Below, one piece after another: positions 1 through 64,000 of a stretch of DNA of 64,000 bases (position 1 is the stretch's first letter; each line of letters opens with the position of its first letter). Location of the stretch: assembly GCF_013408335.1 (NCBI RefSeq), contig NZ_JACBZR010000001.1, forward strand, positions 3,883,501-3,947,500, given 5' to 3'. The notes below the pieces were generated by a model. That model was given only the letters and a program-made list of their open reading frames with translations. It was not told the origin of the DNA and made no database searches. Origin of the DNA: Nocardioides panzhihuensis. Lineage in GTDB: Bacteria; Actinomycetota; Actinomycetes; Propionibacteriales; Nocardioidaceae. The translations under genes were made by a program, and so were the position numbers.

Positions 1-208
1 CCATGGTCAGCATGAACGCGGTCGAGACCCACTGGGCGGCATGCTCGGTGACCCCGAAGCTGTTCATCAGGTTCGGGATCGCGTTGAGCATGATCGTCTC
101 GTTGAGGATCACCACGAAGGTGGCCAGCACGAGCAAGTTGATGACGGCAGGAGTACGCCGCTTCTCACCGTCCAAGGGACGGTGCGATGTTGTGACGGCA
201 GCAGTCAT
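1..208 (-). CDS. MFS drug exporter, DHA2 (EmrB/QacA) type, N-terminal part
   Basis: Only the first 69 codons are in the window; the gene runs off the left edge. Translation from the ATG at 208 gives a short polar N-terminus, then a first membrane helix (LLVLATFVVILNETIMLNAI) and the family signature LNETIMLNAIPNLM, followed by a region matching the loop into helix 2 (AQWVSTAFMLTM). This pattern is typical of 14-helix proton-driven drug exporters of the inner membrane. No substrate can be inferred. It lies downstream of the MDR gene on the same strand, 231 bp away, so it probably has its own promoter. Confidence 0.8.
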   Translation of the reverse strand, partial: MTAAVTTSHRPLDGEKRRTPAVINLLVLATFVVILNETIMLNAIPNLMNSFGVTEHAAQWVSTAFMLTM

Positions 209-377
209 GACGAGGTCCTCGGGTCGTACGCAGGGGCCCGTTGCCGCCCGCTCTCATAGATACATCGAACGGGTGGGGCCGATTTCGACATCACGCCACA
301 AGAAACTTTGCGAGCCCCCAGGCAGTGACACTCAATGGTCCCTTGCACAACCGGGGTGAGTCGAACGATATTCCGTA

Positions 378-437
378 CGTCACATCGTGCTGCGTCACAT
401 CGTGCTGCGTCACATCGCGCTAGGTCACGACGCTCTG
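378..437. repeat. Four tandem copies of a 15-bp repeat
   Basis: Copies start at 378, 393, 408 and 423. The first two are identical (CGTCACATCGTGCTG), the third differs at two bases and the fourth is more diverged. The array ends just before the stop codon of the MDR gene (440) and lies in the 231-bp gap upstream of the MFS exporter. Read on the minus strand it repeats TGTGACG at a constant 15-bp spacing, which could be half-sites for a regulator of the exporter or simply a slipped-strand repeat. Confidence 0.75.
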
Positions 438-439
438 CC

Positions 440-1408
440 TTACAGCGTGAAGACGACCTTCCCGAAGAGATCACCGGCGTGCATCGCCTCGAAGCCGGCC
501 TTGGCCTCGGTCAGCGGCATGGTGCGGTCGATCAGCGGGCGGGTGCCGGTCGCCTCGAGAAGGGAGACCAGGCTCGCCAGATCGTTGCGGGTGCCCATCG
601 TCGAGCCGATCACCTTCAGCTGCAGGAAGAAGATGTTGGTCAGCAGCGCGTCGTCGAGGTCGGCCCCCGACGTGGTGCCGCTGATGATGATCGCCCCTCC
701 CGGTCGCAGCGAGCGGACCGAGTGCTTCCAGGTCGCCCGCCCGACGGTCTCGATCACCGCGTCCACCTTGACCGGCAGCCGCTCACCCGACGCCAGCGCC
801 TCGTGGGCGCCGAGCTCGAGGGCACGTTTCTGCTTCGCCTCGTCGCGCGAGGTGGCGTAGACCTTCAGACCGGCCGCCCGCGCGAGCGTGATCGCCGCGG
901 TCGCCACTCCCCCGCCGGCGCCCTGCACCAGCACCGAGTCGCCCGCCTTGAGCCCGCCCTGGGTGAACAGCATCCGGTAGGCCGTCAGCCACGCCGTCGG
1001 CAGGCAGGCCGCCTCCTCGAAGGACATGCCGTCGGGCTTCGCCACCACGTTGCGCCGCGGCACTACGACCTTCTCGGCGAAGGTGCCCTGGTGGCGCTCG
1101 GAGAGCAGCGACCGCTTCGGGTCGAGGGTCTCGTCGCCGGTCCAGTCGGGCGAGGAGATCACCGAGTGCACGACGACCTCGTTGCCGTCCTCGTCGAGCC
1201 CGGCCGCGTCGCAGCCGAGGATCATCGGCAGCGACTCGGCCTTGAGCCCGACCCCCTGCAGTGACCACAGGTCGTGGTGGTTGAGCGAGGCCGCCTTGAC
1301 GGTGACGGTCGTCCACCCGTCCGGTGCCACCGGGTCGGGCCGCTCGCCCAGCACCAGGCCGGAGATCGGGTCGTCGGATGAGAACTTCTCGGCGTACGCA
1401 GCGAACAT
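440..1408 (-). CDS. Zinc-binding-type dehydrogenase / quinone oxidoreductase (MDR superfamily)
   Basis: A 322-residue medium-chain dehydrogenase/reductase. The N-terminal GroES-like half contains the [12 protein letters not shown] stretch and GCDAAG. The Rossmann half has the dinucleotide-binding motif [13 protein letters not shown] and a cofactor-specificity loop YATSRDEAK. The cysteine/glutamate ligands of catalytic and structural zinc are not evident, so it resembles zeta-crystallin-like NADPH:quinone oxidoreductases. The ATG is preceded by GGAGG at only 1 nt, too close for normal initiation, so the mRNA may be leaderless or the start may differ slightly. Substrate unknown. Confidence 0.85.
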
Positions 1409-1467
1409 GCCTCCGACCCTACCGACTCGGACGGTTGCCCGATCGAGGTACGCAGATGGCGGGACGC

Positions 1468-2679
1468 TCAGGCCCGAGCGACCCCGTCGATCCGGGCAGC
1501 GGCGGCGACGGCAGCGGCCACGGCGGGGCCGACCCGCGGGTCGAACGGCTCGGGGATGATCTTGACCTCCGACAGCTCGTCCTCGACCAGCGCCGCCAGG
1601 GCCTGGGCCGCGGCGAGCTTCATCCCCTCGGTGATCGAGGAGGCGTGGACGTCGATCGCACCCCGGAAGATGCCGGGGAAGGCGAGCACGTTGTTGATCT
1701 GGTTGGGGAAGTCCGAGCGACCGGTGGCGACGATGCTGGCGTACTTGTGCGCCACGTCGGGGTGGATCTCCGGGTTCGGGTTGGCCATCGCGAAGACGAT
1801 CGCCTGCTCGGCCATGGTCGCGACGAACTCCTCGGGGACGGTGCCGCCGGAGAGGCCGACGTAGACGTCGGCACCGTCGAGCACCTCAGCCAGCGAGCCC
1901 GAGCGGCCGGTGATGTCCGCGGTCACCTCGGCGATCGCCTTCTTGGAGGCGGTCAGATCGGAGCGGGTGGAGGAGATGACGCCCTTGCGGTCGAGCAGGG
2001 CGAGGTCCTTGATGCCGAACTCGAGCAGGATCTTGGCGACCGCCACGCCCGCGGCGCCGGCGCCCGAGATGACCACGCGGGTCGACTCCGGGGTGCGGCC
2101 GGTCAGCTTCAGCGCGTTCATCAGCGCAGCCAGGGTGACCACGGCGGTGCCGTGCTGGTCGTCGTGGAAGACCGGGATGTCGAGCGCCTCCTTGAGGCGG
2201 TCCTCGATCTCGAAGCAGCGCGGCGCGGAGATGTCCTCGAGGTTGATGCCACCGAAGCTCGGCGCCATCCGGATGACGGTCTCGACGATCTCGTCGACGT
2301 CGGTGGTGTCCAGGCAGATCGGGATCGAGTCGACGCCGCCGAACTCCTTGAACAGCACCGCCTTGCCCTCCATGACCGGCATCGCGGCGGCCGGGCCGAT
2401 GTCACCCAGTCCGAGCACCGCGGTGCCGTCGGTGACGACCGCGACGGTGTTGGGCACCCAGGTGAAGGTGCGGGCGAGCTCCGGCTGCTCGGCGATCGCG
2501 GTGCAGACTCGCGCGACGCCGGGGGTATAGGCCATCGACAGCGATGCCTTGTCGGAGACCGATGCGGTCGCCGCGATCGCCATCTTGCCGCCACGGTGGA
2601 GCTCGAACACCGGGTCGCCGTCGTAGGCGGTGGGCACGGTGGTCGCGGTGGGTTCGGTGGACAGGGTGGACTCGGTCAT
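1468..2679 (-). CDS. NAD(P)-dependent malic enzyme
   Basis: A 403-residue malic enzyme that decarboxylates malate to pyruvate while reducing NAD(P). The N-terminal malic domain shows [12 protein letters not shown] and the lysine region HRGGKMAI; metal and substrate residues lie in the [10 protein letters not shown] region; the NAD-binding domain contains [15 protein letters not shown]. The length fits the short bacterial form without the phosphotransacetylase tail of MaeB. The start at 2679 is chosen because TGGAGG lies about 8 nt upstream; a longer reading frame to 2847 has no ribosome site. It stands alone, with 188 bp of non-coding DNA upstream. Confidence 0.93.
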
Positions 2680-2868
2680 TGGGGGCCTCCAGAAACTACG
2701 GACTCGGGACGTCGGGCGTTCGAACGCGAGCCGAGGGGTGGAGCCGCGCATGGCGCCATCTACAGGGATGTGGTGCCCGGATGGCAGTTTCCCACAGGCT
2801 ACCGGAGGAAGCGGTTGATGTTTCCTACAAGGTGACCAAGCCCTCATCTGGAGCCCTCGTCCAGAGAT

Positions 2869-3219
2869 TCACCTCAGGATGCGCGGGCGCGGCCAGAGTC
2901 GGCCCACGACCACAGCGATCACGTCGGCGTCCACCACGGGCCCGCGATGACGGGAGTCGATCACCCCCGGGGCGGCCGGGTTGTCCGAGAGCAGCCACCA
3001 CCCGGGACGGCCGGACGCGGTCGTACGCCGCTCCACCGCGCGCTTCACCACGACCGCGCCGTCGGCGAGCCGGGCGACGACCACAGACCCAGGCTCCGGC
3101 GTACGTCGGTAGGAGACCAACAACCGGTCCCCTGCCTGCAGCGTCGGCACCATCGAGTCCCCGACGACCTTCGCCATCCCCCAGGCGTGTCGGGGTGCCC
3201 TGGTCGCGATGTCATCCAT
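2869..3219 (-). CDS. sodX: Nickel-type superoxide dismutase maturation protease
   Basis: A 116-residue S26-family (signal-peptidase-like) serine protease. The catalytic Ser22 lies in GDSMVPTL and the general-base lysine is Lys59 in VVVKRAV, a Ser/Lys dyad as in LexA and signal peptidase. There is no membrane anchor, so it acts in the cytoplasm. The family is known to remove the propeptide of Ni-SOD so that the nickel hook can form. It is divergent from sodN with 54 bp between start codons. An alternative start at Met15 (3177) would still keep the active site. Confidence 0.9.
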   Translation of the reverse strand: MDDIATRAPRHAWGMAKVVGDSMVPTLQAGDRLLVSYRRTPEPGSVVVARLADGAVVVKRAVERRTTASGRPGWWLLSDNPAAPGVIDSRHRGPVVDADVIAVVVGRLWPRPRILR

Positions 3220-3227
3220 GCGGAGTA

Positions 3228-3248
3228 GTGTCGCAATCAGTAGGACAC
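3228..3248. promoter_or_regulatory. Inverted repeat in the sodX-sodN intergenic region
   Basis: GTGTC at 3228-3232 and GACAC at 3244-3248 form an inverted repeat with an 11-bp spacer inside the 54-bp divergent promoter region of sodX and sodN. It could bind a regulator that controls both genes. It does not obviously match the known Nur box, so this is a weak candidate. Confidence 0.3.
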
Positions 3249-3273
3249 ATGAACACTCTTTGAGAGGACCCGC

Positions 3274-3675
3274 ATGTTCGCGCGACTTTTCGCTCCCACC
3301 ATCGAGGTCTCGGCCCACTGCGACCTGCCCTGCGGCGTCTACGACCCCGCCCAGGCCCGCATCGAGGCCGAGTCCGTCAAGGCAGTCATCGCCAAAGCCC
3401 TGGACAGCGACGACCCCGACTTCCGCACCCGCGCCGTGCTCATCAAGGAACAGCGCTCCGAGCTCGTCAAGCACCACCTGTGGGTGCTGTGGACCGACTA
3501 CTTCAAGCCCCCGCACTTCGAGAAGTACCCCCAGCTCCACACCCTCGTCAACGAGGCCACCAAGCTCGCCGGCGCCTCCGGCACCAAGGGCACCCTCGAC
3601 CTCGAGGTAGCCGACAAGCTCCTCGCCAAGATCGACGAGATCGCCGAGATCTTCTGGGCGACCAAGAAGGCCTGA
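3274..3675 (+). CDS. sodN: Nickel superoxide dismutase
   Basis: A 133-residue Ni-SOD precursor, which converts superoxide to oxygen and peroxide in the cytoplasm. The propeptide is MFARLFAPTIEVSA and the mature protein starts at His15 with the nickel hook HCDLPCGVY: His15 (mature His1), Cys16, Cys20 and the conserved Tyr23 are all present. The rest is the expected four-helix bundle and the length is normal. GAGAGGA lies just upstream of the ATG. The adjacent divergent sodX is its maturation protease, and a perfect hairpin at 3702-3733 ends the transcript. Confidence 0.97.
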   Translation: MFARLFAPTIEVSAHCDLPCGVYDPAQARIEAESVKAVIAKALDSDDPDFRTRAVLIKEQRSELVKHHLWVLWTDYFKPPHFEKYPQLHTLVNEATKLAGASGTKGTLDLEVADKLLAKIDEIAEIFWATKKA

Positions 3676-3701
3676 GTCTTCGCAAGATCTCAGACCGTAC
3701 G

Positions 3702-3733
3702 CCGCAGCCGCTCCGATCCCGGAGCGGCTGCGG
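3702..3733 (+). terminator. Hairpin terminator after sodN
   Basis: CCGCAGCCGCTCC at 3702-3714 pairs perfectly with GGAGCGGCTGCGG at 3721-3733 across a 6-nt loop, 27 bp after the sodN stop. No U-tract follows, as is common in high-GC actinobacteria. Confidence 0.7.
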
Positions 3734-3807
3734 TGCGTTCAGGGGTCACCGCGACCGATCTCGTTGCATAATCATCGCGACGCCCATCAGAAGGACTGAC
3801 AACCCAG

Positions 3808-4188
3808 ATGCCCCAGGTCGAGCTGCGCCTTCCCGCAGAAGGTGCTTACGTCTCCGTGCTGCGTACGACGACCGCCGCGCTCGCCGCGCGCCTCGACTTC
3901 ACCCTCGAGGACATCGAGGACCTGCGGATGGCCGTCAGCGAGGCGGCGGCGATCTGTCTGGAGTGTGCCGCGGAGGCCGCCGATCTGGACATCGTCTTCG
4001 ACATCGGCACAGACACCGTCGGGGTCACCGTGACCACGACCTGCGACGCCGAAGCCGAGATCGACGAGGAGAGCTTCGCCTGGCAGGTGCTCACCACGCT
4101 CGCCAGGGAGGTCACCGCCACCCCCGACGGTGATCAGCTCAGGATCTCCCTGGTCGCCGGAGCGACCCCGCTTGGAGCCGCGCGCTGA
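3808..4188 (+). CDS. RsbW/SpoIIAB-like anti-sigma factor (HATPase domain)
   Basis: A 126-residue GHKL-ATPase-fold protein. LEDIEDLRMAVSEAAAICLE matches the N-box helix of RsbW-type anti-sigma kinases, although the usual Asn appears replaced (E-A-A-A-I), and the C-terminal part is rich in beta strands with a weak G1/G2 region. The family binds and inhibits sigma factors of the SigB/SigF group. The sigma gene begins one base after this stop codon, the classic rsbW-sigB arrangement. No anti-anti-sigma gene is adjacent, so the activating partner is presumably elsewhere. Confidence 0.8.
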   Translation: MPQVELRLPAEGAYVSVLRTTTAALAARLDFTLEDIEDLRMAVSEAAAICLECAAEAADLDIVFDIGTDTVGVTVTTTCDAEAEIDEESFAWQVLTTLAREVTATPDGDQLRISLVAGATPLGAAR

Positions 4189-4189
4189 C

Positions 4190-4987
4190 ATGGCGCAGGA
4201 GACGATTCGGTCGTCGAGGTCCCGGAGCGCCAGCGAGGTGGATGGAGCCCGCGCCCGCTCCCGCGAGCTCTTCACGGCCCTTGCCGGACCCGGCCTGACC
4301 GACGCGGAGCGGACCGCTGCGCGCGATGAGCTCGTCCACCTCAACATGGCGCTGGTGGAGTACTGCGCCTCCCAGTTCTTCGGACGCGGCGAGCCGCACG
4401 AAGACCTCGTCCAGGTCGGCGTGGTCGGCCTCCTCAACGCGGTCGACCGCTACGACCTCTCCCGCGACGTGGAGTTCTCCACCTACGCGGTGCCGACCAT
4501 CCTCGGGGAGATCAAGCGCTACTTCCGCGACAGCCGCTGGGCCGTCAGCGTCCCCCGTCGCCTTCGCGACCTCCAGCAGAACCTCCGCGAGGCCACCGCA
4601 GAGCTCTCCCAGGAGCTCGGCCGCTCCCCCACCGCCCGCGACCTCGCCGCCCGGCTCGGCGTGAGCCTCGAGACCGTCGTCGAGGGCCTGGAGTCCAGCA
4701 ACGCGTACGCAGCGCTGTCGCTCGACGCCGAGAGCGAGGAGACCGCGCCGATGCTCGACTCGCTGACCGCCCACGACCTGCGCCTGGACGACGTCGAGGT
4801 TCGGGAGTCGATCAAGCCGGTGCTCGACAGCCTCTCCGCACACGAGAAGCAGGTGCTGATGCTGAAGTTCTTCCGCAACAAGACCCAGACCGAGATCGCC
4901 GCCGAGATCGGCGTGTCCCAGATGCAGGTCTCGCGGCTGCTCAACCGCTCGCTCGTCCAGCTCCGTAAGGCGCTGGAGGAGGACTAG
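4190..4987 (+). CDS. SigB/SigF/SigG-family RNA polymerase sigma factor
   Basis: A 265-residue sigma-70 group 3 protein. Region 2 contains LVQVGVVGLLNAVDRYDLSRDVEFSTYA and the -10 recognition helix; region 3 runs through PRRLRDLQQNLREA; region 4 ends with the HTH TQTEIAAEIGVSQMQVSRLL. It directs RNA polymerase to general-stress or differentiation promoters. The start at 4190 is preferred over an upstream one at 4130 because it follows the anti-sigma stop with a 1-nt gap, implying translational coupling. Its stop lies 3 bp from the convergent membrane-protein gene. Confidence 0.92.
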   Translation: MAQETIRSSRSRSASEVDGARARSRELFTALAGPGLTDAERTAARDELVHLNMALVEYCASQFFGRGEPHEDLVQVGVVGLLNAVDRYDLSRDVEFSTYAVPTILGEIKRYFRDSRWAVSVPRRLRDLQQNLREATAELSQELGRSPTARDLAARLGVSLETVVEGLESSNAYAALSLDAESEETAPMLDSLTAHDLRLDDVEVRESIKPVLDSLSAHEKQVLMLKFFRNKTQTEIAAEIGVSQMQVSRLLNRSLVQLRKALEED

Positions 4988-4990
4988 CCG

Positions 4991-5362
4991 CTACTGCTCT
5001 TCGAGCGCGGCGATGCTCGGCGGGGCGAAGATGCCCACGAGCGCGATCGCCGCGACCAGCACCAGTCCGCCCGTGATCGCGAGGTCCTCGCGCAGGTTCC
5101 AGGCCAGGCCGAGCACGATCAGCTGGACGAGCACCAGGGGCGCCCTCGACCACGACTCCAGGCGCCAGATCTTGTACGCGCACCAACCGATGCCGGCCGC
5201 GCACAGCAGGAAGAACAGCCCGCCCGCGACGGCGGTCGTGAGCGAGGAGGCCTCTGGGATGCGTACGAACTCCAGCGCTCCCCACAGCAGCAGCGCGGCA
5301 GTCTCGAGGCCTGCGGCGAACACGGCCAGTAGAAGGGTCCAGGGGCGATGCGGGGCGGTCAC
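4991..5362 (-). CDS. Hypothetical four-helix membrane protein
   Basis: A 123-residue protein with four predicted membrane helices: about 8-28, 42-65 (AVAGGLFFLLCAAGIGWCAY), 73-90 and 96-113. Loops are short and there are no catalytic motifs. I do not recognise a named family, although small proteins of this layout are common in Nocardioides-like genomes. The start is GTG at 5362. It is convergent with the sigma gene and divergent from whiB1. Confidence 0.7.
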   Translation of the reverse strand: MTAPHRPWTLLLAVFAAGLETAALLLWGALEFVRIPEASSLTTAVAGGLFFLLCAAGIGWCAYKIWRLESWSRAPLVLVQLIVLGLAWNLREDLAITGGLVLVAAIALVGIFAPPSIAALEEQ

Positions 5363-5654
5363 CTCAGCAGCCTAGAACGCTGTCCCAGACTCGGGGAATT
5401 CGCGGAAGCATACACCACGGCATTTTTGGGTAACTCACCGCGTTACCGAATTGTCTAGCATCAGGAAGACGGAGTGTTACGGTCCGGTGACGAAGCAGAC
5501 ACTGGTTAGGGGTTGTTTCGGCGTCCATTTCTTGGAACTGTAGGAACAGCACGCACGTGAAGACATTCACACATCCCCGCCACGTGCCCACTCGCAGGGT
5601 CTCGAACCACCAAGGCCTTGCCCATCCTATGTCAGAAAGAGGGTCTACCCAGCC
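5363..5654. promoter_or_regulatory. Long intergenic region upstream of whiB1, with inverted repeat
   Basis: A 292-bp gap that is AT-richer than its surroundings. GGTAAC at 5429-5434 and GTTACC at 5442-5447 form a perfect inverted repeat with a 7-bp spacer, a good operator candidate. Just downstream are TTGTCT and TAGCAT-like words that could be part of a promoter. This would leave a whiB1 leader of roughly 150-180 nt. No coding sequence is seen here. Confidence 0.5.
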
Positions 5655-5909
5655 ATGGATTGGCGCCACCGTTCGGCTTGTCTCGATGAAGACCCGGAAC
5701 TGTTCTTCCCCATTGGAAACACCGGCCCGGCTATCCTCCAGATCGAGGAAGCCAAGCAGGTCTGCCGGCGTTGCGACGTCCGGGAGCAGTGTCTTCAGTG
5801 GGCTCTTGAGGCCGGTCAGGACCACGGCGTGTGGGGTGGATTGAGCGAGGACGAGCGTCGTGCGCTGAAGCGCCGCAACGCCCGTTCCCGTGTCCGCACC
5901 GCCGTCTGA
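5655..5909 (+). CDS. whiB1: WhiB1-type iron-sulfur transcription regulator
   Basis: An 84-residue Wbl protein. The four cluster-ligating cysteines are Cys9, Cys37, Cys40 and Cys46, the same numbering as mycobacterial WhiB1, followed by the G(V/I)WGG turn (GVWGG) and a basic C-terminal tail (RRALKRRNARSR). Members hold a 4Fe-4S cluster sensitive to nitric oxide and bind the primary sigma factor; WhiB1 is essential in mycobacteria. It has a long upstream region with a perfect inverted repeat. Its 3' end faces pdtaS. Confidence 0.95.
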   Translation: MDWRHRSACLDEDPELFFPIGNTGPAILQIEEAKQVCRRCDVREQCLQWALEAGQDHGVWGGLSEDERRALKRRNARSRVRTAV

Positions 5910-5946
5910 CCAACCCCTAGAGGCCATCAACCCCCTAGAGATCCAC

Positions 5947-7437
5947 CTAGAGCTCCAACGGCAGCTCGACCGCAGCTCTCGCCCCGTGACCATCAGGCCG
6001 GGGCCCCAACGAGAGTCGGCCACCGAGCTCGCCTTCGACGAGAGTCTTCACGATCGACAACCCCAAGTTTGTCGATGTGTCGAGACTGAACCCGTCGGGC
6101 AGTCCGTGACCATCGTCCTCGATCGTCACCTGGAGATGCCCGGCGGGTTGCTGTCGTACGGACATCATGATCTTGCCCGTCTCGGGGTCACCTGGACCGC
6201 TGCCGCGGTAGCCGTGCTCGACTGCGTTCTGCAACAGCTCGGTGACGATCATCGCCATCGGCGTGGCCACTTCCGACGGCAGCGACCCGAACGAGCCCTC
6301 ACGGCGCACCCGCACCGCCACGCCGACCGAGGTGACCTCTCCGACCATGGAAGCGAGCCGGTCGGCGATCTCGTCGAACTCGACGGTCTCCTCGACAGCC
6401 TGCTGGGAGAGGATCTCGTGGACCAGCGCGATCGATCCGACCCGGCGTACGGCCTCGTTCAGTGCGTCCTGTGCCACCCCGGAGTCGACGCGGCGCGACT
6501 GCATCCGCAGCAGCGCGGCCACGGTTTGTAGGTTGTTCTTCACTCGGTGGTGGATCTCGCGGATCGTGGCGTCCTTGGTGACGAGCTCACGATCGCGCCG
6601 GCGCAGGTCGGTGACGTCGCGCAGCAGCACCAGCGCACCGATCGCCTCGCCGCGCGGCCGAAGCGGGATCGAGCGCATGATGATCGCCATGACGCCGGTG
6701 TCGATCTCGGTGTCGCGGTGCGCCCGTCCGCCGAGCACCGCGCTCAGCGTCTCCTCGTCGGGGCGCTTGCGCGGTGGCACCAGAGCGCGGGTCATCCCGG
6801 CGAGGGACTGGCCGGCGAGATCGCCGGAGAGGCCCAGCCTGCGGAAGACCGAGAGCGCGTTGGGGCTGGCGTAGTCGACGACGCCGCCGGCATCCACGCG
6901 GACGAACCCGTCCCCCACCCGAGGGGTGTCGGTGTGGTCGCTGCGCTGGCCGATCGCGGGGAAGAAGCCGTTCGCGACCATCTGGGTCAGGTCGTTGGCC
7001 GTCTGCAGGTAGGAGAGCTCGAGCTTGGAGGGAGTGCGGACGCCGAGCAGGTTGGTGTTGCGACTCAGCACCGCGATGATCCGGCCGGCGCGGCGTACCG
7101 GGATGGTCTCGACCCGCACCGGGAGATCGTCGCGCCACTCCGGGTCGCCCTCGCGCACCAGCCGGCCGACGTCGACGGCGTCGTCGAGGGTGGCGTGGCG
7201 TCCCTTCGGCACGAACATGCCGACGATGTCGTCGACGTAGGCCGTCGGACCGGTCGTAGGACGCATCTGACCGGCCGCCCAGAAGCCGTTGCCGGACTTG
7301 TCGGGCAACCACAGCACCAGGTCGGCGAAGGAGAGATCTGCCAGGATCTGCCAGTCGGCCATGAGCAGCTGAAGCCACCCGACGTCATCGCCGTCGAGGT
7401 CGGTGTGGTGCTGGGCAAGCTCACTCAGAGTGGGCAC
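5947..7437 (-). CDS. pdtaS: PdtaS-type sensor histidine kinase
   Basis: A 496-residue soluble kinase with no membrane helices, close in length to mycobacterial PdtaS. It has an N-terminal GAF-like domain (about 1-155), a PAS domain (about 165-280), then a HisKA_2 dimerisation domain with REIHHRVKNNLQT, phosphoacceptor His296/297, and an HATPase domain (ELLQNAVEHG, EDDGHGLP). The family phosphorylates an ANTAR-domain RNA-binding antiterminator (PdtaR), not encoded here. GTG at 7437 is chosen because the longer frame up to 8532 is only the antisense of the next gene. Confidence 0.9.
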   Translation of the reverse strand: MPTLSELAQHHTDLDGDDVGWLQLLMADWQILADLSFADLVLWLPDKSGNGFWAAGQMRPTTGPTAYVDDIVGMFVPKGRHATLDDAVDVGRLVREGDPEWRDDLPVRVETIPVRRAGRIIAVLSRNTNLLGVRTPSKLELSYLQTANDLTQMVANGFFPAIGQRSDHTDTPRVGDGFVRVDAGGVVDYASPNALSVFRRLGLSGDLAGQSLAGMTRALVPPRKRPDEETLSAVLGGRAHRDTEIDTGVMAIIMRSIPLRPRGEAIGALVLLRDVTDLRRRDRELVTKDATIREIHHRVKNNLQTVAALLRMQSRRVDSGVAQDALNEAVRRVGSIALVHEILSQQAVEETVEFDEIADRLASMVGEVTSVGVAVRVRREGSFGSLPSEVATPMAMIVTELLQNAVEHGYRGSGPGDPETGKIMMSVRQQPAGHLQVTIEDDGHGLPDGFSLDTSTNLGLSIVKTLVEGELGGRLSLGPRPDGHGARAAVELPLEL

Positions 7438-7521
7438 GGCGACAGCGTAGATGTAGACCAAGGTATGCGCATTGCGCGGGTCGGATGTCCACGCGTGGGC
7501 GGGTTTGGCAGGATGTCCCCC

Positions 7522-8361
7522 ATGTCGGAGGCGTACTGGCGGGAGGTTCACTCGACCGGTCTCGCTGTACCCACGGACCGGCCGCTCGGTGACCTCACCA
7601 TCGAGCTCACCCGGATGCTCGGCGACCCCGACCCGGACGTACGCAGCGGACTGGCCGTTCCTGCCCTGTCGACGTGGATCCAGCGCGGTGTCTACGACGA
7701 CCTGCTCGCCGGCCTGGGCGACGGGATGGCCGCCGGTCTCGTAGTCGGCCTCGGTGACTCCGGCAACAACGGCGTCTTCCGCCGGGCCTCCTCGGTCGAG
7801 GCCCTGGCCGAGTGCATCGCCCGCGACAACGCGCGCTCGCTGGTGCGCGCGGAGAAGGTGCTGGAGTGGGGCGACCGGATCGCCACCTGGCTGCTGCGCG
7901 AGCGCGACCTGCGGGCCTTCGTCCCCGAGCGCGGTTGGGCACACGCGGTCGCGCGGGGCGCCGACGCCCTCGGCATCCTGGCCGCCTCCGAGCACCTCGG
8001 CAAGCCGGAGCTGACGGTGATCCTCGACGTCGTCGCCGACCGGGTGCTCGCCCGCGGCGACACGATCTACGCCCACGGTGAGCCCGACCGGCTGGCGTCG
8101 GCCACGATGGCCGTGCTGCGCCGCAACCTGGTCCCGCTCAACATCATGGAGCCGTGGATCAACCGGATCGTCACCGTCGCCACCGCCACCCCGGAGACCC
8201 CCGACCGGGACCCGTTCCTGCTCACCGGGAACGCCGAGGCGTTCCTCCGGGCCCTCTACCTTCAGCTCGCGCTCAGCCACGACCCCCCGCAGATCCGTGG
8301 CGACCTGCTGCTGGTCGTCGTCGCGGCCCTGAAGCGGTCCAACCGGGCATACCTCGGCTGA
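7522..8361 (+). CDS. DUF2785-like protein, helical-repeat hypothetical
   Basis: A 279-residue mostly helical protein. LTRMLGDPDPDVRSGLAVPALSTWI near the start and the overall HEAT-like pattern resemble the DUF2785 family, for which no biochemical role is known. No catalytic motif or signal peptide is visible. It is divergent from pdtaS with 84 bp between starts. An in-frame ATG nine bases upstream (7513) is possible, but GGCAGGA fits the start at 7522 better. Confidence 0.75.
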   Translation: MSEAYWREVHSTGLAVPTDRPLGDLTIELTRMLGDPDPDVRSGLAVPALSTWIQRGVYDDLLAGLGDGMAAGLVVGLGDSGNNGVFRRASSVEALAECIARDNARSLVRAEKVLEWGDRIATWLLRERDLRAFVPERGWAHAVARGADALGILAASEHLGKPELTVILDVVADRVLARGDTIYAHGEPDRLASATMAVLRRNLVPLNIMEPWINRIVTVATATPETPDRDPFLLTGNAEAFLRALYLQLALSHDPPQIRGDLLLVVVAALKRSNRAYLG

Positions 8362-8464
8362 ACCGCCGACCGGCGGACAGGGGCGAATTTCACGTCTCAG
8401 CGCCGGGTTTGAGAGACTGTCCCGAGGCCCCTCGGGGTCACGTACCCCAATGGAGGAGATCATC

Positions 8465-8539
8465 ATGGGCAAGACTGGCCGCAAGCGCCGCGCGCGCCGC
8501 AAGAAGGGCGCGAACCACGGCAAGCGCCCCAACAGCTGA
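8465..8539 (+). CDS. 50S ribosomal protein bL37 (24 residues)
   Basis: A tiny gene encoding the highly basic peptide MGKTGRKRRARRKKGANHGK followed by RPNS. The ANHGKRPN ending and run of Arg/Lys match bL37, the actinobacterial large-subunit protein first seen in mycobacterial ribosome structures, where it threads between rRNA domains. It has a strong ribosome site (GGAGGAG) 7-8 nt before the ATG and a perfect 15-bp terminator hairpin after the stop. It is small enough to be missed by gene callers. Confidence 0.92.
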   Translation: MGKTGRKRRARRKKGANHGKRPNS

Positions 8540-8555
8540 GCTGTTGAAATGACGT

Positions 8556-8585
8556 GAGAGCCCCAGCCGATCGGCTGGGGCTCTC
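8556..8585. terminator. Perfect palindromic terminator between bL37 and rsrA
   Basis: GAGAGCCCCAGCCGA at 8556-8570 is directly followed by its exact reverse complement at 8571-8585. It lies 17 bp after the bL37 stop and 44 bp beyond the rsrA stop on the other strand, so it can serve both transcripts. Confidence 0.75.
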
Positions 8586-8629
8586 GTCGCGTCTGGGCCC
8601 TTGTTCTGGGGCCTCGTTCTGGGGCCTCG

Positions 8630-8893
8630 TCAGGACCTGGTGCGAAGCTCCTGGATCTGGACCATGATCTTCGCGCGCAGGTCTCCCGGGGCGACCTCGG
8701 AGCACGAGCGCGCGACGACCGCCTTGACGATGCGCTGCTGATCGTAGGTCTCCAGGCAGGGGTTGCAGCTCTGCAGGTGCAGCTTGACCTGGTCGGCGTC
8801 GGCCGCGGCGAGCTCGTTGTCGATCAGGAAGACGATCTGCTCGAGGAAGTCGGCGCAGTCGCTCGGTGAGGCGTCGTGTTCGTGGGCACTCAT
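8630..8893 (-). CDS. rsrA: Zinc-binding redox anti-sigma factor RsrA (mycothiol system)
   Basis: An 87-residue ZAS-family anti-sigma factor. His39, Cys43 and Cys46 form the HxxxCxxC motif (HLQSCNPC), with additional Cys13 and Cys64, matching the Streptomyces RsrA layout. Thiol oxidation forms a disulfide, releases zinc and frees SigR. Its ATG overlaps the sigR stop (ATGA), a coupling expected for a stoichiometric inhibitor. Confidence 0.95.
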
Positions 8894-9510
8894 GACGCAC
8901 CTCCACGAGCGCCGGTGAGGTCGTTGGTGCGTACGTAGTCGGAGAGAAGATCGCGCAGCTGGCGCCGGCCGCGGTGAAGCCGCGACATCACGGTGCCGAT
9001 CGGGGTTTCCATGATCTCGGCGATCTCCTTGTAGGCGAATCCCTCGACGTCGGCGAGGTAGACAGCGAGCCGGAACTCCTCCGGGAGGCGCTGCAGCGCG
9101 TCCTTCACCTGAGAGTCGGGCAGGTGCTCGAGCGCCTCCATCTCCGCGGACTTCAGACCGGTCGAGGTGTGTGACTCGGCCCGGGCCAGCTGCCAGTCCT
9201 CGACGTCCTCGGACATCGACTGCTGCGGCTGGCGCTGCTTCTTGCGGTAGGTGTTGATGAAGGTGTTGGTGAGGATGCGGTAGAGCCAGGCCTTGAGGTT
9301 GGTGCCGGGCCTGAACTGATGGAAGGAGGAGTACGCCTTCGCGAACGTCTCCTGCACCAGGTCTTCCGCGTCGGACGGGTTGCGGGTCATCCGCATCGCC
9401 GCCGAGTAGAGCTGGTCGAGGAAGGGCAGCGCATCCCGCTCGAAGCGCAGCGCGCGCTCCTCGGGAGTCTCCGTAGCCAGGTCGACGACTTCATCGTTGT
9501 TGTCGCTCAT
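8890..9510 (-). CDS. sigR: ECF sigma factor SigR (SigH homologue), thiol-oxidative stress
   Basis: About 206 residues from Met at 9510. Region 2 reads [34 protein letters not shown] and [18 protein letters not shown]; region 4 has [20 protein letters not shown] and [12 protein letters not shown], very close to mycobacterial SigH and Streptomyces SigR. It transcribes thioredoxin, mycothiol and proteolysis genes during disulfide stress. An in-frame ATG at 9591 would add 27 residues and lies almost at the predicted start of transcription from a SigR-like promoter, recalling the unstable long isoform of Streptomyces SigR. The shorter start has a weak GGGA ribosome site. Confidence 0.93.
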
Positions 9511-9599
9511 CACGTCCCAGGGTACGCCGGTGAGCATCGGGGCGCTCATCGGCGACACGTTCGCCGTAGGGCGTTCGAGGAGGATCGTCATGTCGTGGG

Positions 9600-9627
9600 A
9601 ACGCCGCGACGGTCGCCAAACATTCCC
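9600..9627 (-). promoter_or_regulatory. Candidate SigR-dependent promoter of sigR
   Basis: On the minus strand GGGAAT (9622-9627) is followed after 19 nt by GTT (9600-9602), or 18 nt to CGTT. The SigR/SigH consensus is GGAAT with N18 then GTT. Transcription would begin near 9592-9595, so the long SigR form (ATG 9591) would be nearly leaderless and the short form would have an 80-nt leader. It overlaps the end of the upstream hydrolase gene region (stop at 9630). Confidence 0.55.
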
Positions 9628-9629
9628 AG

Positions 9630-10268
9630 CTAGGCGATGACCTCGCGGACCAACCACTCCAGGGTGGACTCGACCAGGATCGCGTCGGCCTCGGCCTGGC
9701 TGAGCGGGCCGCGCTTCCCGACGACGAGAGAGTGGTCGGCGCCGGGGATCGGGGTGACCTCGACGCTCTCGGGGAACTCCTCGGGTCTGCCGAACCTGTC
9801 GCGGGTGCCCTGAAGCACAAGCGTCGGCACCTTCGCCTCCAGCAGCTCGTGGGCACGAGAGATCTGGGGCTTGCTCACCGGGTGCAGCGGGAAGGCCAGG
9901 CAGAGCGCCCCGGCCGCACCGAAAGCCCGAGCCGTGCGGACCGCCGAGCGGGCGCCGGCGGAGCGCCCGCCGACCACCAGCGGCGTACGCACCCGCATCC
10001 AGTTGGCGGCCAGGGTCAGCGCAGCGTCGAGGGACTTGGGCGGCGTGGCCACCGGCTTCCCCTTGACGCGCCAGGGCTGCTCGAAACGGACCACGGTGAT
10101 CCCCTGCCCCGGCAGCGCGTCGTTGAGCGCCATCAGGTCGTGGGTGTCGATGCCGTTGCCCGCGCCGTGGGAGAGCAGCAGGGTCGCCTGTGGTCGCCGC
10201 GCCCGGCGGGTGTACAGCCGCCCTTCCCCGTAGGGCGTGTCGATCATCTGCGTCGTGGTTCCACCCAT
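9630..10268 (-). CDS. Alpha/beta hydrolase, KANL3/Tex30-like
   Basis: A 212-residue alpha/beta-fold hydrolase. [12 protein letters not shown] is the oxyanion strand-loop, [10 protein letters not shown] carries the nucleophile elbow (GxSxG, here G-R-S-A-G), and the C-terminal GADHSL supplies the catalytic His. The family resembles dienelactone hydrolase but its substrate is not known. It starts one base after the SRAP gene stop, so the two are cotranscribed and probably coupled. Its end lies next to the sigR promoter. Confidence 0.85.
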
Positions 10269-10269
10269 G

Positions 10270-11028
10270 TCATCCCCAGGCTTCCTCGATCGGTAGCGGC
10301 TCGATGAGCTCGCGGCCGTCGTTGCGTACGTTGCTCACCAGTGTCGAGACCGGGAAGGCCTCCAGACGGCCGGGCGCCGCCGGGGTCAGCAGCTCCACGT
10401 CGCCCGGGCGGGTCGGGTCGAGCCACTGGTCCCAGCGTTCACGCTCGACCATGAGCGGCATCCGGTCATGGATCCGCCCCAAGGAGTCCTCCGCCTCGGT
10501 GGTGATCACGGTGCAGCTCCACAGCCACCTGCCGGGGTCGTCCTCGGCCTTGGCGGGGTCGGGCCACAGCTCGTAGAGCCCGGCCATCGCCAGCACTTTC
10601 CCGTCCTTCGGGGTGATGAAGTAGGGCTGCTTGCGCGCCCGTCCTTTTCCACTCAGCCCTTTCGCGTCCTTGGCCTCGGTGGCGTACCACTCGAAGTAGC
10701 CGTCGGCCGGCAGCAGGCAGCGGCGCTTGGCGAAGGCCCGGCGATAGGCGGGCTTCTCGGCGACCGTCTCCATCCGGGCGTTGATCATCCGGTTGCCGAT
10801 CTTGACGTCCTTGGCCCAGGACGGGACCAGCCCCCAACGTACGGAGCGGAGCTGGCGCTCGCTGGGCGCGTCGTCCTCACGCGGCGGCCGCTCGAGGACG
10901 GCGTAGACATCGTCGGTCGGCGCGACGTTGTAGCTCTCCGTGAGCGGCTCCTGCAGACGCAGCTCATCGATCTCGAACTCCTCCGCCAGCTCGTCGGGCT
11001 GGCGGCTGGACGCGTAACGACCGCACAT
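10270..11028 (-). CDS. SOS-response-associated peptidase (YedK/HMCES, SRAP family)
   Basis: A 252-residue SRAP protein beginning MCGRYA, where Cys2 (after Met removal) forms a thiazolidine crosslink with abasic sites in single-stranded DNA. Conserved features include NVAPTD, RWGLVPSWAKD, NARMETV, CLLPADGYFEW with its catalytic Glu and the HDRMPLM motif with its His. It protects abasic sites during replication. Length is typical. No LexA box is seen upstream; it heads a two-gene operon with the hydrolase. Confidence 0.93.
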   Translation of the reverse strand: MCGRYASSRQPDELAEEFEIDELRLQEPLTESYNVAPTDDVYAVLERPPREDDAPSERQLRSVRWGLVPSWAKDVKIGNRMINARMETVAEKPAYRRAFAKRRCLLPADGYFEWYATEAKDAKGLSGKGRARKQPYFITPKDGKVLAMAGLYELWPDPAKAEDDPGRWLWSCTVITTEAEDSLGRIHDRMPLMVERERWDQWLDPTRPGDVELLTPAAPGRLEAFPVSTLVSNVRNDGRELIEPLPIEEAWG

Positions 11029-11096
11029 ACGTTCACCATAGCCCCGGGTGAGTGTGGCGTCAGGGGGTATTGCTCAGCCCAGATCCGCCGATGGGC

Positions 11097-11819
11097 TCAT
11101 GCTCCGCGGGCGAGCTCGTCGAGCAGGAAGCCGGCCGACTGGTCGTTCTCGGGAAGCCCCTCGATCCAGATCCGGTCGGCGCTGTGCTCGACCATCCGCT
11201 TGAGGAGCCCGAGCCGTTTGACCAGCGTCTCGTCACGCGGTGCGACCACGACCATCCGGCTGTGACCGACCTGTCCGACGGCGGCCGCGCCCGCGAAGAC
11301 CGTGCGGGCGGTCTGGCCCAGCAGCGACATCCGGCGCGCGGTGGCGATGCTGTCGGTCTTCTGACCGGGAGCGCCCGGGAGGTGGGCGTCGGTGACGACC
11401 AGCGCGTGGCTGCACGCCTTGGCGTCGCGATAGAGCTCCGATATCCGGTCACGTACGTGCGCGAGGGTGGAGAGGCCGGTGAGCGGGTCGGCACAGGAGA
11501 TGGTGTGCAGGTAGCCGAGCGTCGCCTCGCTCCAGGCGACCGAGAGAGCGTGCACCTCGACGAAGGCCGGGTCACGGTTCTCGACGGTCTGGGTCGTCAT
11601 CCGGAGGTCCTCGAGGCTCTCGCCGAGCGACACACCGGTCTCCGCGAGGTCATGGCCGACCACCCAGCAGGCCTCGGCGACGTAGCTGCTCCGCTCGGCC
11701 AGCGCCTCTGCGACAGCCTCGAACCGCTCCGGGAGCAACGCGCGCTGCTGCTCGGAGAGCTCTGTGGTCTCAGTCGGGGTGGAGGCACGCGGACGCCGAT
11801 CTCGGGAGAACAGCCGCAC
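11097..11819 (-). CDS. Degenerate GGDEF-domain protein
   Basis: A 240-residue protein. The first 120 residues are helical (possible coiled-coil sensor). CADPLTGLSTLAHVRDRI matches the start of a diguanylate cyclase domain (D-x-L-T-G-L), but where GGDEF should stand there is VGQVGHSRMVVVAP, so the metal-binding acidic residues are lost. It is therefore unlikely to make c-di-GMP and may act as a binding or scaffold protein. Start GTG at 11819 with AGGGG upstream. It is divergent from the giant ECF sigma gene with 292 bp between them. Confidence 0.65.
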   Translation of the reverse strand: MRLFSRDRRPRASTPTETTELSEQQRALLPERFEAVAEALAERSSYVAEACWVVGHDLAETGVSLGESLEDLRMTTQTVENRDPAFVEVHALSVAWSEATLGYLHTISCADPLTGLSTLAHVRDRISELYRDAKACSHALVVTDAHLPGAPGQKTDSIATARRMSLLGQTARTVFAGAAAVGQVGHSRMVVVAPRDETLVKRLGLLKRMVEHSADRIWIEGLPENDQSAGFLLDELARGA

Positions 11820-12111
11820 AACTCACCCCTTTCCTGATGTTTCCTGGCGTTGTTGTCGCTTCTCGTCCGATGCCGAAGGGTCATGGATACAGTGGTGGGC
11901 ACGCCGGTCCAGCTCGCGCTCACATGGACTTGACGCACGAAATCGGCAAGCATGACGCGATAGAGGCCCGTCTTTCTGGGTTTCTCGAAAGTTGTTGTCA
12001 GATCCCGGGGAGGGGGCGTGACGTGCGGGCTACCGCTGTCGTTAGCACAACGCATGTCTCCCGTTGGCGCAACCCGCGTCATACCTCCATACTTCGAACG
12101 TCTCTGGTGCC
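11820..12111. promoter_or_regulatory. Divergent promoter region between GGDEF-like and ECF sigma genes
   Basis: A 292-bp gap, somewhat AT-richer than its flanks, with no coding sequence I can support. The ECF gene has no clear ribosome site before its GTG (12112), so its promoter probably lies close to the start and the transcript may be leaderless. No inverted repeat stands out. Confidence 0.4.
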
Positions 12112-14622
12112 GTGAGCGAAACGACCCCCACCTCTCTACAGACCCTCGACGCCCCTGGCGACGCCGAGCTGATCACCGCTGTCCGTGGGGGTGATCTGGA
12201 TGCGTACGGGCTGCTGTTCGAGCGCCATGTCGAGTCTGCGCGCCGCCTCGCCCGCCAGCTGGTGTCGGCGGGCGACGTCGACGACCTCGTCTCCGAGGCT
12301 TTCGCCAAGGTGCTCAACGTGCTGCAGAGGGGCGGCGGCCCGGACCTGGCGTTCCGCGCCTACCTGCTGACGTCGTTGCGGCGGCTCCACGTGGACAAGA
12401 TCCGCGCCGCCTCCAAGCTCACCACGACCGACGACCTGACGCCGTTCGACCCGGGCGTGCCCTTCGAGGACACCGCGGTGTCGGGCTTCGACAACCAGGC
12501 GGCCGCAAAGGCGTTCCAGCAGCTCCCCGAGCGTTGGCAGCAGGTGCTGTGGCACACCGAGGTCGAAGGCCAGAAGCCGGCCGAGATCGCGCCCCTGCTC
12601 GGAATGTCGGCCAACTCGGTCTCCGCGCTCGCCTACCGTGCTCGCGAGGGTCTCAAGCAGGCCTTCATCTCGATGCACGCGCAGGATGCCGGCGAGGAGG
12701 CCTGCGCCACGACGCGAGCCAACCTGGGCGCCTACATCCGCAACGGCTTGTCCAAGCGTGACTCGAAGAAGGTCGACGAACACCTCCAGGACTGCCGCCC
12801 CTGCACCGCGATCTACCTCGAGCTCACCGAGGTCAACTCCGGTATGGGCGCTTGGCTCGCACCTGCCCTGCTCGGCGCAGCCGGCGCGGGCTACCTCGCC
12901 GTCGGCAGTGGCGTCGCCGCCAAGGGCGGCGCGCTGCTCTTCTTCGGTCGAGTCAAGGACTGGGTGCTGGGCGACCCTGTGGGACGTACGGTCGCGGGTG
13001 GCGCCGGTGTCGCGGCCGCTGCGGCCGTGGTCGCCGGGTTCGCGCTCACCGGTGGTGACCCGGCCCCGAAGCAACCGGCCGCCGACGAGCCAGCCGCGCA
13101 GGCGCCTGCTGCCGCCGACCCGGCTCCTGCTCCTCCCGCCGCTCCCCCGGCTGCTCCGCCGCCGGCAGCCGCTCCGCCCGCCGGCCAGCCCGCGGCCCCG
13201 CCGGCCGCACCACCAGCGGCCCCGCCTGCCGACACTCCCGTGCCAGCGCAGGAGGCGCCGGTGATCACCGCGCCTCTGCCTACGGTCGAGGTCTCTCCGG
13301 GCGGCAAGGCGGTCATCGACCTGACCCAGGGCGCCAGTGACGCCGACGGCGATCCGCTCTCGGTCAAGGAGGCCGCTCTAGCAGCCCCTGCCCGCGGCAC
13401 GGTCACCAAGGGCGGCGCCACGACCTCCGGCGGAAAGGGCGGCGGCGTCAGCGGCGCGATCTTCGGCGGCCTGCGGATGGCCGGCGAGCCCGTCACCACC
13501 GTGACCTACCAGCCGGCCAAGGGCTGGCGCGGCACCGAGACGATCGAGTACATCCTCACCGACGGCAAGGGTGGCGATGTCGCCGGCAGCGTGGACGTGA
13601 CCACACCCAACGCTGCCCCGGAAGCTGTCGAGGACTCGGCCACGGCCAAGGTCACCGTCGGGGACGGCAACAACGGCCTGGGCATGGGCAATCAGAGCAC
13701 GACGGCCACGACGACCGTCGACGTGCTCGCCAACGACGCCGACGACAACGGCGACGCCCTCCAGCTCGTCTCGGTCACCGACCCGGCACACGGCACGGCC
13801 GAGATCGTCGACGGCAAGGTCGCCTACACGATGGACGAGGGCTACACCGGGGCCGGCGACACGTTCACCTACCAGATCTCGGACGGCCACGGCGGCACGG
13901 ATGTCGGCGAGGTCGAGATCACCTTCGCCTACGACGCCGGCATCGCCCTGGACCACGTGACCTACGACGGTTACGAGCACATCCAGGTGGCAGCCGACGG
14001 TATCCCCGAAGGCGACTACACCGCGACCTTCCGCTACCGGCTGACCGGCATCGGCCAGCCCTACCCGGAGCGCTCGAACCCGCAGTCGATGTGGGCCTGC
14101 TCCCAGCTCAGCGTCCCGTCCGTGCCGCAAGGCGGCGTCGTCGAGGGCGAGTGCACCCTGTCGAGCACGAACAACGGCCAGGAGGTGCTCCACTTCGACT
14201 TCGTCCCCGACGGTGACTGGTCGTTCGAGGGGACGCTCCAGGCGGTCGGCTACACGGACTCCGCTCCCGGCAACGACCGCGTCAGCGTCTCCGGCACCGC
14301 CCCGGAGCCGACGCCGACTCCTACGCCGACCCCTACGCCGACTCCTACGCCGACCCCGGACGTGCCGCAGCTGCCTACGCCGACTCCGACACCGGACGTG
14401 CCACAGCTGCCGACGGCGCCCGGCACGCCCGACCCGCCCCAGCTGCCTGTTCCGCCCAGCGACTCGGCTGACCCCGAGAACGGCTCAGGCCCTTCTGACA
14501 GGCCCAGCAGCAGCGCCAGCCCTGGTCGGACTCCGGATGTCGAACCTCCTGCGGAGGAGCGCGGCGCCCGCACGGGCGGGCTGACCTGGAAGGGTTTCCT
14601 GAAGGCGTTCGGGATCGACTGA
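12112..14622 (+). CDS. Giant ECF sigma factor fused to zinc finger, membrane segments and cadherin-like ectodomains
   Basis: An 836-residue protein. Residues 15-100 are sigma region 2 ([31 protein letters not shown]), 130-185 sigma region 4 ([26 protein letters not shown]). Residues 195-240 form a zinc-finger anti-sigma-like motif (Cys198, His224, Cys228, Cys231). Hydrophobic segments lie at about 247-279 and 292-313. A Pro/Ala-rich linker (315-385) leads to two cadherin/Ig-like modules with DADGDPL and DADDNGDAL calcium-type motifs, then a PTPTPT-rich stalk and a C-terminal [17 protein letters not shown]. It looks like a membrane-tethered sigma factor with an external sensor, similar in plan to multidomain actinobacterial ECF groups such as ECF52/53. 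The GTG start has no clear ribosome site. Confidence 0.88.
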
Positions 14623-14640
14623 TCCCACATCAGCTCACCG

Positions 14641-14670
14641 CGCGTCCGTCGGCTCCCACCGGCGGACGCG
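14641..14670 (+). terminator. Terminator after the giant ECF sigma gene
   Basis: CGCGTCCGTCGG (14641-14652) pairs with CCGGCGGACGCG (14659-14670), one G-U wobble, 6-nt loop. TTTT follows at 14677. It lies 18 bp after the stop codon. Confidence 0.8.
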
Positions 14671-14870
14671 CTGCGGTTTTCGCAGGTCGGAACCGAGGTT
14701 CCGCGAGCAGGGTCGACCTGCTACGCGCCGCGATACGCGTACTCCCGCGGTGTTGCCGCCTCTCAACGGTACAACCCAGACCGCCATCGAGGCGGGCGCC
14801 TTGCGGGAGCACACGTCTCACGACGCTCGCGACGGCCGCCCCTGCTCGCGGAACCTCTAAGGTTGACACC

Positions 14871-16166
14871 GTGACTTCCACGACCGACCGTGCAGCCGAC
14901 ATCGCGGACCCCTGGCCGGCGCCCCGAGCGCTCGGACCGGCGACGGCGACGGTGTCGCTGCCTGGAAGCAAGTCGCTCACCAACCGGGCGCTGCTGCTGG
15001 CCTCGATCGCGGAGGGGCCCGGCGTCGTACGTCGTGCGCTTCGGTCCCGCGACACGCTGCTGATGGCGGCAGCGCTGACGTCTTTGGGCGCGCAGGTGGA
15101 CACCTCGGGTGACGACTGGGTCGTGACGCCCGGGGCGTTCGGGGCCGACGCCGAGGTCGACTGCGGTCTCGCGGGGACGGTGATGCGGTTCGTACCTCCG
15201 GTGGCTGCGCTCTCCACCGGCACGATCGCCTTCGACGGCGACCCGCACATGCGCAACCGGCCGGTCGGCGAGGTGCTGCGCGCGCTTCGCGACCTCGGGG
15301 TCTCGATCGACGGCGAGGGGCTGCCGTTCACGATCCACGGCACCGGCGCCGTGCCCGGTGGGACCGTGGTCGTCGACGCCTCGGCATCCAGCCAGTTCAT
15401 CAGCGCGCTTCTGCTGGCGGGGGCGCGGTATGAGCGGGGCGTCGACATCCGCCACGAGGGCAAGCCGGTCCCGTCGCTGCCCCACATCGACATGACGGTC
15501 GCGATGCTTCGAGAGCACGGCGTCGCGGTCGACGCTCCGTCATCGGGGGGTGACGCCAACCGGTGGACGGTGGCTCCGGGACCGATCAAGGCACTGGATC
15601 GCACCATCGAGCCCGACCTGTCCAACGCGGCGCCGTTCCTCGCCCTCGCGGCGGTCTCGGGCGGGACCGTGACCGTACGCGACTGGCCGCAGGCCACCGA
15701 CCAGCCGGGCGACCAGCTGCGCGAGGTGCTCTCGCTGATGGGCTGCGAGGTGCGTGTGGGCGACGACGGGCTCACCGTGACCGGGCCGGAGCAGCTCACC
15801 GGGATCGACCTGGACATGCGCGACATCGGCGAGCTCACCCCGGCCGTCGCCGCGCTGTGCGCGCTCGCCTCGACGCCCTCGCACCTGACCGGCATCGGCC
15901 ACATCCGTGGCCACGAGACCGACCGGCTGGCCGCCCTGGCCCGAGAGCTGGGCTCGCTCGGAGCCGACGCCACCGAGCATCCCGACGGCCTGACGATCCG
16001 GCCGGCGACGCTGCACGGCGGGGTGTTCCACACCTACGCCGACCACCGGATGGCCCACGCCGGAGTGATCATCGGCGCTGCCGTCGATGGCGTCCTCGTC
16101 GAGAACATCACGACCACCAGCAAGACCTTCACCGACTTCGCGCCCTTCTGGGCGGGACTCTTCTGA
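14871..16166 (+). CDS. aroA: 3-phosphoshikimate 1-carboxyvinyltransferase (EPSP synthase)
   Basis: A 431-residue EPSP synthase that joins shikimate-3-phosphate and PEP in the shikimate pathway. The N-terminal [19 protein letters not shown] holds the substrate lysine and arginine; [12 protein letters not shown] corresponds to the glyphosate-binding loop region, with Gly-Thr in place of some class I motifs; the C-terminal half has DHRMAHAG. Length is normal. GTG start at 14871 without a clear ribosome site. It is 7 bp upstream of rsgA, so they are likely cotranscribed. Confidence 0.95.
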
Positions 16167-16173
16167 GCATCTG

Positions 16174-17184
16174 ATGGCGAAGTCACAGCGCCGCTACGGC
16201 ACCGAGGACGTCGAGCATTACGACCGGCCCCGCCGCCGGACGCGGCCGCGGACGAAGGACCGGCCCAGCTATGACGACGCCGATCTCGGGCGGGTGATCA
16301 CGGTCGACCGGGGCCGGTTCACGCTGGTCATGGACGAGGCACCCGATGTCGAGGTGTGGGCGGTCAAGGCCCGCCCGCTGGGCCGCAAGGGCGTCGTCGT
16401 GGGTGACCGGGTGAAGGTCGTCGGCGACACCTCGGGCGCGGAGGGCGCGCTGGCCCGGATCGTCGAGCTCGAGCCGCGGGAGACCGTGCTGCGGCGTACG
16501 GCCGATGACGACGACCCGGTGGAGCGGGTCGTGGTCGCCAACGCCGACCAGCTGGTGATCGTCACCGCGATCGCCGACCCCGAGCCGCGCACCGGGTTCA
16601 TCGACCGCGCGCTGGTGGCCGCCTACGAGGCCGGCATCGACCCGCTGCTGTGCATCACCAAGGCCGACCTGGCCGACCCCGAGTCGCTGGTCTCGATCTA
16701 TCGGTCGCTGGGGGTGCCGTGGGTGGTCACACAGCGGGGCGGGGACATGAGCGCGCTGCGGGACGAGCTCGACGGGCGTACGTCGGTGCTGCTCGGCCAC
16801 AGCGGCGTCGGCAAGTCGACGCTGGTCAACGCCATCGTCCCCGACGCCGGCCGGGAGGTGGGGCACGTCAACGCGGTCACGGGACGCGGACGGCACACGT
16901 CCACCTCGGCGCTGATGCTGCGGCTTCCCGGGACAGGGTGGATCGTGGACACCCCGGGGATCCGTACGTTCGGCCTGGCCCACGTCGAGCCCGAAAGACT
17001 CATCGTCTCCTTCCCTGACCTGGAGGAGGCGACGACCGCCTGCCCGCGTGGCTGCTCCCACGCCGTCGATGCGCCGGAGTGCGGGCTGGACGTCGCGGTC
17101 GAGGCCGGCCGGCTCGATCCGGACCGGGTCACCTCGTTCCGGCGCCTGCTCGAAGCGCGTTCGGTGCCGACGTACGCCCTCTGA
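16174..17184 (+). CDS. rsgA: Ribosome small-subunit GTPase RsgA
   Basis: A 336-residue circularly permuted GTPase that checks and matures the 30S subunit. An N-terminal OB fold follows a basic leader (RRRTRPRTKDR). The G motifs occur in permuted order: ITKADL (G4) first, then GHSGVGKS (G1), and DTPGIR (G3). The C-terminal zinc site is CPRGCSHAVDAPEC. The start at 16174 follows the aroA stop by 7 bp; the longer frame from 16087 overlaps aroA. Confidence 0.95.
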   Translation: MAKSQRRYGTEDVEHYDRPRRRTRPRTKDRPSYDDADLGRVITVDRGRFTLVMDEAPDVEVWAVKARPLGRKGVVVGDRVKVVGDTSGAEGALARIVELEPRETVLRRTADDDDPVERVVVANADQLVIVTAIADPEPRTGFIDRALVAAYEAGIDPLLCITKADLADPESLVSIYRSLGVPWVVTQRGGDMSALRDELDGRTSVLLGHSGVGKSTLVNAIVPDAGREVGHVNAVTGRGRHTSTSALMLRLPGTGWIVDTPGIRTFGLAHVEPERLIVSFPDLEEATTACPRGCSHAVDAPECGLDVAVEAGRLDPDRVTSFRRLLEARSVPTYAL

Positions 17185-17238
17185 CCTATTACCAGGGGAG
17201 GCAACGCTCAGGGACCGCAGCCACTAGAGTGAACCCTC

Positions 17239-18111
17239 GTGGCGAGCACTCCTGACTTCAACGACGACCTGCGGCTGGCGCACCTGCTGGCCGACGACGC
17301 CGACTCGCTGTCCACGTCGCGGTTCAAGGCGCTCGACCTGCACGTCATGACCAAGCCCGACCTGACCCCCGTCTCGGACGCGGACAAGGCCGTGGAGGAG
17401 TCGATCCGCCGCACCCTCTCCCGCGCGCGTACGCGGGACGCGATCACCGGGGAGGAGTCGGGCTCGTCCGGCTCGTCCAGCCGCCGTTGGATCGTCGACC
17501 CGATCGACGGCACGAAGAACTTCGTCCGTGGTGTGCCGGTCTGGGCGACCCTGATCGCGCTCGCCGTCGACAACGAGGTCGTGATGTCGGTCGTCTCCGC
17601 GCCCCAGCTCGGGCGACGCTGGTGGGCGGCGAAGGGCCAGGGCGCCCACACCGGCAAGTCGCTGATGAAGTCGACCCGCTGCCAGGTCTCGGACGTACGC
17701 CGCCTGGAGGACGCCTCGATGTCCTACTCCTCGCTGCACGGCTGGGAGGAGCGCGAGCGCCTCGAGGACTTCCTGGCGCTGATGCGGCGCTGCTGGCGCA
17801 CCCGCGCCTACTCCGACTTCTGGTCCTACATGCTCGTCGCCGAGGGTGCGGTCGACATCGCCGTCGAGCCGGAGCTCGAGCTCTACGACATGGCCGCGCT
17901 CGACATCATCGTGCGTGAGGCCGGTGGCCAGTTCACCTCGCTGGCCGGCGACCCGGGACCGTGGGGCGGCAACGCGCTGGCCACCAACGGACATCTGCAC
18001 GAGGCGGTGCTCTCGTTCCTCGGCGGGCTGCCCGACGGCAGCAACGACGCCGACTGGCCGGCCGCGCAGCCCGGGTCGGTCACCGCGTTCCGCCGTCCGG
18101 GAACCGAGTAG
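17239..18111 (+). CDS. hisN: Histidinol-phosphatase, inositol-monophosphatase type
   Basis: A 290-residue metal-dependent phosphatase. Motifs are GEESG (metal Glu), WIVDPIDGTKNFVRG (metal Asp pair) and ELYDMAALDIIVREAGG, all characteristic of the IMPase superfamily; the overall sequence matches actinobacterial HisN, which removes phosphate from histidinol phosphate in histidine synthesis. GTG start at 17239. It probably belongs to the aroA-rsgA-hisN transcript and is followed by a long hairpin. Confidence 0.88.
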   Translation: MASTPDFNDDLRLAHLLADDADSLSTSRFKALDLHVMTKPDLTPVSDADKAVEESIRRTLSRARTRDAITGEESGSSGSSSRRWIVDPIDGTKNFVRGVPVWATLIALAVDNEVVMSVVSAPQLGRRWWAAKGQGAHTGKSLMKSTRCQVSDVRRLEDASMSYSSLHGWEERERLEDFLALMRRCWRTRAYSDFWSYMLVAEGAVDIAVEPELELYDMAALDIIVREAGGQFTSLAGDPGPWGGNALATNGHLHEAVLSFLGGLPDGSNDADWPAAQPGSVTAFRRPGTE

Positions 18112-18127
18112 ACCCGTCCCACCAGAC

Positions 18128-18189
18128 CCAGGGTCTGTTTGAGAACTCGGAAGCGCCGGCCAGGCGCCGCGTTCCCAAACAGACCCTGG
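18128..18189 (+). terminator. Long hairpin downstream of hisN
   Basis: Arms of 19 bp at 18128-18146 and 18171-18189 (CCAGGGTCTGTTTGAGAAC against GTTCCCAAACAGACCCTGG) have a single mismatch. The 24-nt loop contains a second small hairpin (GCGCC/GGCGC). It sits 17 bp after hisN and just before a CRP-like site. No U-tract follows. Confidence 0.65.
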
Positions 18190-18205
18190 CGTGACACACG
18201 TCACA
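18190..18205. promoter_or_regulatory. CRP/GlxR-like site upstream of the CBS protein
   Basis: CGTGA-CACACG-TCACA matches TGTGA-N6-TCACA at 9 of 10 positions. It ends 17 bp before the ATG of the CBS-domain gene, where binding would most likely block transcription. Confidence 0.5.
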
Positions 18206-18222
18206 GCCGCTACCGTTGGTAC

Positions 18223-18657
18223 ATGAAGATCGCGGACGTACTCACTCGGAAGGCGATCGCTGAAGTCGTCACGATCGCATCAACCGCCACCGTGCGTGAC
18301 CTGCTCGGGGTCCTCGCCGAGCACAGCATCGGTGCCTGCGTCGTCAGCAGCGACGGCACTGACGTCGCCGGGATCGTCTCGGAGCGCGACGTCGTCCGTC
18401 GCCTCCACGAGAACGACGCGCTGCTCTCCGCCGAGATCTCCTCGATCATGACCACCGAGGTCGAGACCTGTGCGCCCGAGGCCACCATCGACGACATCCT
18501 CGGCACCATGACCAAGCGCCGGATCCGGCACATGCCGGTCGTCTCCACCGACGGTGACCTGGTCGGCATCGTGAGCATCGGCGACCTGGTCAAGCACCGC
18601 ATCGACCAGCTCGCCTTCGAGCGCGACCAGCTCGAGGCGTACGTCCACCAGACGTAG
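18223..18657 (+). CDS. Tandem CBS-domain protein
   Basis: A 144-residue protein consisting of two CBS repeats. The first ends GIVSERDVVRRL, the second GIVSIGDLVKHRI, with the MTTEVETCAPEATIDDIL and RIRHMPVV signatures. Such proteins bind adenosine nucleotides and often regulate a partner. Similar small CBS proteins occur in dormancy and stress regulons of actinobacteria, but the partner here is not evident. The start at 18223 is chosen because the upstream frame to 18139 crosses the terminator hairpin and the CRP-like site. Confidence 0.88.
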   Translation: MKIADVLTRKAIAEVVTIASTATVRDLLGVLAEHSIGACVVSSDGTDVAGIVSERDVVRRLHENDALLSAEISSIMTTEVETCAPEATIDDILGTMTKRRIRHMPVVSTDGDLVGIVSIGDLVKHRIDQLAFERDQLEAYVHQT

Positions 18658-18742
18658 GGCAGGGCGGGGACAGCCCCGTTCTTCACAGGACCTGCACAAC
18701 TTCTGCAGCCTTTCCGGCGGCTCGGGCTTCTAGCCTGAGCAT

Positions 18743-19441
18743 GTGCCAGAACATACGACCGCTCGCCGGGTCCTCGTCGTCGAGGACGAGCCGATCATCA
18801 ACCAGGCCGTCTCCGACCGGCTCGAGGCGGAGGGGTACGACGTCGTCCGGGCGTGGGACGGCCCCGGGGCGGTCTCCTGCTTCGAGGAGACCTCGCCCGA
18901 CCTGGTCGTCCTGGACGTGATGCTGCCGGGCTACGACGGTCTGGAAGTGTGCCGCCGGATCCAGGCCGTTCGCCCGGTGCCGGTGCTCATGCTCACCGCC
19001 CGGGTCGACGAGGCCGATGTGCTGATCGGGCTCGGCGTCGGGGCCGACGACTACCTGACCAAGCCGTTCCGGGCCCGTGAGCTGGTCGCCCGGGTGAACG
19101 CCCTCCTGAGGCGGGTGGAGCGGGCCGCCGAGCTGGCGGCGTCGCCGCGGCGTACGGCCGAGATCGGGGGCCTGCGGATGGATCCGGCCGCACGGCGGGT
19201 GTGGGTCGACGAAGCCGAGGTCAGGCTCACGCCGACCGAGTTCGACCTGCTGGTCTGCCTGGCCGCCGACCCCGGTGCCGTCGTCACTCGCGAACGTCTG
19301 CTCGCCGAGGTCTGGGGCTGGAACGACGCCTCCGGCACCCGCACCGTCGACAGCCATGTGAAGGGGCTGCGCGCCAAGATCGGGTCTGCCCGGGTCCGGA
19401 CCGTGCACGGTGTCGGCTACGCACTGGAGGCCGGCGAGTGA
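18743..19441 (+). CDS. OmpR-family response regulator
   Basis: A 232-residue two-domain regulator. The receiver domain has the acidic pair in VVEDE, phospho-acceptor Asp58 in LVVLDVMLPG, Thr in MLTAR and Lys in LTKPFRAREL. The C-terminal winged helix contains LTPTEFDLL and TVDSHVKGLRAKIG. GTG start. It overlaps the kinase gene by four bases (GTGA), so both are translated together. Confidence 0.95.
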   Translation: MPEHTTARRVLVVEDEPIINQAVSDRLEAEGYDVVRAWDGPGAVSCFEETSPDLVVLDVMLPGYDGLEVCRRIQAVRPVPVLMLTARVDEADVLIGLGVGADDYLTKPFRARELVARVNALLRRVERAAELAASPRRTAEIGGLRMDPAARRVWVDEAEVRLTPTEFDLLVCLAADPGAVVTRERLLAEVWGWNDASGTRTVDSHVKGLRAKIGSARVRTVHGVGYALEAGE

Positions 19442-22071
19442 CTCCCCTGGAACGGGTCTCCTCGATCAAGGTCAAGCTCGGGCTCCTGGTCGCCGCCAGC
19501 GCCCTGGTCGCGGCGGTCGTCGCCTCCGTCGGGCGGGTCGCCGGGGTCTCGCCGTGGGTCTCGATCCCGGTCACGATCGGGATCGCCCTGGCGGTCACCC
19601 AGCTGCTGGCGGCCGGGATGACGTCCCCGCTGCGGCAGATGACCCTCGCGGCCCGGCGGATGGCCCGGGGCGACTACACGGTCTCGGTGCCGGCCGGCGG
19701 AGCCGACGAGGTCGGTCAGCTGGGCCGGGCGTTCAACACGATGGCCAGCGATCTCGGCGCGGTCGACCGCCAGCGCCGAGATCTGGTCGCCAACGTCTCC
19801 CACGAGCTGCGTACGCCGCTGGCGGCTCTCACCGTCGTGCTGGAGAACCTCGTGGACGGCGTCGGGTCCGAGCCGGCCGCCCTCCAGACCGCGCTCGGCC
19901 AGGCCGAGCGCCTGAGCCGGCTGGTCGAGGACCTGCTCGACCTCGCGCGGGTCGACGCCGGCAAGGCGCCGCTGAGCACCTCGTCGGTCGACCTCCGCCC
20001 GCTGCTCGAGGCCTGTGTCGCGGAGGTGCGGGCGAACGGGCGTCCGGTCTCCTACGTGGTCGACGCACCGGCCGACCTGGTCGTCGACGCCGACCCCGAC
20101 CGGCTCAGCCAGCTCGTCGTCAACCTGCTCGACAACGCCTCCCGGCACAGTCCGCGAGACGGTGTGGTCACCGTGCGCGCCGGTAGGGACGGCGAGCGCT
20201 ACCACCTCGAGGTCCTCGACTCCGGGCCCGGTGTTCCGGCCGCCGACCGGGGTCGCGTCTTCGAGCCCTTCGGCACGCTGAGCGCCTCCGCCGAGAGCGG
20301 TGGGACCGGGCTCGGGCTCGCCATCGCCCGGTGGGTCACCGACCTGCACGGCGGCTCCATCGCCTTCCTCGACCCGCTCCCCGACACCGCGGGTGCCCGC
20401 GTCCGCGTCGACCTTCCGCTGCGGCCTCCCGCACGCGCCATCCCCCATCAGCTCGATGCCAGTCGTCCTGCCCCCACCCATGAGGAGACCCAGATGCCCA
20501 CCACTCCCCCGGCGGCCGAGCCCGCCGAACCGGCCCAGCCGGTCGACGCTCGCGAGACCGCGACGTCGGCCGACCCCAAGGCCGCCTACGTCACCCCGTC
20601 GGTCCTCGACGACATCTTCGGCACCTACTGGCCAGACTCCGGCGTGACCGGAAGGTTCGGACTCTTCATCGGTGCCGTGGTCGCCGGCCTGCTCGGCGGA
20701 CTGTTGATCCCCGACCGCAACGCCGGCCTCGGCACGGTCATCGTGCTGCTGGCCGCCGGCGGGGTCGTGATGATGGCGGGCAAGGAACGGCGCAGCCGGT
20801 TCTCGATCCTCTGTTACGTGCTGTACGCGATGCTCTCCTCGGTCGCGGTGGTCCGCGACGCCGAGTGGATCGTCGTGCTGTGCCTGATCACCGCCATCGC
20901 TGTCCTGCTGTGCGCCTCCACGCAGGCGAAGACCCTGTTGGGGATCATGCTGACCGGGATCTCCTGGCCGCTGGCCGGGCTGCGCGGGATCCCGTGGCTG
21001 GGCCGGACGCTGACCAGCGTCTCCGGTCGCGGACACGGTGCCGCGGTCGCCCGCACCACGGTGCTGTCCCTGCTCGGACTGGTGATCTTCGGACTCCTGT
21101 TCACCACCGCCGACGCGGTGCTGGGCAGCTGGGTCGACCAGTTCGTGCCGGACGTACGCCCCGATACCCTCGCGGCCCGGATCTTCATGACCGTCTTCGT
21201 CTTCGGGGTGGTGCTGGGCGCTGCGTACCTGGCCGTGAACCCGCCGCGGATCGACCAGAGCGAGCGTACGTCCCAGCCCGTCGCCAACCGCTACGAGTGG
21301 CTGGCTCCGGTCGGGGTCGTGGTCGCCGTCTTCGCGGCGTTCCTGGTCGCTCAGGCGACCGCGGTGTTCGGCGGCGAGGACTACCTGCGCGAGACGACGG
21401 GGCTGACGTATGCCGAGTACGTCCACCAGGGGTTCGGCCAGCTCACCGTCGCGACCGCACTGACTCTGCTGGTGATCTGGGCGGCGGCTCGCAAGGCGCC
21501 GGTGGAGACCATCGCCGACCGGCTGTGGCTGCGGGTCGCGCTCGGGCTGCTCGCCGCCGAGGCCCAGGTCGTCGTCGGGTCGGCGCTGTATCGGATGCAC
21601 CTCTACCAGGAGGCGTACGGCTTCACGCAGCTCCGTCTGCTCGTGGACGTCTTCGAGGCCTGGCTGGGTCTGCTGGTGGTCGCCGGGCTCGTCGCCGCGG
21701 TGGCCGGCGGCGCGATCGGTCGCGGGGTCTGGCTCGGTCGGTTCGCCCTGGTGAGCGGCGCTGTCGCGCTGCTCGGGATCGCCGCCATCAACCCGGACGC
21801 GTGGATCGCCGAGCACAACGTCTCGCGCTATGAGGAGACCGGGAAGATCGACACCGACTTCCTCTCCGGTCTCAGCGACGACGCGGTGCCGGCCCTGAAG
21901 AAGCTCCCAGCGGACCTGCGGAGCTGTGTGCTCGGGACCGACGATCGCGAGGGCGACTGGCTGGAGTGGAACCTCGGCCGTGCGCGGGCCGACGGCCTGA
22001 CCCCGACCTATCTCGTGCCGGACGACGCGACCGCGACGGTGTGCCCCAGCGAGATTCGATACGTAGACTGA
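19438..22071 (+). CDS. Sensor histidine kinase fused in frame to a DUF4173/DUF4153-like membrane protein
   Basis: A single 877-codon frame. Residues 1-352 are a complete kinase: two membrane helices (about 12-32 and 41-61), HAMP, HisKA with His122 in VANVSHELRTPLAAL, and HATPase (NLLDNASRHS, DSGPGVP, GTGLGLAIA). Residues 353-877 are a polytopic protein of roughly ten helices beginning MPTTPPAAEPAEPAQP and resembling DUF4173/DUF4153. At the joint, GAGGAG precedes an ATG at 20494, so the second part may also be made separately. Either the two genes lost a stop codon or the fusion is real. The partner regulator lies immediately upstream. Confidence 0.8.
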   Translation: MTPLERVSSIKVKLGLLVAASALVAAVVASVGRVAGVSPWVSIPVTIGIALAVTQLLAAGMTSPLRQMTLAARRMARGDYTVSVPAGGADEVGQLGRAFNTMASDLGAVDRQRRDLVANVSHELRTPLAALTVVLENLVDGVGSEPAALQTALGQAERLSRLVEDLLDLARVDAGKAPLSTSSVDLRPLLEACVAEVRANGRPVSYVVDAPADLVVDADPDRLSQLVVNLLDNASRHSPRDGVVTVRAGRDGERYHLEVLDSGPGVPAADRGRVFEPFGTLSASAESGGTGLGLAIARWVTDLHGGSIAFLDPLPDTAGARVRVDLPLRPPARAIPHQLDASRPAPTHEETQMPTTPPAAEPAEPAQPVDARETATSADPKAAYVTPSVLDDIFGTYWPDSGVTGRFGLFIGAVVAGLLGGLLIPDRNAGLGTVIVLLAAGGVVMMAGKERRSRFSILCYVLYAMLSSVAVVRDAEWIVVLCLITAIAVLLCASTQAKTLLGIMLTGISWPLAGLRGIPWLGRTLTSVSGRGHGAAVARTTVLSLLGLVIFGLLFTTADAVLGSWVDQFVPDVRPDTLAARIFMTVFVFGVVLGAAYLAVNPPRIDQSERTSQPVANRYEWLAPVGVVVAVFAAFLVAQATAVFGGEDYLRETTGLTYAEYVHQGFGQLTVATALTLLVIWAAARKAPVETIADRLWLRVALGLLAAEAQVVVGSALYRMHLYQEAYGFTQLRLLVDVFEAWLGLLVVAGLVAAVAGGAIGRGVWLGRFALVSGAVALLGIAAINPDAWIAEHNVSRYEETGKIDTDFLSGLSDDAVPALKKLPADLRSCVLGTDDREGDWLEWNLGRARADGLTPTYLVPDDATATVCPSEIRYVD
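20484..20496 (+). promoter_or_regulatory. Internal ribosome-binding site and start inside the kinase fusion
   Basis: GAGGAG lies about 6-7 nt upstream of the in-frame ATG at 20494, exactly between the kinase domain and the membrane domain. It implies that the DUF4173-like protein (525 residues) can be translated on its own. Confidence 0.55.
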
Positions 22072-22075
22072 ACCC

Positions 22076-22450
22076 ATGACCCAGAAGCCTGAGATCGACT
22101 TCGTCGACCCCACCCCTCCGACCGACCTCGTCATCAAGGACATCACCATCGGTGACGGCGAGGAGGCCACCGAGCGTGACCGCGTCTCGGTGCACTACGT
22201 CGGCGTGGCGCTGTCCACCGGCGAGGAGTTCGACGCGTCCTACAACCGTGGCGAGCCGCTCGACTTCCGCGTCGGCATCGGCCAGGTCATCCAGGGCTGG
22301 GACCAGGGCATCCTCGGCATGAAGGTCGGCGGCCGCCGCCAGCTCGTCATCCCGCCCCACCTGGGCTACGGCGACCGCGGTGCCGGCAACGTCATCAAGC
22401 CCGGTGAGACCCTCGTCTTCCTCTGCGACCTGGTGAAGGTCGAGAAGTAA
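22076..22450 (+). CDS. FKBP-type peptidyl-prolyl cis-trans isomerase
   Basis: A 124-residue single-domain FKBP. Active-site residues are visible in VSVHYVG, EEFDASYNRGEPLDF, GQVIQGWDQGILGMKVGG, and IPPHLGYG. There is no signal peptide, so it is a cytoplasmic folding helper. The ATG lies 4 bp after the stop of the kinase fusion. A strong hairpin follows. Confidence 0.95.
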   Translation: MTQKPEIDFVDPTPPTDLVIKDITIGDGEEATERDRVSVHYVGVALSTGEEFDASYNRGEPLDFRVGIGQVIQGWDQGILGMKVGGRRQLVIPPHLGYGDRGAGNVIKPGETLVFLCDLVKVEK

Positions 22451-22464
22451 GCAGTTCGTACGCA

Positions 22465-22498
22465 GCGAGGCGGTGACCCTTCCGGGTCACCGCCTCGC
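22465..22498. terminator. Terminator between FKBP and S4 genes
   Basis: GCGAGGCGGTGACCC (22465-22479) pairs perfectly with GGGTCACCGCCTCGC (22484-22498) over a TTCC loop, followed by a pyrimidine-rich tail. Positioned between convergent genes, it can terminate both. Confidence 0.85.
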
Positions 22499-22515
22499 TC
22501 TATTTCTGCCGGGTC

Positions 22516-22770
22516 CTACCACGGCACGTCGAAGTCGGCCTCGTCGGAGACCCGGGCGGACTGGCCGGCGTACTCCACGACGTCGCCGACGCGGAGCTGA
22601 CGGCCACGGCGGAGCTCGGGCTCGCCGTTGACCTTCACCTGACCGGCGGTGATCGCCGGGCGCGCCTCGGAGCCGGCCTCGACCAGGTTGGCCAGCTTCA
22701 GGAACTGACCGAGCCTGATGATCTCGTCGGAGATGGGTACGTCGAAGGGTTCGCTCTGATGCTCGCTCAC
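22516..22770 (-). CDS. S4-domain RNA-binding protein
   Basis: An 84-residue single S4 domain. LGQFLKLANLVEAGSEARPAI, followed by GQVKVNGEPELRRGRQLRVGD, matches the YaaA/RqcP type, short ribosome-associated RNA-binding proteins. GTG start at 22770. The exact role, for example in ribosome-associated quality control, is inferred from the family. Confidence 0.85.
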   Translation of the reverse strand: MSEHQSEPFDVPISDEIIRLGQFLKLANLVEAGSEARPAITAGQVKVNGEPELRRGRQLRVGDVVEYAGQSARVSDEADFDVPW

Positions 22771-22870
22771 GCGACCACGTCCGTAGCGCAGGCGCCAGAG
22801 TACGGACGCGGTCGCGTGTTGTATTGACGGTTCACTCGCTGTCGCTCGCTCACGTGCCCATCCTCCCCCA

Positions 22871-24148
22871 TCACTCCATCAGGACCGCGACGGTGTGGAT
22901 GATGACGCCGACGAGCCCGCCGACGATGGTGCCGTTGATGCGGATGAACTGCAGGTCCCGGCCGACGAAGAGCTCGATGCGGCGAGCGGCCTGCTTGCCG
23001 TCCCAGCGCTGGATCGTATGGGTGATGACGGTGGTCGCCTCGCGGCCGTAGCGCTGGACGACGTAGACGGCCACGTCGGACGCGAGCGCGTCGTAGCGGC
23101 GCTGGAGCGCCTCGTCGAGGACGACCTTCTGGGCGTAGCGGATGACCTCGTCCAGGGCGCGGAGGCGAACGACGCCTTCGGGGTCACGCAGCGAGGAGGT
23201 CAGCGCGCGACGCAGCGCGTCCCAGATGGAGATGGCGGTGTTGATGACGCCCGGATGCTCGAGCACGCGCTCCTTGAGCCGCTCGGCACGCTCCATGGTC
23301 GCCTGGTCGTGCTGCAGGTTGTCGGCGAGGTCGGCGAGCATGGCGTCGATCGCCTTGCGGGCTCGGTGCTCGGGGTCGTCGCGGATGTCGGCGATCCAGC
23401 GGACCAGCTCGACGTGGATGCGGGCGGTCACCGGCTCACGCAGCACCTGCGGCGTCCACCAGGGCGCGCGCTCACCGAGCACCTCGGTGACGATCTCCTC
23501 GTTCTCCTCGAGCCAGCCGTGCAGCTCGACCAGCGCCAGGTCGACCAGGCCGTGATGTACGCCGTCGTCCAGGGCCGCCTGCAGCGTGCCGCCGAGGAGC
23601 GGCGCGATCTGCTCCTCGCGCAGGCGAGGTACGAACCCGTCCTGGATGATCTCGACGATGTGCCGGTTGCTGATCCGGGACAACCCGTCGGCGACCACGG
23701 TGGAGACCTCGTCGACGACCCGCTTGGCGTTGGCCTCCTCCGAGAGCCACAGCGCGAGCCTCAGCGACGGCATCGCGACACCGAGCCGCTCGCGGATGGT
23801 CTCCTCCTGCAGGAAGTTGTCCTGGACGAACTCCTCCAGGCTGGCGCCGAGCTCGTCCTTCCGCTTCGGGATCAGCGCGGTGTGCGGCACCGGCAGCCCC
23901 AGCGGGTGGCGGAACAGCGCGGTGACCGCGAACCAGTCGGCGATCGCGCCGACCATCGACGCCTCGGCACCGGCGTTCACGAACCCCCAGAACCCGTCCA
24001 TGCCCAGGGTCAGCAGATAGACGATGGCGGCCACGACCAGGAGCCCGGTGGCGACGATGCGCATCCGGCGCAGTGCCTGGCGACGTACGACATCGGCCTC
24101 GGTCTCGGCCATCAGGCCGCCGATCCCGACGCCCCCAGGAGAACTCAT
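22871..24148 (-). CDS. DUF445 membrane-anchored protein
   Basis: A 425-residue protein of the DUF445 (YjiN/YheB) family. One or two membrane segments near the N-terminus (IVATGLLVVAAIVYLLTLGM) are followed by AGAEASMVGAIADWFAVTALFRHPLG, the family signature, a long helical middle part, and a C-terminal hydrophobic segment (GTIVGGLVGVIIHTVAVL). Function is unknown; the family is thought to be envelope-associated. Met13 (24112) is an alternative start. Confidence 0.85.
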   Translation of the reverse strand: MSSPGGVGIGGLMAETEADVVRRQALRRMRIVATGLLVVAAIVYLLTLGMDGFWGFVNAGAEASMVGAIADWFAVTALFRHPLGLPVPHTALIPKRKDELGASLEEFVQDNFLQEETIRERLGVAMPSLRLALWLSEEANAKRVVDEVSTVVADGLSRISNRHIVEIIQDGFVPRLREEQIAPLLGGTLQAALDDGVHHGLVDLALVELHGWLEENEEIVTEVLGERAPWWTPQVLREPVTARIHVELVRWIADIRDDPEHRARKAIDAMLADLADNLQHDQATMERAERLKERVLEHPGVINTAISIWDALRRALTSSLRDPEGVVRLRALDEVIRYAQKVVLDEALQRRYDALASDVAVYVVQRYGREATTVITHTIQRWDGKQAARRIELFVGRDLQFIRINGTIVGGLVGVIIHTVAVLME

Positions 24149-24300
24149 GGCCCAATTGTGCCGGGTCGCCCAACGCAGGGCCGAACTGCAACACCGAGAC
24201 CGGGGTTTCTATAGGCTACTCACGGGTTGGCCAACAGGTGGGTTACAAACCACCCAAGGGCGTCACCGATCCCTTCCCCCGCTCGTTGGAGTGGACGAGA

Positions 24301-24318
24301 GTGCCTCGGGGGAGGCAC
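24301..24318 (+). other. Small hairpin in the leader of the next gene
   Basis: GTGCCTC (24301-24307) and GAGGCAC (24312-24318) flank a GGGG loop 20 bp upstream of the ATG at 24339. It may affect translation of that gene. A -10-like TATAGG lies near 24210. Confidence 0.4.
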
Positions 24319-24338
24319 ACGTCCCACCGAGGAGATAC

Positions 24339-24698
24339 ATGTTGTCGCACAACGCGGACGGTGTGGGGTCGCATCTGTTCGACTCATCGAGGAGCGCGAT
24401 GTCACTGACCACCGCCGCCAAGGTGGAGGTTCTCAGCGTCCTCGTCCGCGCCGGCCGGGAGGCCCGCGCCCCACTCACCCCGCACGACTGCAACACCGTG
24501 GTCGAGACCAGCGCCCACCTCGCTGAGATCGCGCCGACCCTTCCCGAGCGCTCGCCCGGCGAACGTGCTCGCGCGACCCGCTCGGCGATGGAGCTGTTCC
24601 TCTCCCTCGACTGCCCCCAGCTCGCGCCCGAGCTCCGCGAGGAGCTCGCCCAGGCCGTGGAGCACGTGGTCGTACGTCATCCGGCGACGGCCCCCTAG
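24339..24698 (+). CDS. Small hypothetical protein
   Basis: A 119-residue helical protein that I do not recognise. It contains SLTTAAKVEVLSVLVRAGRE and a leucine-rich C-terminal half with no catalytic motif, signal peptide or membrane helix. Two starts are plausible: 24339 (GAGGAG 5 nt upstream) and 24399 (another GAGGAG upstream of MSLTTAAK), giving 119 or 99 residues. A hairpin lies in its leader and a strong terminator after it, so it is a single transcription unit. Confidence 0.6.
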   Translation: MLSHNADGVGSHLFDSSRSAMSLTTAAKVEVLSVLVRAGREARAPLTPHDCNTVVETSAHLAEIAPTLPERSPGERARATRSAMELFLSLDCPQLAPELREELAQAVEHVVVRHPATAP

Positions 24699-24739
24699 AG
24701 CAGAAGAGTTTCAACCCCCGCCTCGTTTCAAGCAAAAAT

Positions 24740-24768
24740 GCCGCTGCGGCCCCACGGGCCGCAGCGGC
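24740..24768 (+). terminator. Terminator before the pyrimidine-degradation cluster
   Basis: GCCGCTGCGGCCC (24740-24752) pairs perfectly with GGGCCGCAGCGGC (24756-24768) over a 3-nt loop. A T-rich stretch follows within 10 bp. It insulates the next gene, whose ribosome site begins 10 bp later. Confidence 0.8.
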
Positions 24769-24796
24769 GTGCTTCTATTTGGGGGGAGGTACTTGC

Positions 24797-25645
24797 ATGA
24801 GCATCGTCAGAGCCGCAATCAGCCAGACCACCTGGACCGGGGACAAGGTCTCCATGCTGGACAAGCACGAGGGCTTCGCGCGTGACGCCGCCGCGCAGGG
24901 CGCCCAGGTGATGTGCTTCCAGGAGCTCTTCTACGGGCCCTACTTCGGGATCACCCAGGACAAGAAGTACTACCGCTACGCAGAGCCGGCCGACGGGCCG
25001 ATCGTGCAGCGCTTCGCGAGCCTGGCCAAGGAGCTGGGCATGGTGATGGTGCTGCCGATCTACGAGGAGGCGGAGGTCGGGGTCTACTACAACACCGCCG
25101 TGCTCGTCGACGCCGACGGCACGATCCTCGGCAAGTACCGGAAGAACCATCTGCCCCACGTGGAGAAGTTCTGGGAGAAGTTCTACTTCCGCCCCGGCAA
25201 CCTGGGCTACCCGGTCTTCGAGTCGGCGGTCGGCAAGGTGGGGATGTACATCTGCTACGACCGCCACTTCCCCGAGGGCTGGCGCGAGCTCGGTCTCAAC
25301 GGCGCCCACATGGTCTTCAACCCCAACGCCACCAAGCCCGGACTCTCCAACCGGCTGTGGGAGGTCGAGCAGCCCGCTGCCGCGGTCGCCAACGGCTACT
25401 TCGTGCTCGCGCCCAACCGGGTCGGGCTGGAGGACAACGAGTACGGCCCCGAGGCGGTCGACTTCTACGGGATGTCGCAGATCGTGGACCCTCGCGGCAA
25501 CTACGTGGGCGAGCTCGGCTCGGGCGAGAAGGAGGAGCTGCTGGTGCGCGACCTCGACATGAACATGGTCCAGGAGATGCGCGACGACTGGCAGTTCTAC
25601 CGCGACCGACGGCCCGACTCCTACACCGCCATCCCTCGACCGTGA
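24797..25645 (+). CDS. Nitrilase-family hydrolase, probable beta-ureidopropionase
   Basis: A 282-residue carbon-nitrogen hydrolase with the Glu-Lys-Cys triad: Glu in MCFQELFY, Lys in GKYRKNHLP and Cys in MYICYDRHFPEG. The sequence and context point to N-carbamoyl-beta-alanine amidohydrolase, the third step of reductive pyrimidine breakdown, giving beta-alanine, CO2 and ammonia. GGGAGG lies upstream of the ATG. It begins the catabolic cluster; a repeat element separates it from hydA. Confidence 0.9.
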   Translation: MSIVRAAISQTTWTGDKVSMLDKHEGFARDAAAQGAQVMCFQELFYGPYFGITQDKKYYRYAEPADGPIVQRFASLAKELGMVMVLPIYEEAEVGVYYNTAVLVDADGTILGKYRKNHLPHVEKFWEKFYFRPGNLGYPVFESAVGKVGMYICYDRHFPEGWRELGLNGAHMVFNPNATKPGLSNRLWEVEQPAAAVANGYFVLAPNRVGLEDNEYGPEAVDFYGMSQIVDPRGNYVGELGSGEKEELLVRDLDMNMVQEMRDDWQFYRDRRPDSYTAIPRP

Positions 25646-25654
25646 ACGACTGTG

Positions 25655-25703
25655 TTGGTCTCGACACGCCTCCGCCTAGCGGCTCCGGCGGCTCGACCAG
25701 CGG
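25655..25703. repeat. Copy of a dispersed intergenic repeat
   Basis: A 49-bp GC-rich element between two genes of the same operon. It starts TTGGTCTCGACACGCC and ends GGCTCGACCAGCGG, so its ends (GGTCTCGA and TCGACCA) are imperfect inverted repeats. Similar GGTCTCGACA/TCGACCA words are familiar as dispersed intergenic repeats in Nocardioides and relatives. Only one copy is in this window, so the assignment is from memory and needs a genome search. Confidence 0.45.
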
Positions 25704-25716
25704 ATAGGAGCACCGC

Positions 25717-27150
25717 ATGAGCACCACTCTCATCACTGGCGGCACGGTCGTCTCCGCGACCGGGCGCACCCAGGCAGACGTGCTGGTGGACGGTGAGAAG
25801 ATCGTGGCGCTCATCTCCCCCGGTGCCAGCCCCTTCGGCACGATCAACGCGGACCTGACCATCGACGCGACCGGGAAGTACGTCATCCCCGGTGGCGTCG
25901 ACGCCCACACCCACATGCAGCTGCCGTTCGGCGGGACCAACGCGTCCGACACCTTCGAGACCGGCACCAGAGCGGCGGCCTGGGGCGGCACCACGACGAT
26001 CATCGACTTCGCGGTGCAGCGCTACGGCGAACGCGTACAGGACGGGCTGGCGCACTGGCACGAGCTGGCCGCCGGCAACTGCGCGATCGACTACGGGTTC
26101 CACCAGATCATCGGCGGGGTCGACGACGACGCGCTCAAGGCGATGGACTCGCTGGTCGATGAGGGGATCACCTCGTACAAGCTGTTCATGGCCTATCCGG
26201 GTGTCTTCTACTCCGACGACGCCCAGGTGCTGCGGGCGATGCAGAAGGCCACCGGCCACGGGCTGCTGACCATGATGCACGCCGAGAACGGGCCGGCGAT
26301 CGACGTGCTCGCCGCGCAGCTGGCCGAGTCCGGGAAGACGAGCCCCTACTACCACGGCATCGCGCGTGCCTGGCAGCTCGAGGAGGAGGCCACCCACCGG
26401 GCGATCATGCTCGCCGACGTCACCGGAGCACCCCTCTACGTGGTGCACGTCAGCGCCAAGCAGGCCGTCGAGCAGCTCGCCGCCGCCCGGGACAAGGGCA
26501 GGAACGTCTACGGCGAGACCTGCCCGCAGTATCTCTACCTCTCCCTCGAGGACCAGCTCGGCGCGAGGTCGGAGGAGTGGGGCGACTTCGAGGGCGCGAA
26601 GTGGGTCTGCTCGACGCCGCTGCGCTCGCGCGAGGAGGGCCACCAGGACGCGATGTGGCAGGCCCTGCGCACCAACGACCTGCAGATGGTCTCCACCGAT
26701 CACTGCCCCTTCTGCATGAAGGAGCAGAAGGAGCTCGGCAAGGACGACTTCCGGGCGATCCCGAACGGGATCGGCTCGATCGAGCACCGCGTCGACCTGC
26801 TCTACCAGGGTGTGGTGACCGGTCAGATCGCATTGGAACGGTGGGTGGAGCTGATCGCGACCACGCCGGCGAGGATGTTCGGGCTCTACGGCCGCAAGGG
26901 CGTCATCGCGCCGGGCGCGGACGCAGACATCGTCGTCTACGACCCAGCCGGACACACCTCCATCGGCCTCGGGGAGGGCAGGACCCATCACATGAACATG
27001 GACCACTCCGCCTGGCAGGGCTACGAGATCGACGGACACGTCGACGTGGTGCTCTCCCGCGGGTCCGTCGTCGTGGCCGACGGGGAGTTCAAAGGCACCA
27101 AGGGTCACGGCAGCTACCTCAAGCGCGACCTGTCCCAGTACCTGGTGTGA
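25717..27150 (+). CDS. hydA: Dihydropyrimidinase / D-hydantoinase
   Basis: A 477-residue amidohydrolase that opens dihydrouracil and dihydrothymine rings. Metal ligands lie in GGVDAHTHMQLPFGGT, the bridging carboxylated lysine in SYKLFMAYPG, and further histidines in MMHAENG and VVHVSAKQA; the final Asp is in STDHCPF. Length is typical. AGGAG lies 9 nt upstream of the ATG. The upstream ureidopropionase and downstream transaminase and dehydrogenase confirm pyrimidine catabolism, not antibiotic hydantoin use. Confidence 0.95.
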   Translation: MSTTLITGGTVVSATGRTQADVLVDGEKIVALISPGASPFGTINADLTIDATGKYVIPGGVDAHTHMQLPFGGTNASDTFETGTRAAAWGGTTTIIDFAVQRYGERVQDGLAHWHELAAGNCAIDYGFHQIIGGVDDDALKAMDSLVDEGITSYKLFMAYPGVFYSDDAQVLRAMQKATGHGLLTMMHAENGPAIDVLAAQLAESGKTSPYYHGIARAWQLEEEATHRAIMLADVTGAPLYVVHVSAKQAVEQLAAARDKGRNVYGETCPQYLYLSLEDQLGARSEEWGDFEGAKWVCSTPLRSREEGHQDAMWQALRTNDLQMVSTDHCPFCMKEQKELGKDDFRAIPNGIGSIEHRVDLLYQGVVTGQIALERWVELIATTPARMFGLYGRKGVIAPGADADIVVYDPAGHTSIGLGEGRTHHMNMDHSAWQGYEIDGHVDVVLSRGSVVVADGEFKGTKGHGSYLKRDLSQYLV

Positions 27151-27154
27151 CGGC

Positions 27155-28180
27155 ATGGACTTCGGTGTCGTCCTCCAGACCAACCCGCCCGTCTGGCGCG
27201 TCGTCGACCTGGCGAAGCGGGCCGAGGCGTACGGCTTCGACCATGTCTGGACGTTCGACAGCCACCTGCTGTGGATGGAGCCGTACGTCATCTACAGCCA
27301 GATCCTCGCCGAGACCCGCACGATCAAGGTCGGTCCGTTCGTCACCAACCCGGCGACGCGCGACTGGACGGTGACCGCGTCCGTCTTCGCGACCCTGAAC
27401 GAGATGTACGGCAACCGCACCGTGTGCGGGATGGGTCGCGGCGACTCGGCGGTGCGGGTGCTCAACGGGAAGCCGTCGACGATCAAGGAGATGCGCGAGG
27501 CGACCCGGGTGATCCGCGAGCTCGCCAACCGGCGCCCGGTCGAGATCAACGGCACCACGCTGCAATTCCCGTGGGCCAAGCGCTCCGAGCTGGAGGTGTG
27601 GATTGCGGCCTACGGCCCGCTCGCTCTGAAGGCGGCCGGGGAGGTCGGCGACGGGTTCATCCTGCAGCTGGCCGACCCCGACATCACCGAGTGGATGATC
27701 GGGGCGGTCAAGAAGGCGGCCACCGACGCCGGCCGCGACCCGGAGTCGCTGACCTTCTGCGTGGCCGCGCCTGCGTACGTCACCGACGGGTCGCCCGAGG
27801 CGCTCGCGCACGCTCGGGAACAGTGCCGCTGGTTCGGCGGGATGGTCGGCAACCACGTCGCCGACATCGTCGCCAAGTACGGGAGCGGTGCGGTCCCACA
27901 GGCGCTCACCGACTACATCACCGACCGCCAGGGCTACGACTACAACGAGCACGGGCAGGCCGGGAACACCCACACCGACTTCGTGCCCGACGAGATCGTC
28001 GACCGGTTCTGCATCCTCGGCTCGGTCGAGCAGCAGGTCGCCAAGCTCGAGCAGCTCAGGAGCCTCGGCGTCGACCAGTTCGCCATCTATCTGCAGCACG
28101 ACGCCATGGACCAGACCCTGGCGGCGTACGGCGAGCTGGTGATCCCCGGCGTCAACCTGCCGGCGATCGCCAAGATCTGA
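27155..28180 (+). CDS. LLM-class F420-dependent oxidoreductase, TIGR03842-like
   Basis: A 341-residue luciferase-like TIM-barrel oxidoreductase. It starts MDFGVVLQTNPPVWRVVDLA and contains GFDHVWTFDSHLLW and CGMGRGDSAVR. It resembles the TIGR03842 group predicted to use coenzyme F420. Its ATG is only 4 bp after hydA, so they are cotranscribed. No dihydropyrimidine dehydrogenase is present in the cluster; this enzyme could carry out the missing redox step, uracil to dihydrouracil, or another flavin/F420 reaction. That role is inference from context. Confidence 0.85.
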   Translation: MDFGVVLQTNPPVWRVVDLAKRAEAYGFDHVWTFDSHLLWMEPYVIYSQILAETRTIKVGPFVTNPATRDWTVTASVFATLNEMYGNRTVCGMGRGDSAVRVLNGKPSTIKEMREATRVIRELANRRPVEINGTTLQFPWAKRSELEVWIAAYGPLALKAAGEVGDGFILQLADPDITEWMIGAVKKAATDAGRDPESLTFCVAAPAYVTDGSPEALAHAREQCRWFGGMVGNHVADIVAKYGSGAVPQALTDYITDRQGYDYNEHGQAGNTHTDFVPDEIVDRFCILGSVEQQVAKLEQLRSLGVDQFAIYLQHDAMDQTLAAYGELVIPGVNLPAIAKI

Positions 28181-28345
28181 GACTACACGCGATTTCGTTG
28201 CCCGAATGGCATTAATGTATCGAAAACGTAGGCGCGACCCTGATATACCGTCGTAATCAGCATCAACGTTCGACGACGTCTTCGCTGCTCCCGGCGTAGA
28301 GTGAGGAGTCAGATCCATGTTCGTCACGCACCCCAGGGGACAGCT
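28181..28345. promoter_or_regulatory. AT-richer gap upstream of the transaminase
   Basis: A 165-bp gap with markedly lower GC than its flanks, including ATTAATGTATCGAAAACG and CTGATATACCG. It separates the hydrolytic genes from aminotransferase-mmsA and probably holds a second promoter. No clear palindrome was found. Confidence 0.4.
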
Positions 28346-29698
28346 TTGACCAGCACCGAGACAAGCACGAGCGCGCTCACCACGGAGCCCGCTCCCACCG
28401 CGTCGGCCCTCGACGCTCGCGCCTACGACCTCGACCGCGCCCACGTCTTCCACTCCTGGTCCGCCCAGGCCTCCCTGAAGCCGCTGGTCATCGCCGGCGG
28501 GCAGGGCTCGCGGGTGTGGGACCACTCGGGGCGTACGTACCTGGACTTCTCCTCCCAGCTGGTCAACACCAACATCGGCCACCAGCACCCCCGGGTGGTG
28601 GAGGCGATCAAGAAGCAGGCCGAGACACTGACCACGGTGGCGCCGACGACGGCCAACCTGGCTCGCGGCGAGGCCGCCGAGCGGATCACCGACATCGCTC
28701 CGGTGGGCTTCAACAAGGTCTTCTTCACCAACGCCGGCGCCGATGCGGTCGAGAACGCGATCCGGATGGCCCGCATCCACACCGGCCGCGACAAGGTGCT
28801 CTCGACCTACCGCTCCTACCATGGCAACACCGGCGCGGCGATCGTCGCGACGGGTGACAGGCGGCGGATCCCGAACGAGTACGCCCATGGCCACGTGCAC
28901 TTCTTCGGCCCCTACCTCTACCGCTCCGACTTCTGGGCGACCACGCCCGAGCAGGAGGCCGAGCGTGCGCTGCACCACCTGCGCCGGGTCATCGAGGCGG
29001 AGGGACCGGGCTCGATCGCGGCGATCCTGCTCGAGACCATCCCCGGCACCGCCGGGATCATGATCCCGCCGCCTGGCTACCTGCCCGGGGTCAGGGCCTT
29101 GGCCGACGAGTTCGGGATCATGCTCATCCTCGACGAGGTCATGGCCGGCTTCGGCCGCACCGGCGAGTGGCTCGCCCTGGACGCCTACGACGTCGTCCCC
29201 GACCTGATCACCTTCGCCAAGGGGGTCAACTCCGGCTACGTACCCGCCGGAGGCGTGATCATCTCCGACCCGGTCGCAGCGACCTTCGACGACCAGGTCT
29301 TCCCAGGCGGCCTCACCTACTCCGGCCACCCTCTCGCGATGGCGTCGATCGTGGCGACCATCGAGGCGATGAACGAGGAGGGCATCGTGGACAACGCCGC
29401 GACCATCGGCACCGACCACATCGCTCCGGGCCTCGCCACGCTGGCCGAGAAGCACTCGGTGATCGGCGAGGTGCGCGGCACCGGCGTCTTCTGGGCGCTC
29501 GAGCTCGTCGCCGACCGCGAGACGCGGGAGCCGCTGCCGGCCGCGGCGATGGGCCGGATCAAGTCCGAGCTCATCAACCGCAACCTGATCCCTTTCATCA
29601 TGGAGAACCGCATCCACGTGGTTCCCCCGTGCGTCGTCACCCCCGACGAGGTCGCCGAGGCGATGTCGATCTACGACGACGTGCTCGGCTCGCTGTAA
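28346..29698 (+). CDS. Class III aminotransferase (beta-alanine/omega-amino-acid type)
   Basis: A 450-residue PLP-dependent transaminase. YLDFSSQLVNTNIGHQHPRVVEAI, FFTNAGADAVENAIRMARIHTGR, a typical YHGNTGAA stretch and the PLP lysine in LITFAKGVNSGYVPAGG identify the family. It should convert beta-alanine to malonate semialdehyde after ureidopropionase. TTG at 28346 is preferred because AGGGGAC lies upstream at correct spacing; an ATG-like start at 28301 lacks a ribosome site. Confidence 0.88.
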   Translation: MTSTETSTSALTTEPAPTASALDARAYDLDRAHVFHSWSAQASLKPLVIAGGQGSRVWDHSGRTYLDFSSQLVNTNIGHQHPRVVEAIKKQAETLTTVAPTTANLARGEAAERITDIAPVGFNKVFFTNAGADAVENAIRMARIHTGRDKVLSTYRSYHGNTGAAIVATGDRRRIPNEYAHGHVHFFGPYLYRSDFWATTPEQEAERALHHLRRVIEAEGPGSIAAILLETIPGTAGIMIPPPGYLPGVRALADEFGIMLILDEVMAGFGRTGEWLALDAYDVVPDLITFAKGVNSGYVPAGGVIISDPVAATFDDQVFPGGLTYSGHPLAMASIVATIEAMNEEGIVDNAATIGTDHIAPGLATLAEKHSVIGEVRGTGVFWALELVADRETREPLPAAAMGRIKSELINRNLIPFIMENRIHVVPPCVVTPDEVAEAMSIYDDVLGSL

Positions 29699-29717
29699 CC
29701 CGCAAAGGACGCATGAC

Positions 29718-31217
29718 ATGACCGATCTCCCCATCCTCGACCACTGGATCGGCGGGGCCACCACCCCCGGCACCGGCAGCCGTCTGGGCGACATCTACAA
29801 CCCCGCGCTCGGCACCGTCCAGAAGCGCGTACGCTTCGCCGCGGCCGCCGACGTCGACACCGCCGTCTCGGCCGCCAAGAAGGCGTTCGCGGAGTGGAGC
29901 GAGGCCTCGCTGACGCGGCGTACGACGGTGCTCTTCAAGTTCCGCGAGCTGCTCAACGCGCGCAAGGGCGAGCTGGCCGAGATCCTGACCGCCGAGCACG
30001 GCAAGGTGCTCTCCGACGCCGCCGGCGAGATCGCCCGGGGGCTCGAGGTCGTGGAGTTCGCCTGCGGGCTCTCCCACCTGCTCAAGGGCACCGTCTCCGA
30101 GCAGGTCTCCTCCGGCGTGGACGTGACCACCCTCAAGCAGCCGCTCGGCGTGGTGGGCATCATCAGCCCGTTCAACTTCCCCGCCATGGTGCCGATGTGG
30201 TTCTTCCCGATCGCCATCGCGGCGGGCAACGCGGTTGTGATCAAGCCCTCGGAGAAGGACCCGACCGCCTCGAGCTGGATCGCGGACCTGTGGGCCGAGG
30301 CGGGGCTCCCAGACGGGGTCTACAACGTCGTCCACGGCGACAAGGAGGCGGTCGACGCCCTCCTCGACAACCCCGACGTCGCCTCGATCTCCTTCGTCGG
30401 CTCCACCCCGGTCGCGCGCTACGTCTACGAGCGCGGCACCGCCGCCGGCAAGCGGGTCCAGGCCCTCGGAGGCGCCAAGAACCACATGCTGGTTCTGCCC
30501 GACGCCGACCTCGACCTGGTCGCCGACTCGGCGGTCAACGCGGGCTTCGGGTCGGCCGGCGAACGGTGCATGGCGATCTCGGTGGTGCTAGCGGTCGACT
30601 CGGTGGCCGACTCCCTGATCTCGAAGATCACCTCACGGATGGCCACTCTCAAGACCGGGGACGGCACCCGGGAGACCGACATGGGCCCGCTGATCACGGC
30701 CGCCCACCGGGACAAGGTGGCGAGCTACGTGGACGTGGCGACCGCAGACGGTGCGGAGGTCGTCGTCGACGGCCGCGCCATAGAGGTGGACGGCGACCCC
30801 AACGGGTTCTGGGTCGGGCCGACGCTGGTCGACCGGGTGCCCACGACGTCGGCCGTCTACACCGAGGAGATCTTCGGCCCGGTGCTCTCGGTCGTCCGCG
30901 TCTCCGGCTACGAGGAGGGCCTGGAGCTGATCAACTCCGGCCAGTTCGGCAACGGCACCGCCATCTTCACCAACGACGGCGGCGCTGCTCGCCGCTTCCA
31001 GCGGGAGGTGCAGGTCGGGATGGTCGGCGTGAACGTGCCGATCCCGGTGCCTGTCGCCTACCACTCCTTCGGCGGCTGGAAGTCCTCGCTGTTCGGGGAC
31101 GCGAAGGCGTACGGCCCCGCCGGGCTGGACTTCTTCACCCGCGAGAAGGCCGTCACCACCCGCTGGCTGGACCCGTCGCACGGCGGGATCAACCTGGGGT
31201 TCCCGCAGAACTCCTAG
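29718..31217 (+). CDS. mmsA: CoA-acylating methylmalonate-semialdehyde dehydrogenase
   Basis: A 499-residue aldehyde dehydrogenase of the MmsA family that converts malonate or methylmalonate semialdehyde to acetyl- or propionyl-CoA. It contains IISPFNFPAMVPMWFFPIAI, GSTPVARYVYERG, ALGGAKNHMLVLPDADLD and the catalytic cysteine in GSAGERCMAIS. The cluster thereby links pyrimidine-derived beta-alanine and 3-aminoisobutyrate to central metabolism. AAAGGA precedes the ATG; 19 bp separate it from the transaminase. Confidence 0.95.
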   Translation: MTDLPILDHWIGGATTPGTGSRLGDIYNPALGTVQKRVRFAAAADVDTAVSAAKKAFAEWSEASLTRRTTVLFKFRELLNARKGELAEILTAEHGKVLSDAAGEIARGLEVVEFACGLSHLLKGTVSEQVSSGVDVTTLKQPLGVVGIISPFNFPAMVPMWFFPIAIAAGNAVVIKPSEKDPTASSWIADLWAEAGLPDGVYNVVHGDKEAVDALLDNPDVASISFVGSTPVARYVYERGTAAGKRVQALGGAKNHMLVLPDADLDLVADSAVNAGFGSAGERCMAISVVLAVDSVADSLISKITSRMATLKTGDGTRETDMGPLITAAHRDKVASYVDVATADGAEVVVDGRAIEVDGDPNGFWVGPTLVDRVPTTSAVYTEEIFGPVLSVVRVSGYEEGLELINSGQFGNGTAIFTNDGGAARRFQREVQVGMVGVNVPIPVPVAYHSFGGWKSSLFGDAKAYGPAGLDFFTREKAVTTRWLDPSHGGINLGFPQNS

Positions 31218-31250
31218 GCCAGAACGCCTAGGCCAGAACGCCTAGGCCCA
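31216..31250. repeat. 14-bp tandem repeat at convergent gene ends
   Basis: TAGGCCAGAACGCC occurs twice in tandem with a third partial copy, between the stop codons of mmsA and the small acidic protein gene. Each copy contains CTAGG, so the minus-strand stop TAG is duplicated. Confidence 0.55.
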
Positions 31251-31430
31251 GTAGTCGTCGTCGGGGCTGCCTGCGTCGAGCTTCTGCTCGGCGTAGTCGG
31301 CTTCGTTGACGTCGTCCGGCGTCGAGGAGACGGTCTCCTCGGCGTCCAGCGGCGCCTCCTCGTCGACGGTGTCCGTCACGACGGCGGTGGCCTGCTCCTC
31401 GAGATCTGCCTCTGCTGCGTGCTCGCTCAT
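31242..31430 (-). CDS. Small acidic hypothetical protein
   Basis: A 62-residue protein rich in Asp and Glu (for example DTVDEEAPLDAEETV and DAGSPDDDYWA) and lacking any motif I recognise. It is likely intrinsically disordered. GAGGGG lies 5 nt before the ATG, supporting expression. It is divergent from aldO by 80 bp. Confidence 0.6.
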   Translation of the reverse strand: MSEHAAEADLEEQATAVVTDTVDEEAPLDAEETVSSTPDDVNEADYAEQKLDAGSPDDDYWA

Positions 31431-31510
31431 CTACCCCTCGCTCAGATCGACGTTCTCGAACTCCAGTAGACCACCGACCACAAGCCGGTGTCATCGCTAC
31501 GATCCGTCGC

Positions 31511-32752
31511 ATGCCTTCCCTCCCCGAGGCCTGCGGATCGACGTGGGCTCGCAGCTATGACTACACCGCGCGCGAGCTCGTGCGACCACGTTCCGTGGGT
31601 GACGTACGCGACCTCGTGCTGCGCGAGCCCCGGCTGCGCGCACTGGGGTCGCGGCACTCCTTCACCGATCTCGCTGACACCCCGGGCGTGCTGGTGTCGC
31701 TCGACCGGCTGGAGGAGTCACCGGTCCTGGCCGGCGACATCGTCCGGGTGCCCGGCGGGATGCGCTACGGAGAGCTCACCGCCTGGCTGCAGGAGCGTGG
31801 CCGGGCGCTGCCCAACCTCGCCTCGCTCCCCCACATCTCGGTCGCCGGCGCGGTCGCCACCGGCACCCACGGGTCCGGAGTACGCAACGGATCGCTGGCC
31901 ACCTCCGTGACCGCCCTCGAGATCGTCGACGGGCGGGGCGAGCTGGTGCGCCTGGAGGCCGGCTCGCCCGACTTCGCGGGGGCCGTGGTCGGCATCGGCG
32001 CCCTGGGGATCGTGACGCACCTCGAGCTGCTGACCTCAGCGACCTACCAGATCGCGCAGACCGTCCACGAGGGGCTTACCTACGCTGACCTGCGAGAACA
32101 CCTCACCGACATCCTTGGTGCGGTCTACTCGGTGTCGATCTTCACGCGTTGGTCCGACGAGCCCGACGGGTCCGTCGGCCGTGTCTGGGCTAAGTCGCTC
32201 TCGACGGCTCCGGAGATCCCCGGGACGGTGCTCGCGAGCCGGCCGCGCCACGTCGTCCCTGGCCTGGACCCGGCGCCCTGCACCGAGCAGCTCGGCGCGC
32301 CGGGGCCGTGGCACGAGCGGCTGCCCCACTTCCGGCTCGACTTCCAGCCGAGCGTCGGGGCCGAGCTGCAGAGCGAATACCTGGTGCCCCTCGAACGCGC
32401 TCAGGAGGCGCTCGACGCCGTCCGGTCGCTCGCCGACCGCATCCGGCCGCTGCTGCAGGTGAGCGAGATCCGCGCAGTCGCCGCCGACGATCTCTGGCTC
32501 TCCCCCGCCTACGGCACCGACGTGCTGGCGCTCCACTTCACCTGGAACGCCGACCCCACCGGCGTACGCGAGCTTCTGCCCGACCTGGAGCAGCGGCTCC
32601 CGGCGGGCACACGGCCACACTGGGGCAAGCTCTTCGCCACCACGGCCCCCGGCGCCGACTTCCCGCGCTGGGAGGACTTCAAGGACCTCGTCCGCCGCTT
32701 CGACCCCGACCGCCGGTTCTGGAACGCCTGGCTGGACCGGGTGGTCGGTTGA
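31511..32752 (+). CDS. aldO: FAD-linked alditol oxidase-like protein
   Basis: A 413-residue VAO/PCMH-family oxidase, close in length to Streptomyces AldO. RALGSRHSFTDLADTPG carries the His expected for covalent FAD, and GALPNLASLPHISVAGAVATGTHGSG-type sequence (LPHISVAGAVATGTHGSG) is the FAD-binding loop. The C-terminus has ALHFTWN and PHWGKLF with the catalytic Lys/His region. It would oxidise polyols such as xylitol or sorbitol with O2, producing H2O2. Substrate is inferred from the family. Confidence 0.85.
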   Translation: MPSLPEACGSTWARSYDYTARELVRPRSVGDVRDLVLREPRLRALGSRHSFTDLADTPGVLVSLDRLEESPVLAGDIVRVPGGMRYGELTAWLQERGRALPNLASLPHISVAGAVATGTHGSGVRNGSLATSVTALEIVDGRGELVRLEAGSPDFAGAVVGIGALGIVTHLELLTSATYQIAQTVHEGLTYADLREHLTDILGAVYSVSIFTRWSDEPDGSVGRVWAKSLSTAPEIPGTVLASRPRHVVPGLDPAPCTEQLGAPGPWHERLPHFRLDFQPSVGAELQSEYLVPLERAQEALDAVRSLADRIRPLLQVSEIRAVAADDLWLSPAYGTDVLALHFTWNADPTGVRELLPDLEQRLPAGTRPHWGKLFATTAPGADFPRWEDFKDLVRRFDPDRRFWNAWLDRVVG

Positions 32753-32756
32753 CATT

Positions 32757-32827
32757 TCGGGGTAGTCCGGTAGCGAGCTGCCTATTACCGACGGGTAAAT
32801 GGGCAGTTCGCTACCGGACTACCCCGA
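32757..32827. terminator. 71-nt near-perfect hairpin between aldO and chorismate mutase
   Basis: Left arm 32757-32782 and right arm 32802-32827 pair over 26 bp with one G-U position. An inner stem TTACC (32785-32789)/GGTAA (32794-32798) with loop GACG caps it. It sits between two convergent stops, with no U-tract. It is the longest hairpin in the window. Confidence 0.7.
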
Positions 32828-32832
32828 CCCTG

Positions 32833-33123
32833 TCAGTCCTCGACGAACTGCCGGTGGTTGCGGATCACCTCGGCGATGATCACGTTGAGGATCTTTTCGG
32901 CGAACTCGGGGTCTAGGCCGGCGTCGTCGGAGAGCCGGCGGAGTCGCTCGATCTGGACCGCCTCGCGGCTGGGGTCGGCCGGCGGGAATCCGGCACGCGC
33001 CTTCAGCCGGCCGACCTGCTCGGTGCACTTGAAGCGCTCGGCGAGAAGGTGGACAAGGGCGGCGTCGAGGTTGTCGATGCTGCCGCGCAGGCGCAGGAGC
33101 TCGTCGTGGGCTTCTTCGGTCAC
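32833..33123 (-). CDS. Chorismate mutase, AroQ class
   Basis: A 96-residue all-helical chorismate mutase. LRGSIDNLDAALVHLLAERFKCTEQVGRLKA carries the conserved Arg, Asp/Leu and Arg/Lys residues; PSREAVQIERLRRL is the second conserved part. It converts chorismate to prephenate for Phe/Tyr synthesis. GTG start at 33123. The short form matches actinobacterial intracellular enzymes that pair with DAHP synthase. Confidence 0.9.
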   Translation of the reverse strand: MTEEAHDELLRLRGSIDNLDAALVHLLAERFKCTEQVGRLKARAGFPPADPSREAVQIERLRRLSDDAGLDPEFAEKILNVIIAEVIRNHRQFVED

Positions 33124-33166
33124 AGCGCTATCAAACCTGATGTGGGTCCGGCAGCGTCGCTCGGTC

Positions 33167-33541
33167 TTACTCGCCGGACTCCGCGGACTGCGTGGACTGC
33201 TCGGCGAGCGCCTTGTCGACGTCGAGCTCGACGACTGCGTCGATGACCTGCTTCAACGCCGGAGCCGGGAGCGCACCGGGCTGGGAGAAGACCAGGTTGC
33301 CCTTCTTGAACGCCATCAGCGTCGGGATCGAGGTGATGTTGGCGGCACCGGCGAGCGCCTGCTCGGCCTCGGTGTCGACCTTGCCGAAGACGATCTCGGG
33401 GTGCTCCGCGGAGGCGGCGTCGTAGATCGGGCCGAACTGGCGGCACGGGCCGCACCAGGACGCCCAGAAGTCGACGAGGACGATCTCGTTGTCGGTGACG
33501 GTGCTCTCGAAGTTCTCTGCGCCGAGCTCGACGGTAGGCAT
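33167..33541 (-). CDS. trxA: Thioredoxin
   Basis: A 124-residue thioredoxin with the active site WASWCGPCRQF, cis-Pro in SIPTLMAFKKG and a C-terminal extension. It reduces protein disulfides in the cytosol. The start at 33541 (MPTVELG) fits family length; a longer frame to 33604 would be transcribed only if initiation were upstream of the promoter. A perfect SigR promoter lies upstream, so it is likely induced by thiol stress. Confidence 0.95.
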   Translation of the reverse strand: MPTVELGAENFESTVTDNEIVLVDFWASWCGPCRQFGPIYDAASAEHPEIVFGKVDTEAEQALAGAANITSIPTLMAFKKGNLVFSQPGALPAPALKQVIDAVVELDVDKALAEQSTQSAESGE

Positions 33542-33602
33542 GGGGGTCTCACTTTCCGGTCTGGAGTCACGTGTACGCCAGATCGGCGGACACGTACGCC
33601 TC

Positions 33603-33629
33603 AACGCATGTGGGCTGCTGAGGATTCCC
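33603..33629 (-). promoter_or_regulatory. SigR promoter of trxA
   Basis: GGGAAT (33624-33629) and GTT (33603-33605) are separated by exactly 18 nt on the minus strand, the SigR/SigH consensus. Transcription should start near 33596, about 55 nt upstream of the trxA ATG. sigR itself is encoded at 8890-9510. Confidence 0.8.
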
Positions 33630-33637
33630 CGTGGGGA

Positions 33638-33778
33638 TCAGGGCAGGCGCTTGTTCTTCGGCCCGATCTGACGCTCGATCCGGCTGCGTGGCTGACCGGT
33701 CAGCTTGGCGACGATCGGCACTCGGAAGACGTATCCGCCGACAGCCGCCGCGATGAGGAGAAGAATGATCCAGAACAT
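33638..33778 (-). CDS. 46-residue membrane protein
   Basis: Encodes MFWIILLLIAAAVGGYVFRV, then a polar tail PIVAKLTGQPRSRIERQIGP and KNKRLP. One membrane helix is followed by a positively charged tail, so the tail would be cytoplasmic. It lies between trxA and the SNF2 helicase, and its coding region overlaps none of them. It is below the size usually called. Similar small proteins occur in related genomes as hypothetical proteins, from memory. Confidence 0.6.
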   Translation of the reverse strand: MFWIILLLIAAAVGGYVFRVPIVAKLTGQPRSRIERQIGPKNKRLP

Positions 33779-33805
33779 GTGACCAAGCCTACGCCGGAGC
33801 ACCCA

Positions 33806-33839
33806 GGCGCCACCTCAGGATTCTCCCTGAGATGGCGCC
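33806..33839 (-). terminator. Terminator of the SNF2 helicase gene
   Basis: GGCGCCACCTCAGG (33806-33819) pairs with CCTGAGATGGCGCC (33826-33839) with one mismatch and a 6-nt loop. It lies just beyond the helicase stop at 33862. Confidence 0.75.
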
Positions 33840-33861
33840 CGGGTGAAGCGCCGGACCAGGA

Positions 33862-36069
33862 TCAGGCGGTGCGCCGACTCCGGCGGCCGGACTCCCGCTT
33901 GCGGAGCGCGTCGGTGAGCAGCGAGACCAGGGCCTCGAGCTGGATGTCGGCGGAGTCGGTGACCTCCTCGTCGGAGCCGTCGAGGGCACGAGCCGCGAGG
34001 CCGGCCTTGGAGTCGATCAGCTCGGCGATCCGGGTGTCGATGGTCTGTGACGCGATGATCCGCCAGGCGGTGACCGGCTCGGTCTGGCCGATGCGGTGGA
34101 CGCGGTCGATCGCCTGGGTCTGCTCGGCGTCGGTCCAGGAGAGCTCGGCCAGGATCAGGTTGGAGGCGGCCTGCAGGTTGATGCCGACGCCGGCGGCGGT
34201 GAGGGAACAGACGATCACGGCGACCTCGGGGTCGTTCATGAACTCGTCGATCGCCTTCTCGCGCGCCTTCGAGGTCTGGTCACCGCGGATCGTGGAGTAG
34301 CGGATGCCGCGCTCCTCGAAGACCTTCTGGGCGGTGTCCATGACCTCGATGTGCTTGGCGAAGAAGACGACCTTGCCGACGTTGCGGGCCAGCTGAGCGG
34401 CGTAGTCGGCGGCCAGGCTGGCCTTCGCCTTGCCGATGCGGCGCATCATGCCGAAGACGTTCTCACCGGTCGAGGCGTCCTGGTCCTCGCGCTCCCACGC
34501 GGCCACGCGGCGGATCAGCTCGAGGTCGAGCTCGCCGGCGGCCGGCTTGGCGCCGGTCACCCGGGTCTCGATGGCGGTGTCGTACCGCTTCATCATCCGC
34601 TTGGCCAGCTCGGCCTCGGCGGCCCGGATCGAGCGGCCCTCGGCGTCGTCGAGCTCGACCGGGAGGTCGGCCACGCGCCTGGCCGGGATGTCGCTGGCGA
34701 CGTCGATCTTGCGGCGTCGGACGATGCCCTGGTTGACGACGACACGACGGGCAGCGCCGTAGAAGCTGTTGTCCTGCGGGGTCAGGCCGGTCTCCTCGAG
34801 CCCCTCGAGCAGACTGCCCTGCGGCATGACGTGGTCGATCCAGCCGAGGAACTGCCAGATCGCCCGGAAGTCCTCGATGTCGTTGATCAGCGGGGTGCCG
34901 GTCAGCGCCATCAACAGCGGGTTGGCCGTCCGCTGCCGGATCTTCTCGGAGAGAGCGAGCACGTGCTGAGAGCGCTGGGAGGACTTGTTCTTGATGAAGT
35001 GGGCCTCGTCGACGACCATGCCCTTGAAGCCGAACTCGCCGAGCCAGCCGACATGGCGGTCGAGGATCTCGTAGTTGACCACGATGATGTCGGCGAAGCC
35101 GTCGATGTCCTCACCGTTGCCGTGCACGACCGTCGCCTTCTTTGACGGCGTCCAGAGGTCGACCTCACGGGCCCAGTTGGCCTTGACGACGTTGGGCACG
35201 ACGACGAGCAGCGGGTAGGCGTCGACCGCCTCGGCGGCGAGCAGGGCCTGAGCGGTCTTGCCGAGGCCGGGCTCGTCGGCCAGCAGGTAGGAACGGTGGC
35301 CCTCGGCGGCCGAGGCGACCAGCTGCGCCTGGTGGTGCATGAGCTCGCGGGTCCCCGGCGCGTCGATGTGGCCGGGGCCGTAGGCGGGCGGCTCGGGCAG
35401 CGGCATGCAGGAGGGCCCGGAGTCGGCGTACTCGAAGCTTCGGAACAGCGGTCCGAGCAGCTCCCAGCCGGAGAGGCGGCGGGCATGCACCGTCGGGCGA
35501 GCGTTGGTGAAGTCGGGCACCAGGAACGGGTTGGAGAGCTGGCGCTGGATGACGCTCGTCGGGACCACACGCTTGTCGGCGACCGCGACGACAGGAGTGT
35601 CGTCCTCGTCGTCCTCCTCGTCCTCGGGCACGTCGACGCCACCGCGGGCCATCAGCTCGTGCTTGAGGTCGACGGCGGCATCGGAGATCTCGGCGTCCTC
35701 GGCGAGGAGCTCGAACAGGCGCGAGTCCATGGTCGCCGTCTTGGCGAGGATCGTGGCGATCCCGTCCAAGCGCTTGAGCTGCTCGGCGCGGCGTCCCTCG
35801 TTGAGGGTCTCGTCCTCGAGCACGCGGTGGCGCTCGTCTCGGGCGAGGAGCGCGACGACCTGGAACTTGGTGCGCACATCGGGCATGGCCGAGCGGCGCT
35901 GCACGGCCGACTCCACCTCGCGGACGACCTGAGCGAGCACCGGGATGATGCCCTCGTTGTCCTTGTGGACGCCCTTGCGGCGACCGTTCTGCCCGGACTT
36001 GCCGGCGTTGCCGTTGCTTCGCGAACGGCCGGACCGGTTGTTGCGCCGGGTAGCGGCTCCCTGAGCCAA
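33862..36069 (-). CDS. SNF2-family DEAD/DEAH-box helicase
   Basis: A 735-residue ATPase. A basic, disordered N-terminus (RRNNRSGRSRSNGNAGKSG) and an acidic stretch (PEDEEDDEDD) precede the SNF2 core: motif I DEPGLGKTAQ, motif II VDEAHFIKN, motif III ALTGTPLIN, motif V GINLQAASNLILAELSW and motif VI QAIDRVHRIGQ. SNF2 ATPases translocate on double-stranded DNA. The TTG start at 36069 is chosen because AAGGAGG stands 6 nt upstream, a very strong ribosome site; the longer frame to 36300 lacks one. No nuclease partner is adjacent. Confidence 0.93.
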   Translation of the reverse strand: MAQGAATRRNNRSGRSRSNGNAGKSGQNGRRKGVHKDNEGIIPVLAQVVREVESAVQRRSAMPDVRTKFQVVALLARDERHRVLEDETLNEGRRAEQLKRLDGIATILAKTATMDSRLFELLAEDAEISDAAVDLKHELMARGGVDVPEDEEDDEDDTPVVAVADKRVVPTSVIQRQLSNPFLVPDFTNARPTVHARRLSGWELLGPLFRSFEYADSGPSCMPLPEPPAYGPGHIDAPGTRELMHHQAQLVASAAEGHRSYLLADEPGLGKTAQALLAAEAVDAYPLLVVVPNVVKANWAREVDLWTPSKKATVVHGNGEDIDGFADIIVVNYEILDRHVGWLGEFGFKGMVVDEAHFIKNKSSQRSQHVLALSEKIRQRTANPLLMALTGTPLINDIEDFRAIWQFLGWIDHVMPQGSLLEGLEETGLTPQDNSFYGAARRVVVNQGIVRRRKIDVASDIPARRVADLPVELDDAEGRSIRAAEAELAKRMMKRYDTAIETRVTGAKPAAGELDLELIRRVAAWEREDQDASTGENVFGMMRRIGKAKASLAADYAAQLARNVGKVVFFAKHIEVMDTAQKVFEERGIRYSTIRGDQTSKAREKAIDEFMNDPEVAVIVCSLTAAGVGINLQAASNLILAELSWTDAEQTQAIDRVHRIGQTEPVTAWRIIASQTIDTRIAELIDSKAGLAARALDGSDEEVTDSADIQLEALVSLLTDALRKRESGRRSRRTA

Positions 36070-36410
36070 CTGAATCCTCCTTGGGCCACGCACCGGGTGA
36101 GTGGCATGTCCAGATACCGACCTCATCGGCCGGTCGCCCTCCCAGGGCTCACGCAGATCGATGGCAGACGACTGACGACCGCATCCAAAACAGCGGGTAC
36201 GCGCGATCGGCGCCTCATCGACCGGGCCAGTGACTCGTTCGGTCCCCACGACGAACGTCCACGAGCCGGGCGCTTGCAGCGAGTGTAACCCCACCCACAC
36301 CTGTTAGCGGAAGTCTCGTTCCGCGTTTTCTGTCAATTGATCAAACATCGGCGTCAGACAGGGTGCGGGAGAGCCCGGTAGAACTCGCGCGAGAACTCGC
36401 GCGCCCCGGG
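36070..36410. other. 341-bp gap holding the helicase promoter
   Basis: No gene is supported here. The helicase frame stays open to 36300, but the strong ribosome site argues against it being coding. On the minus strand TTGACA (36331-36336) could be a -35 element; a good -10 at 17 nt is not evident. The region next to 36340 is locally AT-rich. Confidence 0.4.
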
Positions 36411-37169
36411 TCAGTCCACCAGATACTGGTCCGCCCAGGCCGAGATGATCCGGGCGGCGCGCCTGGCCTGGCCCTTCCGGGTGAGGAGATGGTCGGAGCC
36501 CTCCAGCGCCACGAAGGAGCGCGGGTGGCGGGCGGTGTTGAAGATGTCGGAGGCGTTCTCGATGCCCACCGTGTTGTCGGTGGGACTGTGCATGACCAGG
36601 AGCGGCTTCTTGAGCTGCATGATCTTGTGGCGCAGGTCGGCGCGGCGTACGTCGTGGACGAAGTGATCGCGGAGGGTCAGCGACTTTCCGCCGGCCATCC
36701 ACGGCGACTGACCCTCTTCCAGCACCCTGGAGAGCACCGCGTCGTAGTTGTGCTCGACGTGCGCGGGCTGGAACGGGGCGCCGACGGTGACCACGGCATC
36801 GACACCGACGGCCTCCCCGGCCGCGGCCAGGACCGCCGCGCCGCCGAAGGAGTGACCGACGAGCAGCTCGGCCGGAGTGCCGCGCTCGGCCATGAACCGG
36901 GTGGCCTCGACGGTGTCGGCGACCTTGTGGGTGAAGGAGCCGTCGCCCCAGTCGCCCTCGGAGTCGCCGAGTCCGAGGTTGTCGAAGCGCAGCATCCCGA
37001 TGCCCTCGGCGGCGAGCTGCTTGCAGATCCGCGCGGCAGCCGGAGAGTCCTTACCGAGGGTGAAGCCGTGGCTGAACACTCCCCAGCCACGCACCTCACC
37101 CTCGGGCAGGTCGATGAGACCGGCCAGCACCGGCCCGGACATGCTCGCGAAAGACACCTTCTCAGCCAC
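36411..37169 (-). CDS. Alpha/beta hydrolase
   Basis: A 252-residue serine hydrolase. GVFSHGFTLGKDSPAAARIC is the oxyanion loop, MLRFDNLGLGDSEG the conserved strand, VGHSFGGAAVL carries the nucleophile Ser and GSDHLLTRK the catalytic His. It resembles the hydrolase half of hydrolase/OsmC fusions, but no OsmC domain follows. GTG start at 37169 immediately after a strong hairpin. Substrate unknown. Confidence 0.85.
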   Translation of the reverse strand: MAEKVSFASMSGPVLAGLIDLPEGEVRGWGVFSHGFTLGKDSPAAARICKQLAAEGIGMLRFDNLGLGDSEGDWGDGSFTHKVADTVEATRFMAERGTPAELLVGHSFGGAAVLAAAGEAVGVDAVVTVGAPFQPAHVEHNYDAVLSRVLEEGQSPWMAGGKSLTLRDHFVHDVRRADLRHKIMQLKKPLLVMHSPTDNTVGIENASDIFNTARHPRSFVALEGSDHLLTRKGQARRAARIISAWADQYLVD

Positions 37170-37170
37170 A

Positions 37171-37197
37171 CTCCGGATTCTCGCAGAGAATCCGGAG
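37171..37197 (-). terminator. Perfect hairpin between gabD and the hydrolase
   Basis: CTCCGGATTCTC (37171-37182) and GAGAATCCGGAG (37186-37197) are perfect inverted repeats with a GCA loop. Reading leftward it follows the gabD stop (37225) and ends 2 bp before the hydrolase start. It can terminate gabD or act on hydrolase expression; it also blocks the hydrolase ribosome site. Confidence 0.7.
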
Positions 37198-37224
37198 CAA
37201 CCGAGCAGGCCCGCTGAGGTGAGC

Positions 37225-38607
37225 TCAGCGCTCGACGTAGAAGAGACGCTTGTTGAGGAACTCGTCGATCCCGAGCGGGCCGAGCTCGCGGCCGAAGCCG
37301 GAGCGCTTGGTGCCGCCGAAGGGGACGTCGGCACCTTCACCGGCCGGGGTGTTGACGTTGGCCATGCCGACCTCGAGCTGCTGGGCGACGGCGATCGCGC
37401 GGGCCTCGTCGGTGGAGAAGACCGCACCACCGAGGCCGTACTCCACCGTGTTGGCCAGCTCGACCGCCTCCTCGTCCGTGCTCACCTTGTAGACCACCGC
37501 GACCGGACCGAAGAGCTCTTCGGTGTAGGCACGCATCTGCGGGGTGACCCCGGTGAGGACGGCGGGGGCGAAGAACGCGTCGGGCCCGTCGGAGATCTCG
37601 CCGCCGGCGTGGAGCGTTGCCCCCTTGGAGACCGCGTCCTCGATCTGGGCACGCAGCGCCTCGGCCGCCTTGCGGGCCACCAGCGGGGAGTAGACGGTGT
37701 CGTCGCCGTCCTCACCCTCGAGCGGCTTCATCGCGGCGGCGCGCTTGGTGAGGGACGCGACGAAGTCGTCGTAGACGCCTTCGTTCACGATCATCCGCTT
37801 GTTGCCGTTGCACACCTGGCCGACGTTCTCCATCCGGGTCGCCCAGGCGGTCTCGGCGGCCTCGTCGATGTCGTCGGAGTCGAGGATGATGTACGGGTCG
37901 GAGCCGCCGAGCTCGAGGACGACCTTCTTCAGGTTGCGGCCCGCGGCCTCGGCGACCGCCGTGCCGGCGCGCTCGGAGCCGGTCAGGGAGACCGCCCGGA
38001 CCCTCGGGTCGGCGATCATCGTGGCGATCTGCTCATGGGTGGCGTAGATGTTCTGGTAGACGCCGTCGGGAAGGCCGGCCTCCTCGAAGATCTTCGCGAT
38101 CGCGGCCGAGGAGCGCGGACAGTTCTCGGCGTGCTTGAGGATGACGGTGTTGCCGGCGACGAGGTTGGGCGCGGCGAAGCGGGCGACCTGGTAGTAGGGG
38201 TAGTTCCACGGCATCACCCCGAGCACCGGGCCGAGCGGGAGACGCTGGATGACCGCCTTGCCCTCGTGGCCGGGCAGGTCGGTCTCCGCGAGCAGCTCGG
38301 GGCCGTGGTCGGCGTAGTAGGCGGTGATCTCACCGGAGAACTCGGCCTCGCCGGCGCCCGAGGAGGCCTTCTTGCCCATCTCGGTGCGGATGATCTTCCC
38401 GAGCTCCGCGGCGCGCTCGGTGAAGAGGTCTGCGGCGCGCTTCACGATCGCGGAACGCTCCTCGATCGGGGTCGAGCGCCAGGCTGCGTACGCCTTCTTG
38501 GACCGCTCCATCGCCTCCTCCACCTCGGCGTCGGTGGCGAACGGGAAGGTCTCGATCACCTCGCCGGTTGCGGGGTCGGTCACCTGGTAGGGAGGCGTGG
38601 TGCTCAT
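37225..38607 (-). CDS. gabD: NAD(P)-dependent succinate-semialdehyde dehydrogenase
   Basis: A 460-residue aldehyde dehydrogenase. VMPWNYPYYQVARFAAPNLVAGN (cofactor site), LELGGSDPYI (general base Glu) and GQVCNGNKRMIV (nucleophile Cys) are conserved. The family oxidises succinate semialdehyde to succinate, but related aldehydes are possible. The length is the short bacterial form. Start ATG at 38607. It is divergent from the thioesterase gene. Confidence 0.85.
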   Translation of the reverse strand: MSTTPPYQVTDPATGEVIETFPFATDAEVEEAMERSKKAYAAWRSTPIEERSAIVKRAADLFTERAAELGKIIRTEMGKKASSGAGEAEFSGEITAYYADHGPELLAETDLPGHEGKAVIQRLPLGPVLGVMPWNYPYYQVARFAAPNLVAGNTVILKHAENCPRSSAAIAKIFEEAGLPDGVYQNIYATHEQIATMIADPRVRAVSLTGSERAGTAVAEAAGRNLKKVVLELGGSDPYIILDSDDIDEAAETAWATRMENVGQVCNGNKRMIVNEGVYDDFVASLTKRAAAMKPLEGEDGDDTVYSPLVARKAAEALRAQIEDAVSKGATLHAGGEISDGPDAFFAPAVLTGVTPQMRAYTEELFGPVAVVYKVSTDEEAVELANTVEYGLGGAVFSTDEARAIAVAQQLEVGMANVNTPAGEGADVPFGGTKRSGFGRELGPLGIDEFLNKRLFYVER

Positions 38608-38718
38608 CGTCGTCCTCTTCGATCGGGGGCTGCTTTGGTGGCGATGGTACGTGGTTCTGGAGCGCTTTTGATGACGGAACCGTTACTCTTTACCGGTTTT
38701 CGCAACTGAATCCGAAGT

Positions 38719-38732
38719 TAGGACACGTTCTA
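38719..38732. promoter_or_regulatory. KstR-like palindrome upstream of the thioesterase
   Basis: TAGGACACGTTCTA is a near-palindrome that matches the published KstR-type operator TAGAAC-N2-GTTCTA at all but one base of the half-sites. It ends 10 bp before the thioesterase ATG. KstR-type TetR regulators control sterol and acyl-CoA metabolism, a sensible match for an acyl-CoA thioesterase. Confidence 0.5.
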
Positions 38733-38742
38733 GAATGTCCGC

Positions 38743-39591
38743 ATGGATCTCGCATTCTTCCGGCGCACCGATGACGGTTTCGAGCCTACGCCGATGGCTC
38801 GCAGCATGTGGGCCGAGGACCACATGCACGGAGTGGCCGCCAGCGGCCTGATCGCTCGCGGTCTCGAGGACCAGATCGAGGAGCTCGGACGTGCCTCGGA
38901 ACTGGTGCCCTCGCGCTATCACGTGGACCTGTTCCGACCGCCGCGGATGGTGCCGACGCGGATCCGCACGCGGGTCGTACGCAACGGCCCCCGCATCGCG
39001 TTGCTCGACGCCGAGATGGTCCAGTCCTCTGGTGACGACGAGGAGCGGGTCGTTGCCCGGGCGACCTGCACCTACCTGCTCGCCGGCGAGAACCCCGCCG
39101 GTGAGGTCTGGTCGTCGACCGAGCGCGCCGCTCCCCCGCCGCTGGAGGTGGCACCGCCGACCTCCGAGCCGCACGTGCCCTTCTTCGTCTCCGAGAACCC
39201 CTGGTCAGACGACTTCGGCAAGCACCAGAACTCCGGGCGCCACGTCACCTGGCAGGTCGCCGTACCGACCGTCGCCGGCGAGCCGATGACCCCGTTCCAG
39301 ACCGTGGCCTCCATCGCCGACGCCACCTCGATGGTCACCAACTGGGGCAGCAACGGCGTCGAGTGGATCAACACCGACATCTCGCTCGCCCTCGCCCGCC
39401 GCCCCGCCGGGATGGAGGTCGGCCTCGCCACCATCGACCATGTCGCCCACGAGGGCATCTCCGTCGGCACCGCCGAGGTCTTCGACCGCGAGGGCACCAT
39501 CGGCACCGCCACCGTCACTGCCTTGGCCAACGCCAAGCGCACCGTCGACTTCACCGCTCCTGTCGAGGGCGGCCCCGCCACCCCGGTCTAG
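38743..39591 (+). CDS. Acyl-CoA thioesterase (4HBT_3, double hot-dog)
   Basis: A 282-residue thioesterase with two hot-dog folds. Family features include WAEDHMHGVAASGLIARGLE, HVDLFRPPRMVPTRI in the first half and NWGSNGVEWINTDISLALARRP in the second. It hydrolyses acyl-CoA. No ribosome site precedes the ATG, so the mRNA may be leaderless, which fits the operator 10 bp upstream. It is convergent with the DNA methyltransferase. Confidence 0.85.
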   Translation: MDLAFFRRTDDGFEPTPMARSMWAEDHMHGVAASGLIARGLEDQIEELGRASELVPSRYHVDLFRPPRMVPTRIRTRVVRNGPRIALLDAEMVQSSGDDEERVVARATCTYLLAGENPAGEVWSSTERAAPPPLEVAPPTSEPHVPFFVSENPWSDDFGKHQNSGRHVTWQVAVPTVAGEPMTPFQTVASIADATSMVTNWGSNGVEWINTDISLALARRPAGMEVGLATIDHVAHEGISVGTAEVFDREGTIGTATVTALANAKRTVDFTAPVEGGPATPV

Positions 39592-39598
39592 CCGAGGC

Positions 39599-39776
39599 GT
39601 CACTCCCGTCGGCCGAAACGTCACTCGCGTCGGCCGAGACGTCACCGCGGTGACGTCTCGGGCGACGTACTTGACGTCTCGACCGACGTACGTGACGTCT
39701 CGGGCGACGGGAGTGACGTCTCGGGCGACGTACGTGACGTCTCGGGCGACGTACGTGACGTCTCGGCGAGGGTGAG
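39599..39776. repeat. 21-bp minisatellite at the end of the DNA methyltransferase gene
   Basis: Units like ACGTACGTGACGTCTCGGGCG repeat about six times from 39649 to 39776. Two more units to the left (39599-39640) are in inverted orientation. The repeats are in frame with the methyltransferase gene and encode an ETSRTSP heptad. The inverted junction forms a strong hairpin at 39628-39667. Confidence 0.8.
39628..39667. terminator. Hairpin at the minisatellite centre
   Basis: 19-bp arms (39628-39646 and 39649-39667) are inverted repeats with one mismatch and only a 2-bp centre. It covers the methyltransferase stop codon (39642) and lies 36 bp past the convergent thioesterase stop. It could terminate both transcripts. 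Confidence 0.6.
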
Positions 39777-41933
39777 GTTCTGGTCGACGAGGGCTGCCAT
39801 CAGAGCTCGCTGACGGGTCGGGGTGAGGCCGAAGCCGGTGGGGGTCAGATCGGGAGTGGCGAGGGACTCTTCGATGCCCTGCAGGCGGGCGGCCGCGTGG
39901 TTGACGTCGGCGATGGCCTGGCGCAGGTCAGTGGTCGCGAGGTCGTGGGTGTGGTGGTCGCCGACGAGGTTGAGTACGCCGGTGATGCCGATCCGGCGCT
40001 CGGTGCCGACGCGGTCCAGGGCCGCCAGGAGCGCCTTGCCGACCGGGCGGAGCGGCGCGAGATCGACGGGGAACGGGTAGGTGGCGCGCAGGCGCGAGGG
40101 GTTGTAGCGGTAGGCGGTGTTGAGCATGGTGCCGCCGGCGCGCATCGCCCAGACACGATGGAGGTCGGAGGCCAAGAACGCGTACGCCGCCGGATCCTGC
40201 GTCGGGTAGACGACCAGGCCGTTGGAGAACACGTGGTCGGCGCCGACCAGCACAGGCCACAGGTGCTTGCTGTGCTTGCTGAACGCGATGACGTGCGACA
40301 GCCCGGCGGCATCGCGATAGAGCTCGTCGACCGGGCTGAGGAAACCCCACCAGCGCTCCTTGAGCTGGGGATACTTCACGAAGTGACGACGGCGCTCGGC
40401 GCGTACCTTCGACCGTACGAGACGCGCGAGCGCACGGTCCTCGGCGAGCTCCTCGAGCCCCAGCTTGCCGACGTCCACGACGAAGCGGGAGGCGGTCGAG
40501 CCACACGGCCTCACCAGGTCCTCACCGCTCAGATAGGGCCGCACGGCGTGCCCGAGCGGGCCGCGAGCGAAGGTCTCCGCCTCGGACGGCCTCAGCACGA
40601 GCGAGCGTCCGAGCACGATCGTGCCCTGATAGCCGTGCGGTAGCGGGACCTCGAGATCCAGCTGCGCCGGCTCCGGGAGGGAGAGGCCTTCCTCGAGCGT
40701 GCCGGTGATCGCGGAGACCGGGCGACCGTCGAGCCAGGCGCTGTCGAGCGGCCGGATGGTGAGCCAGATCTTCGCGAACCGCACGCCCGCCGTCGGCCAC
40801 GGGGCCGAACGCTCCGCCCGAGCGACCTGCCAGCCGCGGTCCAGGAGGGCGCCGAGGCCGAACCGCGCCGTGTCGCCCTCGCTGACCGAGTCGGTCGTGA
40901 TCAGCCCGATCTCGCCGCGGCTGAGAGCAGCGGCGCGGAGGAGGAAGTAGATGACGTAGTCGGCCCGCCTGGTGGTGCCCCCGGCGAGCGTGTGGGCGAG
41001 ATAGTCCCGCAGCTCTTGACCGATCGCGTCCCGCACGCGTTTCACCCCGAGGTAGGGCGGGTTGCCGACGACCGCGTCGAAGCCGCCACGCGCCATCACC
41101 TCAGGAGCGACCAACGCCCAGTGGATCGGCCGGACGACGGGAACGGGCCTGCGCCGGCCCCTGCTCAGCGCCGCGTACGCCTCTTCGAGCCGTCGCCCCG
41201 GCCGGCCGCCCAACGGCAGCGCGACCGCGATCATGGCGTCGGCGTACGCCTTCGGATCGCGTACGTTCGCGGGCAGCTCGGCCGGGTCGACGAGCCCCAC
41301 CAGCGAGTTGCCGCAGAAGATGCGGTCGTCGAGAAAGGTCAGCGGGAGGGTGGGGTCCTCGCAGAGCAGCCAGAGCGACAGCTTCGCGATGTCGACCGCG
41401 ACCGGGTCGATGTCGGCACCGTAGAGACAGCCGGTCACGATCTCGACCGTGGGAACCTGGCACGAGGAGGCCAGATAGCGGGCGGAGGCGAGGAGGAAGA
41501 CGCCGCTCCCGGCGGCGATGTCGACCACGGTCGCGTCCGGGGAGGCGACCGGTGCCAGGGTGTGCGCGACGATCTCGTCTGCGAGCTCGGGCTGGGTGTA
41601 GTGGGCACCGTTGTCGCGCCGCGAGGAGTCCTCGAGCAGAGCCTCGTAGACGTAGCCGATCTCCTCCAGAACGAGATCGTCCACCGCTGTCCCGTCCGGG
41701 AACAGATAGTCCGAAACCAGATGATCCAAGGAGGGACGGTCCACGCTCGGCGCGGACAGCAGCCCCGCCGAGTCGAGAGCAGCATCGGTGAGCGGAAGTC
41801 CCCGCGCTGCCGCGAAGCTCCGAACGACCCGGCGCATCACCACCGCCACCGCCAAGGGGCCGCCGCCCAGCTCGGCCACCGCCGACCGCGCTCGATCGCG
41901 CAACGCCTGGGCCGTGATCACAGGATGAACCAT
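39642..41933 (-). CDS. Orphan N6-adenine DNA methyltransferase (Eco57I/TaqI-like)
   Basis: A 763-residue DNA methyltransferase. Residues 1-105 form a helical N-terminus; [13 protein letters not shown] (109-121) precedes motif [14 protein letters not shown] (136-148), ADIDP (173-177) and the catalytic NPPY at 291-294. The second half resembles the target-recognition domain of TaqI-type enzymes. There is no PD-(D/E)XK nuclease domain and no restriction, BREX or DISARM gene nearby. The C-terminal 40 residues are heptads of the type ETSRTSP coded by a 21-bp minisatellite. Confidence 0.88.
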
Positions 41934-42034
41934 AGAACGCTCGCAGATTCTGCGAGACGAACCGATGGTGAAGAGTGCCGCCGGCGGGTGTCCCGTTCAC
42001 CACGACGTCACACCTTGCCTACAGAATCCGGCGC

Positions 42035-43150
42035 ATGCCCATCGACTCGGAGCGGCTCGGGCCCCTCCTGCACCTCCGGCCCGGCTCGGCACCCCGCGTG
42101 GCGATCATCTCGGCGAGCTACGGCGCCGGCCACAACTCGGCCTCCCGGGAGATCTCACGAGTACTCGAAGAGGCCGGGTGCGACGTCGAGATCCTCGATT
42201 TCGTCGATCTGATGCCGTGGCGGCTCGGACGCGGGCTGAAGCTCGGCTACAAGATGCAGCTCCAGGTCAGCCCCGACTCCTGGGGAACCACGATGAGCAT
42301 GGTCATGCCGGGACGCCCGCTCCACAGGCCCTTCGCGCAGCTTCTTCGCCTCTCCGCTCGCCCCGTCATCGAAGCCACGCGCGGCGCCGACCTGGTCGTC
42401 TCCACCCACCCGTTCTGCTCCCAGGTCATCGGTGAGCTGCGCACCACCGGTCAGCTGACGACGCCGGCCGTCACCTACCTCACCGACGCCGCGGTCCCGG
42501 CGCTGTGGATCCACCCGGGCATCGACCTCAACCTCGCCATCCACGAGGTCGCCGCCCGCGAGGCCCGACTGCTCGGCGGCAACGCGTCCGTGGTCCAGGC
42601 GCTGGTCCCGGCCGGGGCGGAGTACGTGCCGGGGCGCGCCTTCCCCGACCCCCTGGCGGACCTCCAGCTGAACGGCCCGCGGGCGCTGGTCACCGGCGGC
42701 TCGCTCGGCGCCGGCGCGCTCGAGCAGACCGCCCGCGACATCCTCGCGCACAGCGACATGACCCCGGTGGTGCTCTGCGCGACCGACCCCTTTCTCAAGC
42801 GCCGCCTGGAGCGGATCCCCGGTGTCGTGGCCCTCGGCTGGCGCACCGACGTACGCGCTCTGATGGCGGCCAGCGACTGCGTCGTCCAGAACGCCGGCGG
42901 CTTCACCTCGCTCGAGGCTCTGGCCTCGGGCACCCCGGTGATCACCTACCGCTCGATCTCCGGCCACGGCGCTGCCAACTCGGCGAACCTGGACCGTGCG
43001 GGGCTGATCCCGTGGGCCCGGGACGAGCTCGAGCTCGCCAAGCACCTGGTGGTCGCCGCGGAGTCGCCCCGGTTCAACCGGCTCGCACTCGGTTTCCCCG
43101 ACATCGTCCAGATCCTCACCGGCAGCTTCGAGGAGACCGCCGTGGCCTGA
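42035..43150 (+). CDS. MGDG-synthase-like glycosyltransferase
   Basis: A 371-residue GT28-type enzyme. ISASYGAGHNSASREISRVLEEAG is the MGDG synthase N-terminal signature; the C-terminal half contains GGSLGAGALEQTA and QNAGGFTSLEALASGTPVI, the nucleotide-sugar site. It would transfer a sugar to a diacylglycerol-type lipid at the membrane. No other lipid gene is adjacent. The upstream frame begins at 41975 but 42035 fits the family start; the ribosome site is weak. Confidence 0.85.
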   Translation: MPIDSERLGPLLHLRPGSAPRVAIISASYGAGHNSASREISRVLEEAGCDVEILDFVDLMPWRLGRGLKLGYKMQLQVSPDSWGTTMSMVMPGRPLHRPFAQLLRLSARPVIEATRGADLVVSTHPFCSQVIGELRTTGQLTTPAVTYLTDAAVPALWIHPGIDLNLAIHEVAAREARLLGGNASVVQALVPAGAEYVPGRAFPDPLADLQLNGPRALVTGGSLGAGALEQTARDILAHSDMTPVVLCATDPFLKRRLERIPGVVALGWRTDVRALMAASDCVVQNAGGFTSLEALASGTPVITYRSISGHGAANSANLDRAGLIPWARDELELAKHLVVAAESPRFNRLALGFPDIVQILTGSFEETAVA

Positions 43151-43220
43151 CCGGTCCTCCGGGCGGCGTACTTTGCGGCAAAGCGCACACGGACGAGCAC
43201 CGACCTGGTTGGCTACGCAG

Positions 43221-43697
43221 GTGACAGCGATCTTCGCGAGTGTGGTGGCAGTGCTCGGCACCCTCCTCGGCTCTCTGGCGACGTACGCGATCCAGCGGAG
43301 CACAGTTCGTCAGCAGCAGGCACTGGCCGGGGTAGAGCGCCGGCGGCAGGAACGGGTCGACGCGATCGCGGTCTACGCGGAGGCACTCACCACCTACCGA
43401 CGTGTCCGGATGGACCGGTGGCACTCCGTCAACGAGGATCGCGACGACCAGGACACCCTCCGACGGCAGAACTACGAGGTACGCGCGGCGGCCGTGTCGG
43501 CACGACTACGAGTCGAGCTGCTGGTCGAGGACCAGGAGCTGCGAAAGCAATGTCGCCTGGCGCTCGAGGTCATCGAGGCGATGAGGCCCGGGATCACCTC
43601 CGAGGAGTTCGACCAGGGCCGGAACGAGTCGCGGACCGCGCTCACCCGGCTTGTCGACGCGGCCCGCAAGTTCTTGGAGCAGGCACAGCCGGGCTAG
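43221..43697 (+). CDS. Hypothetical single-pass membrane protein with coiled coil
   Basis: A 158-residue protein. One helix (FASVVAVLGTLLGSLATYAI) lies at the N-terminus, followed by a long charged helical region (QQQALAGVERRRQERVDAIA), probably a coiled coil. I do not recognise a family. The start is uncertain: GTG at 43221 or TTG at 43209, neither with a good ribosome site. Its stop overlaps the convergent amidohydrolase stop by 3-4 bases. Confidence 0.55.
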   Translation: MTAIFASVVAVLGTLLGSLATYAIQRSTVRQQQALAGVERRRQERVDAIAVYAEALTTYRRVRMDRWHSVNEDRDDQDTLRRQNYEVRAAAVSARLRVELLVEDQELRKQCRLALEVIEAMRPGITSEEFDQGRNESRTALTRLVDAARKFLEQAQPG

Positions 43698-44593
43698 AGC
43701 CGGAAGAGCCGCGCGGCATTCTCGTAGAGCACCCCGCGCGCCCACTCGTCCCCGAGCCCGAGACCCAGAACCGCGTCGACCGCCTCCAGATACGGATAGG
43801 GGATGTTCGGGAAGTCGCTCCCGAACAGCACCCGCTCCCCCAGCGCCTTCAGGCGTGGCATCTCCTCGGCCGGGAAGGGCGCCATCGCCTCGGTGAAGGC
43901 GGTGAAGGCCATGGTCGTGTCCAGGTGCACCCCGTCGTACTTCTCCGCCAGATCGAGGAATCGTGAGTAGTCCGGCAGCCCCATGTGGGCGATGATCAGC
44001 ACCAGATCCGGATAGCGCTCGAGCAGCGCCTCCATGCCGGCCGGCCCGGTGAAACGCCCCGGCGCGGGCCCGTGGCCGGAGTGGATCACCAGCGGCGTAC
44101 GCGACTGCGAGAGCACCTCCCAGACCGGGTCCAGCAGCGGCGAGTTGGGGTCGTAGTCACCGACCTGGACGTGCGCCTTGAAGATCCGCGCCCCTGCCTC
44201 CACCGCCTCGCGCACACACTCGCCCGCCCCCGGCTCCGGGTAGAACGTCGCGGACTGCAGGCAGTCCGGCTTGTCGGCAGCGAACTCCGCACCCCACTCG
44301 TTCAGCCACGCCGCCATCTGGGGCTTGTGCGGATAGGTGAGCGCCGAGAAGTGACCTACGCCGAGGCCCCTCAGCACGCGGAGCCGCTCCTCCTCGGTGT
44401 GCCGGTAGGCGATCGGCCACGCCCGGCCGGTCATCGGACCGACCGCGTCGAAGTAGGACCAGACCTTCTCGAGCATCCGCTCGGGCAGGAAATGGGTGTG
44501 TACGTCGAAGATGCCGTCCAGGCCCAGCGCATCGAGCCGCGCACGGATCTGCGCAGGCTCGTCGGGGGCGACGGTGACCGCAGGAGCATTCAC
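43694..44593 (-). CDS. Amidohydrolase (ACMSD/TIM-barrel family)
   Basis: A 299-residue metal-dependent hydrolase or decarboxylase. FDVHTHFLPERML carries the first metal histidines, FKAHVQVGDYDPN and VIHSGHGPAPGRF further ligands, and FGSDFPNIPYPY the metal aspartate. This is the amidohydrolase_2 (ACMSD-like) family; the substrate is unknown. GTG start at 44593. The longer frame to 45502 is antisense to its neighbour and is rejected. Confidence 0.85.
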   Translation of the reverse strand: MNAPAVTVAPDEPAQIRARLDALGLDGIFDVHTHFLPERMLEKVWSYFDAVGPMTGRAWPIAYRHTEEERLRVLRGLGVGHFSALTYPHKPQMAAWLNEWGAEFAADKPDCLQSATFYPEPGAGECVREAVEAGARIFKAHVQVGDYDPNSPLLDPVWEVLSQSRTPLVIHSGHGPAPGRFTGPAGMEALLERYPDLVLIIAHMGLPDYSRFLDLAEKYDGVHLDTTMAFTAFTEAMAPFPAEEMPRLKALGERVLFGSDFPNIPYPYLEAVDAVLGLGLGDEWARGVLYENAARLFRL

Positions 44594-44604
44594 AGCAGGC
44601 GAAC

Positions 44605-45507
44605 CTACCCGGCTGAGGCGGAGCCCGAAGCCATGTGCCCCGCAGATGCGGAGCCCGAAGGCACGGGCACGGCGAACGTTTCCGCGATCGCCCGCGCCCT
44701 CGCGGGGATCTCCTCGGCGGTCAGCCCCCAGGTCCCCTCGGCGAAACGCCGGGCGAGCTTCGCGAGCGAGTCCGCACCTTCGTTGAGTGCCTCGCCGACA
44801 TGGCCGCGCACCCATTCGAACGAGACTCGCTCGGACTCGCGGCACAGATCGTCGTGCATCCGGGTCAGGCCGGCGAGCTCGGCCCGGTGGGCAGTGTCGT
44901 AGCCCTTCGGCATGGACTCCTCGCCCCGGAGCCAGCTCTCGATCAGCGCGAGCGCGACCCGCGAGTCGGTCCGGATGGTCAGCGTGCGCCGAGGCAGCGC
45001 TCGCACCGCCTCGGCGATCGCCTGGAGCTCGGCCAGGACCACCAGCGACTGCGGATCGCGGATCCGGGCGTTGGGCATCTGCCGCCCGAAGCCGTGCTGT
45101 CCGTCGCCGGCGAGCCAGCCCCACCCGATGTACCCGCGGTGCGCCGAGCCGTCGGTCGCCACCACCAGTGGTGGCAACGGGCCGGCGCGATGGACGGCCA
45201 GCGCCTCGACCGCCTCGGCGCGGATGTCCGCGTCCTCGTCGACGAACGGCACCACGGCGACCCCTGGATACGCGGACGCGATCTCGTCGGTCAGAATCCA
45301 GAACCGCGAGTTGGACGGAAGCGCGACTACGACCTGAACCGGTGCGAGCGACTGCAGCGAGTCGTACGCGGCTCCGAGCGCCGCGATGATCGCGTCCTCG
45401 GTCCCGCGCGCACCCAGCGATCCCGCCGCGCGCAGCTCCGGACCGGCCAGAACCCAGTCCCAGCGCTCGGCGTCGCTGCGCCCCTTGACGACGATGAAGC
45501 AACGCAC
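44605..45507 (-). CDS. RNase H-domain protein with N-terminal extension
   Basis: A 300-residue protein. The C-terminal RNase H fold has all four acidic residues: VVATDGSAHRGYIGWGWLA (Asp), VVLAELQAIAEAV (Glu), TIRTDSRVALALI (Asp) and GHVGEALNEGADSLAKLA (Asp). The N-terminal 115 residues are an unrecognised alpha/beta domain (VVVALPSNSRFWILTDEIA). The C-terminal tail has repeated SGSASAG. A strong ribosome site (AGGAGG) precedes GTG 45507. It would cut RNA in RNA-DNA hybrids. Confidence 0.85.
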   Translation of the reverse strand: MRCFIVVKGRSDAERWDWVLAGPELRAAGSLGARGTEDAIIAALGAAYDSLQSLAPVQVVVALPSNSRFWILTDEIASAYPGVAVVPFVDEDADIRAEAVEALAVHRAGPLPPLVVATDGSAHRGYIGWGWLAGDGQHGFGRQMPNARIRDPQSLVVLAELQAIAEAVRALPRRTLTIRTDSRVALALIESWLRGEESMPKGYDTAHRAELAGLTRMHDDLCRESERVSFEWVRGHVGEALNEGADSLAKLARRFAEGTWGLTAEEIPARARAIAETFAVPVPSGSASAGHMASGSASAG

Positions 45508-45611
45508 CGCAGACCTCCTGACCCGCCCGAACAAGTCACTCTCGACGTTACCGGGCGGCCCCGAAGATCCCGACGGCGCCATCAGGATCCGGACACCGTC
45601 GACCGGAACGG

Positions 45612-46292
45612 TCAGACGAGCCCGAGCTCCCGGGCGCGTACGCCCGCCTGGAACCGGGACGAGGCGCCGAGCGCCTCCATGAGCTCGGCGACCCGGCGCC
45701 GGTAGGTGCGTACGCCGAGCCCGAGGGTGCGCGCCGCGGCCTCGTCCTTCACGCCTCGGCCGAGCAGGTCGAGCACCTGCGGAGCGATGTCGCGCAGCTC
45801 GGCGATCCGGGCGTCGTAGGCGTCCACCGAGGTCGCCGAACGCCACGCCGCATCGAAGAGGGAGGTGACGCCCTGGACCACCTCGGGCTGGGTGACGATG
45901 CTGAAGCTGCGCTCGCCCAGGCGCCGGTCGCCGGCGAGGATCGCCACCCGGCGGTCGATCAGGATCGTCTCGTTGATCTCGTCGGGAGTGATCCGGATCT
46001 GGGCGCCACGGGTGTCGCGGATCTCGCGCAGATGAGCGGCGGAGGTCGGGTCGAGCAGCACGTTGGGCCGATAGACCTTCCGCAGCCGCACCTCGGCGCC
46101 GTCGCGACCGCACAGCGCGGCCCGGATGCCGGCATCGGTCCGCGCGGCCGACCAGGTGCGCAGGTCGATCGCCGCACAGGCGATGTCGGTGGCGACCGCG
46201 AACAGATGCGAGGTGCGCCGCACCAGCTCCTCCTCGCCGCGAACGAGGGCGACGGTCCCGCCCGTCCGGATCGTCCCCACGGTGTTCGTCAT
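45612..46292 (-). CDS. LuxR-type HTH transcription regulator
   Basis: A 226-residue regulator. An N-terminal alpha/beta domain without a phosphorylation site is followed by a C-terminal HTH in LDLLGRGVKDEAAARTLGLGVRTYRRRVAELMEAL. It is divergent from the aldo/keto reductase with 98 bp between start codons and probably controls that gene. The long frame across 44605-46596 is rejected. Confidence 0.8.
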   Translation of the reverse strand: MTNTVGTIRTGGTVALVRGEEELVRRTSHLFAVATDIACAAIDLRTWSAARTDAGIRAALCGRDGAEVRLRKVYRPNVLLDPTSAAHLREIRDTRGAQIRITPDEINETILIDRRVAILAGDRRLGERSFSIVTQPEVVQGVTSLFDAAWRSATSVDAYDARIAELRDIAPQVLDLLGRGVKDEAAARTLGLGVRTYRRRVAELMEALGASSRFQAGVRARELGLV

Positions 46293-46390
46293 GGCATCGA
46301 TCCTCCCTCGCCCACCAAGGCGCGAGCGGCGATCGGCAACAACCTGCCAACGGCGTGAGTACGCGGCAGCTGGTCGCGACGCTGGAGAGC

Positions 46391-47338
46391 ATGACGACGA
46401 ACCACATCACCGCCGGCACCGCCGGCACCGCCGGCACCGCCGGCACCTGGCAGCTCGGCGAGAAGCAGATCAACCGGATCGGCTTCGGTGCGATGCGCCT
46501 GATCGGCAACCTGTCCACCCCGATCGCCCCCGACCGCGAGGCCGCGATCGCCGTGCTCCGCCGCGCTGTCGAGCTCGGCGTGAACCACATCGACACCGCG
46601 GCGATCTACTTCACCCCCACGCGGTCGGCCAACGAGCTGATCGCGACCGCCCTCCAGCCGTACGACGACGACCTGGTGATCGCGACCAAGGTCGGCCCCA
46701 CCCCGCGCGGACGCGACGGCGCCTGGGAGTCAGAGACCCGTCCCGAGCGCCTGCGCGACCAGGTCGAGGAGAACATCCGCCAGCTCGGCCTCGACCACCT
46801 CGACGTGGTGAACCTGCGCTGGGGAGTCGGGCGCGAGCGCGGCACCGGGTCCATCGCCGACCACTTCGGCGCCCTGCTCGACCTGCGCGAGGCGGGCCTG
46901 GTCGAGCATGTCGGCCTCTCCAACATCGGCCCTGAGCAGCTCACGGAGGCGCTCGTGATCGGGCCGGTGGCCTGCGTACAGAACCAGTACGGTCTCACCA
47001 CCCGCCGCGAGGACGACGCGCTGCTGCGGCTGTGCGGCGAGCACGGGGTCGCGTTCGTGCCCTTCAACTCCATCGGCGCCGCCGTCGCCGGAGCGGTCCC
47101 TGGAACCGTCCCCGACGAGACCGGACGCCACGTGGTCGAGGCCATCGCAGAGGCGCACTCCGCGACCCCCGCCCAGGTACGCCTCGCCTGGACCCTCCAC
47201 CAGGGCCCGCACGTGCTCGCCATCCCCGGCACCGCCGACCCCGCGCACCTCGCGGAGAACATCGCCGCCGGCGCCCTCCGGCTCACCGACGAGGAGGTGG
47301 ACCGCCTGGACGCCGTCTCCGCGCCGACGGCTCGCTGA
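46391..47338 (+). CDS. Aldo/keto reductase
   Basis: A 315-residue AKR TIM barrel that reduces aldehydes or ketones with NADPH. HIDTAAIYF has the catalytic Asp and Tyr, VIATKVGP the Lys; the usual active-site His strand reads VVNLRWG, so His is replaced by Asn. NADPH-binding residues lie in LSNIGPEQL and IPGTADPAHLAEN. GGAGAG precedes the ATG. The N-terminus contains four 9-bp repeats (ACCGCCGGC, 46409-46444) encoding a Thr-Ala-Gly repeat. Confidence 0.85.
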   Translation: MTTNHITAGTAGTAGTAGTWQLGEKQINRIGFGAMRLIGNLSTPIAPDREAAIAVLRRAVELGVNHIDTAAIYFTPTRSANELIATALQPYDDDLVIATKVGPTPRGRDGAWESETRPERLRDQVEENIRQLGLDHLDVVNLRWGVGRERGTGSIADHFGALLDLREAGLVEHVGLSNIGPEQLTEALVIGPVACVQNQYGLTTRREDDALLRLCGEHGVAFVPFNSIGAAVAGAVPGTVPDETGRHVVEAIAEAHSATPAQVRLAWTLHQGPHVLAIPGTADPAHLAENIAAGALRLTDEEVDRLDAVSAPTAR

Positions 47339-47341
47339 CCT

Positions 47342-47920
47342 CTAGGCCGCGGTGCCCAACGCCTCCCGCACCGCGGCCCGTACGGTGTGGCCGGCCGCCT
47401 CCAGCGGCTCGGTGGACCGCAGCGACCGAGCCAGGACGAAGGCGCCCTCGAGGCTCGTGATGAAGCCGATGATCAGGCCGCGGGCGGCCTCGGGCGGAAC
47501 TCCCCGCTGCTCGAGATGCCGCCCGCCGGCCTCGATCCAGTCGGCGAACACCTCGGCGGTCGCCTGGCGCAGCGGCTCGTTGGTGCTCGCGACCTCGAGC
47601 GCGACGGTGGCGATCGGGCAGGCGTCGGCATAGTCGGTCTCCACCAGCACCGTGGCGGCGGCCGCGAACGCGGTCTCGACATTGGTGAGCAAGTCGTCGG
47701 GACCGGCGAAGAAGGCCAGGACCAGGTCTCGGTACTCCCCGCCCGCGCGCCGGATCGTCTCGCCCGCCAGGTCGTCCTTGCCACCGGGGAAGAAGTGGTA
47801 GATCGATCCGAACGGCGCCTTGGCCACCTCGGCGATCTGCTTGAGGCCGGTGCCGGACATGCCCTGTCTGCGGAAGAGCTCGGTGCTGGCATCGAGGATC
47901 CGCGTACGCGTGTTGGTCAT
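47342..47920 (-). CDS. TetR-family repressor
   Basis: A 192-residue TetR protein. The HTH is ILDASTELFRRQGMSGTGLKQIAEVAKAPFGSIYHFFPGGKDDL; the C-terminal region has CPIATVALEVASTNEPLR, as in TetR_C_13-type proteins. It is divergent from the DUF4383 gene, with an imperfect palindrome at that gene's start as a likely operator. Ligand unknown. Confidence 0.88.
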   Translation of the reverse strand: MTNTRTRILDASTELFRRQGMSGTGLKQIAEVAKAPFGSIYHFFPGGKDDLAGETIRRAGGEYRDLVLAFFAGPDDLLTNVETAFAAAATVLVETDYADACPIATVALEVASTNEPLRQATAEVFADWIEAGGRHLEQRGVPPEAARGLIIGFITSLEGAFVLARSLRSTEPLEAAGHTVRAAVREALGTAA

Positions 47921-47960
47921 CGCCTGAACTTTCGGTAGCGCCTGTGAACGGGAACGTCTA

Positions 47961-47977
47961 TGGTCAATATATGACTA
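47961..47977. promoter_or_regulatory. Candidate TetR operator
   Basis: TGGTCA (47961-47966) and TGACTA (47972-47977) form an inverted repeat with one mismatch and a 5-bp centre. It overlaps the ATG of the DUF4383 gene (47971) and is 40 bp from the TetR start. Confidence 0.45.
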
Positions 47978-48447
47978 GAACGATCTATCAAGAGACGCGT
48001 TCGGGCACGCGCTGGACGTTCACCCAGTGGGCGGTCCTGGTGGTCTGCACGGTCCACATCCTGTGGGCGATCGCCGGATTCATCGCAGAGCCGAGCTTCG
48101 AGGTCGGCCACCACGCCCCGACGCAGAAGGTGCTGGGGATGGACTACAACGGCTGGCACGCGGTCGCCGGGTTCGCGCTGTTCGCGCCCGGTCTGTTCCT
48201 GTGCCGCCGCAACTCCTGGTCGGTGCTCTATCTCCTGGCCGCGGCCGTCGCCGGCACCGTTCCCGGGATCTGGGCGCTCATCTCACCGCAGGTCATGTGG
48301 GTCATGCACATGCCCGACCACGTCACCGACGCGGTGATCCACTTCGCGACCGCGGCTGTCCTGGTCCTCATCGCGGTCGTGCAGATCCGACGCGACGGCG
48401 GCTGGGCCAACACGATGTCCGATCTGCGGAGGCCTCCGACGTTGTGA
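47971..48447 (+). CDS. DUF4383-like membrane protein
   Basis: A 158-residue protein with four predicted helices: about 17-37, 57-77, 84-106 and 117-139. KVLGMDYNGWHAVAGFALFAPGLF matches the DUF4383 signature. Function is unknown. The divergent TetR gene and the operator-like palindrome at its start suggest ligand-controlled expression. Confidence 0.75.
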   Translation: MTRTIYQETRSGTRWTFTQWAVLVVCTVHILWAIAGFIAEPSFEVGHHAPTQKVLGMDYNGWHAVAGFALFAPGLFLCRRNSWSVLYLLAAAVAGTVPGIWALISPQVMWVMHMPDHVTDAVIHFATAAVLVLIAVVQIRRDGGWANTMSDLRRPPTL

Positions 48448-48486
48448 AGCCGAGAGTGACCGATAGACCACTCTCGGCTTCACAAC
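48441..48486. terminator. 18-bp-arm perfect hairpin between convergent genes
   Basis: GTTGTGAAGCCGAGAGTG (48441-48458) and CACTCTCGGCTTCACAAC (48469-48486) are perfect inverted repeats with a 10-nt loop. The left arm contains the DUF4383 stop codon; the acyl-CoA ligase stop is 10 bp past the right arm. No U-tract. Confidence 0.75.
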
Positions 48487-48495
48487 CCGGGCGAC

Positions 48496-50352
48496 TCAGC
48501 CTTGCGCCTCGGCGTACAGCCCGTCGATGATGTCGGCGTACTTCTTGCTCACCACCCGGCGCTTCAGCTTCAGGGTCGGGGTGAGCTCCTCGGACTCGGC
48601 GGTCCACTCCTCGCCGAGCAGCTCGAAGGCCTTGACCTGCTCGGGGCGGGAGAGCCGGGCGTTGGCGGCGTCCACGGCCTTGGCCACGGCGCCCCGGATG
48701 ACCGGGTGCTGGGCGAGCTCGGCGAGCGAGCCGGCCTCGACCCCGAGCTTCTGAGCGACCACCGGAGCGATCTCGCCGTCGAGGGTGAGCACGGCGACGA
48801 CGTACGAGCGAGCGTCACCGACCACCATGGCGTGACCGACCAGCGGGCTCTCCTTGAGGAGGTTCTCGATGTTGGACGGCGCGATGTTCTTGCCCGCAGA
48901 GTTGATGATCATCTCCTTCTTGCGGTCGACCACGGTCAGGAACCCGTCCTCGTCCAGCGAGCCGATGTCGCCGGTGTGCAGCCAGCCGTCGGCGTCGAAG
49001 AGCTCGGCCGTGGCCTCCGGCCGTCGTACGTAGCCAGGGGTCATGATCGGACCGCGGAACAGGATCTCGCCGTCATCGGCGATGCGCACCTCGATCCCGG
49101 GCTGCGCGCGGCCGACGGTGCCGAGCCGGAAGCCGTCGGGGCCGTTGCCGGTGGCCGCCCCGGTGGTCTCGGTCATGCCGTAGACGTCGTAGATCTTCAG
49201 CCCGAGGCCGGCGAAGAACCTCGCCACCTCGATGGGCATCGGCGCGGCGGCGCTGGCGGCCCACTCGACCTTGTCGAGACCGAGGAGCGCGCGCATGATC
49301 GAGAGCACCGACGCGTCGGCCTGCTCGAACTGCGCCTGGAGCTCGGCGGAGGTCGTCTGCCCGGTCTGCTGCGACTCGACGTAGGCCAGCCCGACCGCCA
49401 TCGCCTTCTCCACGGCCTCCCGCTTGGCGTCGTCGGTCTCGGCGGCGAGCAGAGCGGTGACGCCGGTGCGGATCTTCTCCCAGACCCGGGGCACCCCGAA
49501 GAAGCTGGTCGGATGCACCTCCTGGAGGCTGGCGAGCAGCAGCGAGGGGTCCTGGATCAGGTAGACGTGACCGCCGTTGAACTGCGGGATGTAGAGACTG
49601 AGCACCCGCTCGGCGATGTGCGCGAACGGCAGGTAGGAGACCAGCACCCCCGGCTCCTCGACACCGGAGGTCGCCAGCGAGGAGGTCGTCTCGAAGACGA
49701 TGTTGCGGTGGGTGAGCACCACCCCCTTGGGCTGCCCGGTCGTACCCGAGGTGTAGAGCATGGTGACGGTGTCGTCCTGGGTCACCGCCGCGCCTCGAGC
49801 GTCCAGCTCGTCGCCGACCTCGGCCAGCGCGGCCGCCCCCGAGGACACGAAGTCGTCCCAGGCGATCGCCCGCGGATCGTCCGCCACGGTTGCGTCGATC
49901 GTGACGACACGGACGATCTCCTCCCGCTTCAGCCCGAGCGCCCAGCGGGCGACGTGATCGTCGGTCTCCAGCACCACGATCCGTGGGTCCGCATGCTCGG
50001 CGACATAGCCGACCTGGTCGGGCGCGAGGGTGTTGTAGATGCTGATCGGGACCCCGCCGGCGAGCACCGCGGCCAGGTCGGCGAGGACGTGCTCGATGCG
50101 GTTGGCGGCCATGATCGCGACCGACTCCCCCGGCTTCAGACCAGCCTCGATGTAGGCAGCCGCGAGCTCGCGAGCCCGCTGGTGCAGCTCGCCCCAGGTC
50201 AGCGTGCGCCAACCGGTGCCGTCGGCAGTGTGCCGGTCGGAGAAGGCCGGCTCGGCGCCGCGTTCGGCGACGACCTTGGCGAGGATGTCGACCATGGTCT
50301 GGTCGCCGATCTGGGACTCGATGGCGGCGCGGTCAGCGAGGACGTCGGGCAT
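48496..50352 (-). CDS. Long-chain acyl-CoA ligase, FadD15-type
   Basis: A 618-residue AMP-binding enzyme. TMLYTSGTTGQPKGVVLTHRNI is the P-loop, DVYGMTETTGAATGN the AMP-binding motif, and GWLHTGDIGSLDEDGFLTVVDRKKEMII the hinge. It activates fatty acids to acyl-CoA via acyl-AMP. The overall length and the C-terminal LKRRVVSKKYADIIDGLY resemble FadD15/long-chain ligases. AAGGAG is upstream of the ATG. A CRP-like palindrome lies 22 bp before the start. Confidence 0.93.
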   Translation of the reverse strand: MPDVLADRAAIESQIGDQTMVDILAKVVAERGAEPAFSDRHTADGTGWRTLTWGELHQRARELAAAYIEAGLKPGESVAIMAANRIEHVLADLAAVLAGGVPISIYNTLAPDQVGYVAEHADPRIVVLETDDHVARWALGLKREEIVRVVTIDATVADDPRAIAWDDFVSSGAAALAEVGDELDARGAAVTQDDTVTMLYTSGTTGQPKGVVLTHRNIVFETTSSLATSGVEEPGVLVSYLPFAHIAERVLSLYIPQFNGGHVYLIQDPSLLLASLQEVHPTSFFGVPRVWEKIRTGVTALLAAETDDAKREAVEKAMAVGLAYVESQQTGQTTSAELQAQFEQADASVLSIMRALLGLDKVEWAASAAAPMPIEVARFFAGLGLKIYDVYGMTETTGAATGNGPDGFRLGTVGRAQPGIEVRIADDGEILFRGPIMTPGYVRRPEATAELFDADGWLHTGDIGSLDEDGFLTVVDRKKEMIINSAGKNIAPSNIENLLKESPLVGHAMVVGDARSYVVAVLTLDGEIAPVVAQKLGVEAGSLAELAQHPVIRGAVAKAVDAANARLSRPEQVKAFELLGEEWTAESEELTPTLKLKRRVVSKKYADIIDGLYAEAQG

Positions 50353-50373
50353 CAGAGGCGCTCCTTTTCAGTT

Positions 50374-50389
50374 TGTGACTCGGGTCACA
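50374..50389. promoter_or_regulatory. CRP/GlxR site upstream of the acyl-CoA ligase
   Basis: TGTGACTCGGGTCACA matches the CRP/GlxR consensus TGTGA-N6-TCACA at all ten positions. It is 22 bp upstream of the start codon of the acyl-CoA ligase (minus strand), and also within the 209-bp divergent region shared with pobA. Confidence 0.7.
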
Positions 50390-50561
50390 ACGTGTGCCTC
50401 GACCGTAGGGACCTGCCGGTGCGGACACAAGAGCCCGTCCGCATCATTTGGTTCAGCTCGACGGGCAGCGGCCCCTGTCGAACCGGGATCCGTACCCGGG
50501 GTTTTCATTCAGTGGAAAGTGGCGATGGCGGTGGCCACCCGAACGGAGGTTGACTCACCCC

Positions 50562-51737
50562 ATGGCAGATGAACGTACGCAGGTCGTGATCGTCGGCGCC
50601 GGTCCCGCGGGGATGCTGCTGAGCCATCTCCTCGCGGCCGACGGGGTCGACTCGGTCGTGGTGGAGACCCGGTCGGAGGAGTACGTCGCGGCCCGGATCC
50701 GCGCCGGCATCCTGGAGCAGTCGAGCGTCGACCTGCTCACCGAGGTCGGACTCGGCGACCGGCTGACTCGTGACGCCGACAAGCACCGCGGGATCTACCT
50801 GCAGTGGCCCGAGGAGCGCCACCACCTCGACTTCGTCGACCTGGTCGGCCGCGCGGTCTACGTCTACGGGCAGACCGAGATCCAGAAGGACCTCATCGAT
50901 GCCCGGCGCGCCGCCGGGCAGGTCGTCCACTACGAGGTCACCGACACCGCGCTGCACGACATCGAGTCCGACCGCCCCTCGGTCACCTTCACCGACTCCG
51001 AGGGCCGTGCCCGGACGGTCGTCGCGGATGCGATCGTCGGCTGCGACGGCTCCTTCGGCCCCAGCCGGGCCGCGATCCCGGCCCGAGAGAGCTGGGACCG
51101 CACCTATCCCTACAGCTGGTTCGGCATCCTCGCCGACGTCGCGCCCTCGACCGACGAGCTGATCTACGCCTGGCACCCCGACGGCTTCGCCCTGCACTCG
51201 ATGCGCTCGGAGAGCGTCTCCCGGTTCTACCTCCAGGTGCCGAACGGCACCGACCCGGCGAGCTGGTCCGACGACCAGATCTGGGACGCGCTCGCCGCCC
51301 GGCTCGGCCACGGACAGAACGGCTGGACGCTCCAGCCGGGTCAGATCACCGACCGCAGCGTCCTCCCGATGCGCTCCCACGTCTCCACGCCGATGCGCCA
51401 CGGCCGGCTCTTCCTCGCCGGCGACGCCGCCCACATCGTCCCGCCCACCGGAGCCAAGGGCCTCAATCTCGCGATCGCCGACGTCGCACTGCTCGCGCCC
51501 GCGCTCACCGCGCTCCTCAAGGGTGACCCACGCCTCGCCGACGGCTACTCAGAGACCGCGCTGCGCCGGGTCTGGCGCTGCACCCACTTCTCCTGGTGGA
51601 TGACCACCATGCTGCACACCACCGAGGACCCGTTCGACACCCAGCTCCAGCTCTCCCAGCTACGCTGGGTGACCTCCAGCCAGCACGCGGCAGCGGGGCT
51701 GGCGGAGAACTATGCAGGACTCCCGATCGGATTCTGA
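50562..51737 (+). CDS. pobA: 4-hydroxybenzoate 3-monooxygenase
   Basis: A 391-residue FAD monooxygenase that converts 4-hydroxybenzoate to protocatechuate. VIVGAGPAGMLLSHLLAADG binds FAD; ARIRAGILEQSSVDLL is the specific PobA region; AGDAAHIVPPTGAKGLNLAIADV is the second FAD motif. GGAGG is about 12 nt upstream of the ATG. The MFS gene starts right after its stop, a likely import partner. Confidence 0.95.
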   Translation: MADERTQVVIVGAGPAGMLLSHLLAADGVDSVVVETRSEEYVAARIRAGILEQSSVDLLTEVGLGDRLTRDADKHRGIYLQWPEERHHLDFVDLVGRAVYVYGQTEIQKDLIDARRAAGQVVHYEVTDTALHDIESDRPSVTFTDSEGRARTVVADAIVGCDGSFGPSRAAIPARESWDRTYPYSWFGILADVAPSTDELIYAWHPDGFALHSMRSESVSRFYLQVPNGTDPASWSDDQIWDALAARLGHGQNGWTLQPGQITDRSVLPMRSHVSTPMRHGRLFLAGDAAHIVPPTGAKGLNLAIADVALLAPALTALLKGDPRLADGYSETALRRVWRCTHFSWWMTTMLHTTEDPFDTQLQLSQLRWVTSSQHAAAGLAENYAGLPIGF

Positions 51738-52904
51738 GTGGCTCGGTTCAAGTACGGCCTGCTCGCGGCCATCCTCGTCGTAGGTCTCAACCTGCGCGGC
51801 TCGATCGCCGCGGTCTCGCCCGTCCTCCCCGACATCCGCGCCGACCTGCACATGTCCTCGGCGACGGCCGGGCTGCTGACCAGCCTCCCGGTCCTCTGCT
51901 TCGCACTCGGCGCACCCGGCGCGGTATGGCTGGGTCGCCGGCTGGGGATCTACCGGGCGCTGCTCGTCGGCTGCCTGGTCATCGCACTGGCCACCGCGGT
52001 CCGCCCGTACGCCGGTGTCTGGCTGCTCCTGGCCGCAACCGTGGTCCTCGGGCTGGCGATGACGGTCGGCAACGTCTTGATGCCCGTCGCGGTGAAGCGT
52101 GACTTCGGGTCCGCCGCCGGTCGGATCACCGGGGTCACGACCGCCTCCCTGGCGACCGGGGCCGCGCTCGCGGCCGGACTGACCGCGCCGCTGGCCGTCT
52201 GGCTGGGCTGGCGGCACGCACTGGCGGCGTGGGCGCTCATGGCGCTGGTCGCCGTCGTGGCGCTCGCCGGGCCCGCGACCGCGGCGCACCGCTCACCGAT
52301 GACCGCGGTTCCGCGCGCCGGCGGGATGGGCGCGCGGCTGAGTACGAATCCGGTGGCCTGGGCCGTCACGGCTTTCCTCGGCCTGCAGTCGGTGACCTAC
52401 TACGGGGTGACCGCCTGGATGCCCACCCTGCTGCGCGACTCGGCCGGGCTGAGCCTGGCCGATGCCGGGCTGGCGATGTCGCTCTTCCAGGTGCTGGGCA
52501 TCCCCGGCACACTGCTGGTGCCTGCTCTTGTCCACCGTGGGCGGGACCAGAGAGTCCTGGGCATCACGATCGGCGCGGTCTGGCTGGCCATGCTCCTCGG
52601 ACTCGTCCTCGCCCCCGGCCTGTGGCTGATCTGGTCCGTGGCCGGCGGGATCGTGCAGGGGATGGGCATCTCCTACGCCTTCACGATCCTGGTCCTGCGC
52701 AGCGCCGACGACCACGTCGCTGCCCGGCTCTCGGCGATGATGCAGCTGTTCGGCTACACCGTCGGCGCCTGCGGCCCGTTCCTGGTCGGGCTGATCCAGG
52801 GCGCCACCGGGTCGTGGATCCTGGCGATGATCCCGCTCTGGATCGCCGCAGCCGGCCTGGTGGTCTCGGCGATGGTGGCGGGACGGGAGCGTCTGGTCAG
52901 GTAG
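51738..52904 (+). CDS. MFS transporter, CynX-type
   Basis: A 388-residue 12-helix carrier. It begins with NLRGSIAAVSPVLPDIRADLHMSSATAGLL, a CynX (cyanate/nitrate-type MFS) signature. GTG at 51738 directly follows the pobA stop codon. Its position suggests uptake of an aromatic acid or release of a product, but the family does not define the substrate. Its stop lies 3 bp from the convergent SDR fragment. Confidence 0.85.
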   Translation: MARFKYGLLAAILVVGLNLRGSIAAVSPVLPDIRADLHMSSATAGLLTSLPVLCFALGAPGAVWLGRRLGIYRALLVGCLVIALATAVRPYAGVWLLLAATVVLGLAMTVGNVLMPVAVKRDFGSAAGRITGVTTASLATGAALAAGLTAPLAVWLGWRHALAAWALMALVAVVALAGPATAAHRSPMTAVPRAGGMGARLSTNPVAWAVTAFLGLQSVTYYGVTAWMPTLLRDSAGLSLADAGLAMSLFQVLGIPGTLLVPALVHRGRDQRVLGITIGAVWLAMLLGLVLAPGLWLIWSVAGGIVQGMGISYAFTILVLRSADDHVAARLSAMMQLFGYTVGACGPFLVGLIQGATGSWILAMIPLWIAAAGLVVSAMVAGRERLVR

Positions 52905-52906
52905 GG

Positions 52907-53526
52907 CTAGTCCGCTCTGACGAGATCCTCGCTGACCCGCCACAGGCGTGAGGCGAGGTCCTGGTTGTAGCTGAGCGGGGCGGAACGCCGGGCCTTGCTG
53001 TTGGCGAGGTAGCCGCCCGTGGCACCCACGAGCTCCGGGGCGGTGGTCGCGTAGATCGAGGTCGCCGCACCCTTGGCCGGGCTCTTCATGAACGGCCGCA
53101 GGAGCGGGACGAGGAGCCGTTGCGTACGTCCGGGGTCCTCGGCCCCGAACGCGGTGCTCACCACGCCGGGATGGACCGCGTTGGCGGTCACCCTCGGCTG
53201 GCGCCGCGCGAGCTCGTGGGTGAACAGGATGTTGGCGAGCTTCGACTGGCTGTAGGCACCAGCCCCGGAGTAGGAGCGCTCGCCCTGGATGTCGTCGAAG
53301 TCGATCCAGCCCTGGGCGTGCGCCTGGGACGCGACGGTCACCACCCGGGCGTAGGCACTCCGCTTCAGCCGGGCCAGCAGCAGCTCCGTCAGCAGGAACG
53401 GGGCGAGGTGGTTGACGGCGAGGGTGCGCTCGATCCCGTCGGCGGTGACCTGACGGGTGTCCCAGTAGCCACCGACGTTGTTGACGAGCACGTCGATCGT
53501 CGGGAGGCGGTCGAGCGCCTCTTGGC
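52907..53526 (-). pseudogene. SDR oxidoreductase, C-terminal fragment
   Basis: An SDR remnant with the catalytic part intact (VLVNNVGG, VVTVASQAHAQG, YSQSKLANILFTHEL) but lacking the N-terminal Rossmann TGxxxGxG. At about 53515-53526 its sequence runs directly into another gene, an MDR dehydrogenase, in a different frame. It therefore cannot bind NADP normally. GTG at 53491 would allow a 194-residue fragment. Confidence 0.75.
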
Positions 53527-54057
53527 CAGTTGGACGACATAGCCGCCCACCCCACCCGACGCCCCGATGACCAGCACCGACTGTCCGGCCCCGAGACGAC
53601 CCTGGTCGGTCAGCGCCTGCAGCGCGGTGCCGGCAGAGATCGGCACCACCGCGGCCTGCTCGAAGCTGAGGCTCGCAGGTTTGTGGGCGAGCTTGGCCTC
53701 GGAGGCGACCGCTAGCTCGGCGAAGGCACCACGGCCGATGCCGTAGACCTCGTCGCCGACCGCGAACCTCGTGACCGCGGACCCGACCGACTCGACGATG
53801 CCTGCCAGATCACGACCCGGCACCCTGTCCTTGGGCCCCTTGAAACCCATCCCGGCGATCCGCATCAGGTACGGCTTGCCCGTCATCATGTGCCAGGTGC
53901 CGCGGTCGAGTCCGGCGGCGTGGGTGCGTACGAGAACCTGGCCGTCCGCGATCTCGGGGACGGCGACGCGGTCGAGGTGAAGGGCGCCGGAGTCGCCGTA
54001 CTTGGTCTGGACGATCGCGCGCATCCTGGTGAATGCGGCGGTGTGCTCGGTGACCAT
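53521..54057 (-). pseudogene. MDR dehydrogenase, N-terminal fragment joined to the SDR fragment
   Basis: About 180 residues of a zinc-independent MDR enzyme: MRAIVQTKYGDSGAL, GRDLAGIVESVG and VIGASGGVGGYVVQLAK. The homology stops abruptly after that lysine; the frame then reads nonsense residues through SDR-coding DNA to 53389. The two neighbours seem to have been fused by a deletion that removed the MDR C-terminus and the SDR N-terminus, with a frame change. An assembly error is the alternative. Confidence 0.75.
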
Positions 54058-54197
54058 GGTCAGCTGCTTTCAGAGAGGTGTGTCCGCAAGCTATGGGCCT
54101 ACCAGGCAGCGACAGATGGCGGCGATGGTTGCTCACCGGGATTGGGTAGGGCTCAGCTGACGATGTGGGCGGCGTCTCTTGCCCGACCAACCGCAAT

Positions 54198-54226
54198 CGT
54201 GTTTAGGTAAGCCTTACCTAAACACG
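54198..54226. promoter_or_regulatory. IdeR/DtxR iron box
   Basis: TTAGGTAAGCCTTACCTAA (54203-54221) matches the DtxR/IdeR consensus at 17 of 19 positions, and the perfect palindrome extends over 29 bp (54198-54226). It ends at the ribosome site of the following gene (ATG 54235), so iron-loaded IdeR would block transcription. Confidence 0.85.
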
Positions 54227-54234
54227 GAGGTGTC

Positions 54235-54900
54235 ATGGATTCGACCGCCAGCATTGCCCGCAGCATCCTGTCCTGCCCCCGTGGCGGCAGCGTGGTGATC
54301 GACGGCATCCCCTACTCGTTGGAGGAGCTCGAGATGCAGGGCTTCGCCGACGACGGCGGGCGGCCGACCTTCCTGTGCCCACCCGAGCAGCGCCTTGCGT
54401 ACGCCGGGCGCCGGGGCAGCCACGCCGTGCTGGTCCTGCAGGGGACTCTCGGCGGCAGCGAGGCGGTCCGACTCACCGGCCTGCTCAGGTGGCTGCGTAC
54501 CGACGCCTGCACCTGCTGCGAGACGGAGTGGGAGGAGGTGGTCATGGACGTCTCCGGAGTCATGTTGGTCCGCCCCGACGGGGAGGCGCTCCCGATCCCG
54601 CTCGACACCTTCACCGACCGCGATCTCGACCTCAACGACGGCGTGCTCCACCGCAACCAGGACCACCTCAACAACCACCACGGAGAAGAGCTCCGCGAGG
54701 CGGTCGCCACCCGCACCTACCTCCCGGTCGACAGCATCCTCGCCGCCCAGATCACGGGGCTCCACGCCGACGGCTTCGACTTCCAGTGGGTCGACGAGCG
54801 CGGGGCGCACAGCGCGCACACCACCTTCGACCGCCCCGCCCGGACCCCGGAGGACCTCGTCGCCGGAGTGCGCAAGGCGCTGGCTGCCGAGATCTGCTGA
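54235..54900 (+). CDS. HugZ-like, DUF2470-domain protein under iron control
   Basis: A 221-residue protein. The C-terminal third (DHLNNHHGEELREAVATRTY, GFDFQWVDERG, TTFDRPARTPEDL) matches DUF2470, the C-terminal domain of HugZ-type heme-degrading enzymes; the N-terminal half could be a split-barrel flavin/heme domain. It is preceded by a near-perfect IdeR box, so it is likely derepressed in iron starvation. GGAGG precedes the ATG. Heme or siderophore use is inferred, not shown. Confidence 0.7.
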   Translation: MDSTASIARSILSCPRGGSVVIDGIPYSLEELEMQGFADDGGRPTFLCPPEQRLAYAGRRGSHAVLVLQGTLGGSEAVRLTGLLRWLRTDACTCCETEWEEVVMDVSGVMLVRPDGEALPIPLDTFTDRDLDLNDGVLHRNQDHLNNHHGEELREAVATRTYLPVDSILAAQITGLHADGFDFQWVDERGAHSAHTTFDRPARTPEDLVAGVRKALAAEIC

Positions 54901-54949
54901 GCGAGACACGCCCCCAAAAGCGTTTTCCGGGACACAAATCCCATGTACC

Positions 54950-54964
54950 TTGATGATGTATCAA
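54950..54964. promoter_or_regulatory. Inverted repeat in the aurF-like promoter
   Basis: TTGAT-GATGT-ATCAA at 54950-54964, 20 bp before the ATG of the diiron oxygenase gene. It shares GTATC with the TetR operators at 57256-57300, but only partly. Low-confidence operator. Confidence 0.4.
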
Positions 54965-54984
54965 CATCGCGCAAGGAGGCTCGG

Positions 54985-56022
54985 ATGGTTGTGCAGACAC
55001 TTCGCTCGATCGGTGGCTACGTGGGCACGGTGGCCAGCACCCCGGCCCGTGTGATCGCGCCCCGGCCACAGCCCCGCCGGGAGTACGACGAGACGCTGCG
55101 TACGTTGTCGGAGGCCTCGGTCGAGAAGTACTTCAACGCATTCAAGGACGTCGACTGGGACGCCGCGGAGATGGCCGTCGACGAGGACGACGAGCGCTGG
55201 ATCCTGCCTCCGCTCGACCTGCTCGGCGCCCACCCCTGGTACCAGTCGCTGCCCAAGGCCCGGCAGATCGAGGTCGGCCGGCACCGCCTCACCGCGATGG
55301 TGAAGACCGGCTCCCAGTTCGAGCAGCTGCTGCTCCTGGGCGGCACCCAGTTCCTGATGGGCGTCGAGAACGGCGACCCGGAGTTCCGCTACTTCATGCA
55401 CGAGCTCACCGAAGAGACCCACCACATCCAGATGTTCCAGGAGTTCACCAACCGGGTGTGCCCGGACGTCGCCGGCGCGCCCGAGTGGCTGATGCGGGTC
55501 ATCCCGCTGGTGGGACATCTCGGCGGGCTCTACCCCGCGCTCTTCTTCGCCATCATCCTCGCCGGCGAGGAGCCGATCGACCACGTGCAGAAGGAGGTCA
55601 TGCGCTCCGGCGGCACCCACCCGCTCCTGGACCGGATCATGGCCATCCACATCGCCGAGGAGGCGCGCCACATCGGGTTCGCGCACGCCTGGCTCGAGGA
55701 GCACGCGCCCGACCTCAACCCGGTCTCGCGTATCGCCCTCGGGATCCTCACCCCGCTCGCCATGCGCCTCGGCGCGGACGCGATCATCATTCCCTCCCGT
55801 GCCGACCGCGAGCTCATGGGCCTGCCCGACTCGGTCGTCCGCGAGGTCTGGGGCGAGGGCCCCGAGGCCGCGGCCTTCCGCCGGCATCTCTTCGCCGACG
55901 TGCGGATGCTCTTCGACAACCTGGGGCTGCGTACGCCGCTGACCGGCTGGGCGTGGCGAGCGCTCGGCGTCGCTGGACGGCCGGCGCGTTTCCGCGCCGC
56001 ACCGCCCAGCGCCGCGGCCTGA
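54985..56022 (+). CDS. AurF-like diiron N-oxygenase
   Basis: A 345-residue helical protein related to p-aminobenzoate N-oxygenase AurF. Diiron ligands are visible in MHELTEETHHIQMFQEF (ExxH) and HIAEEARHIGFAHAWLEEH (ExxRH), with an earlier Glu in the helix around SQFEQLLL. It may oxidise an amine or fatty compound using O2. AAGGAGG lies 6 nt before the ATG, so 54985 is chosen over 54943. It is convergent with the acyl-CoA dehydrogenase gene. Confidence 0.82.
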   Translation: MVVQTLRSIGGYVGTVASTPARVIAPRPQPRREYDETLRTLSEASVEKYFNAFKDVDWDAAEMAVDEDDERWILPPLDLLGAHPWYQSLPKARQIEVGRHRLTAMVKTGSQFEQLLLLGGTQFLMGVENGDPEFRYFMHELTEETHHIQMFQEFTNRVCPDVAGAPEWLMRVIPLVGHLGGLYPALFFAIILAGEEPIDHVQKEVMRSGGTHPLLDRIMAIHIAEEARHIGFAHAWLEEHAPDLNPVSRIALGILTPLAMRLGADAIIIPSRADRELMGLPDSVVREVWGEGPEAAAFRRHLFADVRMLFDNLGLRTPLTGWAWRALGVAGRPARFRAAPPSAAA

Positions 56023-56036
56023 GCCCCGCTCCGAGA

Positions 56037-56064
56037 CCCGTCCCGGGCCTTAGCTCGGGACGGG
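56037..56064. terminator. Hairpin shared by aurF-like and acyl-CoA dehydrogenase genes
   Basis: CCCGTCCCG (56037-56045) and CGGGACGGG (56056-56064) pair across a 10-nt loop that holds the acyl-CoA dehydrogenase stop codon. It is 15 bp past the aurF-like stop. Confidence 0.65.
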
Positions 56065-57204
56065 CAGGGAGCGGCTGATGATCTCCTTCATGATCTCGGT
56101 CGTGCCGGCGTAGATCTGCTGGACGCGCAGGTCAGTGAAGGCGCGGGCGATGGGGTACTCCTCCATGTAGCCGTAGCCGCCGTGCATCTGCACGCACTTG
56201 TCGACGACCTTCATGGCCCGCTCCGAGCACCAGTACTTCGCCATCGCGACCGTCGGGATGTCGAGCTCGCCCTTGATGTGCAGCTCGATGCACTCGTCGA
56301 TGAAGGAGCGCGCCACCCGTGCCTCCGTGGCGACCTCGGCCATCGTGAACTTGGTGTTCTGGAAACCGAAGACCGGGCGCCCGAAGGCGGTGCGGGTGTG
56401 GACGTAGGAGATCGTCTCCTCGTAGGCGAACTCCATCGCCGCCACGCAGCCGAGCGCCACGATCAGGCGCTCCTGCGGCAGCTGCAGCATGAGCTGGACG
56501 AAGCCCTCGCCCTCCTTCGCGCCGAGCAGGTTGGCCGCGGGGACGCGTACGTCGTCGAAGAAGAGCTCACAGGTGTCCTGGCCCTTCATCCCGATCTTGT
56601 TGAGCACCCGCCCACGCCGGAAGCCGGGGGCGTCGGTGGGGACGATCACCAGGGAGATCCCGGAGCCCTTCTCCTCCGGGTTGGTCTTGACCGCGACCAG
56701 CACCATGTCGGCCTGGAGGCCGTTGGTGATGAACGTCTTGGCGCCGTTGACGACATAGTCGTCGCCGTCGCGGATCGCCTTCGACTTGATCGCCTGCAGA
56801 TCCGATCCCGTGCCGGGCTCGGTCATCGCGACAGCGGCGACCACCTCCCCGCTGGCCATCTTCGGCAGCCACTCCTGCTTCTGCTCCTCGGTGCCGTACG
56901 CCACCAGGTAGTGCGCCACGATCCCGCTGTGCAGCGGGGCACCCCACGAGGAGTCGCCGACGCGGGCCTGCTCCTCGATCAGCACGGCCTCGTGGGCGAA
57001 GGTGCCACCACCGCCGCCGTACTCCTCCGGCACGGAGAGGCAGAGCAGGCCGAGCTCGCCGGCCCGGTTCCACAGGTCGCGGTCGACCTGCTTGTTGGCG
57101 ATGAACGAGTCGATGTTGGGCTTGATCTCCTTCTCGCAGAAGGTGCGGGCGAGGTCGCGCAGGTCCTCGAGGTCTTGATCCATCCAGGGAGAGCGGCGGG
57201 TCAC
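56050..57204 (-). CDS. Acyl-CoA dehydrogenase
   Basis: A 384-residue FAD enzyme that introduces the alpha-beta double bond into acyl-CoA. Signatures are VPEEYGGGGG, AMTEPGTGSDLQAIKSKA, GMKGQDTCELFFDDVRVP and QMHGGYGYMEEYPIARAFTDLR with the catalytic base region (YAGTTEIMKEII). GTG at 57204 is preferred because GAAGGA lies 7 nt upstream; the long frame to 57606 runs antisense to tetR. Two TetR operators lie upstream. Confidence 0.93.
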   Translation of the reverse strand: MTRRSPWMDQDLEDLRDLARTFCEKEIKPNIDSFIANKQVDRDLWNRAGELGLLCLSVPEEYGGGGGTFAHEAVLIEEQARVGDSSWGAPLHSGIVAHYLVAYGTEEQKQEWLPKMASGEVVAAVAMTEPGTGSDLQAIKSKAIRDGDDYVVNGAKTFITNGLQADMVLVAVKTNPEEKGSGISLVIVPTDAPGFRRGRVLNKIGMKGQDTCELFFDDVRVPAANLLGAKEGEGFVQLMLQLPQERLIVALGCVAAMEFAYEETISYVHTRTAFGRPVFGFQNTKFTMAEVATEARVARSFIDECIELHIKGELDIPTVAMAKYWCSERAMKVVDKCVQMHGGYGYMEEYPIARAFTDLRVQQIYAGTTEIMKEIISRSLPVPS

Positions 57205-57255
57205 GGGCGTTCCTTCCGGTCGGCACCCCACGAGTAAGTGGGACACGATGTACTG

Positions 57256-57300
57256 GATACAGGTTGTATCACCGTACCGGAACTGGATACAAGGTGTATC
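57256..57300. promoter_or_regulatory. Twin TetR operators
   Basis: Two perfect palindromes, GATACA-GGT-TGTATC (57256-57270) and GATACA-AGG-TGTATC (57286-57300), lie exactly 30 bp apart in the divergent promoter region. The spacing of about three helical turns puts both dimers on one DNA face. They should repress acyl-CoA dehydrogenase and tetR together. Confidence 0.8.
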
Positions 57301-57317
57301 AGCGCTACGGTGAACGC

Positions 57318-57995
57318 GTGGTGGACGTTGTGAAGTGGGTCGACTCGACAGTTCGGCGCCGCTCGGCGAAAGAGGCACTCGAGGAAGACTCCCGACGCTC
57401 GCGAGTGGTGCTCGCGGCGGTCGAGGCGATCGAGGAGGACGGCCCCACGGTCGGGATGGCACGGATCGCCGAGCGGGCCGGTCTGCCGCGGCCCAACGTC
57501 TACCGGCACTTCGCCGGCAAGGACCAGCTCGACGCCGAGGTGACGAGGTTCGCCGCGAACGAGCTGCTGCGCCGCGTACGGCCCAACCTGGCTCGCACCG
57601 GAACACCCCGCGAGGTGATCGGCGGGGTCATCGGGTCGTGCGTCGACTGGGCCGCCGAGCACCCCAACCTCTACCGCTTCGTCGCCGCCCAGCAGCAGAC
57701 CAAGGCGCTGCACCGGGCCCGGATGGGTCGCACCCGCTTCCTCAACGAGCTCGTCGAGGCGATGCGCGGCTACCTGAGCGAGTCCGAGCTCAGCGGCGAG
57801 CCGCCCGACGGCGTCCTCGCCGGGCTGATGGGGATGGTCGACGCCAGCATCATCTGGTGGCTCGACCATGGTGACGAGACCCGCGACGAGGTGGTCGAGC
57901 GGCTCACCCGGCAGGTCGCGGGCGTGCTCTTCGGCCTGCTCGCCCAGCTCGGGCTCGAGATACCCGAGGACATGGTCTTCACGCCGCGGGCATGA
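57318..57995 (+). CDS. TetR-family regulator of the acyl-CoA dehydrogenase
   Basis: A 225-residue TetR protein. HTH: RVVLAAVEAIEEDGPTVGMARIAERAGLPRPNVYRHFAGKDQL. The C-terminal ligand pocket contains HPNLYRFVAAQQQ. GTG at 57318 is chosen since the upstream start at 57264 would begin inside the operator region. It is divergent from the dehydrogenase, with twin operators between them. The ligand is probably an acyl-CoA. Confidence 0.85.
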   Translation: MVDVVKWVDSTVRRRSAKEALEEDSRRSRVVLAAVEAIEEDGPTVGMARIAERAGLPRPNVYRHFAGKDQLDAEVTRFAANELLRRVRPNLARTGTPREVIGGVIGSCVDWAAEHPNLYRFVAAQQQTKALHRARMGRTRFLNELVEAMRGYLSESELSGEPPDGVLAGLMGMVDASIIWWLDHGDETRDEVVERLTRQVAGVLFGLLAQLGLEIPEDMVFTPRA

Positions 57996-58026
57996 TGGTG
58001 GCACCCGCCCAACCCAGGCACAGCAA

Positions 58027-58065
58027 CAGACGCAGCAACCAGACGCAGCAACCAGACCCAGCAAC
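58027..58065. repeat. Three 13-bp tandem repeats in the gnd leader
   Basis: CAGACGCAGCAAC at 58027-58039 and 58040-58052, and a one-base variant at 58053-58065, lie directly before the gnd ribosome site (GAGGAG). The resulting mRNA leader would be unstructured and rich in CA. Confidence 0.7.
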
Positions 58066-58076
58066 GAGGAGCAGCG

Positions 58077-59534
58077 ATGCCGAACACCGACAACAGGTCC
58101 GCGAACATCGGCGTGGTGGGCCTGGCCGTGATGGGGTCCAACCTGGCCCGCAACCTCGCCTCGCGCGAGGGCAACACGGTGGCGGTCTACAACCGCACCT
58201 ACGCCCGCACCGAGGAGCTGATCACCGAGCATCCCGAGGCGGGCTTCCTCGCCTCCGAGACGATCGACGACTTCGTGGCCACCCTGACCAAACCGCGTAC
58301 GGCGATCATCATGGTCCAGGCCGGCAAGGGCACCGACGCGGTGATCGAGCAGCTCGCCGAGCGGTTCGAGCCCGGCGACATCATCGTCGACGGCGGCAAC
58401 GCCAACTTCAACGACACCATCCGCCGCGAGCGCGAGCTTCGTGAGCGCGGCCTGAACTTCGTCGGCACCGGCATCTCCGGCGGCGAGGAGGGTGCGCTCA
58501 ACGGTCCCTCGATCATGCCCGGCGGCTCGGCCGAGGCCTGGGAGACGCTGGGCCCGATCCTGAAGAGCATCGCCGCGGTCGCCGATGGCGAACCCTGCGT
58601 CACCCACATCGGCACCGACGGTGCCGGCCACTTCGTGAAGATGGTCCACAACGGCATCGAGTACGCCGACATGCAGCTGATCGCGGAGGCCTACGACCTC
58701 CTTCGTCGGGTGGGCGGGCTCTCCGTGGAGCAGCTCGTGGACGTCTTCAAGGACTGGAACACCGGCGACCTGGAGTCCTACCTGATCGAGATCACTGCGG
58801 AGGTGCTCGCCCAGAAGGACGCCGAGACCGGCGAGCCGCTCGTGGACGTCATCCTCGACGAGGCTGGCTCGAAGGGCACCGGCGTCTGGACGGTGCAGAA
58901 CGCCCTCGGCCTCGGCATCCCGGTCTCCGGCATCGGCGAGGCCGTCTTCGCCCGGGCGGTCTCCTCGAAGCCTGCCCAGCGCGGCGCGATGCGGGCCTCG
59001 GTGACCAATCGCCCGAAGGCGCCGGCGGTCCCCGACACGTTCGTCGACGACGTACGCGCGGCTCTGTACGCCTCGAAGGTGGTCGCCTACGCGCAGGGGT
59101 TCGACCTGATCGTGGCCGGGGCGAAGGAGTACGGCTGGGACATCGATCTCGGTGCGCTCGCCAAGATCTGGCGGGCCGGCTGCATCATCCGGGCCCGTTT
59201 CCTCGACCGGATCGTGGACGCCTACGCGACCAAGCCCGACCTGGAGACACTGTTGGTCGACCCCTACTTCGCCGACGGGGTCGCCTCCGGCGAGGACGCC
59301 TGGCGGCGCGTCGTCGGGATCGCAGCCGCTGCCGGCGTCCCCGCACCCGGTTTCTCCTCAGCGCTCGCCTACTTCGACTCGCTCGCCGCCGATCGGCTCC
59401 CGGCCGCGCTCATCCAGGGCCAGCGAGACTTCTTCGGCGCCCACACCTACAAGCGCGTCGACAAGGACGGCAACTTCCACACGCTGTGGTCCGACGACCG
59501 CACCGAGGTCGAGACGACGCCGTCGACTCACTAG
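58077..59534 (+). CDS. gnd: 6-phosphogluconate dehydrogenase, decarboxylating
   Basis: A 485-residue enzyme of the pentose phosphate pathway, producing ribulose 5-phosphate, CO2 and NADPH. GVVGLAVMGSNLARNLASRE binds NADP, DGGNANFNDTIRRE and GISGGEEGALNGPSIMPGG hold the substrate, and HFVKMVHNGIEYADMQLIAEAYDLL has catalytic Lys and neighbouring residues. Full length. GAGGAG 5-6 nt upstream of the ATG. Confidence 0.97.
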   Translation: MPNTDNRSANIGVVGLAVMGSNLARNLASREGNTVAVYNRTYARTEELITEHPEAGFLASETIDDFVATLTKPRTAIIMVQAGKGTDAVIEQLAERFEPGDIIVDGGNANFNDTIRRERELRERGLNFVGTGISGGEEGALNGPSIMPGGSAEAWETLGPILKSIAAVADGEPCVTHIGTDGAGHFVKMVHNGIEYADMQLIAEAYDLLRRVGGLSVEQLVDVFKDWNTGDLESYLIEITAEVLAQKDAETGEPLVDVILDEAGSKGTGVWTVQNALGLGIPVSGIGEAVFARAVSSKPAQRGAMRASVTNRPKAPAVPDTFVDDVRAALYASKVVAYAQGFDLIVAGAKEYGWDIDLGALAKIWRAGCIIRARFLDRIVDAYATKPDLETLLVDPYFADGVASGEDAWRRVVGIAAAAGVPAPGFSSALAYFDSLAADRLPAALIQGQRDFFGAHTYKRVDKDGNFHTLWSDDRTEVETTPSTH

Positions 59535-59589
59535 GGAGATACCGAACTTGGGGCTGTCGGCACACCGGACGGTGGACCTAGCCTGAAGC

Positions 59590-60345
59590 ATGGGTTTCGA
59601 CGTCGTCGCGGAGAGATACGCCCGATTCATGGGCCGCTACGCCGAGCCCCTCACACCTCACTTCGCCGACTTCGCCCGGGTCAGCATGGGCCAGCGTGTG
59701 CTCGACGTCGGCTGCGGCCCGGGCACGCTCACCCGCCATCTGGTGACCCTCACCGAGGCACATCTGGTGGCCGCCATCGACCCCTCACCGCCCTTCATCG
59801 AGGCGGTCGCCCGCGAGCTGGCCCGGGTCGACGTGCACACCGGCGTGGCCGAGGCGCTCCCCTTCGCCGACAGCTGGTTCGACGTCTCCCTGGCCCAGCT
59901 GGTCGTGCACTTCATGACCGACCCGGCGGCGGGCATCGAGGAGATGATCCGGGTCACCCGGCCCGGCGGCACCGTCGCGGCGTGCGTCTGGGACGCCGAC
60001 ACCGGTGCCGTCTCGCCGTTCTGGTCCTGCGTTGACGAGATCGACCCGGAGGCCGAGGACGAGGCGCTCCTCGCCGGCTCTCGGATGGGTGACCTCGAGA
60101 AGCTGTTCAAGCAGGCCGGACTCCGCAAGGTCGAGCCCCGTGGCCTGGCCGTCCGCGTCACCCACCCGACGTTCGAGGACTGGTGGGACCCGTACACCTT
60201 CGGCGTCGGCCCGGCGGGCGACTACGTGGAGTCCCTCGACGACGCCGGTCGCGCCGCGCTCGAGGAGGTCGCCCGGCGCCGGCTCGGGAACGGCCCGTTC
60301 ACCGTGACCGCGACGGCCTGGGCCGCCCGCGGCATCGTCGCCTAG
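59590..60345 (+). CDS. Class I SAM-dependent methyltransferase
   Basis: A 251-residue methyltransferase. QRVLDVGCGPGTLTRHLV is the SAM motif, VAAIDPSPPFIEAV motif II, EALPFADSWFDVSLAQLVVHF motif III/IV and RPGGTVAACVWD the later strand. The type 11 family methylates small molecules. It follows gnd by 55 bp; no functional link is clear. Confidence 0.85.
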   Translation: MGFDVVAERYARFMGRYAEPLTPHFADFARVSMGQRVLDVGCGPGTLTRHLVTLTEAHLVAAIDPSPPFIEAVARELARVDVHTGVAEALPFADSWFDVSLAQLVVHFMTDPAAGIEEMIRVTRPGGTVAACVWDADTGAVSPFWSCVDEIDPEAEDEALLAGSRMGDLEKLFKQAGLRKVEPRGLAVRVTHPTFEDWWDPYTFGVGPAGDYVESLDDAGRAALEEVARRRLGNGPFTVTATAWAARGIVA

Positions 60346-60413
60346 CCCGCACCACCTTCTTCGGCCCCGACTCGCGCGCGAAGCAATTTGCATCGGCCTC
60401 CTATTCTTCATAA

Positions 60414-60430
60414 GGTTGTAAAAGTCAACC
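60414..60430. promoter_or_regulatory. Candidate MarR operator
   Basis: GGTTG (60414-60418) and CAACC (60426-60430) form a perfect inverted repeat with a 7-bp AT-rich centre, 14 bp before the MarR ATG. Position and AT-rich surroundings suggest autorepression. Confidence 0.55.
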
Positions 60431-60444
60431 AATATGAAGGGGCG

Positions 60445-60900
60445 ATGATGGAGCAGGCGACCTACCGCGACCTGATGCATCGGCTCAGCGAGGTCGGGGC
60501 CGTCAAGAGGGGCCTCGCCCGCAACCTCCCGCCCGGCCTACCGGCCGGCTCCGCAGGCGTGCTGGGGCTCCTGAGCCAGCACGGCGAGATGACCATCAGC
60601 GAGCTCACCGATCTGCTCGCCGTCGACATCTCGGTGACCAGCCGCCACGTCTCCTACCTGGCCGACCACGGCTGGCTCGCGCGCTCCCCCAACCCGGCGG
60701 ACGGTCGATCACGCCTGCTGTGTCTCACCGCCTCCGGGCGAGACCTGCTCGCCGGGTTCTCCGACCACATCACCGAGCTGCTCTCCGAGCGGCTCGGCGA
60801 CTGGAGCGACGACGAGGTCCACGAGCTGATCCGGCTCATGGCCAAGCTGCACGACAGCATCGTCTGCCCAGCACACACGCTCACCCACGTACGCAGCTGA
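60445..60900 (+). CDS. MarR-family regulator
   Basis: A 151-residue winged-helix regulator. GEMTISELTDLLAVDISVTSRHVSYLADHGWLARSPNPADGRSRLLCLT has the recognition helix and wing with DGRSR. GAAGGGG is upstream of the tandem ATGATG. It is followed 43 bp later by an MFS exporter and then a YceI-family gene, so the three probably form one drug- or stress-responsive operon. Confidence 0.9.
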   Translation: MMEQATYRDLMHRLSEVGAVKRGLARNLPPGLPAGSAGVLGLLSQHGEMTISELTDLLAVDISVTSRHVSYLADHGWLARSPNPADGRSRLLCLTASGRDLLAGFSDHITELLSERLGDWSDDEVHELIRLMAKLHDSIVCPAHTLTHVRS

Positions 60901-60943
60901 GGCTCTGCCCAACACCGCTGTGCTCGATACAGAAGGGAAGTCC

Positions 60944-63439
60944 ATGGCAACGACGACCGCCGAACGGACGCACGCAGGTCCACCGGGAGGCTCGTCCGGC
61001 GGCGCCCCCGGGGCCCTGCACGGTCAGATGTCCCACCGCGAGATCATGGAGGCGCTCTCGGGCCTGCTGCTCGGCATGTTCGTGGCGATGATCTCCTCCA
61101 CGATCGTCTCCAACGCGCTGCCGGAGATCATCGCCGACATCGGCGGTGGGCAGTCGGCCTACACCTGGGTGGTCACCTCCACCCTGCTCACCATGACGGC
61201 CACCACGCCGCTGTGGGGCAAGATGGCCGACCTGTTCAGCAAGAAGCTGCTGATGCAGATCGCGCTGGTCCTCTTCGTGGCGGCCTCGGCCGTCGCCGGC
61301 CTGGCTCAGAACCCGGAGCAGCTGATCGCCGCCCGGGCGGTCCAGGGCATCGGCATGGGCGGCCTGACCGCCCTGGCCCAGATCATCATGGCGGCGATGA
61401 TCTCCCCGCGTGAGCGCGGCCGCTACTCGGGCTACCTCGGCGCCGTCTTCGCGGTCGCCACCGTCGGCGGCCCGCTACTCGGCGGGGTCATCACCGATGC
61501 CGACTCGCTCGGCTGGCGCTGGTGCTTCTACGTGGGCATCCCGTTCGCGATCGTCGCCTTCATCGTGCTGCAGAAGACACTGCACCTCCCCGTCGTCAGG
61601 CGGGAGGGCGTCAAGGTCGACTGGGCCGGCGCGTTCTTCATGGCGGCCGGCGTCTGCCTGCTGCTCGTCTGGGTCACCTTCGCCGGCGACAAGTACGACT
61701 GGGCCTCCTGGGAGACCGCTGCCATGGTCGGCGGCTCGGCGGCGCTCCTGGCGATCTTCGGCCTCGTCGAGTCGAAGGCCGCGGAGCCGATCGTCCCGTT
61801 GCGACTGTTCCGCAACCGGACGATCACGCTCTCCTCGCTCGCCTCGCTCTTCGTCGGTGTGGCGATGTTCGCCGGGACGATCTTCTTCAGCCAGTACTTC
61901 CAGCTCGCCCGCGACAAGTCCCCGACGATGGCCGGCGTGATGACGATCCCGATGATCGCCGGACTGTTCCTCTCCTCGACCATCTCGGGGCAGGTCATCA
62001 CCCGCACCGGGAAGTGGAAGGCCTGGCTCGTGGTCGGCGCCGCGCTGATCGTCGGCGGGCTGGGCATGCTCGGCACGATCCGCTACGACACCGAGTACTG
62101 GCACGTCGCCGTCTTCATGGCGGTTCTCGGCCTGGGTGTCGGTATGACGATGCAGAACCTGGTCCTCTCCACGCAGAACCAGGTCGCACCCGCCGACCTC
62201 GGCGCCGCCAGCTCGATGGTGACGTTCTTCCGCAGCCTCGGCGGCGCGATGGGCGTCTCCGCGCTCGGCGCCCTGATGGCCAACCGGATCGGCGACTACG
62301 TCAAGGACGGTCTGGCCGACCTGGGACCGCGGTACGCCGCGATGGCCCAGGGCACCTCGGGCGAGATCCCCGACATGGACAAGATCCCGGAGCCGCTGCG
62401 GACCGTGCTCGAGAGTGCGTACGGCCACGGCATCGCCGACATCTTCCTGGTGGCCGCGGCGGCAGCAGTCGTCGCGCTCGTGTTCGTGGTGTTCATCAAG
62501 GAGGTGCCGTTGAAGACCAAGGGCGGGCTCGCCCAGGCTGCCGAGGAGGCGACCGGCGTCGACGGGCCTGCGGCTGTCGCCGAGGCCGTCGCCGGGGTGC
62601 CCGAGCAACACCCGGCCGACAACCCCGCTCCGGCCGCATCCACTCCCGCATCCACTCCCGCATCCACTCCGGCCGGCAACGGGATCGCGCTGCACGGGTT
62701 CGTCCGAGGCGCCGGCAGCGTCCCGGTCTCGCACGCCGCCGTCACGCTGATCTCGCTGGCGGGACGTCAGCTCGGCCGGTCGGTCGCCCACGCCGACGGC
62801 TCCTACGCGGTGGACGCACCCGGCTCGGGGACATACGTCCTGATCGCCTCGGCCGACGGCTTCCAGCCGCAGGCGTCGACGGTGGTCGTGGGCGGCGAGC
62901 CGGTGGCGTACGACCTCCTGCTCAGCGGCACGACGGGCCTCAAGGGCATCGTGCGCAGCGGCGAGGACGGCGCGCCGGTCCAGGGTGCGATGGTGATCGT
63001 GACCGACGTACGTGGCGACCTGCTCTCCACCGGAACGACCGTCGCCGACGGCACCTTCTTCGTCAACGAGCTGGTCCCGGGACCAGCCACGGTCGCGGTC
63101 AACGCCGAGGGCTACCGCCCGCACGCCGTGCCGATCGAGATCGGCGCGACCGGGGTCACCCGGGTCGAGGTGGAGCTGGTCACCGGCGCCCGGCTGACCG
63201 GAGTCGTCAAGGCCGCGCTCGGCCCTCTCGCAGACGCCCGGGTGACGCTGGTCGACGCGGCCGGCAACGTGGTCGGGACCGCGACGACGGGCGCGGACGG
63301 GGCGTACGCCTTCGCCGATCTCGACGGTGGGGAGTACACGGTCCTGGCGACCAGCTATCCCCCGGCGGCCAGCGCGGTGAGCCTCACCGGCCACGGCGTC
63401 GACGGCCACGAGATCCTCCTCTCCCACCCCGAGGACTGA
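60944..63439 (+). CDS. DHA2 exporter with carboxypeptidase-regulatory-like repeats at its C-terminus
   Basis: An 831-residue protein. Residues 40-535 are a 14-helix EmrB/QacA-type antiporter (SSTIVSNALPEIIADIGG, GKMADLFSKKLLM, MGGLTALAQIIMAAMI). After a linker with three STPA repeats, about 240 residues form three beta-sandwich carboxypeptidase-regulatory-like repeats (GFVRGAGSVPVSHAAVTL, GIVRSGEDGAPVQGAMVIV and GVVKAALGPLADARVTLV). These usually act outside the cell, yet 14 helices would leave the tail inside. GAAGGG is upstream of the ATG. Confidence 0.9.
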   Translation: MATTTAERTHAGPPGGSSGGAPGALHGQMSHREIMEALSGLLLGMFVAMISSTIVSNALPEIIADIGGGQSAYTWVVTSTLLTMTATTPLWGKMADLFSKKLLMQIALVLFVAASAVAGLAQNPEQLIAARAVQGIGMGGLTALAQIIMAAMISPRERGRYSGYLGAVFAVATVGGPLLGGVITDADSLGWRWCFYVGIPFAIVAFIVLQKTLHLPVVRREGVKVDWAGAFFMAAGVCLLLVWVTFAGDKYDWASWETAAMVGGSAALLAIFGLVESKAAEPIVPLRLFRNRTITLSSLASLFVGVAMFAGTIFFSQYFQLARDKSPTMAGVMTIPMIAGLFLSSTISGQVITRTGKWKAWLVVGAALIVGGLGMLGTIRYDTEYWHVAVFMAVLGLGVGMTMQNLVLSTQNQVAPADLGAASSMVTFFRSLGGAMGVSALGALMANRIGDYVKDGLADLGPRYAAMAQGTSGEIPDMDKIPEPLRTVLESAYGHGIADIFLVAAAAAVVALVFVVFIKEVPLKTKGGLAQAAEEATGVDGPAAVAEAVAGVPEQHPADNPAPAASTPASTPASTPAGNGIALHGFVRGAGSVPVSHAAVTLISLAGRQLGRSVAHADGSYAVDAPGSGTYVLIASADGFQPQASTVVVGGEPVAYDLLLSGTTGLKGIVRSGEDGAPVQGAMVIVTDVRGDLLSTGTTVADGTFFVNELVPGPATVAVNAEGYRPHAVPIEIGATGVTRVEVELVTGARLTGVVKAALGPLADARVTLVDAAGNVVGTATTGADGAYAFADLDGGEYTVLATSYPPAASAVSLTGHGVDGHEILLSHPED

Positions 63440-63445
63440 TCCGCG

Positions 63446-64000
63446 ATGGCACTGACCGCACAGATCCGCACCCGCGACGGCTGGGCCGTGGCGCACGCGG
63501 TCGTCACCCTCACCGACACGGCCGGCGGTCAGGTGCTGCGCGCCGAGGCCGACGAGGACGGTGTCGTCACCGACGGCACCGTCCTCGCCCCCGGGCCGTA
63601 CGTCGCGATCATCACCGCGATCGGGTGGTCCCCCACCGCGGCGACGGCGATCGTCACCGCCTCGGGATCGGCCGCGCTCGGCACGATCACGCTGTCCCGA
63701 CAGGGAGACACCTCGCTCCCGGCCCCGGGGCCGTGGACGATCGACCCCGCCCACTCCACCGTCGGCGCGGTCGCACAGCACCTGGGCATCTCCAGCGTGC
63801 GCGGACGGTTCACCGACTTCAGCGGGGTCGTCGAGATCGCCCCGGACCATCTGGAGAAGTCACGCGTCGAGGCGGTCATCCGAGCCGCCTCGATCGACAC
63901 CGGCAATCGGATGCGCGACGAGCATCTTCGCAGCGCCGACTTCCTCGACGTCGAGGCCTCTCCCGAGATCGTCTACCGCTCCACCGGTCTCACCCCGGCC
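63446..64000 (+). CDS. YceI-family protein with N-terminal carboxypeptidase-like domain (partial)
   Basis: The first 185 codons of a gene cut by the right edge, starting 6 bp after the MFS stop. Residues 1-85 are another carboxypeptidase-regulatory-like domain (TAQIRTRDGWAVAHAVVTL). From about residue 95 it reads WTIDPAHSTVGAVAQHLGISSVRGRF, the start of a YceI lipocalin fold, which binds isoprenoid lipids in the envelope. No signal peptide is seen. The shared domain links it to the exporter. Confidence 0.85.
   Translation, partial: MALTAQIRTRDGWAVAHAVVTLTDTAGGQVLRAEADEDGVVTDGTVLAPGPYVAIITAIGWSPTAATAIVTASGSAALGTITLSRQGDTSLPAPGPWTIDPAHSTVGAVAQHLGISSVRGRFTDFSGVVEIAPDHLEKSRVEAVIRAASIDTGNRMRDEHLRSADFLDVEASPEIVYRSTGLTPA

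Follow-up and report, generated by a model that had tools for sequence, protein, structure and literature searches.

Fusions of the ECF52/53 type have been little studied. The first ECF52 member to be characterised, SCO4117 of Streptomyces coelicolor, was reported in 2018, in an article whose accessible text places the group in Actinobacteria only (PMC5826349). According to the same text, positive autoregulation is seen with a truncated SCO4117, which activates its own gene's expression although zinc finger, membrane region and carbohydrate-binding domain have been removed, the sigma domain alone can modulate development, and release is proposed to occur via a protease or a conformational change (PMC5826349). 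Proteolysis is expected for the ECF48, ECF52 and ECF53 groups in what is available of a review (PMC8999054), and an excerpt of a further paper restates the fusion plan and mentions predicted carbohydrate-active domains (PMC10766802). The accessible parts of these three sources name neither cadherin modules nor a GGDEF-like partner, and a literature search that took in few subscription papers found no paper on such a sigma protein or on a sigma/GGDEF-like pair.

The gene studied here lies at 12,112..14,622 on the + strand of the window, the whole stretch of 64,000 nt of Nocardioides panzhihuensis DNA that was analysed, and encodes a membrane-tethered ECF sigma factor of 836 aa, with a GTG start and the TGA stop included in the coordinates. 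Like SCO4117, the protein joins an ECF sigma domain, a zinc finger, a membrane region, a Pro-rich extension and an outside module; however, the ectodomain consists here of cadherin/Ig modules and a Cys-pair domain, while SCO4117 is described as ending in a carbohydrate-binding part (PMC5826349). Of the features given there for ECF52, the ECF domain, zinc finger, transmembrane region and Pro-rich extension are present and the carbohydrate-binding domain is not (PMC5826349); a Pfam scan of the extension for such a domain found none, with only Ig/cadherin modules over the cut-off. The neighbours also differ, being aroA and a pseudo-GGDEF gene and not atrA, in a comparison made by description only, and a SCO4117 orthologue looked for in the Streptomyces genome of locus L066 could not be pinned down. 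As described for ECF53 and ECF48, the sigma domain is extended C-terminally by a zinc-finger anti-sigma part and by membrane helices, one or two in number, but the extension has about 640 residues where the available review text gives "up to 400" (PMC8999054). In IutY (ECF243), too, sigma factor and membrane anti-sigma part are reported to form one protein, from which the sigma factor is freed by regulated proteolysis (PMC8999054). IutY serves, however, the siderophore signalling of a Gram-negative and is without a cadherin ectodomain. RsgI of Clostridium thermocellum is an anti-sigma factor separate from its sigma factor and no ECF fusion. The likeness to RsgI lies in the sensing of outside substrates and, according to the accessible text, in cleavage by RseP within the membrane helix (PMC12203970). 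Judged by its domain plan, the protein follows the known ECF52/53 design, of which the cadherin ectodomain is a variant, and we conclude that the more novel part is the two-gene module that it forms with its partner, together with the promoter of that module.

The sigma factor and its fused anti-sigma domain

Pfam places sigma region 2 at 12,214..12,414 (residues 35-101; Sigma70_r2, PF04542, E 1e-7), sigma region 4 at 12,502..12,648 (residues 131-179; Sigma70_r4_2, PF08281, E 1.1e-7) and a zinc-finger anti-sigma-type domain at 12,703..12,804 (residues 198-231; zf-HC2, PF13490, E 7.7e-7), all on the + strand. Regions 2 and 4 are the sole sigma regions of the 836-aa protein, as is typical of ECF sigma factors; TIGR02937 (sigma70-ECF) matches residues 33-184 with E 5e-18, and residues 17-182 align with solved ECF sigma factors (1or7, E 1.3e-7). 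The signature of class I, zinc-type anti-sigma domains is H-x3-C-x2-C plus an upstream Cys; here the zinc ligands C198, H224, C228 and C231 are invariant in an alignment of 55 sequences (A1), and zf-HC2 is over its cut-off. The earlier note had described one gene joining sigma regions 2 and 4, a zinc finger, hydrophobic segments, a Pro-rich linker and two cadherin/Ig modules, and the analysis bears this out; the linker, rich in Pro and Ala, was read from the sequence at 13,063..13,251 (+; residues 318-380).

Among 7991 candidates scored, 1538 are homologues of the 836-aa protein at E <= 0.001, the best of them carrying the identical Pfam set, and 39 sigma loci were obtained from named records; the domain plan is therefore not due to chance. 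Over residues 1-328, the nearest records are a Nocardioides MAG (98% in the best segment), N. albus (97%) and N. turkmenicus (96%). Sigma region 2 is matched at 45 places of the own genome, yet 12,112..14,622 alone closely matches residues 1-283, the next best match being a BldN-like sigma factor (E 9.5e-11, 29% identity). In one genome of the genus (G023:C1:2487105-2487940) two overlapping frames make up the sigma gene, through a frameshift or an assembly error. Directly 3' of the sigma gene there is a strong hairpin without a T run (14,622..14,690; z -3.76). An Rfam scan of 8,000..20,000 gave no match, and a tRNA search of the whole window found none.

The gene order in Nocardioidaceae-type loci is largely kept, as sigR region, hydrolase, SRAP gene, divergent gene, sigma gene, aroA, rsgA and hisN. 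By tblastn, aroA follows the sigma gene in 20 of 21 loci (L031-L050 and L054; the DNA of the other one, L049, stops inside the sigma gene), and 18 of the 21 have the sigR gene. Homologues share descent, and counts of loci and proteins are counts of non-independent events.

Membrane topology and the ectodomain

Two hydrophobic stretches follow the zinc finger: a first segment at 12,844..12,909 (+; residues 245-266 of a weak stretch at about 245-279) and a likely single transmembrane helix at 12,991..13,050 (+; residues 294-313 of a stretch at 289-318, with the best window at 294-312). If both crossed the membrane, the cadherin-like part would be cytoplasmic, as the earlier note had remarked, and the protein a membrane-anchored cytoplasmic scaffold; this would agree with the one to two helices reported for ECF48/52/53 in the accessible text of PMC8999054. 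The homologues make this reading improbable. The topology set comprised 121 proteins (the query and P0002-P0121), of which 117 are anchored and the four without an anchor were left out. The first stretch is the weaker one, the second segment being the more hydrophobic of the two in 114 of the 117. K/R are more numerous between the segments (median 30 residues) than in the 25 residues that follow the second one in 107 proteins, equally numerous in nine and less numerous in one, with means of 3.1 and 1.1. Paired Cys are a mark of exported domains, and downstream of the second segment an even number of Cys is found in 115 of the 117 (none in 17, two in 88, four in six and six in four); the two proteins with an odd count include P0077, whose Arg-rich tail seems to be out of frame. 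Moreover, lectin, I-set and cadherin modules are found at the same place in relatives. N242, P251, L254, G255 and Y261, in or beside the first segment, are invariant (55 sequences, A1), so that a functional part is to be expected there and not a plain anchor; we read this segment as the end of the anti-sigma domain or as a membrane-associated helix, not as a simple pass. From the Cys parity, the charge distribution and the weak, motif-bearing first segment, the protein probably passes the membrane once, with the N-terminus in, the C-terminus out and the ectodomain outside, even if helix 294-313 is only moderately hydrophobic. The domains, Cys parity and charge support the physical fusion of a sigma factor to an outside domain that had been suggested earlier; an ectodomain placed inside by two helices is unlikely on the same parity, charge and first-segment evidence.

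The extension carries two cadherin/Ig-type modules with estimated limits, at 13,258..13,611 (+; residues ~383-500) and 13,612..13,932 (+; residues ~501-607, with the best Big_9 stretch at 531-604); the Pfam matches over the cut-off within residues ~383-607 are to Big_9, Cadherin_5 and Cadherin_4. The remainder had been taken for a long C-terminal stalk. A Thr/Pro-rich stalk with a conserved C-terminal tail is indeed present (14,302..14,613, +, read from the sequence), but what was called the stalk begins with a third domain, at 13,933..14,301 (+; residues ~608-730), which bears Cys663 and Cys681 and was recognised by profile comparison. Pfam returns nothing for this terminal domain, even with the threshold at E 5. 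A model of it, made from 46 of 59 short cadherin-less homologues (the 13 without a lone close Cys pair were left out), matches 25 of 51 cadherin-type proteins (the query and P0002-P0051) and none of the 51 reversed sequences; the query is not among the 25, while its near relatives P0004 and P0005 are. When the short and the cadherin-type groups were compared profile to profile over this domain (43 cadherin-type rows including the query), the probability was 97.8% and E 1e-12. On the model matches and the profile comparison of both groups, the Cys-pair domain is read here as the end that members of the Nocardioides family have in common, and the cadherin modules as inserted in varying number, with seven matched stretches in P0034. 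In Nocardioidaceae, cadherin forms and short Cys-pair forms occupy one syntenic slot, and because of this we take forms with and without cadherin modules for orthologues.

On a quick tree of 155 sequences based on the sigma and zinc-finger part, the label "cadherin" requires at least four changes. The label was taken from Pfam for the P entries, from scans for L037 and L040, and from similarity for L031-L036, L038 and L039; L049, L058, L061, L069, P0001 and P0052 were left out before the tree was made. The three Jiangellaceae proteins scanned (L055, L060 and L065) have I-set Ig modules and a ricin-type lectin domain in the ectodomain position. In the Streptomyces genome of L066, one gene (L091) joins sigma region 2 to a ricin-type domain over the cut-off; further matches to the query in that genome (E 1e-8 to 1e-12) carry ricin (L096, L099), CBM6 (L097, L101) or laminin-G-like (L098) domains, and in these five Pfam finds no sigma region at E 0.001. 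We infer that the ectodomain may be a changeable sensor on a constant chassis.

Some smaller features of the C-terminal ends were also seen. The tail at 14,581..14,613 is kept after the variable Thr/Pro-rich stalk in the N. albus-like group (seven aligned, with one K to E change), and other family members have different ends, several of them a short hydrophobic tail. On a Streptomyces contig, four related sigma genes (L090, L091, L093 and L094) lie within about 18 kb; a ricin-type lectin end is over the cut-off in L091 and below it in L090, which is the L066 gene, and in L093.

The divergent pseudo-GGDEF partner

On the - strand, at 11,097..11,819, lies the gene of a degenerate GGDEF-like protein of 240 aa, identified by profile search and without a GG(D/E)EF motif. 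No Pfam family scores over the cut-off for this protein. With a profile of the window protein and 16 relatives, the first match is the GGDEF protein 7e6g (E 1.3e-4); the eight matches with E up to 0.1 are all named GGDEF, diguanylate cyclase, WspR or response-regulator, and among six weaker matches one is unrelated by name. The GG(D/E)EF motif, the active-site motif by which an active diguanylate cyclase is recognised, is absent from the 11 partner frames checked and from its place in alignment A3. Partner homologues number 806 at E <= 0.001 among 7998 candidates scored, and among the best 120 of them the names, where given, are mostly "hypothetical" and rarely "GGDEF".

Of the 39 loci, which were fetched by the sigma part alone and 16 of which had entered the partner profile, 37 have a partner homologue next to the sigma gene; it is absent at L066 (Streptomyces) and L069. 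Divergent partners are those of the Nocardioidaceae-type loci, of Umezawaea, of a Micrococcales bacterium and of an acidimicrobial MAG. In 13 Jiangellaceae-type loci (L055-L065, L067 and L068, one unclassified MAG included) the partner, with E 3e-10 to 2e-15, shares the strand of the sigma gene and closely precedes it. Of 59 genomes of the genus, the own one included, 34 have a close sigma gene (G023 with its split gene among them), 11 have only distant homologues and 14 have none (E <= 1e-40). The partner is strong (E <= 1.4e-21) in 33 of the 34 genomes with a close sigma gene and in none of the 25 others; the exception is G005, where the promoter motif described below is also absent (L130). 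Weak partner matches occur in two genomes with distant sigma homologues (G014, E 1.2e-7; G055, E 3.8e-11), and the other nine of these 11 genomes have no partner match; that more distant relatives, L066 included, manage without a partner counts against the switch proposed below. A reverse search from the partner through 396 genomes of the phylum was weak, with only about seven candidates scored per genome: the three strongest matches, the own genome included, adjoin a sigma gene, one of them as a piece at the locus end, and the other seven have no sigma gene in the locus DNA examined.

As judged by this conservation, the sigma gene is one half of a two-gene module with a pseudo-GGDEF partner, and the pair looks like a compact apparatus by which an outside signal is converted into gene expression. 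The partner gene, the third ectodomain and the promoter pair are additions to what the earlier note had described.

The promoter motif, its reader and the proposed switch

The intergenic regions yielded the motif GTCA(C/T)N-N15-CGT(C/T), that is, CGTCAT-N16-CGT(C/T). Two ECF-type promoters are predicted in the window, CGTCATA-N15-CGTC at 12,077..12,102 (+), 9 nt before the start of the sigma gene, and CGTCATG-N15-CGTC at 11,932..11,957 (-), 112 nt before that of the partner. The partner-facing motif is present in 23 of 24 intergenic regions and the sigma-facing one in 19 of 24 with a looser -35 (13 with the strict form), against a background of 5 strict and 10 loose matches in 556,620 strand-bases of the remainder of the same 23 loci. 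The spacer of 15 stands out, the other spacers from 10 to 20 yielding at most 3/23. As a held-out set, 29 other loci were taken from genomes of the genus; all but L120 include upstream DNA, and L102-L105 are close to the first set. A partner-facing site was found in 24 of the 28, a sigma-facing site in 16 and either in 27. The absence of a sigma-facing site in 12 of 28 counts against autoregulation. In Jiangellaceae-type loci, whose gene order is different, the motif precedes the partner-sigma pair in 12 of 13 and is absent at L060; the whole loci contain 20 strict matches on both strands, 12 of them before the pair. At L052 (Micrococcales) and L053 (acidimicrobial), sigma gene and partner are present and the motif is absent. 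The own genome has 16 strict matches, compared with 3 for a reversed-pattern control.

The consensus recognised by BldN of Streptomyces, CGTAACN16CGTTGA (PMC2375139), is near to this motif. A BldN-family sigma factor is found in 57 of the 59 genomes of the genus (mostly at 160-180 bits, below the 206-bit cut-off), and since the BldN-like sigma factor, with 29% identity, is the nearest own-genome paralogue of the sigma part, similar promoters are expected of the two. Another ECF sigma factor, most likely BldN-like, might then switch on the sigma and partner genes, and the protein would stand downstream in a cascade and not regulate itself; we regard this as the main rival reading, possible though less likely. 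Two of the six -35 positions differ from those of BldN. Where a locus has both promoters, they share the -10 letter (C or T) in 19 of 19 cases in the first set and 12 of 13 in the held-out set, and the letter varies from clade to clade, as would be expected of a locus-specific reader; shared descent could also produce this. Strict matches are more frequent in the 34 genomes with the sigma gene than in the 25 others (1.74 and 1.06 per Mb, p 2e-4); however, once two own-locus sites per genome are subtracted, the enrichment is not significant (p 0.12), so that a wider regulon is unproven and another sigma factor may read the motif. Given that the motif stays bound to the locus through changes of gene order and that the -10 letters match, we moderately favour recognition by the fused sigma factor itself over a BldN-like reader.

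Beside the parts of the protein, their order and conservation, the exchange of ectodomains, the linkage of the partner and the motif, all of which are read from the sequences, we infer self-inhibition, proteolytic release, autoregulation, a role of the partner and an outside cue. The reading to which we incline, with fair but not high confidence, is a signal-gated, proteolytically released and self-regulating one-protein sigma switch with interchangeable ectodomains and a pseudo-GGDEF partner. The ECF sigma factor would be held inactive at the inner membrane face by its own fused zinc-finger anti-sigma domain; helix 294-313 would cross the membrane once, and the Pro-rich linker would place the cadherin/Ig modules, together with the terminal domain of disulphide type, in the wall or beyond it. 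A cue from outside, which may be a ligand or the state of the wall or of contact, would lead to site-1 and then to intramembrane site-2 cleavage, freeing the sigma part. This would read CGTCAT-N16-CGT(C/T) promoters, first those of its own gene and of the divergent pseudo-GGDEF gene; the partner protein may in turn feed back on the switch or gate it. Proteolytic release is plausible by analogy with what is reported of SCO4117 and IutY (PMC5826349, PMC8999054). The own genome has two M50 (site-2-protease type) genes; M50 proteases are present in all 14 control genomes, and the two thus say little.

Gating could also take place without proteolysis, if binding of a ligand displaced the zinc finger from the sigma domain and the sigma factor then worked while tethered to the membrane. 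The invariant residues in 242-261, between zinc finger and helix, could transmit such a conformational signal, and a conformational change is one of the possibilities named for SCO4117 (PMC5826349); IutY and the truncated SCO4117, as far as the accessible accounts go, point to release (PMC8999054, PMC5826349), and we consider a tethered active form unlikely. Release remains the preferred reading. More tentatively, and with some doubt, we propose that the locus represents an actinobacterial module, in which a tethered ECF sigma factor with interchangeable adhesion or lectin ectodomains is controlled by a dedicated, catalytically dead GGDEF-like partner and both genes are under one self-recognised promoter; the partner might be an adaptor, an anti-sigma cofactor or a nucleotide sensor. 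If true, such a module would integrate outside contact and a cytoplasmic signal in two genes. The locus offers handles in its predicted target promoters, its predicted topology and a partner that keeps its place next to the sigma gene in different families and gene orders, and through this locus the gating of fused, membrane-tethered sigma factors becomes directly testable.

Candidates for targets outside the locus were considered as well. Besides the two sites at the sigma locus, most motif matches of the own genome lie in or overlap reading frames, and a wider regulon was not adopted. A STAS-type gene with the motif in two relatives was rejected as a target, the piece conserved in seven genomes resembling the -10 of another promoter and the own genome being without the second box. 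Upstream of this gene, seven genomes (L154-L160) share a conserved box, CGTCATAG, with CAACC about 16 nt before it, which looks like another ECF-type promoter. A conserved secreted-type gene (L165-L173) with a relaxed motif upstream in 7 of 9 genomes was not counted either, several of its copies having a nearby BldN-like CGTAAC box. Two further occurrences were seen: the motif stands 125 nt before an apparent ABC-transporter ATPase gene in two genomes (L073 and L140), and in three genomes of the genus (L084, L137 and L144) it occurs, with varying spacers, 60-63 nt before the gene of a conserved 71-aa protein (MATTTITARHRS...).
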